Source of the DNA: a virus
Length of the DNA stretch: 25,587 nucleotides
IMG/VR virus record: IMGVR_UViG_3300042305_001426
Span: 1 to 25,587 of that record
Direction: 5' to 3' (one strand)
The notes under the pieces: generated by a model
Told to the model about the DNA's origin: nothing
The model's database searches: none
The model's input: the letters and a program-made list of their open reading frames with translations, nothing else
Part shown: in pieces, positions 1 through 25,587 of the stretch
Layout of the letters: each line of letters begins with the position of its first letter
How positions within the stretch are numbered: position 1 is the first letter of the stretch
Made by a program: the position numbers and the translations under genes

Positions 1-479
1 ACTCGATCACTCTTGCGACTAATACCGGAGTCACGCTTCTTGGAGACATCGTCGTTCCCGGTTCCGGCTCTCGGTTGATCACCGTGACAAGGACCGGCTC
101 CGCAACGGTCCAAGCGGTCGCAACGAATCCGCTCGCTGTCCCTGGAGCGTCTAGCGCTGTCGCGACGACGATCTCCGCCAACTCGAATCAAACCTACACA
201 GCCGCTCAAGTTGTCGGAGGTTACATCGTCCGGAGCAACGGGACGACTCGGACGGATACAACTCCGACCGGGACTCAACTCTCCGCAGCGGTCCCGTCTC
301 TCGGAGTCGGCTCCAGCTTTGATCTCATCATCAATTCGACGGGAGCCGGAGACGTCACGCTTGCCGGAGATACGGGAGTCACGATCGTTGGAGGTCCGAC
401 CGTTACCGCTGGAGAGGTTGGAGTCGTCCGGTTTGTGAAGACCGGGACAAACACTTTCAAAGCGGTATTCTTGGCATGA
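1..479 (+). CDS. Phage structural protein, 5' incomplete
   Basis: The reading frame is open from the left edge (first full codon at position 3) to a TGA at 477-479, so the gene starts outside the window. The visible 158 residues are rich in Thr, Val, Gly, Ala and Ser and look all-beta. They include a segment of the form TYTAAQVVGG-YIVR followed by D-TTPTG-QLSAA, then an ordered run of short beta strands (FDLIINSTGAG, DVTLAGDTGVTI). I recognise this pattern from small decoration or fibre-like virion proteins of tailed phages, but that is a family impression, not a firm match. An internal TTG at 75 could be called as a start, but the frame continues upstream with the same composition, so it is not preferred. 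The gene ends inside the start of the protease gene (ATGA overlap), so the two are probably translationally coupled. It could also be the C-terminal domain of a larger head protein. Confidence 0.6.
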   Translation, partial: SITLATNTGVTLLGDIVVPGSGSRLITVTRTGSATVQAVATNPLAVPGASSAVATTISANSNQTYTAAQVVGGYIVRSNGTTRTDTTPTGTQLSAAVPSLGVGSSFDLIINSTGAGDVTLAGDTGVTIVGGPTVTAGEVGVVRFVKTGTNTFKAVFLA

Positions 480-1759
480 CAGTTGTCCCGGGCACCATAG
501 ATCGAGAGCGAACTCGTTGGCAGTTCCTATTCCCTCAAGGACTCCGGGAGGAGTATCCTCGTCCGAACGGGAAGATTGCGATCACAACGTATACTCCGGC
601 ATGGTGCAAGGGAATCGTCTCCCGGTTCCAGTTGTTCCGACAAGCGTCCGAAGCTTATGGGATGCCAGCGCAACCGTTGCCGGTCCAGATTCAACACGTT
701 GGGATTCACGATATCGGGTCGATCGAGGACCGGAGACGAGTCGGTTCGATCTATGATCTCGCTTACGTCCCGAGCGGAGGGACGATCCCTCCCGGAGTCT
801 GGGCTCTTATCGAGTGGACTTCGGAGGGACTGGAGCTCATCAACTCGGGCAAGTTCAACTGTTTGAGTCCGACGAACGCAAGTCACGGGACGTTGTCGAC
901 GGGAGCAAAGATTCCCGGAGACTTTCTCGTCGAAGCGTCTCTCGTCGACGTTCCGTTCCTGGAGTCAATCGGGACCGCTTCGGACTTCGTCCCTTTCGAC
1001 TCTATCGCTTACACTGGGAGCCGACGGATTGAGTCGACTCCTTCTCCTCGTTCGTCCAGTTTGGCTTTTGCCAAGCTCAACCCGGAAGCGCTCATCGTTC
1101 GAGGCGCAAAATATAGGAGCGAGACCATGATGGAAGAAGACAAGATCGAGATCGAGCTTCCGGCGGGAGTTATCCCCGAGAAGCTCGTCGAAGCGATCAT
1201 GACGAGCGAAGCCGCTCGGATGAAGATGCGAGAGATGTGCCGAGAGATGATCGACGAGACCGCAACCGAGGTTGTTCGGAAGAAGGTCCGGGAGATCGTC
1301 GAATCGGACCTCGATTCGCTCCTTGAGTCCCGAGGCTACATGAAGCGAGAGATGGCCGTTCCGACCTTACCGGACGTTGTCTCGGACGCGGAAGACCTGG
1401 TCTCGCAGGCCCGAGCGATTGAGGAGCAAGTCATCGGAGACGAGGTCAAGGAGCTCGTTCGGTCGAAGAAGCTTCTCTCGGCTCACGTCTCGGACTTCGT
1501 CACTCGTCGCAAGACCGGAGCTCCGGTCGACGGTCTTCTCCGGGATTGGTCCAGCGCTTCGACCATGCAAGGCGTCACCGGCTCCAGTCCTCGGGAGTCC
1601 GCTTCGACGTCCGCTCGGGTGACTCCGGACGCTATTATGTCGCAGGTTGAGAAAGAGCTCATCGCTCGTGGCAAGGGTTACTCCTATGCCGAACATCTCA
1701 AGATTGCGAAGACTCGGATCAACGAAGCCCGACAGAAGGGCGCACTTTTGGAGGTTTGA
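476..1759 (+). CDS. Mu I-like head maturation protease fused to scaffold domain
   Basis: The 427-residue protein has two parts. Residues about 15-175 resemble the Mu gpI-type head protease: GVWALIEWTSEGLELINSG-KFNCLSP around residues 107-132, then a SHG and LVEASLVDVPFL at about 136-162. This matches the family pattern of a V/IEWT-x-G-x(n)-Y/F-x-LSP block followed by a 'L-x-x-x-x-L-x-D/N-x-P' block. Residues about 214-427 are highly charged and helical, as expected for a scaffold. Such proteases cut the scaffold and capsid precursors during prohead maturation. The ATG at 476 overlaps the previous stop (ATGA). An in-frame ATG at 1127 with a good ribosome binding site could give the scaffold alone (separate entry). 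Position just before the decoration and capsid genes fits. I did not assign catalytic residues. Confidence 0.82.
   Translation: MTVVPGTIDRERTRWQFLFPQGLREEYPRPNGKIAITTYTPAWCKGIVSRFQLFRQASEAYGMPAQPLPVQIQHVGIHDIGSIEDRRRVGSIYDLAYVPSGGTIPPGVWALIEWTSEGLELINSGKFNCLSPTNASHGTLSTGAKIPGDFLVEASLVDVPFLESIGTASDFVPFDSIAYTGSRRIESTPSPRSSSLAFAKLNPEALIVRGAKYRSETMMEEDKIEIELPAGVIPEKLVEAIMTSEAARMKMREMCREMIDETATEVVRKKVREIVESDLDSLLESRGYMKREMAVPTLPDVVSDAEDLVSQARAIEEQVIGDEVKELVRSKKLLSAHVSDFVTRRKTGAPVDGLLRDWSSASTMQGVTGSSPRESASTSARVTPDAIMSQVEKELIARGKGYSYAEHLKIAKTRINEARQKGALLEV
1114..1119 (+). promoter_or_regulatory. Internal ribosome binding site for nested scaffold
   Basis: TAGGAG lies 7 bases upstream of a double ATG at 1127 in the same frame as the surrounding protease gene. 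It falls at the junction between the protease-like part and the charged scaffold-like part of the protein, which is where an internal start would make biological sense. Confidence 0.55.
1127..1759 (+). CDS. Nested scaffolding protein from internal start (predicted)
   Basis: Inside the protease frame there are two ATG codons in a row at 1127-1132. They are preceded by TAGGAG at 1114-1119 with a 7-base spacer, one of the better ribosome binding sites in the window. Starting here gives 210 residues, beginning MMEEDKIEIELP, very rich in Glu, Lys, Arg and Asp and mostly helical. Nested scaffold genes sharing the 3' end of the head protease gene are established for phage lambda (C/Nu3) and Mu (I/Z). 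By analogy this product would be the internal scaffold of the prohead, made in larger amounts than the full-length protease. The start is inferred from sequence only. Confidence 0.6.
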   Translation: MMEEDKIEIELPAGVIPEKLVEAIMTSEAARMKMREMCREMIDETATEVVRKKVREIVESDLDSLLESRGYMKREMAVPTLPDVVSDAEDLVSQARAIEEQVIGDEVKELVRSKKLLSAHVSDFVTRRKTGAPVDGLLRDWSSASTMQGVTGSSPRESASTSARVTPDAIMSQVEKELIARGKGYSYAEHLKIAKTRINEARQKGALLEV

Positions 1760-1762
1760 CCT

Positions 1763-2161
1763 ATGGCATCGAGTTCACAAGCCCAGATTCTCCCGGGACA
1801 GTACAACAAGCCTTACACCGCCTCCGGCACCATCGGCTTCGGTTGCGCGGTCGGATATCCCGACTCGGACGGGATCGTCGCAGTCACAACGAGCGGACCG
1901 TTCCTCGGAGTAGCAGCGAACGCGGTCTCCGATGGCGAGATTTGTTTCGTTGCCGTTGCCGGTCCGGCAAAGTTGAAGATCGGAGCAACCGTCGATTGGT
2001 CAACTTCTCCGTATCTCAAGCCGACGACGGACGGAGAGTTCATCGAAGCTCTTGCCGGAGACAATTCGCAGGTTCGAGCTATTGCGGACGCTCGTCAAGG
2101 AGACGGAGCCGTCGACGGAGACATCATCGAAGCTTTGGTCGCTGTCGGAGCGCTCTACTAA
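1763..2161 (+). CDS. Head decoration-like protein
   Basis: A 132-residue, small-residue-rich beta protein sits between the protease and the major capsid gene, the usual position of a capsid decoration or stabilisation protein (lambda gpD position; also DUF2190-type proteins). The sequence shows repeated 'G-x-V-G/A' beta turns: GFGCAVGYPDSDGIVAV, then FLGVAANAVSDGEICFVAV, then LKIGATVDW. This resembles the DUF2190 pattern of alternating strands ending in 'GVA-x-x-A-x-x-G'. The start is set by GGAGG at 1750-1754 with an 8-base spacer before ATG 1763. The gene lies three bases after the protease stop and is followed by a GGAGGAGA site for the capsid gene. The role is inferred from position and size. 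Confidence 0.68.
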   Translation: MASSSQAQILPGQYNKPYTASGTIGFGCAVGYPDSDGIVAVTTSGPFLGVAANAVSDGEICFVAVAGPAKLKIGATVDWSTSPYLKPTTDGEFIEALAGDNSQVRAIADARQGDGAVDGDIIEALVAVGALY

Positions 2162-2175
2162 TCGGAGGAGAAGTC

Positions 2176-3192
2176 ATGGCAATTGCAAGTCCAACACTAC
2201 AGATCGCAGCCCGAGCGGCTTTCACAGAGCCGAGCCTTTACGCTGCCGAGTTCCTCTTTCCTCGGGTTCCGATTCCAGGCGCCGCTATCAAGCCGGGAGA
2301 GATGACGTATCGAGGGAAAGCGTTTCGGGTTCGCAAGAATCAGAATCGCCAGTCTCCGGGGACGATCGACCTCCGAGCGGTTGAGTTCCAGGAACCGGCC
2401 CGAGTGTTTTCGACGTTGGAAGATTACGACGTCGAAGCTCCGGTCTTCGCTGTCGCAACTCCGATCATGACGGCCCAGCTGGAGACGATGGATCGTTTCG
2501 GCATCGCCAACTGGGAGGAGGACGTCGCAAGTCCTTTCCTTGTTTCGACGCTTCTCAACGACCGGGAACGACGAGCCGCCGCTCTCCTTGTCTCTGGTAA
2601 CTTCGGGCAGACCTTCACAGGGTCGTCCGAGGGTTATTGGTCGGACGACTCGGTCGATCCGATCTCCCAGATCCAAGAAGCCGTGATCACGATTGAGCAG
2701 GGTGGCGGCACGCTTGAGGCTGGCCAGATTTATCGGATGATGTTCTCACAAAACGACTTCAACTCGTTTGTGAAGAACGCTCAAGTCCGAGCTCGCTTCG
2801 GAGACGCTTCCGCTCCAGCGACTCCAGCGGACGTGATCAATCTCCTCAAGAATACGGTCATGGCCGGTTATCCTGTCGAGCTCCAAAACGCTTTCGAGAT
2901 CCGGATCGCCAAGGCGACGGCTTCGACTGGGAACGTCGGACAGAATCCGACTCCAGCTTATGTGATCGAGAACAAGAGTTGTCTTGTCCGGTCGCAGCCG
3001 ACGATCCAAGGGAACTCCGGAGACGGTCTCCGTCGTCGGGCTTGGGGCAAGGGATACAGCATGATGGAGCTCACGATCGATACTTACGAGAAGACCGAGC
3101 AACAGGCGATCTACTATCGCGGCCAACATGCGACAGCGGAAAGTGTGTACGACGAGACGCTCGGAGTTCTTTTCGACACGATGACACAGTAA
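2176..3192 (+). CDS. Major capsid protein
   Basis: The 338-residue protein has the size and position of the phage major head subunit, directly after protease, scaffold and decoration genes. The open frame extends upstream to 1756, but the first 140 codons of that frame lie on top of the decoration gene and read as Arg/Ser-rich shadow. The true start is ATG 2176, preceded by GGAGGAGA at 2164-2171. The N-terminus (ASPTLQIAARAAFTEPSLYAAEFLFPRVP) followed by YRGKAFRVRKN and an E-rich stretch resembles major capsid proteins in which the N-terminal arm leads into 'LFP-x-V-P/V' and a 'D-R-x-x-E/I-A-N-x-E' helix (here MDRFGIANWEEDV). No cleavable delta domain is obvious. The fold is presumably HK97-like, but I have not verified this. 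Confidence 0.85.
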   Translation: MAIASPTLQIAARAAFTEPSLYAAEFLFPRVPIPGAAIKPGEMTYRGKAFRVRKNQNRQSPGTIDLRAVEFQEPARVFSTLEDYDVEAPVFAVATPIMTAQLETMDRFGIANWEEDVASPFLVSTLLNDRERRAAALLVSGNFGQTFTGSSEGYWSDDSVDPISQIQEAVITIEQGGGTLEAGQIYRMMFSQNDFNSFVKNAQVRARFGDASAPATPADVINLLKNTVMAGYPVELQNAFEIRIAKATASTGNVGQNPTPAYVIENKSCLVRSQPTIQGNSGDGLRRRAWGKGYSMMELTIDTYEKTEQQAIYYRGQHATAESVYDETLGVLFDTMTQ

Positions 3193-3327
3193 CCTGATCA
3201 AGAGCTCGGGTCGTTGCCGATCAACGGTCGGACGGTCGTCGGAAGAAGACCGTCGGAGGGTCGTCCTTGCACGATAATGATCGGGCAGGTACTTTGAGAA
3301 TCAACTCCCTCTCGAAACGGACCGAAG
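3193..3327. other. Intergenic gap after capsid gene, with hairpin
   Basis: This is the largest gene-free stretch in the structural region. It contains GACGGTC (3231-3237), a 10-base loop and GACCGTC (3248-3254), a perfect 7-bp stem with no T-tract after it. A weak promoter-like pair, TTGCAC (3267-3272) and TACTTT (3290-3295) with a 17-base spacer, matches only about half the sigma-70 consensus positions. A short untranslated region after the highly expressed capsid gene would be a sensible place to attenuate or restart transcription, but neither element is convincing alone. Confidence 0.35.
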
Positions 3328-3804
3328 ATGGCAACGACCTATGCGTTCGGAGTGACAGCAGCCGATGTGAAGTCGGAGCAACTTAGCTTCTTGCAAGACT
3401 TCAACTCGAATCTGATGACAGAGTCGATCAACCGAGCCGCGTCCCAGTTGAACGTCATCCTCCGATCTCTCCGAGTCTCTCCGACGTCGATCACCTCGAT
3501 CAACGCGGTTGACGACTTCAACTGGTGTCGAAGCGTGGTCATCCTCGGAGCGGCAGGTTATTATTTATGGCTTGCGACTGGGACTTGGACTCAAGGAGGA
3601 GATCGAGTCGCTTCGATGCAAGAACAGATACGGATGCTCCGGGAAGCTCCGCAGATGTTGCAAAGCTACAACGAGAACGCTTCGTCGACCGCGACGGCCC
3701 GAAGCCGGACGAACTATGATCCCGGAACGTCTAACGACTCGGAGACTCAAGGAGCTCGGAGTCGATTCCTCCAACCTTCGATGACGTCTCGCTGGAGGCA
3801 GTAG
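3328..3804 (+). CDS. Head-tail connector-like protein (position-based)
   Basis: The 158-residue protein follows the capsid gene and precedes the virion morphogenesis gene, the usual slot for an adaptor or head completion protein. I do not recognise a family. Residues 1-60 look helical with hydrophobic and polar alternation (SFLQDFNSNLMTESINRAAS), and residues 70-85 form a short hydrophobic stretch (SVVILGAAGYYLWLA). From about residue 115 the chain is Ser/Thr/Asn/Arg-rich and probably disordered. The start ATG 3328 follows GAAACGGACCGAAG, a modest purine-rich site. The stop TAG overlaps the next gene's GTG start by one base, so the pair is probably coupled. Confidence 0.6.
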   Translation: MATTYAFGVTAADVKSEQLSFLQDFNSNLMTESINRAASQLNVILRSLRVSPTSITSINAVDDFNWCRSVVILGAAGYYLWLATGTWTQGGDRVASMQEQIRMLREAPQMLQSYNENASSTATARSRTNYDPGTSNDSETQGARSRFLQPSMTSRWRQ

Positions 3805-4394
3805 TGGCAACCTTGAGCGTCGACATCCTCGGAATCGACGGAGTCCGGAGAGCGCTCGGGATTGCGGCTTCCGCTTTCGATTCCGCAGCGATGCAGACGA
3901 TCAACTCGTCGATCATCCGTCCGACCGCTGGACCCGGGACGAGTCAACCGATCATGCGAGAGGCTTTCACACTGGAAGTCCAATCGAGAGAGGCTTTCCA
4001 ACAAGAAGGAAAGACCGCTCTCCTCGGAGGCTGGGAGGGTTATTCTCGGGAGCCGGTCTACCTGGAGAAGAAGCTCAAGAAGGGAGGCGGAAACAAGATC
4101 GGGATCTGGCAAGGTTCCAAGCGTCCGCTTTTCGAGACGTTCCGGAAGAATCATCCGGAGCATATTGAGAGCGTCGACGCTGCCGGATTCGTTTGGGGCT
4201 CTCGTCGATCCTACGCCGGACGATTCCACGAAGGAGGGTTCCAGCCTTTCGACAAGATACGTCATCCGGGACGACCGATTGTCGTCGTCGATAGACAGTT
4301 CGGACGAGAGGTCGCTCGGGCCTATCAAAGGTGGCTCGCTTTCAAGCTCCGATCCGAGGGACGGTCAATTGACGGATTGAGGATCAACTTATGA
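3804..4394 (+). CDS. Virion morphogenesis / tail completion protein (Mu gpG, P2 gpS-like)
   Basis: The 196-residue protein shows the usual order of blocks for the phage virion morphogenesis family. There is an N-terminal helical part with QSREAFQQEGK (about residues 53-63), then W-x-x-YS/L, then a basic stretch EKKLKKGGG, a short strand ending IWQGSKRPLFETF, an H-x-x-H-like segment, YAGRFHEGG and a C-terminal PGRPIVVVD. In Mu gpG and P2 gpS-type proteins these are 'F-x-x-x-G-x-x-x-x-W', 'G-x-L-x-x-S', 'Y-A-x-x-H-x-x-G' and 'P-x-R-P-F-L'. The protein would complete the tail or head-tail joint. Translation starts at GTG 3804 overlapping the previous TAG. Its stop overlaps the next ATG (ATGA). 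The family call is reasonably good, but the fold is known for weak sequence conservation. Confidence 0.68.
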   Translation: MATLSVDILGIDGVRRALGIAASAFDSAAMQTINSSIIRPTAGPGTSQPIMREAFTLEVQSREAFQQEGKTALLGGWEGYSREPVYLEKKLKKGGGNKIGIWQGSKRPLFETFRKNHPEHIESVDAAGFVWGSRRSYAGRFHEGGFQPFDKIRHPGRPIVVVDRQFGREVARAYQRWLAFKLRSEGRSIDGLRINL

Positions 4395-5056
4395 CGTTAC
4401 AGATCCCGAGATGGCTCGGTCCCGAGCACGTCGCACTAGCAGCCGTTCGAGCGTGCGGAGACAATCTGTCGACTTATGCGACGAGCTTTTGGACCTCCGA
4501 TCCGTTCTTCTCGCTTCCGCTCCCGTCGACTCCGTCCGGCTACTCTCCGAAGGGAGTCCCGAACGACGGAGGATTCTACATGCGAGAGATGCAAGCTCCG
4601 GACGCTCCTCGTCCGATTCCGTTCGTTGAGTTTTGGATCGACGGACAACCGACAATCTCGGAGATGACAGACTCGGAAGCGTCGATCTATCTCGTCCGAC
4701 TCGGAATCCGAGCTCGGGTCTCGTCCGCAGCGTTGACGACGACGGTCGGTCCTCCAGCGACGACGACGAGCACAGCCGCTCAATCGGCAGCCTTGCACGC
4801 TCGGGCGATGTCGTTGGCTCGTCTGGCCCAGATCGTCACGTCCGAGTATCTCCAAAGCGCTGGACTTGCTCTTGAGCCGACGTCGGCTCTCGGGATATGT
4901 TGGAACAATATCTCGTCTCCTCCGTCTCTCGATATCGGGAGCTCGATCCCGTCGGACGGTTCCGGCTCGATCTCTGCCGACGCCGTCGGATTCCTGGACG
5001 TCTATCAACGATTATTCGTCCCGGCAGGAATCTCCGCTCTCCCTCCTCTCCCTTGA
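4391..5056 (+). CDS. Putative tail completion or terminator protein
   Basis: The 221-residue protein is not recognised by sequence. It lies between the virion morphogenesis gene and the tail tube gene, where siphoviruses usually carry the tail terminator (gpU-like) or neck protein. Residues 1-35 are mixed helix and strand (ALAAVRACGDNLSTYATSFW). The middle has a proline-rich segment with PRPIPFVEFWIDGQPTISEMTDSEASIYLV, which could be a beta sheet followed by a helix. A Thr/Ser/Ala-rich linker at about 112-130 precedes two helices, and the end is hydrophobic and proline-rich. It starts by ATGA overlap with the previous gene. It could also be an unrelated accessory neck protein. Confidence 0.6.
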   Translation: MTLQIPRWLGPEHVALAAVRACGDNLSTYATSFWTSDPFFSLPLPSTPSGYSPKGVPNDGGFYMREMQAPDAPRPIPFVEFWIDGQPTISEMTDSEASIYLVRLGIRARVSSAALTTTVGPPATTTSTAAQSAALHARAMSLARLAQIVTSEYLQSAGLALEPTSALGICWNNISSPPSLDIGSSIPSDGSGSISADAVGFLDVYQRLFVPAGISALPPLP

Positions 5057-5075
5057 TTCTCCCTTGAGGTAACAA

Positions 5076-6155
5076 ATGTGCGGACTCAATCCTCGGTCTC
5101 GTTTGGTCTTGGCAAAGCTGGAGGGAACTCCGGGATCGGACTCCGGTCCAACGGTCGGAACGGACGACTTGTTCGTTTCGATGGATTCTCCCGGAATCAA
5201 GCTCGGAGTGACACAGGTCGGAAACGAGCCAGCGTCTCCGACCGGTTATGAGCTCCCGGCAGCGATTGCGACGATCAAACCGAGCGCAACCTATAGGATT
5301 CCGCTTTACGGAAAGGGACTGTCGACTGGGAGTCCAGTCCTCCCGAAGTGGCTGGACGTCCTTCTTGCGTCTTGTGGCCACGTCAACCGCTATGCCGGTT
5401 CTCCAGCCGCTTCCGCTGTCGCTTGGACTCCGGATGCAATATATCCTCGGACGACCTCGGTCCTCAACGCTGTCACGGCGAACAACTGTACTTTCACGTT
5501 GTATGATTATCTGGCCCGAGACGGAGCGATCACCGGTGGCGCTGGAGGAGGGACGAAGATTCTCCAAGCGATGGTCGGTTGTCGAGTCTCTCAAGTCCGA
5601 GTCGTCTTGACCGTCGGACAATGGGCGTTCCTAGAGGTCGATATTCTCGGAGAGTCGGTCCAGCCGATTTCAGTCACAACCGACCTAAGTTCCGCAGACC
5701 TGGACAACGTCCGGACCGACTTCGTCCGATCGAACTCCGCTCAAAGCTCGTTGAACTATGGAGGAGCGATCTCTCTCCAATGCCAGTCGACGACTTGGAC
5801 AATCGACTTCGGAGCGAATCAAGAAGAAGGAGACACAACCTCCGCAGGCGTTGCAACGGTCGGAGTCCGACAAGCGCTCGTCACGGGATCAACGAATCCG
5901 ATTCAAGCGACTGCCGACATCGCCGCTTTCTCGGATGCCCAGTTCGGGCAAGAGCGGGGCGCTTATGCGATGGCCGGATCGATGACTCCAGCGGATCAAC
6001 TCGTTGATACCGGTTACACGATCCGGGTCGGAGCTCCAGCGGTCCAGATCGTTTATGATTATGACACAAGCGGATCTGTCGTCCGATTGCCGAGCACGCT
6101 CAAAGCGGTCTCCGCAGACAGTACGACTCCTCCAATTTCGATCACTTTGAGCTAA
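5076..6155 (+). CDS. Major tail tube protein
   Basis: The 359-residue protein sits directly upstream of the frameshifted tail chaperones, the conserved place of the tail tube subunit in long-tailed phages. It opens with LNPRSRLVLAKLEGTPGSDSGPT-GTDDLFV, resembling tube proteins that start 'R-x-x-x-L-x-K-x-E-x-x-Y/P-G-x-D/S', and has a later central beta-rich portion (SQVRVVLTVGQWAFLEVDILG) typical of tube-protein beta barrels. The C-terminal third is Thr/Ser/Val-rich beta. A siphovirus-type tube of this size (over 300 residues) commonly carries an extra surface domain. The start at ATG 5076 follows TTGAGGTAACAA, with GAGG at 5065-5068. The next gene's true start lies 13 bases after the TAA stop. 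Confidence 0.72.
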   Translation: MCGLNPRSRLVLAKLEGTPGSDSGPTVGTDDLFVSMDSPGIKLGVTQVGNEPASPTGYELPAAIATIKPSATYRIPLYGKGLSTGSPVLPKWLDVLLASCGHVNRYAGSPAASAVAWTPDAIYPRTTSVLNAVTANNCTFTLYDYLARDGAITGGAGGGTKILQAMVGCRVSQVRVVLTVGQWAFLEVDILGESVQPISVTTDLSSADLDNVRTDFVRSNSAQSSLNYGGAISLQCQSTTWTIDFGANQEEGDTTSAGVATVGVRQALVTGSTNPIQATADIAAFSDAQFGQERGAYAMAGSMTPADQLVDTGYTIRVGAPAVQIVYDYDTSGSVVRLPSTLKAVSADSTTPPISITLS

Positions 6156-6168
6156 TGAGAGACGGACG

Positions 6169-6510
6169 ATGCGATTCCCTCCCTTGCGTTATACCTTGCC
6201 GAGCTTCCCGGACGTCTCGATCCTCTATCGGATCACGATGTTGGATCGTCCCGAGCTCCTCCGTTTCGCTTCGACGCTCTCCAAGTCCGGAGAGGACGTC
6301 GAAGCGGTTATCGAGAGCGAACGGAAGCTCGTTGAGCTCGTCGCGACTCTCCTCGTCGCTGTCGACTTCGACGGAGTCTCGGAGACGATGTCGGAACTCC
6401 AGGAAGACCGAGTCGATTGGGTCTCACAAAATTTCCATCCGAAAGCGGTCCAAGAGATATTCGCCGCGATTCTCTCGGGTCGATTCGACGAGGCTTTCCA
6501 AAAAAAGTGA
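6169..6510 (+). CDS. Tail assembly chaperone G (unshifted product)
   Basis: The 113-residue protein ends QKK-stop directly after the sequence A AAA AAG at 6501-6507. It lies between the tail tube and tape measure genes, the invariant location of the tail chaperone pair (lambda G and G-T). The sequence is mostly helical (RPELLRFASTLSKSG, VIESERKLVELVATLLVAVDF) and ends with a compact helical segment (KAVQEIFAAILSGRFDEAF). The unshifted form binds and chaperones the tape measure protein during tail assembly in lambda-like systems. The start at ATG 6169 follows GAGAGACGGACG. The open frame starting at 6155 is in another frame and is Ser/Arg-rich, so it was not used. Confidence 0.8.
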   Translation: MRFPPLRYTLPSFPDVSILYRITMLDRPELLRFASTLSKSGEDVEAVIESERKLVELVATLLVAVDFDGVSETMSELQEDRVDWVSQNFHPKAVQEIFAAILSGRFDEAFQKK

Positions 6511-6974
6511 CAGCCGCAGCCCGACTTGAGGTCTCGGGAATCCTCTCGCATCCGAGATACGATTGTCCGGTCTGCATAATGAGCGGAAACAACGTCGGTC
6601 GGAACTGTACCGGAGGACCGTTGATCTACCATGACGCCGGAGTGAGCATCGATCACGGGAATCCTCCGAGACCCGTTCGGAGTCCGGTCCGTCCAGCCTA
6701 TCCCGACGGATGGGCAGACGTCGCAAAAGAAGCGTCCGAGCTCGGGATCAAGAACTTCGACGAAGCGTTCTCGGGTCCGGACTATTTCGAGCCGCTTCCG
6801 AACTGTCTCCGGTTATATATAGCGGACCGAGCGGTCGTCGATTGGCTCCGGTTATACGCGTCGATCTCTGCCGGACTCCGGACTCCTCCAAGCGAAGCTC
6901 CTCCGTTCTATGATCGGATCATGCTAGGAGTTCACTCGGTCGTTACCGCTCAACGAGGACAGAAACATGGCTGA
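6169..6974 (+). CDS. Tail assembly chaperone G-T fusion by -1 frameshift
   Basis: If ribosomes slip back one base at A AAA AAG (6501-6507), translation leaves the G frame and continues from GTG at 6507 in the frame that ends with TGA at 6972-6974. This gives a fusion of about 268 residues (113 + 155). The extension starts VTAAARLEVSG, carries a CPVC motif with another Cys 12 residues later (CIMSGNNVGRNC), a GGPLIYHDAG segment and a hydrophobic helix-rich end. The fused tail chaperone made by -1 slippage is conserved in tailed phages. The extension frame has no credible independent start near its beginning and its end overlaps the tape measure start by 8 bases. Efficiency cannot be read from the sequence. 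Confidence 0.82.
6501..6507 (+). promoter_or_regulatory. -1 ribosomal frameshift slippery site
   Basis: A AAA AAG is the canonical X XXY YYZ heptamer in the correct zero frame (CAA AAA AAG then TGA). GACGAGG at 6487-6493 is a Shine-Dalgarno-like element about 8 bases upstream, a known stimulator position. Downstream, CCCGA (6520-6524) and TCGGG (6534-6538) can pair across a 9-base loop. Together these are the three parts of a programmed -1 frameshift signal. Confidence 0.85.
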
Positions 6975-8700
6975 TGCGACATCAACCTTCGTCGTCCGAG
7001 GACAAGCGGACGTCGACGACGCGGTCCGAGGACTCAACAAGGTTGGAGAGTCCGCGAAGGACGCAGGAAACAAAGCGGAGACCTTTGGAGACAAGGTCCG
7101 GACAGCAGCAACGGGACTCGTCACTGGAGAAGCCGCGATGGCGGCTTTTGCGAAAGCTACGGAGTTCGCAACCGAAGCCGTCCGAGCGGCGATCGCAGCC
7201 GACGAAGGGTTGACGACAGCAGCGGGACAAGTCACGGGAGCGATTGACGGACTCAAGGTCCAACTCGGGAACATCGTCATCGGAGGAGAGAACGGAGCGA
7301 CAGCGATGTTCAATCTTGCCGATATTCTTCTCGATCTCTCGGACGCTCTCGGAGGAGCCGGAGAGGAGGGAGGGATCGCTCTGATAGCGGTCAACGCTCT
7401 CAAGGACGGCTTGATCGGGTTGACCTATGTCGTCGACGCTGGAGCTCTCGCTTGGGCGGCTCTCAAGACCGGAGTCGACGTCATCATCGGTTCGCTCGTC
7501 GCTGCCGGTCAAGGAGTGATCGGGATCTCAAACGCTCTAGCGGACCTTGCGCAGATATTCGTTGGAGGAGCGATTGAGGCTTTCGCCGGTCTCCTGGAGG
7601 GAACGGTCAACCTTGCGGAATCGCTCGGAGCCGGAGGTCTACTCCCGGAGGGAGCTCGGGCTTCCGTCCAGTCGATCCGAGAACTCGGACAGTCTATCGG
7701 AGAAGGGATGGATCCGATGGAACGACTCCGAGTCGCCGGAGGAGAGATCGCCGGAACCTTCGACCTCGTCCGAGACAACGCAACGGAAACAGTCGACGGA
7801 TTGCGGACCTTCTTCGGAACCACGTCCGACTTGAGAGACGGTCTCCGAGACTCTCGGACGGAGATCGACCTCGGGACGACTTCGACTCGGACTTACACTG
7901 GAGCGGTCCGGGAAGCTCAACAAGCGGTTGAGGAGTGGGCGTTCACAGAATTAGAAGCCGCCGAGATTTTCGGGATGCAACGTCCCGAGATCGCTCAACC
8001 GAGAGCTCCGTCCCTTTCGAGACCGGAGGGAGATCAACTCGATTCCGAAGGTCTCCGAGAGTATATCGGAGGGATTGAAACGGCCTCCGAAGCGATGGAG
8101 GGTTTGTTTCAGACGAAGACGAAGCTCACAGCCGCCGCGCAATCGGGAGAGGACGGAGGAGGCTTCTTCGACGTCGAAAAGCTGTCGAAGGATTTTGACG
8201 TTATGGAAGAAGCGACGACCGCTTTCGAGGGTACCGCTTCCGGACTCGGGTCGTCGCTGTCGTCCAGCTTCGGAGCGGCTTTGTCTTCGACGGAAGACTT
8301 CGGAAAAGCTTTCAAACAAGCGCTCGGTCAATCGCTCGTCTCTCAAGGTATCTCGGAGATGTTGACCGGCGTATCGAACATGATCCCGTTTGGACCTCAA
8401 TTCAATCCGGTGGCTGGAACGGCTCGTCTCGCTGCCGGTGGCGCGATGTTGGCAGCCGGTAAGCTTATGGGAGGGAAAGGTTCCGCTCCTCCAGGAGGCG
8501 GAGGAGGTGGCGGAGGAGGAGGACGGTCCGCTGGAGAGTCATCCGGATTGAGCCCGATGTCCCAGTCTCAAACTCCGAGACCGTTGTCCCTCGTAGACTA
8601 CACCGGCGTCACCATCGTGACGAACGACACAGATTCGATGCGGACGCTTATCGACAGACAGACACAGACAGCCGCAACCGGCGGGATGGCGAGGGTATAA
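6967..8700 (+). CDS. Tail tape measure protein
   Basis: The 577-residue protein follows the tail chaperones with an 8-base overlap and is the largest Ala/Gly/helix-rich protein in the region, so it is the tape measure. Residues 1-70 are charged and helical (VDDAVRGLNKVGESAKDAGNK), residues about 120-215 include long hydrophobic Ala/Ile/Val/Leu/Gly segments likely to insert in membranes (for example GLIGLTYVVDAGALAWAALK and VIIGSLVAAGQGVIGI), and residues 510-519 are ten glycines in a row. At the usual 0.15 nm per residue this predicts a tail of about 85 nm, which is an inference. The start ATG 6967 is preceded by GAGGACAG. The C-terminal third (residues 390 on) contains SS-rich and helical segments. 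Confidence 0.88.
   Translation: MADATSTFVVRGQADVDDAVRGLNKVGESAKDAGNKAETFGDKVRTAATGLVTGEAAMAAFAKATEFATEAVRAAIAADEGLTTAAGQVTGAIDGLKVQLGNIVIGGENGATAMFNLADILLDLSDALGGAGEEGGIALIAVNALKDGLIGLTYVVDAGALAWAALKTGVDVIIGSLVAAGQGVIGISNALADLAQIFVGGAIEAFAGLLEGTVNLAESLGAGGLLPEGARASVQSIRELGQSIGEGMDPMERLRVAGGEIAGTFDLVRDNATETVDGLRTFFGTTSDLRDGLRDSRTEIDLGTTSTRTYTGAVREAQQAVEEWAFTELEAAEIFGMQRPEIAQPRAPSLSRPEGDQLDSEGLREYIGGIETASEAMEGLFQTKTKLTAAAQSGEDGGGFFDVEKLSKDFDVMEEATTAFEGTASGLGSSLSSSFGAALSSTEDFGKAFKQALGQSLVSQGISEMLTGVSNMIPFGPQFNPVAGTARLAAGGAMLAAGKLMGGKGSAPPGGGGGGGGGGRSAGESSGLSPMSQSQTPRPLSLVDYTGVTIVTNDTDSMRTLIDRQTQTAATGGMARV
8494..8523 (+). repeat. Ten-codon glycine run in tape measure gene
   Basis: Ten consecutive GGN codons (mostly GGA, with GGC and GGT) occur in frame in the tape measure gene at residues 510-519, flanked by PP and RSAG. 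This is a low-complexity linker and a probable length-variable site. Confidence 0.8.
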
Positions 8701-8701
8701 C

Positions 8702-9643
8702 ATGGCGAGTCGTCCTTTCTTTAGTGCCGAGTTCGGTTTGTCGACGCAGACAGCAACCTTTACCGTAACGCGGAACGCAGGAATCCCGATCAACGTGATA
8801 ATGAGCATCCCTCCGGACCGGTATTTCCTCGGAGGTTCGAGCGTCAGTCGGAGCCTCGAAACGGTCTTGACGTCGACTCTCAATCCGATCTCTGGACTTG
8901 GAACGTTCTCGTTCTCGGTCCAGTCGATATCCGACAACCTCGGAGTTTCGTCTCAATTGCTATACAACGACGCCGGAGTTTCCGGATCGTTGTCGTCGCT
9001 AACGTTCACAAGTCTCAACTCGGTTGCAACGGACTTCTTTTGGGCGCTCGGATTCCGGAACCTGTCGTCGATGACGTTCACAGTCGATCCGTTCCTTGAT
9101 ATTGCGACATTCAACACAACCGGAGTTCCTCGTTATACTTGGTTCCCGAAGTCGTTTGTTGTGAATCAAGACGATTATTCGACAGTGTCTCAACAAGCTC
9201 GGTCCTCTCGTTTGACCGGCTCCGGGACGATCGTCTCCTCGGTCCGACAAGACGACGGGGTCGTTCGCTGGTGGCGTTCCTGGAGGATGACACAAGTAGC
9301 AGCCGCTCGGGCCAGCTATCCGAAAGCGGTCTCAACCTACACTCCGGAATGGGCGACGATCGCCGGATTGACGACGAATCCCGGAGACTCCGCTCTGGAC
9401 AAGGAGGACGGCTGGTGGCAGCGGACGTGCGCCGGTCAATACCGTTTCGCAGCTATCGAGGACGAGTCGGACGCTAATACGCCGAACTGGGACGTTTATC
9501 GCATCATCGATGACGAGGACGCTCCCGTCGGGATGTCCGGTTGGAGGAGTCTCCGAGCTCCGAACGTCTCCGTCTATTCGACCGCCGGAGCGACGAGGAC
9601 GGTTGAGTTTTGCGCGGTCGCTTCTCGGGTTGGAGTCTTATGA
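8702..9643 (+). CDS. Tail protein downstream of tape measure (distal tail-like)
   Basis: The 313-residue protein is not recognised. It follows the tape measure by one base, where siphoviruses usually carry the distal tail or minor tail protein. The first 150 residues are beta-rich with many Ser and Thr (AEFGLSTQTATFTVTRNAG, FSFSVQSISDN). Residues about 150-210 contain QDDYSTVSQQARSS and VRWWRSWRMTQV, an aromatic and basic patch. The C-terminal half is beta-rich with several Trp residues (PEWATIAG, EDGWWQRTCAGQYRFAAIEDE). ATG 8702 follows GAGGG. The stop overlaps the next gene's ATG. A tail-tip role is inferred from position only. Confidence 0.66.
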   Translation: MASRPFFSAEFGLSTQTATFTVTRNAGIPINVIMSIPPDRYFLGGSSVSRSLETVLTSTLNPISGLGTFSFSVQSISDNLGVSSQLLYNDAGVSGSLSSLTFTSLNSVATDFFWALGFRNLSSMTFTVDPFLDIATFNTTGVPRYTWFPKSFVVNQDDYSTVSQQARSSRLTGSGTIVSSVRQDDGVVRWWRSWRMTQVAAARASYPKAVSTYTPEWATIAGLTTNPGDSALDKEDGWWQRTCAGQYRFAAIEDESDANTPNWDVYRIIDDEDAPVGMSGWRSLRAPNVSVYSTAGATRTVEFCAVASRVGVL

Positions 9644-12243
9644 TGAGAGGTTCTTGGCTTTGGCTAATCGAGATCGAAGGTCTCGGACGGGACAACCTCT
9701 CGGCAAATAATCAACGGGCAGCGATGCCGATGGCGATGACGTCCGTCCCGTTTCCCGGAGATTCCGCGTTCGCTTCCGGAGTCTCCTCGTCCCGAGTGTG
9801 TGACGACTGGCAACCGGTTCTCCAACCCGGGTCCGTCAAGCTGTCTTCGATGAGCTTCTCTCCGTTTGCCGGTAAACCTGGAGCCCAGACGATAACCTTC
9901 GACCTTGCTCTCCCGGACGAGCTCCCGGAGATTGCTCGGTTCTTTCTGTCTCAACCTCTCCCAGTCGCAACGATAACCGCTCCTATTGCTCCGACAGATA
10001 ACACGATCACGATGACAGACACGTCGTCGATCTCCGCTGGAGACGTCATCTTCGTTGGAGCGGAAGCGTTCCGAGTCCTGACAGTCGACTCGGGAACACA
10101 AGTCACGATCAACGCTTCCGTCCCTGGAGGAGCGTCGTCGTCCGGTCCGACTCTGATTTGGCCGGAAGCGACGAGCGTCAACGTCGGGACGAGAGGAGCG
10201 GTCGGAGCGGTCGGAGTCATCGGAGCGATTGGAACTCGAATCGCTCAACATGACATCCCGACGACCGATCAACCTCCTCCCTGGCCAGACGTCCGAGTCT
10301 TCGACGCTAACCCGAGAGTCAAGGGACGACGAGTCTATCTCCGACGGGTTTCGTGGGGTCTGAACGATATCGGAGTCATCGGATATCGAGAGCAGCTTTT
10401 CGGACAATTCTTGATCAACGACGTGACAGTCAACTCCGACGGGACGACGATCACGGTCAAGGGAACGTCCCTTGTCTCGGGATACGGAGATCAACAACTG
10501 GGAGCCCGAGGAGTCTCGGACCGTCTCCGGATGATCCAAACGTCAACCGGAGCGTCAATCGCTCAAATTGACGTCGACACCGCTCCGGATGCGGAGTCTC
10601 GTCGAATCTGGAAAGACACAACCGTCGTCTATTCTTCCGGATCGGAAGCCGGTCTTTTGGTCGGTTCGCAGTTCCTCGGGACAGCGGTCCTCAACGGGAT
10701 CACACTATTCCAAGCGGTCCGGACAAGTCGGACGCTGGGACTAAAGTTGTTTACTGCCTCCGTCTTGGAAGAAGAAGCGGACGATCAAGCGGCGGAGGAT
10801 ATCCGTTTCATCGCTCGGGAGACTGGGACGAAGGTCAAGGAGGTTTTGATCTCGGACCCGTTGACGATCAATCGGGACACAACCGGATTCGAGTCAACCT
10901 ATCCTCCCGATCCAACCGCTCATCCTTATTACTCGTTAGACAAGCCGGGAGGAGCCGGAATCCTCTCGCATCCGTTCCATCTGATGTTGGCTCATCTCGG
11001 ACAACTGGAGAGCAATCTTCCGCAACACTGGCAGATTCGACTTGATCGGAACGCTGTCGCGACAGCATCAATCCTTGAGCTTGCGGAACGATTCGCGATC
11101 TCCGAGTGGCCGGGAGTGTGTGTCACCGGCCCCGTCAAGAAGGCTCTCGAATGGCTCTCCGAGACCTTTCTCCGTCCTCTCGCTTGCGGCTGGGTCGTCG
11201 ACGAATACGGTCGTCTATCCGTCGCATCGATCACGATTCCGAGGCTCTCTCCTTGGTCAACTCCGGAGACGTTCGCTGGATTGACGACGGTCCGGTCAAT
11301 CGGAGTCTCGGTCCTCCAGCCGGGACGACAAGTTCAACGAATCTTGGAGGCGGAGGCCGGAGTCACACAAACGATCTCCGGACAAGGTCTCGGAAAAGAG
11401 CCGAGATTGACCATTCAGTCCGCGGACGCTTATCGAGTAGCAGACGGAGACCCGGAGGGAGCGACGTTTGAGCTCAATGCTATGGGAGCCTTGAGTCCCG
11501 ACGACGAGACCGACTCAATCCAACTCCTCGATATCACTTCGATCATGTTTCTTCGGTCGATAACATCAACCGTCGGGACGTATCTCCGGAGCGGAGCGAT
11601 CCAATACACTCTCCGGATTCCGAGCTCGTATGTTGAAGAAGACGAAGTGTTCGCTCCGAACGGAATCGTCCTCGGACCGGCGATGCCCTCTCGATATGCG
11701 CTTCCGGGTTCGACTGTCGCTCTCGATTCTTTGGTTCCAGGTCTCCGGAAGCTTGCCGGGATTCGATCGTGTGTCGTCTTGGAACAATCGTGGCAAGACG
11801 ATTGTACGACTCAACAAGTCCGAATCCTCGATCTTGGACAGATCATCCGAATCGCTGCCGCTGGACGAGTCGTCTCCGCTTCGGTCGTCTCCGGTCAACT
11901 GGAGATCGTCTTGGAGCCGGACTTTGAGGTCGTCCCTCTCCCTTATGACGTGCCACCGTTCGTCAACATTACGGAAGACGGAGAGACGCTCTCCGCTTTC
12001 GCTTCGACGACGTCGGACGTTGAGTCGGTCCGGTTCTTCGATTCGACGCTTGCCGAGAGGAACTCTGGACCCGGAAACGAGGAACAAGTCATCTCCTATG
12101 ACACTTCGACGAACACTCTCACAACGACGAATCTCGGAAGCTATCTCCCAGTCGCCGGAGACTTTGTTCTCCTTGCTAATCAAGGAGAGACGGACGTCGA
12201 CGATATCTTTGCGTATATGGGACGAGACATGTTCAATCTTTGA
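9640..12243 (+). CDS. Large tail-tip / baseplate hub-like protein
   Basis: The 867-residue protein is the longest in the window. The frame is open upstream to 9610, but ATG 9640 (followed by ATG 9643) is preceded by GGAG at 9632-9635 and overlaps the previous TGA, so it is preferred. Residues about 95-165 contain a small inserted beta domain of the form 'SISAGDVIFVG-AEAFRVLTV', seen in phage tail proteins, followed by RRVYLRRVSWG and IGYREQLFGQFLINDVTV, a pattern found in tail-hub (gp27-like) proteins. The C-terminal half mixes strands and short helices (for example YLRSGAIQYTLRIPSSYVEED, then LPGSTVALDSLVP). Length and position fit the central tail hub that joins tube and fibres. This is a fairly cautious call; a minor tail protein without enzyme activity is also possible. 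Confidence 0.62.
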   Translation: MMRGSWLWLIEIEGLGRDNLSANNQRAAMPMAMTSVPFPGDSAFASGVSSSRVCDDWQPVLQPGSVKLSSMSFSPFAGKPGAQTITFDLALPDELPEIARFFLSQPLPVATITAPIAPTDNTITMTDTSSISAGDVIFVGAEAFRVLTVDSGTQVTINASVPGGASSSGPTLIWPEATSVNVGTRGAVGAVGVIGAIGTRIAQHDIPTTDQPPPWPDVRVFDANPRVKGRRVYLRRVSWGLNDIGVIGYREQLFGQFLINDVTVNSDGTTITVKGTSLVSGYGDQQLGARGVSDRLRMIQTSTGASIAQIDVDTAPDAESRRIWKDTTVVYSSGSEAGLLVGSQFLGTAVLNGITLFQAVRTSRTLGLKLFTASVLEEEADDQAAEDIRFIARETGTKVKEVLISDPLTINRDTTGFESTYPPDPTAHPYYSLDKPGGAGILSHPFHLMLAHLGQLESNLPQHWQIRLDRNAVATASILELAERFAISEWPGVCVTGPVKKALEWLSETFLRPLACGWVVDEYGRLSVASITIPRLSPWSTPETFAGLTTVRSIGVSVLQPGRQVQRILEAEAGVTQTISGQGLGKEPRLTIQSADAYRVADGDPEGATFELNAMGALSPDDETDSIQLLDITSIMFLRSITSTVGTYLRSGAIQYTLRIPSSYVEEDEVFAPNGIVLGPAMPSRYALPGSTVALDSLVPGLRKLAGIRSCVVLEQSWQDDCTTQQVRILDLGQIIRIAAAGRVVSASVVSGQLEIVLEPDFEVVPLPYDVPPFVNITEDGETLSAFASTTSDVESVRFFDSTLAERNSGPGNEEQVISYDTSTNTLTTTNLGSYLPVAGDFVLLANQGETDVDDIFAYMGRDMFNL

Positions 12244-12252
12244 GGTTCTTCG

Positions 12253-13920
12253 ATGACGACTCCGACTTTCCTCGCAACCGACGAGACCGCTTTCGATGAC
12301 GACCGAGCGTTGACAGCCGAACACGGTCGAAGACTGATCCGAAACGCTCTCGCAATCTGGAACGAGAGATGCGGATTCGTCGGACACTCGGAGTTGTTAG
12401 TCGCTCCGGACGGCTCTCCGATCTCCTCCCGAGTGGTCATCACGGCGGGTTGGGCTTACGTCGGACCGATTCAATATTATTGTCCCGGCCCGATTGGAAA
12501 CTCAAACGGACAACGACCGATCCCGACGGTCCGATTGCGTCTCGGAGGACGAGCGACAGGTTCCGCCACCTCCTATGTTTACGCGTTGAATCAAGACCTC
12601 AACATCGTCTCCGAAAGTGAGATGGATGCGAACGTCGTCTCTACCGGTCCGGCATGGTCCTCGATCACAGCTTCCGAATGGGGCGCGGACTTGACGGTCT
12701 CCGTCAAACCGGGATGGAATCGACTTTGGATCGGTTTCAAGTGCGGACTGTACGGAGAGCCGGTCAACTTGAACGAGTTCATCTCCGGGTTTGATCGTCC
12801 TCCTTATCTCGCAACTCTTGTTGCCAACACAGGTCGTTTTGGCTCGAATCATCCGGCAGTGTTAGCAGCGAACGTGGTCAACGCTTCGGTCCCTCCTTAT
12901 GCGCTCCAACTCTCGGTCAATACAGCTGGACGATCCGCAGGGTTCGTCAAGACATACACTTGTCCGCTTCGACTGGAGAATCCCGGAAAAGATCCGATCA
13001 TCTTGGACGGGATGCACTTTATCTGGGAGGGACTCAAGTCCGACTTGTTGCAAATTGGTCCGATCCTCGCGACAAATATCGACACTCCATATTTCGGGAC
13101 CGAGCCATCGTTGCCGATCACGGCTTTCCGACGATCTCTGGACGTGATCAACCTGGACTCGTTGACTGTCGACGCTTCTCAAGTCTGGGAGACGGAAGAC
13201 CTCGGACAAGGCGCCGGTCTTCGATGGTTTCAACTCCCGAGCGCGATTCAGTATCGGACAGCAGCGAACTGGACCGAGTCGACTCGGAGAGCGGTTTGTC
13301 CGATGGTCTCGATCATGAATGAAGTCACTCAACCGACGATTCTCTCTCCGTATCCGCTAGCTGGGAGTCCTAAGCCGTACACTTGGGCTCTCTCGTTCAC
13401 AGCAACGGGACGACAGAGAGAAGTCCTCGTCTCGCTGGACTCGCTCCCTCCGTTCGCCGTCCCGGATACGGAAGTCACGTTTGAGGCTTGTTTCTCGTTG
13501 GCTGCCATTTCTGCGCTTGCAACATCAACGACAGAGAGCCTCTCGATATCAATACAAGTGTTCGATGATGTTACCGGTCTGCCAATCGTGACAAACACTG
13601 TCACTCAACCGATCGCTGTCATGAATTATGGGAGAGGAGGACTTGACGGAAACTCAATTCTGACTCGGACGATCTCTTGGGCTGTATCCTATCAACGAGA
13701 CCCGAATCGGTTTTGTGATTATGGGCAGGAGGGTTTGACTCTCCGAGGAGACTGGAGGAACTGGCAAGACTTCCGGTTGAGCGTGACAGTCCCTCGATCC
13801 TCTCTCCCGACGAATCCGGTCGTCGTCATTGTCGCTCCGACGATTGTTGTCCCGTTGGCTCAGACGTTCCAATATGCGATCGCTTTTGCGGATTTAGCGG
13901 TCCGCATCTCCGGAGGATGA
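12253..13920 (+). CDS. Putative tail or fibre-associated structural protein
   Basis: The 555-residue protein is not recognised. It is beta-rich with many Val, Ile, Thr and Pro and several Trp residues (WNERCGFVGHSELLVAPDGSP near the start, WEGLKSDLLQIG in the middle). The N-terminus begins MTTPTFLATDE. The later part shows repeated sandwich-like strands (SLSISIQVFDDVTGLPIV, FQYAIAFADLAVRISGG). It has no predicted signal peptide. ATG 12253 follows GAGG at 12242-12245 by 7 bases. It sits between the hub-like gene and the smaller fibre-region proteins, so it is likely part of the tail tip or a receptor-binding assembly. A carbohydrate-binding function is possible but not shown. Confidence 0.6.
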   Translation: MTTPTFLATDETAFDDDRALTAEHGRRLIRNALAIWNERCGFVGHSELLVAPDGSPISSRVVITAGWAYVGPIQYYCPGPIGNSNGQRPIPTVRLRLGGRATGSATSYVYALNQDLNIVSESEMDANVVSTGPAWSSITASEWGADLTVSVKPGWNRLWIGFKCGLYGEPVNLNEFISGFDRPPYLATLVANTGRFGSNHPAVLAANVVNASVPPYALQLSVNTAGRSAGFVKTYTCPLRLENPGKDPIILDGMHFIWEGLKSDLLQIGPILATNIDTPYFGTEPSLPITAFRRSLDVINLDSLTVDASQVWETEDLGQGAGLRWFQLPSAIQYRTAANWTESTRRAVCPMVSIMNEVTQPTILSPYPLAGSPKPYTWALSFTATGRQREVLVSLDSLPPFAVPDTEVTFEACFSLAAISALATSTTESLSISIQVFDDVTGLPIVTNTVTQPIAVMNYGRGGLDGNSILTRTISWAVSYQRDPNRFCDYGQEGLTLRGDWRNWQDFRLSVTVPRSSLPTNPVVVIVAPTIVVPLAQTFQYAIAFADLAVRISGG

Positions 13921-14418
13921 ATGGCCATCAACTTATATTCCGGAACCTGGAGTCCGTCGGAGCTCCAACAAAACGTCGCTCTCAATTCGTATCAACCTGG
14001 GAACTCCGCTCTCCAGCGGATCGCGAATCAACAGAATCAATCTTGGATTGATGCGAAGAACTATCTCTTTGCGTTTCCTCGGACGGAGAGACTCGGGAGC
14101 GCTCCAGCGGTAACACTCAACGGAGGGTTGATCCGGACGATCTTCGGCTTCCGAGCTCACAATCCGGTTGGACTGGAGTCTCTCCGACTGATCGTCCGAG
14201 GGTTTTACACTGGAGGAACTGGAGCGAACGTCCGAATCCGAGACAACGGGACGACCATCGCGACGATCAATCTCGCGGCGGCAGTGTCGACACAAACGAT
14301 CCTCGGTCTCGTCCTCGGTCTCGGAGATCGAACGTATACAATCGAGGTCCAGACTCAATCCGGATCGGTTGCGACGATGTCCGGTCTTTGGGTCTCTTGG
14401 GGCGACTTTACTCCCTGA
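13921..14418 (+). CDS. Small beta-rich structural protein
   Basis: The 165-residue protein starts at ATG 13921 directly after the previous TGA, with GGAGG just upstream. It is beta-rich and low in charge: the N-terminus is helical and Gln/Asn-rich (ELQQNVALNSYQPGNSALQR), followed by strands such as GLIRTIFGFRAHNPVGLESLRLIVRGF and TGGTGANVRIRDNGTTIATINLA. This resembles the jelly-roll portions of virion proteins, but I cannot name a family. The 49 bases after it contain a short palindrome (separate entry). Confidence 0.58.
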   Translation: MAINLYSGTWSPSELQQNVALNSYQPGNSALQRIANQQNQSWIDAKNYLFAFPRTERLGSAPAVTLNGGLIRTIFGFRAHNPVGLESLRLIVRGFYTGGTGANVRIRDNGTTIATINLAAAVSTQTILGLVLGLGDRTYTIEVQTQSGSVATMSGLWVSWGDFTP

Positions 14419-14433
14419 TCGCCCCGTGTTAGT

Positions 14434-14450
14434 TGTGTCAAAATGACACA
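14434..14450. promoter_or_regulatory. Perfect inverted repeat in intergenic gap
   Basis: TGTGTCA, an AAA spacer and TGACACA form a 7-bp perfect inverted repeat in the 49-base gap between two tail genes. It could be a short RNA hairpin or an operator-like site. A 3-base loop and A/T-rich half make a strong terminator unlikely, and no T-run follows. Confidence 0.35.
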
Positions 14451-14467
14451 CTCTCCGAGGAGACAAG

Positions 14468-14848
14468 ATGAGTGCCAAAGTCCCGGGTTTCTCCGACTAT
14501 TCGACCGATCCTTTTGAGATCGCCGTTTCTACAACTCCGGCGTTCTTCGGAAGTTTGACCGGAAATTGGACTCTCGAATCCGGTTCAACTGCGATCCTCC
14601 TCGTCCAGATGCCAGCCGACGGAGAGTCGGTCGCTTTATGCACGTCGACGTTCTCCGGAGTCGTCTCGGACTTCCCAGACTCTCCGCTTCATAAAGCTCG
14701 GCAGGATTCGACGACAAACGTCGCTTACAGCATGGCAACGCTTCCGGTCCGTCGGACGGATATCCTTGGAGGGAACCTCGGGCTTGTTGCGTCCGGCTCC
14801 TTCAACGCGGTTTGCCGGTTCCTCCCGATAACCGAGCCGGGAGATTGA
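14468..14848 (+). CDS. Small structural protein upstream of tail fibre
   Basis: The 126-residue protein is not recognised. It starts MSAKVPGFSDYSTDPFEIAV and has alternating strands (FFGSLTGNWTLESGSTAILLVQMPADGESV, GGNLGLVASGSFNAVCRFLPI). Low charge and beta-rich makeup fit a virion component. ATG 14468 follows AGGAGACA. Its last codons, GAT TGA, are followed two bases later by the fibre start, so the tail fibre is probably translated by coupling. Confidence 0.58.
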   Translation: MSAKVPGFSDYSTDPFEIAVSTTPAFFGSLTGNWTLESGSTAILLVQMPADGESVALCTSTFSGVVSDFPDSPLHKARQDSTTNVAYSMATLPVRRTDILGGNLGLVASGSFNAVCRFLPITEPGD

Positions 14849-14850
14849 CC

Positions 14851-16296
14851 ATGATCGCCAAGTGGCTCGGACTTATCGAAGCCGGTCGGTTATCCTCCGG
14901 AGGAGGATCGCCCCTCGGAGATGCGACAGTTTGGAACTCGATCACAAACTGGACCGACTTCGGGACCATTCCTGGACCGCTCCGGGTTGGCGATCTTGTA
15001 TTGGTTACGGACCTCCTACCGGGATTCGGGATCGCACAATATAACGGATCCGACTGGGAGTTGTCACAAGCTGTCTTTCCGACGAAAGCCGACCTCGAAG
15101 CGTTCCCGGAGCTCGTCGTTTCGGGAGCGATTGCGATCGTCGGGACCGGAGTTGAGACAGATCCGATATACTACTCCGACGGGACGACGTGGTTCCGGAC
15201 TCCGGACGGAACGCGTTATATCTATCCGAACGAGCTCGATTGGGCATCACTCCCGACACAAGACACGATCCTCAACAACGATGAGGTCGGAGTCGATGAT
15301 CTCGGGACTCCTCACAGTTCCGGGACGGCGCAGCGCCACGGCAACGAGTGGCGGCTGATCGAGGGCAAGTTTCAGAGCGTTGCGGACATGGTCGCTTTCG
15401 ACGTGGCGAACCCGGTACACACCGACGCCATCGGGCTCGTGAAGTCCGGCGGTGGGCATGATGAGGAGGCCATCGCGTACAGCTATCAGGGCGGCAATTG
15501 GTTGCGTTTCGGAACGACCACGACGGCGGGCTATGCGTGGACGCTTTCGAGCATCCGCGACTTCTCGGCCATTGGCTTGCAAGATGGCGACTTCGGGGTG
15601 TTTACGCCTTCGGGCGCACAGCCCATTCTGCTACGATACAAGGCAGCTTGCACCACTGCGTATGGTAGCCCCGTGCAGGCGTGGATGACTCCGATTGCCT
15701 ACGCAGGCACGCCCGTCATGCAGGCATGGACGGACGGAACGGAATCAAACGTCACGCTTGCTGCGCAAGGCTGGACGGTGGTCAACGATGCGGGGTGCAC
15801 CGTTACGGCAACGGGCGGCTTCCAAAGGTTTGCAACTTCCGCGCTTGCGGCGTCTGCTAGGCTTCGGTGTCTGGTTGGCTCTGTCACATCAACGACGCGA
15901 TTCGAGTGTCTGTTTCAGGCCCGGGCATCAACCGGGGCGTCTGACACGACCGCCCAACCGGTTGTTCTTGGAGACGGAACAAGAGGGACCGTGTTCGGTC
16001 AAGTCGGGTCGGCGGGGCTCGGGTTCAAAGACTTTGTATTTGGAGGGCCGCAGCAAACCCCCCTAAGAAACGCAGTCGCTCAAAGCCTTCCCTCTCTGGC
16101 ATCGGACCCCTTTACATGTCTTGTCAGAGACGAGGGGCGAACGGTGTTTAATTCCGCGAGCGTGGACGGGCTGCACTTTGCGGATTATCTGCGCAATTTA
16201 CAAAGTACCGCGTTCAACGGCTTTCAGGTATCCGCACAGGGTAAGGTCGGCACAGCCGCCACTCTTGACTACCGTGGCCAGATCATCACCTACTGA
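14851..16296 (+). CDS. Modular tail fibre, chimeric
   Basis: The 481-residue protein has a repeated module with the form 'D/E-x-G-V/L-V-x-x-D-x-x-x-G-x-A-Q-x-x-G-x-W-x-L' then 'F-x-x-x-A-D-x-x-A/E-F' then 'A-I-x-L/V' and 'Y-x-x-G-x-x-W-x-R'. Copy 1 is about residues 45-116, copy 2 about 128-220, and a weaker copy 3 (QDGDFGVFTPSGAQPILLRY) about 231-292. Residues about 300-481 look like a LamG or concanavalin-type sandwich, the likely receptor-binding end. The start ATG 14851 has GGGAG upstream. Base and codon style changes at about codon 162: upstream is rich in GGA and TCGG words, downstream is rich in GGC and GCG. So copy 2 is itself a join between native and acquired DNA. The protein would sit at the tail tip and bind the cell surface. 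Confidence 0.76.
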   Translation: MIAKWLGLIEAGRLSSGGGSPLGDATVWNSITNWTDFGTIPGPLRVGDLVLVTDLLPGFGIAQYNGSDWELSQAVFPTKADLEAFPELVVSGAIAIVGTGVETDPIYYSDGTTWFRTPDGTRYIYPNELDWASLPTQDTILNNDEVGVDDLGTPHSSGTAQRHGNEWRLIEGKFQSVADMVAFDVANPVHTDAIGLVKSGGGHDEEAIAYSYQGGNWLRFGTTTTAGYAWTLSSIRDFSAIGLQDGDFGVFTPSGAQPILLRYKAACTTAYGSPVQAWMTPIAYAGTPVMQAWTDGTESNVTLAAQGWTVVNDAGCTVTATGGFQRFATSALAASARLRCLVGSVTSTTRFECLFQARASTGASDTTAQPVVLGDGTRGTVFGQVGSAGLGFKDFVFGGPQQTPLRNAVAQSLPSLASDPFTCLVRDEGRTVFNSASVDGLHFADYLRNLQSTAFNGFQVSAQGKVGTAATLDYRGQIITY

Positions 16297-16590
16297 GGCG
16301 ACTGATGACCATTCTTTTCGTGTACCGTTACACATGGGCAGGCGAGGCCCGGGCCTATTATGTGACGCACACAGACGGCGTCACGGTCGTTCGGAAGTTT
16401 GACGCCGACACGGGCGAAGTGGGCGCGGTCGTTTCATCGGTGCCTGCGGATCGCATGGCCGAGATTGAAGCGCACATCGCAGCGTCGTCGGTGGTTATCC
16501 CATGACCCCCCGCATCCCCATTCCCGTATACGACGGCGGACCCGACACCGGCACCCGCAACGACCGAGCCGACTATCTCCAGCCGATGTC
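15335..16590. other. Block of foreign base and codon style (mosaic cassette)
   Basis: Within this interval codons such as GGC, GCC, GCG and CAG are frequent, while on both sides glycine is nearly always GGA or GGG and TCGGA/CCGGA words are dense. The left change lies within about 30 bases of 15335 in the fibre gene, and the right change is between about 16560 and 16610 in the hydrolase gene. The block spans the fibre end, the small gene at 16305 and the first 20-35 codons of the hydrolase. The interior is not uniform: about 16000-16200 is richer in A and T. Edges are estimates by eye. Confidence 0.7.
16305..16505 (+). CDS. Small unknown protein, possibly fibre-linked
   Basis: The 66-residue protein (TILFVYRYTWAGEARAYYVT...) starts at ATG 16305 after GAGGCGACTG, nine bases after the fibre stop. 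It begins with a strand pair and ends in a short helix (ADRMAEIEAHIAASS). It lies wholly within the foreign-style block, so it probably travelled with the fibre end and could be a fibre partner or chaperone. No family is recognised. Its stop overlaps the ATG of the hydrolase (ATGA). Confidence 0.5.
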   Translation: MTILFVYRYTWAGEARAYYVTHTDGVTVVRKFDADTGEVGAVVSSVPADRMAEIEAHIAASSVVIP

Positions 16591-17179
16591 CGAGCGCTGG
16601 CCCGGAGGAGACCTCCGTTCGCTCGTCGATTGGCTCCAGGTCGAAAGCTCTCTCCGTTGGCTACCTCGGAAACGAGCGGACGGGACGCTCGCGACTTATT
16701 GCGATCACTATGCCGCCGACCTGATCGAGCAAGCGTGCGGACAACAACTGATCTCCGCTTGGATTTGGTGGACAGACGACGCAATCCGTCGACTCCGAGC
16801 CGGAGAGATCGTCCCGGTTGTCTACGGGCAGACTGTCGTTGAGCATGGTGCGCTCGGGTTATACCGTTGGATGCAACTTTGGGGCGATCAATTCGGATGG
16901 AGACGCTCCGGAGACGACTCCTCCTTGAGGACCGAGGTCTCGTCTCGATATACGATCGGACTCATCTTGACTCCCTCTCACGTCTCGGTTGTCGTTCCGG
17001 ACTCGCTGGAGGTCTCTCCAGGTACGTTGACTCCGACGAGTCCTCCGCTCCAGTCACAAGCCGGAAGTCGGAACGTCCGACTCTGGAGGCAGTCGGATTG
17101 GTACAAGACGAGGACCGGAGTCGTCCGAGTTTGGCTCGATCCGTCGAAGCTCGTCAACGTCACACGTCCGGAGAAGTGA
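16502..17179 (+). CDS. Candidate Cys/His cell-wall hydrolase (endolysin-like)
   Basis: The 225-residue protein carries TYCDHYAADLIEQACG at residues 65-80 and TPSHVSVVVPD at 157-167. A Cys near the start of a helix followed at about 90 residues by a His in a strand with a nearby Asp is the layout of NlpC/P60 and CHAP cysteine peptidases, and many phage lysins of this type show 'T-x-C-N/D-x-F/Y-x-x-D' then 'H-V-A/S-V-V'. C67 and H160 are the proposed catalytic pair. Between them are LYRWMQLWGDQFGWRR and RYTIGLIL, which fit the aromatic strand region of the fold. It lies just upstream of three tiny membrane-protein genes, as an endolysin would. There is no signal peptide. Codons 1 to about 30 belong to the foreign-style block, so its start region is chimeric. 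Confidence 0.58.
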   Translation: MTPRIPIPVYDGGPDTGTRNDRADYLQPMSERWPGGDLRSLVDWLQVESSLRWLPRKRADGTLATYCDHYAADLIEQACGQQLISAWIWWTDDAIRRLRAGEIVPVVYGQTVVEHGALGLYRWMQLWGDQFGWRRSGDDSSLRTEVSSRYTIGLILTPSHVSVVVPDSLEVSPGTLTPTSPPLQSQAGSRNVRLWRQSDWYKTRTGVVRVWLDPSKLVNVTRPEK

Positions 17180-17180
17180 G

Positions 17181-17357
17181 ATGTCCGAAGACCGTCCCGA
17201 AGACACAAAGAAGCTCTCCTCGTCCGACAAGCGAGAGCGTCGACGAGAGCGACGGAGACAGATCGCAGAATCGATCAAGGACGTTGGAGCGTTCGTCGTC
17301 GCTCTTATCGGAGCGGCTCACTACGTCCGAGAGATGACACGAAACCCGAAGGATTGA
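17181..17357 (+). CDS. Small basic protein with one hydrophobic segment
   Basis: ATG 17181 to TGA 17357 encodes 58 residues. The N-terminal 28 are extremely charged (DKRERRRERRRQ), then residues about 37-50 (DVGAFVVALIGAAHYV) form a hydrophobic helix followed by a charged tail. Such a small protein with one membrane-like segment next to a lysin is typical of a holin or antiholin, though I cannot distinguish these from an unrelated membrane protein. It is followed two bases later by another small gene. Confidence 0.5.
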   Translation: MSEDRPEDTKKLSSSDKRERRRERRRQIAESIKDVGAFVVALIGAAHYVREMTRNPKD

Positions 17358-17359
17358 CC

Positions 17360-17521
17360 ATGATTCGGACAAATATCGAAACGAGGATCGACAACCGAAC
17401 GAAAGCCGAGACGCTTCAAGTCGTCATCGTCACAGACCGAACGAGCTTCCCAGTTCCTCCCGTGACTCTCGTCGTCCCGGTCGTCGTCGGGATCGTGACG
17501 TTCCTTCTCGCTCTCTTGTGA
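17360..17521 (+). CDS. Small membrane protein, lysis cluster
   Basis: ATG 17360 to TGA 17521 encodes 53 residues. Residues about 1-30 are polar and charged (IETRIDNRTKAETLQVV), and the C-terminal 20 (TLVVPVVVGIVTFLLALL) are a single strong transmembrane helix ending at the stop. Position after the lysin and between two other membrane-like small proteins suggests a holin or spanin component. The junction GATTGACCATGAT overlaps the previous stop and is identical to that at the fibre gene (14845-14857). Confidence 0.5.
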   Translation: MIRTNIETRIDNRTKAETLQVVIVTDRTSFPVPPVTLVVPVVVGIVTFLLALL

Positions 17522-17526
17522 GGTTT

Positions 17527-17748
17527 ATGCCGCCCGAACTTTCCGAACTATTGACTCCAATGGGAGGAGGCGGAGTCGCTGGAGCGGTCGCATATGCGAT
17601 CGTCAGACTCGTTGAGATCAAAGCTGGACTCCCGAAGCTCAACGCAGACTTGGAGGCTCTCCGGACGTTGCATCTCTCTTGCGAAGCGAACGTCCGTCAA
17701 CTCCAAGCTCAAGTCGATCGGCTCATCTCCCAGCTTGGGCAATCTTGA
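17527..17748 (+). CDS. Small membrane/coiled-coil protein, lysis cluster
   Basis: The 73-residue protein starts at ATG 17527; a GTG at 17518 in the same frame would add three residues but has no upstream site, whereas GAGG at 17520-17523 lies just before ATG. Residues 12-30 form a Gly-rich hydrophobic helix (GGGGVAGAVAYAIVRLVEI), and residues 35-70 are a coiled-coil-like stretch (NADLEALRTLHLSCEANVRQLQAQVDRL). This is the layout of small spanin or holin-like proteins. The 3' end overlaps the convergent - strand gene by 40 bases. Confidence 0.55.
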   Translation: MPPELSELLTPMGGGGVAGAVAYAIVRLVEIKAGLPKLNADLEALRTLHLSCEANVRQLQAQVDRLISQLGQS

Positions 17749-18539
17749 GCTAATCGAGACCGACGGACGAATCCGAGACGAGCAAGGATTCGACTCGCTT
17801 GTTCCGGAGAGACAAGACCTCGGACAGATATCGAGCAACCTCGGACCGGACAGAATCCCGAGATCGACGGGACTCCGATTCGGTCCGCTATCTCGTCCGC
17901 TATCTCGTAAGGAACTCCAGCGATCTCGGAGAGAGCGAAGACGGTCGTCGGGATAGACGACCGAGAGACCGTCGACGAGCTCGGGATCGGTTCCAGGACT
18001 GGACGAGACGGAGACGGAGTCCAGAAAGAGAGATCGTATCCGACTTGCCGGAGGACGGATATCCGACGATATACCGTCGACAAGTCGGTCTGCCAAGACG
18101 CAGCGAGCAAGCCGACAGCGTTAGGCCAACCGACGACCGCTCTCATCTCTCGGAGCCATTCCTCCCGTCGTCTCCTTGCGTGCTCGGGAGTCTCTGGAGG
18201 TTGAATCGGGAGGAGCTCGGTCCGGACTGGGAGGAGTTCCGGAGTCGTCTTCGCTTTCGCTTTCGCTTTCACTTTCTCCAAAGCTTTCGCTCTAGCTATC
18301 TCCGAGGCTTTCCGAGCGGACTCCAGTCGTCTTTCTGACGTATCTCGTCGACTCGCTTCGACATCGTATCGTGTGAGATCGTATCCTGCCGCTCGGAGTC
18401 GCTTGAGCATCTGGTGAACGCTGGACCCTTGTCGGAAGCCGAAAGCTTGTCGGATCGTATCGTAAAGCGTTCCCGGGACGACCGTCGGGAGGAGCTCGAT
18501 CAACCTCCGATAATCGTCGTCGTTGTTGCGTGGTGCCAT
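17709..18539 (-). CDS. Putative DNA-binding protein with repeated helix-turn-helix modules
   Basis: The 276-residue protein is encoded on the - strand, ending inside the last + strand gene. Residues about 10-56 and 130-172 look like two copies of a helix-turn-helix-type unit: SSVHQMLKRLRAAGYDL (39-55) and STVYRRISVLRQVGYDL (154-170) align without gaps in their second helix and the following turn. A third possible unit lies at 200-258 (LSEIAGVPYEIADEIADRIG, then VSPEQASRILARLGFVRR). A Lys/Ala-rich linker (84-98, KALEKVKAKAKAK) separates the first two. The start ATG 18539 has GGAG upstream on the - strand. Probably a regulator or DNA organiser acting on phage or host DNA. No exact family is assigned. 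Confidence 0.58.
   Translation of the reverse strand: MAPRNNDDDYRRLIELLPTVVPGTLYDTIRQAFGFRQGSSVHQMLKRLRAAGYDLTRYDVEASRRDTSERRLESARKASEIARAKALEKVKAKAKAKTTPELLPVRTELLPIQPPETPEHARRRREEWLREMRAVVGWPNAVGLLAASWQTDLSTVYRRISVLRQVGYDLSFWTPSPSRPVLEPIPSSSTVSRSSIPTTVFALSEIAGVPYEIADEIADRIGVPSISGFCPVRGCSISVRGLVSPEQASRILARLGFVRRSRLAQDCPSWEMSRST
17721..17750. terminator. Possible bidirectional hairpin at convergence
   Basis: GCTCA (17721-17725) pairs with TGAGC (17746-17750), and inside it CCCA (17729-17732) pairs with TGGG (17736-17739) over a GCT loop. It lies at the 40-base overlap of convergent genes where a bidirectional terminator would be expected. There is no T-run, so this is weak. Confidence 0.25.
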
Positions 18540-18553
18540 AAGTTCTCCGACGG

Positions 18554-18922
18554 TTAGAGGATCGAGGATTGACCATGCGGAGGAGCTTCGACCGCTCGAA
18601 TCCGAGCCGCTAGTTCTTTCCTCCAGACTGGGATCTCATAACTCGGATGCCGATTCTTTCGTTCCAGACAATCGACAGCGGAGGTGAAACAATAACAGTC
18701 TTGAGTGATCGTCGGAGCTCCGCTCGGGATATAAGGAGCATCCCAGGTCTCCGAGTCGTTCGGATATCGGTTCCAATCGAGAGTCCAGGTTGACTCTTGA
18801 AACCGATAGAGAACGGTCGTCCAGAAACTCAAACCGTCGGGACGGATGACGATCTCTCGGACCTCGAATCCAATCGAGAGAAGAAACGTGTGCAACGCTG
18901 GGAGCTTCGGGTTGATCATCAT
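18554..18922 (-). CDS. Unknown 122-residue protein
   Basis: The frame is open further upstream but that part is a shadow of the next gene. ATG at 18922-18920 (doubled with the next ATG) overlaps the TGA of the upstream gene and has GGGAGG eight bases upstream, so it is preferred. The protein (MMINPKLPALHTFLLSIGFEVREIVIRPD...) has a mixed alpha/beta start, a central ETWDAPYIPSGAPTITQDCYCFT with three Cys within 11 residues (C-Y-C and D-C), and a helical basic end (VWRKELAARIRAVEA). No family is recognised. Confidence 0.6.
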   Translation of the reverse strand: MMINPKLPALHTFLLSIGFEVREIVIRPDGLSFWTTVLYRFQESTWTLDWNRYPNDSETWDAPYIPSGAPTITQDCYCFTSAVDCLERKNRHPSYEIPVWRKELAARIRAVEAPPHGQSSIL

Positions 18923-19158
18923 GCGGACAACCTCCCGGAGAGGATATCTTCGACGGTCAACAAAGCGTTGATCAACTCGGAGAACGAGGTCTCCGGGTCT
19001 CTCATCGTCGTTTCGATGACGTCCAGCGCTTTCCGGATTCGTCGTTGATCCTCGGTCGGATTCGAGGGACTGGAGGCTTCTTTGATCAAGCTGGCGAGTT
19101 CTTTCCATCCGTCGACAGCGTTGTGAGAGAGGACTTTCGGGTCGTTGAGAGGATTCAT
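18919..19158 (-). CDS. Small helical unknown protein
   Basis: ATG at 19158-19156 gives 79 residues and has AAGGA seven bases upstream, which is better than the longer start at 19266. The protein is Asp/Glu/Lys-rich and helical, with WKELASLIKEASSPSNPTED and LDVIETTMRDPETSFSELINALLTVEDIL. No family is recognised. It overlaps its downstream neighbour's start by ATGATG and follows the transglycosylase by 17 bases. Confidence 0.6.
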   Translation of the reverse strand: MNPLNDPKVLSHNAVDGWKELASLIKEASSPSNPTEDQRRIRKALDVIETTMRDPETSFSELINALLTVEDILSGRLSA

Positions 19159-19175
19159 CGGTTGTTCCTTGAGGG

Positions 19176-19676
19176 TTAGGGTTGTGAGTTGAGGTGTCGT
19201 TCCGCTCTTGCGACAGCGGTCCGATAGCGTCGACAGCGTTCTCCGGTCGCTCCAGCGTACCGGCAAAGACCGAGACCGTCTTCGTTCCGACGTTGCTCGA
19301 TCAACGTGAGATGACGAGCAGCGACTCTAGCAGCGAGATAGACGTCCATCAGTTCCTCGCAGACGACTCCCTCTCCTCCCGGTTGTCGACAGGTCAATCG
19401 ACCGTCCGGAGTCCAACAATCGTCTCCGAACATCTGGGACCATCTCGGAGCTTGTTGCCATGCTCCACAATGTCCTCCCGAGTTGACCGCTCGGAACTTG
19501 TATCGAGATTCAACGAAAGCGACAGCACAGAGACGTTGAGCGCTTACCTCCGGAGTCTGGGACTCGATACAAGCTTGAGCGAAGACGAAAGCGTCCGGAG
19601 TCGGATCGTGTCCCGTCGTCGTCAATAACGAGACGATCCGGGTTGTGAGAAGAAGGACCGAGAAGAAATTGAGCAT
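19176..19676 (-). CDS. Secreted lytic transglycosylase, Cys-rich
   Basis: The 166-residue protein has a hydrophobic N-terminus (residues 2-22, LNFFSVLLLTTRIVSLLTTTG) that could be a signal peptide or signal anchor. Residues 50-82 read CAVAFVESRYKFRAVNSGG then GAWQQAPRWSQ, matching the lytic transglycosylase pattern 'E-S-x-F/Y-x-x-x-A-V/S-x-x-x-G-A-x-G-L/W-x-Q', with E56 as the proposed catalytic glutamate. The mature part has eight Cys (36, 50, 70, 87, 96, 106, 138, 148), suggesting four disulfides and an oxidising compartment. So it probably cleaves peptidoglycan outside the cytoplasm. It lies in the replication-strand operon rather than near the lysis cluster, which is unusual. The start ATG 19676 has GGACGG upstream. 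Confidence 0.74.
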   Translation of the reverse strand: MLNFFSVLLLTTRIVSLLTTTGHDPTPDAFVFAQACIESQTPEVSAQRLCAVAFVESRYKFRAVNSGGHCGAWQQAPRWSQMFGDDCWTPDGRLTCRQPGGEGVVCEELMDVYLAARVAARHLTLIEQRRNEDGLGLCRYAGATGERCRRYRTAVARAERHLNSQP

Positions 19677-19706
19677 GGTCGTCGTCCGTCCAGGGTTGAG
19701 GACTAT

Positions 19707-19919
19707 TCAGAAAGCGAGACGGATCGTCTTGCAAACTTCCGTGAACTCGGAATCCGAGAGGAGGTTGATCCCTTTCAAGAGTTCCAGACTGATCCAATGA
19801 TCGGGAGCGGTCGCTCCGGAGGGATTCGAGACTTGTCCGGAGTAGGTTGTCCCGTTGAGCGTAAAGTCGACAGTCGCTCCAGTTCTTGTCTTGCGTCTGA
19901 TCTTGATCTTGTGAGTCAT
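19707..19919 (-). CDS. Small unknown protein
   Basis: The 70-residue protein is basic at its start (KIKIRRKTRTGATVDFTLNGTTYSG) and then helical (HWISLELLKGINLLSDSEFTEVCKTIRLAF). A short beta hairpin followed by a helix fits a small nucleic-acid-binding or toxin-like fold, but no family is recognised. The start ATG 19919 has GAGAGACGG upstream, in a 15-base stretch identical to that upstream of the tail chaperone G start (6157-6171). About 127 bases of no coding separate it from the RusA-like gene. Confidence 0.6.
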   Translation of the reverse strand: MTHKIKIRRKTRTGATVDFTLNGTTYSGQVSNPSGATAPDHWISLELLKGINLLSDSEFTEVCKTIRLAF

Positions 19920-20044
19920 CGTCCGTCTCTCGTCTCTTGATCGGACCCGTTGTCCGACCTTGTGACTCTGTTTGTAACCGTCTCCGTTTCAACGGTCAAC
20001 TATTTCGAGACGCTTTTCTTCGGTCCGATGTCGCTTTCTGGACC

Positions 20045-20063
20045 GGTCAACGGAGGGTTGACC
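20045..20063. terminator. Perfect inverted repeat at end of RusA-like gene
   Basis: GGTCAAC, GGAGG and GTTGACC form a 7-bp perfect stem that includes the - strand stop codon of the RusA-like gene. There is no T-run on the - strand side, so this may be a processing or attenuation hairpin rather than an intrinsic terminator. It precedes the longest non-coding gap (20046 to 19920) in the - strand cluster. Confidence 0.35.
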
Positions 20064-20562
20064 ATAACGTGATCACCGTCGCTCCAGTCGGAGGGAAGCC
20101 GACCGTCTCGGGAGCGATGGTATAGACTCCGGATTCGACGAGCTCTCCGAAGTTCCAGGTCTCCGGAACGAGGACGAGGTCCGGACCTCTCATCGTCGGA
20201 GCGGAGTCTCCGGACAGCCACCCGTGATAGACGAGACAATCCGCAACCGCTTTCTGATAGTTGTCCCAGTCTCCGATATTGCCGGGCATCAATCCCTTTC
20301 GAGGTCCAGACTTGCAAGGACCGACGAAGACAGCAGTCCCGAGACGGACGATCCCGTCAAACGGTTTGACCGGTCGAAACGGGACGGACTGGAGGAACGA
20401 AGCGATCCGCTTTTGGTCGGCATGATAGGCTTTCGCTTGAGGAGAGAAGTCTCTCCGGTTCGTCCGTTTCGCTGGAACGATCCTCCAGGGAATGACGACT
20501 CGGAGGAGCGCATCTTCTCGGCTTCGACTCAACTCCAGTCGGAGATCATAAGTCTTCGTCAT
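20047..20562 (-). CDS. RusA-like Holliday-junction resolvase
   Basis: The frame is open upstream to 20745, but the true start is ATG 20562 (MTKTYDLRLELSR), with GGAG upstream by seven bases, overlapping the primase-helicase end by 17 bases. The 171-residue protein contains GDWDNYQKAVADCLVYHGWLSGDS at about 97-120, matching the RusA motif 'P/G-D-x-D-N-x-x-K-A-V-x-D-x-L-x-x-x-G-x-x-x-D-D/S', with D98, D100 and D108 as the metal-binding acids. RusA cleaves four-way junctions made during phage recombination and replication. The segment PVKPFDGIVRLGTAVFVG is a plausible dimerisation strand region. It closes the replication module. Confidence 0.8.
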   Translation of the reverse strand: MTKTYDLRLELSRSREDALLRVVIPWRIVPAKRTNRRDFSPQAKAYHADQKRIASFLQSVPFRPVKPFDGIVRLGTAVFVGPCKSGPRKGLMPGNIGDWDNYQKAVADCLVYHGWLSGDSAPTMRGPDLVLVPETWNFGELVESGVYTIAPETVGFPPTGATVITLWSTLR

Positions 20563-22546
20563 CGTTGAACTCCGTCCAGTGTTTCGGGGTCGGTTCGGCT
20601 CTCGGTCGTTCCGGCTCAATCGACGACTTCTTCCGACGAGTCCTCGGGACTTCGACCGTCTCCGAGTCGGTCCCTCCGAGAGCGGCTTGGAACGCTTGAA
20701 TCGTCGCAGCGTCCGGAGGCTCGAATCGAGCGGACTCAACAACAAACTTGAATCCGACCGAACCTTCGACAGCGAAGTCCGACCGAGCTTTCAAGGCATA
20801 GACGTTGGAGACGCCGAATCCGCTGGAGACGACTCCGGTCCGGTCCGCTTTTCGAGGTCTCCAGACCGAGAGGATATTGTCGGCCATCTGTTTCAGGCCC
20901 GAGCTCCCTTTGAGGTCGCTCATTTGTATAATCCGATTATCTTTGTGTTTCTCGTCGGAGGCGTGGTGCTGTCTCGGATGAGCGACAACGACAACGTGAG
21001 TCTTCGTGTCGACAGCGACTTCCGCCAACATCTTCATCATCCCGTCTAGCTCGGACCTCTCGTTCGGTCCCTCCTCAATCATAAAGTGAAGATGATCGAT
21101 AAGCATAAACCGGACGCCGAGTCTCCGGATTGCGTAAAGGAGTGTGTTCCTCATCGGCTCTAGTCGGATCGTTCCGTAACGGTTGAGGAGCCAGATCGGG
21201 AGTCCCTGGAGTTGATCGAGAGTGATATCGAGAGCGTCCTCGGTCAACTTGTCCGGAGCGGACTGGGACCACTGTCGGACCCACTTGTCTAGCTGCCGAC
21301 TCGATCCCATCTCGAAAGGACAGACGAGGGACCGGACTCCTTGTGTCGCCATCTGGAGTGCCCATTGGCTAGCGAACGTCGACTTCCCGGAGCTTGTGTC
21401 TCCGGTTACAAGAGTAATCTCTCCGTCTCGGACTCCTCCGAGGACCGAATCGAGGTCGGTCCAGCCGGTCGATATTCCTCTCGGGTTTGTGTTCCGGAGG
21501 TCGGACTTGTATCGCTCCCGGAGCGACTCGATCCGAACGACCGCGTCTCCTCCGGAAGCTTTGGATTGATCGATGCAAGCTCGGACGTCGAAACGCTCTC
21601 CGAGACCCTGGAGCGCTTCGTTGGCGTCCTTGTGTCCGGTCGGCCAGTTCCCGATCCGGACCCTATGTTGTCCGAGCTTCTCGGAGAGCGCTGTCGCTCC
21701 CTTTCGACCGGCGTCGTCGTTGTCATATATGATCACGATGTCGTCGCAGGATTCGAGACGAACGTTCCAACTGTCGCTCCATCCGGTCTCTCCGGTCGTC
21801 GTTGAGATGACGTTCGGGAATCCGGCGACAACGACCGAGAGAGCGTCCAGTTCTCCTCCGACGACGAGGAGCGTCGTTGTTGTGTCGATCCCGTTCGGAG
21901 CGAACAAAGCGGACTCTCCTCCAGCGATTCGACGAAAGGTCTTCTCCGCTGGAGGAATCGACCGGAGTTTGACGCAAGAGACCGAGTTCGGGTCCGGTCG
22001 TCCGTCCTTCGACCATGCGGAGAACGTCGGGATGACGAGCCAACCCGGACCGATCTCCGGTTCCGGTTCCGGTTCGATTCCTGGAATCCTCCGTCTTGGA
22101 CGAGCTTCGGTCGCGATCGTCCCGTCGGGACTGGACGACCATCCGAGACGATATCGCTCCGCAATCGAGAGCGGAATCTTCCGGGTTTCGAGATATCGTC
22201 TCGCAGTCCCGGCAAGTGTTGAATTGACGAGAGCGGTCGTCCAGCGCTCAACGTCGGTCGATTGAGTCGTCGACTTGAGCTCCCTCGCCATCCTTTCGAC
22301 TGCTACCGTCTCCGGATCGGCTCCGCTGGAGTCTTGGACATCGTATTGGAGTCCGAGCGCTTTCTTGAGCGATGTCTCGTTCCCTCGTTCGTCGCAGCGC
22401 TTACAATGCCAAACGAAAGTCTTGAGGTTGACATATAAGTGATCCGGCTTTCCGCAAGAGGGGCAGTCCGAGACTCCCTCGTTCCCTCGTCGCTTGAACG
22501 GAAGTCCGTTTCTTCGGAAGAAGTCTTCCGGGTTGTCTTGTCTCAT
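20546..22546 (-). CDS. Primase-helicase (T7 gp4-like fusion)
   Basis: The 666-residue protein has a full set of motifs: a zinc ribbon CPSC (C28, C31) with C48 and C51; a TOPRIM domain with GGELDALSVVVAG (E232) and YDNDDAG (D275, D277); and a RecA-type helicase with Walker A GDTSSGKST (382-390), a probable Walker B FMLIDHLHF (480-488) and a motif near residues 519-528 (VVVVAHPRQH). This is a bifunctional primase and replicative helicase fused in one chain, as in phage T7 gp4. The start ATG 22546 has GGAGGAGAG upstream. The end is polar and acidic and overlaps the RusA-like gene start. It would unwind and prime phage DNA replication. The helicase part is well conserved, so confidence is high. 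Confidence 0.93.
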   Translation of the reverse strand: MRQDNPEDFFRRNGLPFKRRGNEGVSDCPSCGKPDHLYVNLKTFVWHCKRCDERGNETSLKKALGLQYDVQDSSGADPETVAVERMARELKSTTQSTDVERWTTALVNSTLAGTARRYLETRKIPLSIAERYRLGWSSSPDGTIATEARPRRRIPGIEPEPEPEIGPGWLVIPTFSAWSKDGRPDPNSVSCVKLRSIPPAEKTFRRIAGGESALFAPNGIDTTTTLLVVGGELDALSVVVAGFPNVISTTTGETGWSDSWNVRLESCDDIVIIYDNDDAGRKGATALSEKLGQHRVRIGNWPTGHKDANEALQGLGERFDVRACIDQSKASGGDAVVRIESLRERYKSDLRNTNPRGISTGWTDLDSVLGGVRDGEITLVTGDTSSGKSTFASQWALQMATQGVRSLVCPFEMGSSRQLDKWVRQWSQSAPDKLTEDALDITLDQLQGLPIWLLNRYGTIRLEPMRNTLLYAIRRLGVRFMLIDHLHFMIEEGPNERSELDGMMKMLAEVAVDTKTHVVVVAHPRQHHASDEKHKDNRIIQMSDLKGSSGLKQMADNILSVWRPRKADRTGVVSSGFGVSNVYALKARSDFAVEGSVGFKFVVESARFEPPDAATIQAFQAALGGTDSETVEVPRTRRKKSSIEPERPRAEPTPKHWTEFNDDEDL

Positions 22547-23130
22547 ATTGCTCTCCTCCGACGTGCGATTGTCTGGAGAGCGACTCTTTCGACCTCCTCG
22601 TTCGCTCCATCATCGGGAGCGGAGAGCCAGCGCTCAAGACGCTCGGTCTTGAACGCGTGACTTGTGTCCGTATATCTGCCTTGAACGTGCCAGTCCGAGG
22701 ACATCAATCCGTCGACGGCTTTCTTCAATTGATCGACCGAATATCCGTCCCGGATACGAGCTCGGACGATGCCGAGTCTTGCGCTTGTGTATTCGGTCCG
22801 CTCCGGTCTCCCGGTCTTCGTCCGCCAATACTCCAAGACGATCAAGACCTCCGCTTCGTCCGGAGTCGCTCGTCGGCTCTCCGGATCGGAAAGCTGGAAC
22901 TCGTCTCCGTCCCAGGTAGGTTGACCGTCTTCCGGGAGAGCGGCGATCATCGCTTCGATGCCTCCGAACGGGTCCGGTTGATCGAAGACAATCTCGATCA
23001 TCCGAGAGAGGTCAGACCGTCGGAATCGAACGGTTCTCGCTCCCTTGGCGAATCGAATCTTGGCAGCGAGCCAAACAACCCGAGCTCGGAGACGTGCAAC
23101 GTTGACAGTTATTTCGTCCGTCCTCGTCAT
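22543..23130 (-). CDS. DnaD/Phg_2220_C-like replication protein, likely helicase loader
   Basis: The true start is probably ATG 23130 (195 residues), since the longer frame to 23448 covers the next gene. Residues about 92-170 match the phage-type C-terminal replication domain: EVLIVLEYWRTKTGRPERTEYTSARLGIVRARIRDGYSVDQLKKAVDG then WHVQG then HAFKTERLERWLS. The family pattern is 'I-x-x-L/Y-x-x-x-T/G-R... I-x-x-R-L/I-x-x-G-Y-x-x-x-x-x-x-x-I/V-D... W-x-x... F-x-x-x-L-x-x-W/Y-L'. These proteins act as replication initiators or helicase loaders. Its stop overlaps the primase-helicase ATG (ATGA), supporting a functional pairing. The N-terminal 90 residues look helical and basic then acidic. Confidence 0.72.
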   Translation of the reverse strand: MTRTDEITVNVARLRARVVWLAAKIRFAKGARTVRFRRSDLSRMIEIVFDQPDPFGGIEAMIAALPEDGQPTWDGDEFQLSDPESRRATPDEAEVLIVLEYWRTKTGRPERTEYTSARLGIVRARIRDGYSVDQLKKAVDGLMSSDWHVQGRYTDTSHAFKTERLERWLSAPDDGANEEVERVALQTIARRRRAI

Positions 23131-23141
23131 GTTGCAACCTA

Positions 23142-23648
23142 TCAGAAAGGAGTGTCGTCCAGTTCGTCCGAGTGTCCGTCTCCGTCCAGCGGAGGGAGCA
23201 TGGTCTCTCCGTATTCGTCCCGGAGACGCTGGAGGTCCGCTTTGTTGGGAGGAGCAAAGAACGCGGCTTCCGTCTTGTCCCGTCGCTCTCCCTTGTATTC
23301 TTCCGAGGTCGTCTTGACCGTGATTCGGACGATACGATCGAGGAGCGCTTCTTCGACCGCTGTCTTGTTTTGAGCGTCGAAGGGTTTGACCGATCCGCAA
23401 GCTCGGAGAAACCGGACGAATCGAGGGAGAGCTTTCTCGGACAGCCAAAAGCGGTTGAACTTGAGACTCCGTCCCTTTGTAGGGTTCGCAGGATCATGCA
23501 CAGTGAACGTCACTTCAACAAACGCAGTTCCAGACTTGGAGTGATCCGGCCACGCTTCGGAAACGAAGACGAGATATTCTCCATCCGGGAGAGACTTCGG
23601 GGCGAGACGTGCATCCCATTTGTTATCGGCAGCGTTGATCAAGGTCAT
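23142..23648 (-). CDS. DUF669 protein with SSB-like acidic C-terminus
   Basis: The 168-residue protein matches the DUF669 pattern: LPDGEYLVFVSEAWPDHSKSGTAFVEVTFTVHD, then GRSLKFNRFWLSEKALPRFVRFLRACG, then a basic segment (DRIVRITVKTTSEEYKGERRDKTEAAFF) likely to bind DNA. It ends GHSDELDDTPF. The acidic tip ending in Pro-Phe closely resembles the DDIPF C-terminus with which single-strand DNA-binding proteins recruit partners. DUF669 genes usually sit beside phage recombination genes. So it probably coats single-stranded DNA and recruits the neighbouring recombinase or primase-helicase. The start ATG 23648 has GAGGAAACCCG upstream. Confidence 0.78.
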   Translation of the reverse strand: MTLINAADNKWDARLAPKSLPDGEYLVFVSEAWPDHSKSGTAFVEVTFTVHDPANPTKGRSLKFNRFWLSEKALPRFVRFLRACGSVKPFDAQNKTAVEEALLDRIVRITVKTTSEEYKGERRDKTEAAFFAPPNKADLQRLRDEYGETMLPPLDGDGHSDELDDTPF

Positions 23649-23665
23649 CGGGTTTCCTCGGTTAG

Positions 23666-23683
23666 AAAGGGAAAGGGAAAGGG
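23666..23683. repeat. Hexamer repeat AAAGGG x3
   Basis: Three tandem AAAGGG hexamers lie in the 51-base gap between the Sak4-like gene stop and the DUF669 start, followed by AGAAGGG. On the - strand this is a pyrimidine-rich tract just upstream of the DUF669 ribosome binding site. It is low-complexity and may vary in copy number. Confidence 0.75.
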
Positions 23684-23699
23684 AGAAGGGATCGAGCGG

Positions 23700-24623
23700 T
23701 TAGACTTGTCGACGTCGGGACGACTGGACCGAAGCGACTGGAGATTGAACCTCCGTCGGAACGACTGGAGAGGTCTTCTCGGGACTCGGAGCGGAGACGA
23801 AGTCGGACGAGTCGCAGTCCTCGGACGCAACCGGGAGATCGGGAAACGAGAATCGGAGGAGAGACCCGAGCGTCGTTTGTCCAGGTGTCCGAGTGTTTAC
23901 CGTGACAGCAGGCCAACCGGGAGCGGGTTTCGTGATCGCGGTTGCGGTTGCGGAGCTCCAGCGGATGAGATGTTGGAGCGACTCTCCGCTCCGACGGACG
24001 GTCGCAAGTCCAACCGCGTTGAAATATTGGCCCATCGAGAACGGGAGCTTTTGTCCAGCGAGCATCGGGATCGTCGTCCGGACTTGTTGATCGTCGGTCC
24101 GGTCTTCGGCAAGGAACAAGAAGACCGTTGAGCAAGGGAGCGCTCGTTGTTGACTCCAGACCGCTTCGCAACCGGAGGTCAACTGGCCCCATTTCTCGAT
24201 TGAGAGGTTGACCGCTCCCGAGTCGAAGTCCAGTCGGTCCCGAGACCCGGATTCAACTCCAGCGAGCTTGTTGATCGCGAGTCGCTGGAGGTCTGTGAAC
24301 GAGTCAACGACGAGCGTTTGGAAGACGAAAGTCTGTCCCTCGATCGTCGCTTGAGAAGCCGGTTGACCGTCGATCTCGGTCGGTTGAGCGAGTTTGACCG
24401 CGTCGAAGACCTTTCGGAAGTCTTCCCAGCTTTCGACGAGAACGACCATCGCTTCCGGGTTGGCGGTCTGAATGGAGGCAAGACCTTGAGGTTCGGTCAA
24501 GACGATCAACGGTCTCGGAGACCTTGCGGCCCATTCCGTCTTTCCGGCGCCGCTTGCTCCGACGATTGCGATCTTGAGAATAGGTGCCCGCTTGTAACTG
24601 TCTTGAGCTCGTCCGATTCGCAT
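23700..24623 (-). CDS. Sak4/RecA-like recombinase ATPase
   Basis: The true start is ATG 24623 (307 residues), with AAGGACAG upstream; the longer frame to 24941 covers a neighbour's gene. Walker A is GASGAGKT (residues 22-29) and Walker B TLVVDS (103-108, D107) followed by TDLQRL. The core length and spacing fit the AAA_24/Sak4-type single-strand annealing ATPases of phages, which work with an SSB and a nuclease. Residues about 140-230 (WGQLTSGCEAVWSQQRALPCSTVFLFLAED) fit the ATPase core. The C-terminal 50 residues are Ser/Pro/Val-rich and look disordered. The neighbours, a DUF669 protein and a PD-(D/E)XK nuclease, support the call. Confidence 0.78.
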   Translation of the reverse strand: MRIGRAQDSYKRAPILKIAIVGASGAGKTEWAARSPRPLIVLTEPQGLASIQTANPEAMVVLVESWEDFRKVFDAVKLAQPTEIDGQPASQATIEGQTFVFQTLVVDSFTDLQRLAINKLAGVESGSRDRLDFDSGAVNLSIEKWGQLTSGCEAVWSQQRALPCSTVFLFLAEDRTDDQQVRTTIPMLAGQKLPFSMGQYFNAVGLATVRRSGESLQHLIRWSSATATAITKPAPGWPAVTVNTRTPGQTTLGSLLRFSFPDLPVASEDCDSSDFVSAPSPEKTSPVVPTEVQSPVASVQSSRRRQV

Positions 24624-24641
24624 CTCTGTCCTTTTGTGTTG

Positions 24642-24655
24642 GCAACGGTTGTTGC
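24642..24655. other. Short inverted repeat upstream of the Sak4-like gene
   Basis: GCAAC, GGTT and GTTGC make a 5-bp perfect inverted repeat in the 62-base gap between the nuclease stop and the ATPase start. It could be a small operator or hairpin. It is short, so chance is a serious alternative. Confidence 0.25.
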
Positions 24656-24685
24656 GTTGTGAGTTGTAAAGGAATCCTTGAAGAC

Positions 24686-25587
24686 TCAAGTCGTCGTCTC
24701 CGATAGTTCCGAGTGTCCGTCCTTCGACAGATCGACAGCGAAGCCGATGACGTCCTCCGGAGACCAGGACAGACAGATCGACGCGTAGGAGCAAAGTCGG
24801 TTGTATTGCCAACAGAGAGACGGTTCTCGGACGAACGTCGATCCGTGACGATGGAGAGCTTCCGAGACGACCTCTCCGAGTCTGGGAGAGGTTCCAGCTT
24901 CCCGAATCTTCTCCGAGCTCTCCAGGATTGAATCCCTCCAAGCTCGCATCTTTGTTCCACTTGCGTAGAGCTCCCGTCCGAGTCGGTCGATTGATTCCTC
25001 GGAGAACAATTCGACCTCTCGTCTATACCAGAAACCGGACTCGTCCCGAGCTCTCAACGCTTCGTGTGTTTCTCCGTACCATTCACAGTCCGAGAGCTTT
25101 CCCGGTTGTCCAGTCAACAACGCTCCGAGGTCTTGAATCGCTCGGAGAAAGTTGTCCGCAGTCGTCCAGGGTAGACCGGCAGTCTTTGCGAGACGCTTTC
25201 CGTCCTTGAGGACTGGGAGCGCTTCCGGAGTCTTTGGAGGCTTCGACTGGACGAGGTCGAAGACGACTCCGTCGACGTCGATTCCGTTCTCTCGCAGCAG
25301 ATAAGCGTATCCGACCGCTTGAGGAGACCGACGATTCTTCTCGATCCAATCTTGAGTCGAAGACGTCGTCTTGTGTTCGATGATGAAAAGCCGACCGTTG
25401 ATCCGCGCAACCTTGTCGATCTTTCCCGAGTAGGAGATTCGATGGGCTCCTCGTTGTTTCCCAGTCGTCCGGATCCTTGCGGAGAGAGTCCGCTCGTTCT
25501 CGATCACGTCCAGCGGTTCGTCTTTCCAGCGTTCGTGATATCCGACGAGAAGCGTCTTCGCTGTCGCGACGTCTTTTGCTAACGATT
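24686..25587 (-). CDS. PD-(D/E)XK exonuclease, RecB/Cas4-like, 5' incomplete
   Basis: The - strand frame is open to the right edge, so the gene starts outside; a GTG at 25507 could be called but upstream residues (LLVGYHERWKDEPLD) clearly continue the protein. Counting from that GTG, GKIDKVARINGRLFIIEHKTTS holds the nuclease acids D31 and E44 with K46 (the D... E-x-K signature), and SPQAVGYAYLL holds a Q-x3-Y motif (Q63, Y67) typical of the RecB/AddB nuclease family. Near the end, C232, C239 and C245 form C-x6-C-x5-C, as in Fe-S-cluster RecB-like and Cas4 nucleases, with the fourth Cys probably in the missing start. It would resect DNA ends for the neighbouring recombinase. Confidence 0.85.
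   Translation of the reverse strand, partial: SLAKDVATAKTLLVGYHERWKDEPLDVIENERTLSARIRTTGKQRGAHRISYSGKIDKVARINGRLFIIEHKTTSSTQDWIEKNRRSPQAVGYAYLLRENGIDVDGVVFDLVQSKPPKTPEALPVLKDGKRLAKTAGLPWTTADNFLRAIQDLGALLTGQPGKLSDCEWYGETHEALRARDESGFWYRREVELFSEESIDRLGRELYASGTKMRAWRDSILESSEKIREAGTSPRLGEVVSEALHRHGSTFVREPSLCWQYNRLCSYASICLSWSPEDVIGFAVDLSKDGHSELSETTT

Follow-up and report, generated by a model that had tools for sequence, protein, structure and literature searches.

A fibre-tip segment of very probable recombinant origin in an undescribed group of uncultured caudoviruses

Introduction

Fibre-tip mosaicism is a long-established, textbook way in which phages renew their probable host-recognition part. 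In Alteromonas phages A5 and V22, a fibre gene and the small gene just downstream are common to otherwise distant phages, and the host-recognition module comprises the tail fibre and a cognate chaperone, encoded by a partner gene of 195–240 aa (PMC10579305). In the stf and tfa mosaics that Rad52-like recombinases form between Lambda and defective prophages, a mosaic of >90% identity is flanked by diverged homologous sequence, the crossovers lie in fibre genes and an annealing protein is phage-encoded (PMC3945230). Gene transfers between distant phages are likewise seen as high-identity segments in otherwise distant genomes, and recombinases (with Sak4 among the families searched) are enriched in phages with recent transfers of this kind (PMC8136500). 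Annealing-type recombinases are associated with exchange between distantly related phages and tolerate divergence (PMC8136500, PMC3945230), and single-strand annealing activity is ascribed to Sak4 (PMC5928155).

Here we analysed the entire record of an uncultured caudovirus, 25,587 bases long and referred to below as the window. Positions 15328–16559 are very likely a mosaic segment that came from a third phage lineage, richer in G+C, and entered by homologous (homeologous) recombination. As further parts of this reading we infer a receptor-binding tip, a small-gene partner, a role for the phage's own recombinase and a change of host range.

Results

The phage group and its relatives

Profile searches showed that the window encodes a major head protein (phrog_1005), a primase/helicase, a Sak4-like annealing protein and an exonuclease. 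Three relatives were found in IMG/VR: G001 (IMGVR_UViG_3300042914_003282), L007 (3300044612_002388) and L008 (3300010354_009325). G001 and L008 share 81.6% nucleotide identity over 5.2 kb, in a match that stops at the fibre start, and L008 is the nearest kin of G001. A tblastn search of 50,697 GenBank phage records gave no match to the window's fibre end, downstream protein, 877-aa structural protein or head protein, nor to the tip of L008, and searches with the downstream gene and the 877-aa structural gene yielded no further group members. We found no description of the phage group in the collections searched, and the phage records searched contain no member of it. The window had no Rfam match and the relatives no tRNAs.

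Several short words are unevenly represented in these genomes. TTAA does not occur in the 24.3 kb of window flanks (all but 15330–16600), where 12.9 occurrences are expected; the window's sole TTAA, at 16148, falls within the block described below. CTGA and CCCC are also strongly depleted in the flanks, and these depletions suggest restriction avoidance or an unusual mutational bias. GATC occurs 2 times in G001 (L005, L006; 67 expected) and once in L008 (54.5 expected). Because GATC is nearly absent from these two phages yet occurs about 250 times in the window, the opposite avoidance in related phages suggests different restriction environments.

Composition and boundaries of the block

In sliding windows, tetranucleotide divergence formed a single sharp plateau at 15.3–16.5 kb (0.39–0.57, against a median of 0.19) rather than a smooth profile. 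Using an order-3 Markov comparison of the window flanks with the relative L007, taken as a G+C-rich donor-like model, we found that the top foreign segment, 15328–16559, scored 212.9 bits; the runner-up anywhere reached 15.7 bits and the maximum over 30 simulated windows was 20.6 bits. Across six model variants the left junction was most likely at 15326–15329 (95% ranges within 15308–15416) and the right junction at 16559–16575 (95% ranges within 16505–16588), the latter position resting on composition over ~60 nt. An earlier note on this DNA had placed abrupt changes at ~15335 and ~16590; both edges proved real and close by, with the right one about 15–30 nt further left than proposed.

Codon choice shifts with the block. 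For glycine, the 14 background genes use 240 GGA and 48 GGC codons and the block uses 6 GGA and 23 GGC (p = 2e-13), and choice also shifts for proline (p = 4e-8) and valine (p = 1e-6). The glycine and alanine shift on which the earlier note had relied is thus strong for glycine and weaker for alanine (p = 0.006).

From left to right, the block takes in the final two thirds of the fibre gene, a gene of 66 aa and ~20 codons at the start of the gene that follows (Table 1). All frames are open and, as previously claimed, both junctions lie inside them, in the fibre gene (14851–16296) and the downstream gene (16502–17179). The smaller parts also carry the foreign signal: the 66-aa gene scores +37.9 bits (maximum of 0.7 for equal windows in the flanks), and the score of the start of the downstream gene is equalled by no flank window of the same length.

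A weaker second bump in tetranucleotide divergence (0.30) occurs in a GA/CGA-rich stretch at 17700–18000. It underlies a minus-strand ORF at 17709–18539 with a distant homologue in L007.

Table 1. Positions of features in and around the block and of the candidate recombination genes.
Feature	Positions	Strand	Basis
Resident 5' part of the fibre gene: module 1 and start of the related module 2	14851..15327	+	window-like composition
Foreign 3' two thirds of the fibre gene: remainder of module 2 and C-terminal tip domain	15328..16296	+	best-segment start, codon shift
Part of the tip common to the window and G001 (95.5% nucleotide identity), up to the G001 contig end	15591..15886	+	nucleotide comparison
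Small 66-aa gene within the foreign block	16305..16505	+	foreign composition, homology to L007/L008
First part of the downstream gene, about 19 codons, foreign	16502..16559	+	+14.8 bits under the donor model
Resident rest of the downstream gene (putative lysis enzyme)	16560..17179	+	flank-like composition
Sak4-like ssDNA annealing protein, candidate recombinase	23700..24941	-	phrog_124, E=3e-16; AAA_24, E=4e-15
Phage exonuclease, PD-(D/E)XK, candidate partner of the annealing protein	24686..25507	-	phrog_1218, E=3e-12; PDDEXK_1, E=2e-5

A second phage with the same tip

Comparing the block and its flanks with other phages, as the earlier note had proposed, we found that identity between the window and G001 jumps from ~59% to 95.5% inside the fibre (15591–15884), where 94% of third positions in codons for the same amino acid match. 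Outside the fibre, identity averages 59% and never exceeds 73% in 2,713 windows of 300 nt. Homologous genes are 53–70% identical at the nucleotide level (28% in one poorly aligned gene), and same-amino-acid third positions in these other genes agree at 21–40%, about saturation. A recent phage mosaic is characterised by >90% nucleotide identity in the segment and genomes otherwise below ~70% (as in PMC3945230), and this is the pattern seen here, with a 95.5% segment against a 59% mean in 300-nt windows. As the earlier note had held, the exchange is recent when set against how far these phages have diverged. No single relative matched the entire stretch at uniform divergence; G001 is the only relative that carries the tip.

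The tip protein is 92% identical between the window and G001 and 35% identical between G001 and L008. The kinship of G001 with L008 thus conflicts with the similarity of its tip to that of the window, and such conflicting gene histories are a hallmark of exchange. Read from the sequences, the G001 match appears to be independent proof of exchange and, together with the compositional segment, bears out the view that a foreign cassette has recombined in.

These comparisons leave little room for the view that the block is native and simply unusual in its codons, as a fast-evolving adhesin under relaxed codon selection might be. Fibre tips do evolve fast, and homologous tips occur in other lineages (L007 and L008), but the edges are sharp and the shift lies within synonymous codons. 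Moreover, the third-position match with G001 is found only here, and fast evolution would lower identity rather than raise it. We consider a native origin very improbable for the block, and for 15591–15886 it is refuted by the identity to G001.

The G001 contig stops within the shared tip, at its position 1 (L001 10763), as expected if several phages in the sample carry the tip. One might therefore suspect a chimera, in which two related phages of the same sample were wrongly assembled and the block joined to the window's contig: the window and G001 are both metagenomic records, and a contig break is expected where phages share sequence. Against this, the reading frame is kept at both junctions, which lie inside homologous motifs, and the window alone would need two separate mis-joins. 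G001 also has this type of tip attached at another crossover point, and the two copies differ by ~5%, so that they do not stem from one mis-joined molecule. We regard a chimera of this kind as improbable, although an assembly artefact is possible at the G001 contig end, where the right crossover and the small gene lie beyond the sequence.

Donor and direction of transfer

We favour genuine exchange, and the shared stretch bears on its source. G001 has a G+C content of 47.7% genome-wide and 54–61% at the end that bears the shared tip, and in both genomes the shared stretch is described slightly better by the L007-like model than by that of G001 itself; the composition of the tip is foreign to G001 too. 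Native-like sequence in G001 runs to the equivalent of 15590, ~260 nt from the start of the foreign part in the window (15328), and as the left crossovers do not coincide, at least two exchanges are implied. At 15335–15590 the window and G001 are 59% identical, which is not above background, with short motifs that match well; the true donor is absent from this comparison.

Direct donation between the G001 and window lineages, without a third phage as the source of the shared part, would account for its 95.5% identity. The L007-type G+C-rich model, however, outperforms G001's own for the whole block as well as the shared stretch, and 15328–15590 is foreign in the window but resembles G001 no more than background. 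Direct donation is thus unlikely, though a transfer from the window lineage to G001 may have followed a first exchange. The simplest source is probably an unseen third, G+C-rich lineage. Since the donor was not found in searches, this origin rests on composition: a close tip was found only in G001 when IMG/VR, GTDB genomes, GenBank phages and PLSDB plasmids were searched with the tip, and a search of IMG/VR with the small gene found no donor.

Fibre modules, tip and small gene

Modules 1 and 2 of the fibre base align with each other (37% identity over 62 aa, E=3e-08), and fibre residues ~24–200 gave a confident beta-rich model of compact units predicted with fair confidence (pLDDT mostly 65–86). 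The fibre base lies at 14851–15507 in the window, 8539–9753 in L007 and 10001–10762 in L001 (G001). Module number varies, with L007 lacking module 2 and G001 most of module 1. The window's fibre N-module is 53–57% identical to those of L007 and L008, and tips of differing types sit on similar bases. The fibre is replaced distally and its N-terminal part is kept, the configuration expected of a receptor-binding-protein tip exchange. The tip had no Pfam, PHROG, NCBIfam or PDB match and no fold match; it was modelled at very low confidence (pLDDT ~25), and that of the downstream protein is unusable (pLDDT 37), structure prediction having failed for both because of a lack of relatives.

Different tip types on similar bases could also arise by programmed variation, through invertible or retroelement-driven switching. 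This we consider barely credible: the block occurs once in the window record, its edges bear no inverted repeats, and no reverse transcriptase or invertase was found among the proteins scanned (a subset of the ORFs in a record that may be incomplete).

Under exchange between lineages, the small gene would have travelled with the tip. It is a homologue of 82–84 aa genes that follow the fibre in L007 and L008 (30–32% identity); weak Rex matches were dismissed as chance. L007 and L008 are 82% identical in the tip, 73% in the small gene and 46% in the fibre N-module, and one contiguous 1,083-nt match crosses tip and small gene, which look co-inherited between these two phages. Between the window and L007/L008, the tips are about 30% identical and the downstream protein (225 aa), taken whole, 61–70%. 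The history of tip and small gene thus differs from that of their neighbours in two comparisons, and their joint inheritance, in the manner of a fibre and cognate chaperone module, is seen both in the window block and in the conserved block of L007 and L008. The outer limit of the older L007/L008 unit is not sharp, because the downstream protein is 68% identical there, little below the small gene. The small gene is presumably a tip-matched partner, either a chaperone or a tip protein. More tentatively, and with the balance tilted somewhat against it, tip and small gene might form a standing cassette that circulates among lineages of 47–62% G+C in what seem to be different restriction environments, its crossovers concentrated in the repeated fibre linker modules and tips repeatedly traded between phages of different hosts.

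The downstream gene had previously been called a hydrolase, an assignment that we could not confirm, as its protein had no family match and the fold was unusable. The protein is conserved in L007 and L008; its invariant YCDHYAAD motif and, further on, an SHVS motif are reminiscent of cysteine peptidoglycan hydrolases.

A proposed mechanism of exchange

The incoming DNA would have taken the place of the distal fibre, its small companion gene and ~19 codons at the start of the gene after that. The left crossover would fall within a conserved motif of the repeated fibre module (SGTAQRHGNEWRLIEG), at SGTAQRHGNEW of module 2, and that of G001 at another conserved motif, DGDFGVF; the right crossover would lie near IPIPVYDGG, at the start of the downstream gene. 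Crossovers within conserved protein motifs would have kept both genes in frame. Such positions would match what homeologous recombination predicts; an excess of nucleotide identity flanking the junctions would need the donor to be seen. The phage's own Sak4-like protein, whose match to the Sak4 family profile phrog_124 spans residues 120–319, plausibly catalysed the exchange together with the adjoining exonuclease.

Discussion

The tip is encoded by the distal end of a gene that is the last large structural one ahead of the putative lysis gene; from this position and by analogy with known modules (PMC10579305) the exchanged domain probably binds the receptor. That the swap altered host range is plausible and, in our judgement, more likely than not. 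The earlier note's view of the block as direct evidence of a recent host-range exchange is supported in part, as regards the exchange of a foreign cassette. The mosaic also suggests that phage lineages differing in base composition have at some time occupied the same host cell.

The locus offers a clean new example of receptor-binding-module mosaicism, in an undescribed phage group. It is unusually well resolved, with sub-gene junctions placed to tens of bases, a second phage in which the same tip begins at another crossover, and a gene for a likely recombinase elsewhere in the record. As in Alteromonas phages A5 and V22, fibre and adjacent small gene are involved together, but the fibre portion that moved here is confined to the distal part, and at 66 aa the partner gene is far shorter and its chaperone role putative (PMC10579305). 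The Lambda stf and tfa mosaics resemble this locus in their high-identity segment between diverged homologous flanks, their crossovers in fibre genes and their phage-encoded annealing protein (PMC3945230); here, in contrast, the phages are uncultured and known from sequence alone, and the candidate is Sak4-like rather than Rad52-like. Finally, the segment has the high identity in otherwise distant genomes that marks transfers between distant phages (PMC8136500), with the difference that the unit here is a sub-gene cassette, both of whose junctions lie inside genes.

What the first reader, a model, noticed from the sequence alone, without database searches (positions are those of the whole stretch)
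23142..23180. SSB-like DDTPF tail on a DUF669 protein
The DUF669 protein ends DELDDTPF, very close to the partner-recruiting tip of bacterial SSB. This supports DUF669 as an unrelated SSB substitute that recruits the helicase, nuclease or recombinase encoded beside it.
Basis: partly seen in the sequence, partly recalled or inferred. Interest (0 to 1): 0.6.

Follow-up and report, generated by a model that had tools for sequence, protein, structure and literature searches.

The report
Phage SSB with partner-docking acidic tail
[quoted passage not shown] the less expected by-product is that related phages seem to carry the same tag on a helicase or a sliding clamp instead.

Summary
In detail: the DUF669 gene at 23142-23648 (-) ends ...DGDGHSDELDDTPF-stop. 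Three close relatives (81-82% identical) keep ...DDDVTPF although the preceding linker is only 3-4/14 identical and carries indels, so the tip is under selection. Reading DUF669 as an SSB with an SSB-like tip is not new: Hutinet et al. 2018 (PMC5928155) showed that the HK620 protein assigned to DUF669 binds ssDNA and that its last six residues (NDYPPF) are needed to bring in the neighbouring Sak4 annealase. Here sak4 lies directly upstream, so Sak4 is the best-supported partner; helicase and nuclease recruitment are unsupported. 'Unrelated' is only half right: the model is an OB fold, closest to PrgE of pCF10 (Z 11.4; profile E 7e-4), though not a PF00436 SSB. The tip is not universal. One large DUF669 branch ends PPW(K/R/Q) instead, and there an SSB-like tip often sits on a neighbour: a RadD-like helicase or the sliding clamp. 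Two tip-only scans repeated this: every tip-bearing helicase whose stretch also held DUF669 (5 of 7) had a PPW/PW-type DUF669, and no stretch had both. The window is a new member of a known kind; the portable-tip pattern is worth following.

The parts
23142..23648 (-). DUF669 / PHROG 378 protein, predicted OB-fold ssDNA-binding protein, 168 aa
23145..23168 (-). SSB-like C-terminal tip DELDDTPF (residues 161-168), predicted disordered
   Evidence: conserved as DDDVTPF in L002-L004; residues 150-168 pLDDT < 50
23244..23588 (-). predicted OB domain (residues 21-135: three strands, helices, two strands)
   Evidence: secondary structure; PrgE match over 13-134
23700..24623 (-). Sak4-like ssDNA annealing protein (AAA_24), directly upstream of DUF669; start codon inferred
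   Evidence: PF13479 57.4 bits; PHROG 124 E 1.8e-16; adjacent in all close relatives
24686..25585 (-). PD-(D/E)XK (RecB/Cas4-like) exonuclease, cut by the window end
   Evidence: PF12705 25.4 bits; PHROG 1218 exonuclease
22543..23130 (-). replication initiation O-like protein, starts 11 bases after the DUF669 stop
   Evidence: PHROG 18020 E 1.1e-7
20546..22546 (-). primase-helicase (Toprim + DnaB_C), itself ending HWTEFNDDEDL
   Evidence: the same end in L003 and L004
20047..20685 (-). RusA-like Holliday junction resolvase; start uncertain
   Evidence: PHROG 140 E 3.1e-7

Best explanation
DUF669 here is the phage's own OB-fold SSB. It coats ssDNA made by the neighbouring exonuclease and by replication. 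Its flexible linker ends in an acidic DDTPF tip that docks the Sak4 annealase encoded just upstream and delivers it to SSB-coated ssDNA for single-strand annealing. Shown here: the gene, the tip, selection on the tip in close relatives, the gene order, the predicted fold. Shown by others on the HK620 protein: ssDNA binding, and tip-dependent binding and stimulation of Sak4. Inferred: that the window protein does the same, and that Sak4 rather than a host protein is the main client.
For: Tip and its conservation; PHROG 378 SSB; OB topology and PrgE as top match, Z 11.4, rmsd 3.0 over 109 residues; profile hit to PrgE, E 7e-4; the HK620 SSB model has the same order of elements and the same top match; sak4 adjacent on the same strand in every locus of the window's own clade; in the HK620-like group all 12 loci where recT replaces sak4 lack the Pro-containing tip (9 DSF, 2 DNF, 1 frameshifted) while 63 of 70 sak4 loci keep a Pro in the last three residues; direct experiment on the HK620 pair in PMC5928155.
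Against: Sequence similarity between the window protein and the tested HK620 protein is very weak (hhalign probability 10.7, E 0.003 over 56 columns; different PHROGs, 378 and 743; the HK620 protein does not reach Pfam DUF669 here), so the transfer rests on fold, gene order and tip. Model confidence is moderate (mean pLDDT 64.9). Seven HK620-like loci keep sak4 with QDF/NDF/SDF tips, so the Pro is not strictly required. The recT correlation is one clade. Many DUF669 proteins next to sak4 have no acidic tip at all.
Confidence: 0.7

Rival explanations
1. The tip imitates the host SSB tip and recruits host SSB-interacting proteins (PriA, RecG, RecO, DnaG, chi and others) to phage ssDNA; Sak4 is a secondary client.
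For: The tip is close to the bacterial DDDIPF consensus; acidic-PF tips occur on several unrelated phage SSB families, as expected if the common reader is a host pocket; phages lacking the tip on DUF669 put one on another protein.
Against: In HK620 the tip serves the phage's own Sak4 (PMC5928155). The tip's form differs between sak4- and recT-linked members of one clade, which suggests a phage partner. The host here is unknown.
Confidence: 0.4
2. The tail is mainly autoinhibitory: it occupies the protein's own DNA groove and is released on ssDNA binding.
For: The tail is acidic and predicted disordered; PMC5928155 proposes that the HK620 tail is hidden until ssDNA is bound.
Against: Does not explain conservation of the exact terminal Pro-Phe with a free C-terminus; not exclusive of docking.
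Confidence: 0.15
3. The tip recruits the helicase or nuclease next door.
For: The exonuclease and primase-helicase lie in the same gene cluster; host SSB tips bind several helicases and nucleases (established knowledge).
Against: No comparative signal links the tip to either; HK620 has no such neighbours beside sak4 and ssb yet its tip works on Sak4.
Confidence: 0.15

Closest known systems
SSB of phage HK620 (HkaK/Abc1), Hutinet et al. 2018, PMC5928155
   Same: next to sak4; acidic tail ending PF; same predicted OB order of elements; same top structural match (PrgE)
   Different: almost no sequence similarity; tip NDYPPF rather than DELDDTPF; different PHROG; tested experimentally
PrgE of conjugative plasmid pCF10 (8s4s, 8s4t; PMC11137577)
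   Same: OB fold; Z 11.4 to the window model; profile hit E 7e-4
   Different: plasmid T4SS operon, not beside sak4; the match covers only the core; binds dsDNA as well as ssDNA
DUF669 / SSB of Firmicutes phages (Javan308, Str-PAP-1)
   Same: PHROG 378 (Javan308 tested); acidic-LPF tip; sak4 nearby
   Different: 22-27% identical; an SF2 helicase gene lies between sak4 and ssb
Bacterial SSB (PF00436)
   Same: OB fold, flexible linker, acidic xPF tip
   Different: no PF00436 match; no detectable sequence homology

Membership tests
DUF669 (PF05037) / PHROG 378 | profile match over the curated cut-off | tested here: met
   27.9 bits against 21; PHROG 378 E 2.6e-10
DUF669 (PF05037) / PHROG 378 | sak4 in the same module | tested here: met
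   AAA_24/Sak4 at 23700 onward, 51 bases from DUF669
HK620-type SSB | clear sequence homology to HkaK | tested here: inconclusive
   hhalign E 0.003, probability 10.7
HK620-type SSB | OB fold with the same order of elements | tested here: met
   PrgE first for both; moderate model confidence
HK620-type SSB | acidic C-terminal tip ending in Phe | tested here: met
   DELDDTPF
HK620-type SSB | ssDNA binding and tip-dependent stimulation of Sak4 | not testable with these tools
   needs purified proteins
Bacterial SSB (PF00436) | PF00436 profile match | tested here: not met
   no match anywhere in the window record; Pfam gives only DUF669
PrgE-like OB proteins | profile and fold match to PrgE | tested here: met
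   E 7e-4; Z 11.4

The most novel reading that the evidence does not exclude
In phage modules built on Sak4 and DUF669 the SSB-like docking tip is a portable part: one protein carries it, and which one differs by lineage - the DUF669 SSB (window, HK620, Firmicutes phages), a RadD-like SF2 helicase (CRP-902 group, R7M, CAjan, L251, L276, L280, L316, L364) or the DNA sliding clamp (Ab26, L383). When DUF669 gives the tip up, it ends in a different conserved PPW(K/R/Q) tail.
Probability: 0.35. Interest if true: 0.65.

Novelty: new member of a known kind. Interest (0 to 1): 0.4.

Why it matters
The window adds a divergent member to a system known from one experiment and gives a sharp test of whether tip docking is general in DUF669 SSBs. 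The comparative by-product matters more: if the docking tip moves between SSB, helicase and clamp, it can be treated as a transferable recruiting signal. That would let one ask directly which protein reads it, phage Sak4 or host SSB partners, and would help annotate unknown phage replication proteins by their last six residues.

Tried and rejected
A host search in genome contigs with the window protein found no relative, so the host is unknown. NCBIfam gave nothing. The idea that tip-bearing phage RadD helicases simply occupy their own SSB-Ct pocket was tested by aligning them with E. coli RadD: among the tip-bearing helicases aligned, of the three pocket arginines R21 is kept only in L251 and L253, R49 in none, and R145 is Lys or Arg in all but L276 (pocket from PMC10238739), so self-docking in the known pocket is not favoured. 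E. coli RadD itself has no such tip (ends RLAHELRG). Strict one-to-one coupling of the tip with Sak4 was rejected. A 35-residue query improvised as a DUF669-like string served only to find annotated DUF669 records and carries no evidential weight.

Full report
Observation. The window is a viral record. The gene at 23142-23648 (-) encodes 168 residues ending DGHSDELDDTPF. It scores 27.9 bits against Pfam DUF669 and matches PHROG 378, 'single strand DNA binding protein'. A ribosome-binding-like GAGGAAAC precedes the ATG.

Is the tip real? The only close relatives found, L002, L003 and L004, are 81-82% identical. Their cores are 132-134/154 identical and their linkers only 3-4/14, with indels, yet all end TPF after an acidic run, with different Pro and Phe codons from the window's. 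Further out, Firmicutes-phage DUF669 proteins end DDLPF and similar (21 of 22 distinct) and the HK620 group ends in Phe in 46 of 47 distinct sequences. Among 1,501 other distinct ORF ends from the loci fetched by then, 17 had PF plus at least two acids, and 16 of those were one helicase family. So the tip is selected, but not throughout DUF669: the Hendrix pair ends DNLDL/DSLDL, and a large branch ends PPW(K/R/Q).

What it is. The module reads exonuclease, Sak4, DUF669, O-like, primase-helicase, then RusA. AlphaFold2 on 14 sequences gives three strands, helices, two strands and a disordered tail (mean pLDDT 64.9), an OB arrangement. The best solved match is PrgE of pCF10 (Z 11.4, rmsd 3.0, 109 residues; the best match outside PrgE is 6.6). 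A sequence profile also reaches PrgE (E 7e-4). The HK620 SSB, modelled separately, has the same order of elements and the same first match.

What is already known. Hutinet et al. 2018 (PMC5928155) assigned HK620 HkaK to DUF669, showed that it is a genuine SSB, noted the likeness of its NDYPPF tail to DDDIPF, and showed that removing six residues abolishes Sak4 binding to coated ssDNA and most recombineering stimulation. PMC8093625 repeats the sak4-DUF669 neighbourhood for Firmicutes phages.

Partner. sak4 is adjacent in every window-clade locus and within about 2 kb in 55 of 56 Javan308-type loci; the exception is a 1.3 kb stretch. In the HK620-like group, 12 loci carry recT in place of sak4 (with yqaJ in the one read in full, L073), and none keeps the Pro-containing tip (9 DSF, 2 DNF, 1 frameshifted); 63 of 70 sak4 loci keep a Pro in the last three residues. 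This is one clade, so perhaps one event, but it fits a partner-specific tip.

Where the evidence led. In the PPW branch, the neighbouring RadD-like SF2 helicase (about 30-34% identical to E. coli RadD over about 500 residues) often ends DDDIPF or similar: many CRP-902-type loci, R7M (EDDIPF) and CAjan (DYVPF). In Ab26 the sliding clamp ends EDDIPF, and in RHEph05 a small ORF after the helicase ends IGDIPF. Exceptions exist: PSASB_03, Paracoccus R3, yarpen and 1N2-2 showed no tip within the stretch read, and L158-type and L191-type helicases lack it.

Blind replication. A scan for DDDIPF followed by TGA, using no family information, returned mostly canonical SSB-like proteins plus helicases, an Erf, Gp2.5-like SSBs and others. 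The prediction was then written down before a second scan with TAA. Together they gave 233 tipped ORFs of at least 70 aa, 160 of them in the SSB-like cluster. Seven are RadD-like helicases; five of those stretches also hold DUF669 and all five DUF669 proteins end PPWRR, PPWLQQ, RPWGKK, PPWARK or PPWKR. Only one of the five (L364) comes from the second scan, so the prediction proper rests on a single new pair. Seven DUF669 proteins carry the tip and none shares its stretch with a tipped helicase. Two tipped proteins are relatives of the Ab26 clamp (E 3e-106 and 8e-57); Ab26 and L383 match PHROG 947, processivity factor, and L383 has a PAW-type DUF669 and an untipped helicase. These counts are not independent lineages and the stretches are incomplete, so 'one tip per module' is a hypothesis. 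I found no paper describing it among those searched, and most subscription journals are not held.

Verdict. The window feature is a good new member of a known kind. Its most likely mechanism is an OB-fold phage SSB whose tip loads Sak4. The portable tip is the part that could surprise a specialist.

Noticed in passing
L142, L166, L169, L186, L190, L193, L177, L182, L251, L276, L280, L253, L316, L364, L384; L217 9437-11230: RadD-like phage SF2 helicases end in an SSB-like tip (DDDIPF, EEIPF, EDDIPF); where DUF669 is in the same stretch it ends PPW/PW-type.
   Followed up: partly
L222 11151-12347; L383 6511-7686; L454 2791-3948: Phage sliding clamps or clamp relatives (PHROG 947 for the first two) end EDDIPF or DDDIPF.
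   Followed up: partly
L015 and L141-L199: A DUF669 branch has a conserved C-terminal PPWKR-type tail of unknown role, the opposite of acidic.
   Followed up: no
L068-L078, L086: HK620-like DUF669 genes sit beside recT instead of sak4, with tips changed to GSDSF/GGDNF (L086 frameshifted).
   Followed up: partly
window 20546-22546: The primase-helicase ends HWTEFNDDEDL, identical in L003 and L004; perhaps its own acidic docking tail, as the acidic tail of T7 gp4 would suggest.
   Followed up: no
L283 8747-9643: An Erf-family annealing protein ends DDDIPF.
   Followed up: no
L244, L247, L266, L277, L355: A family of about 207 aa ('MDILGGMSN...') without PHROG match for the member tested ends DDDIPF; candidate unrecognised phage SSB.
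   Followed up: no
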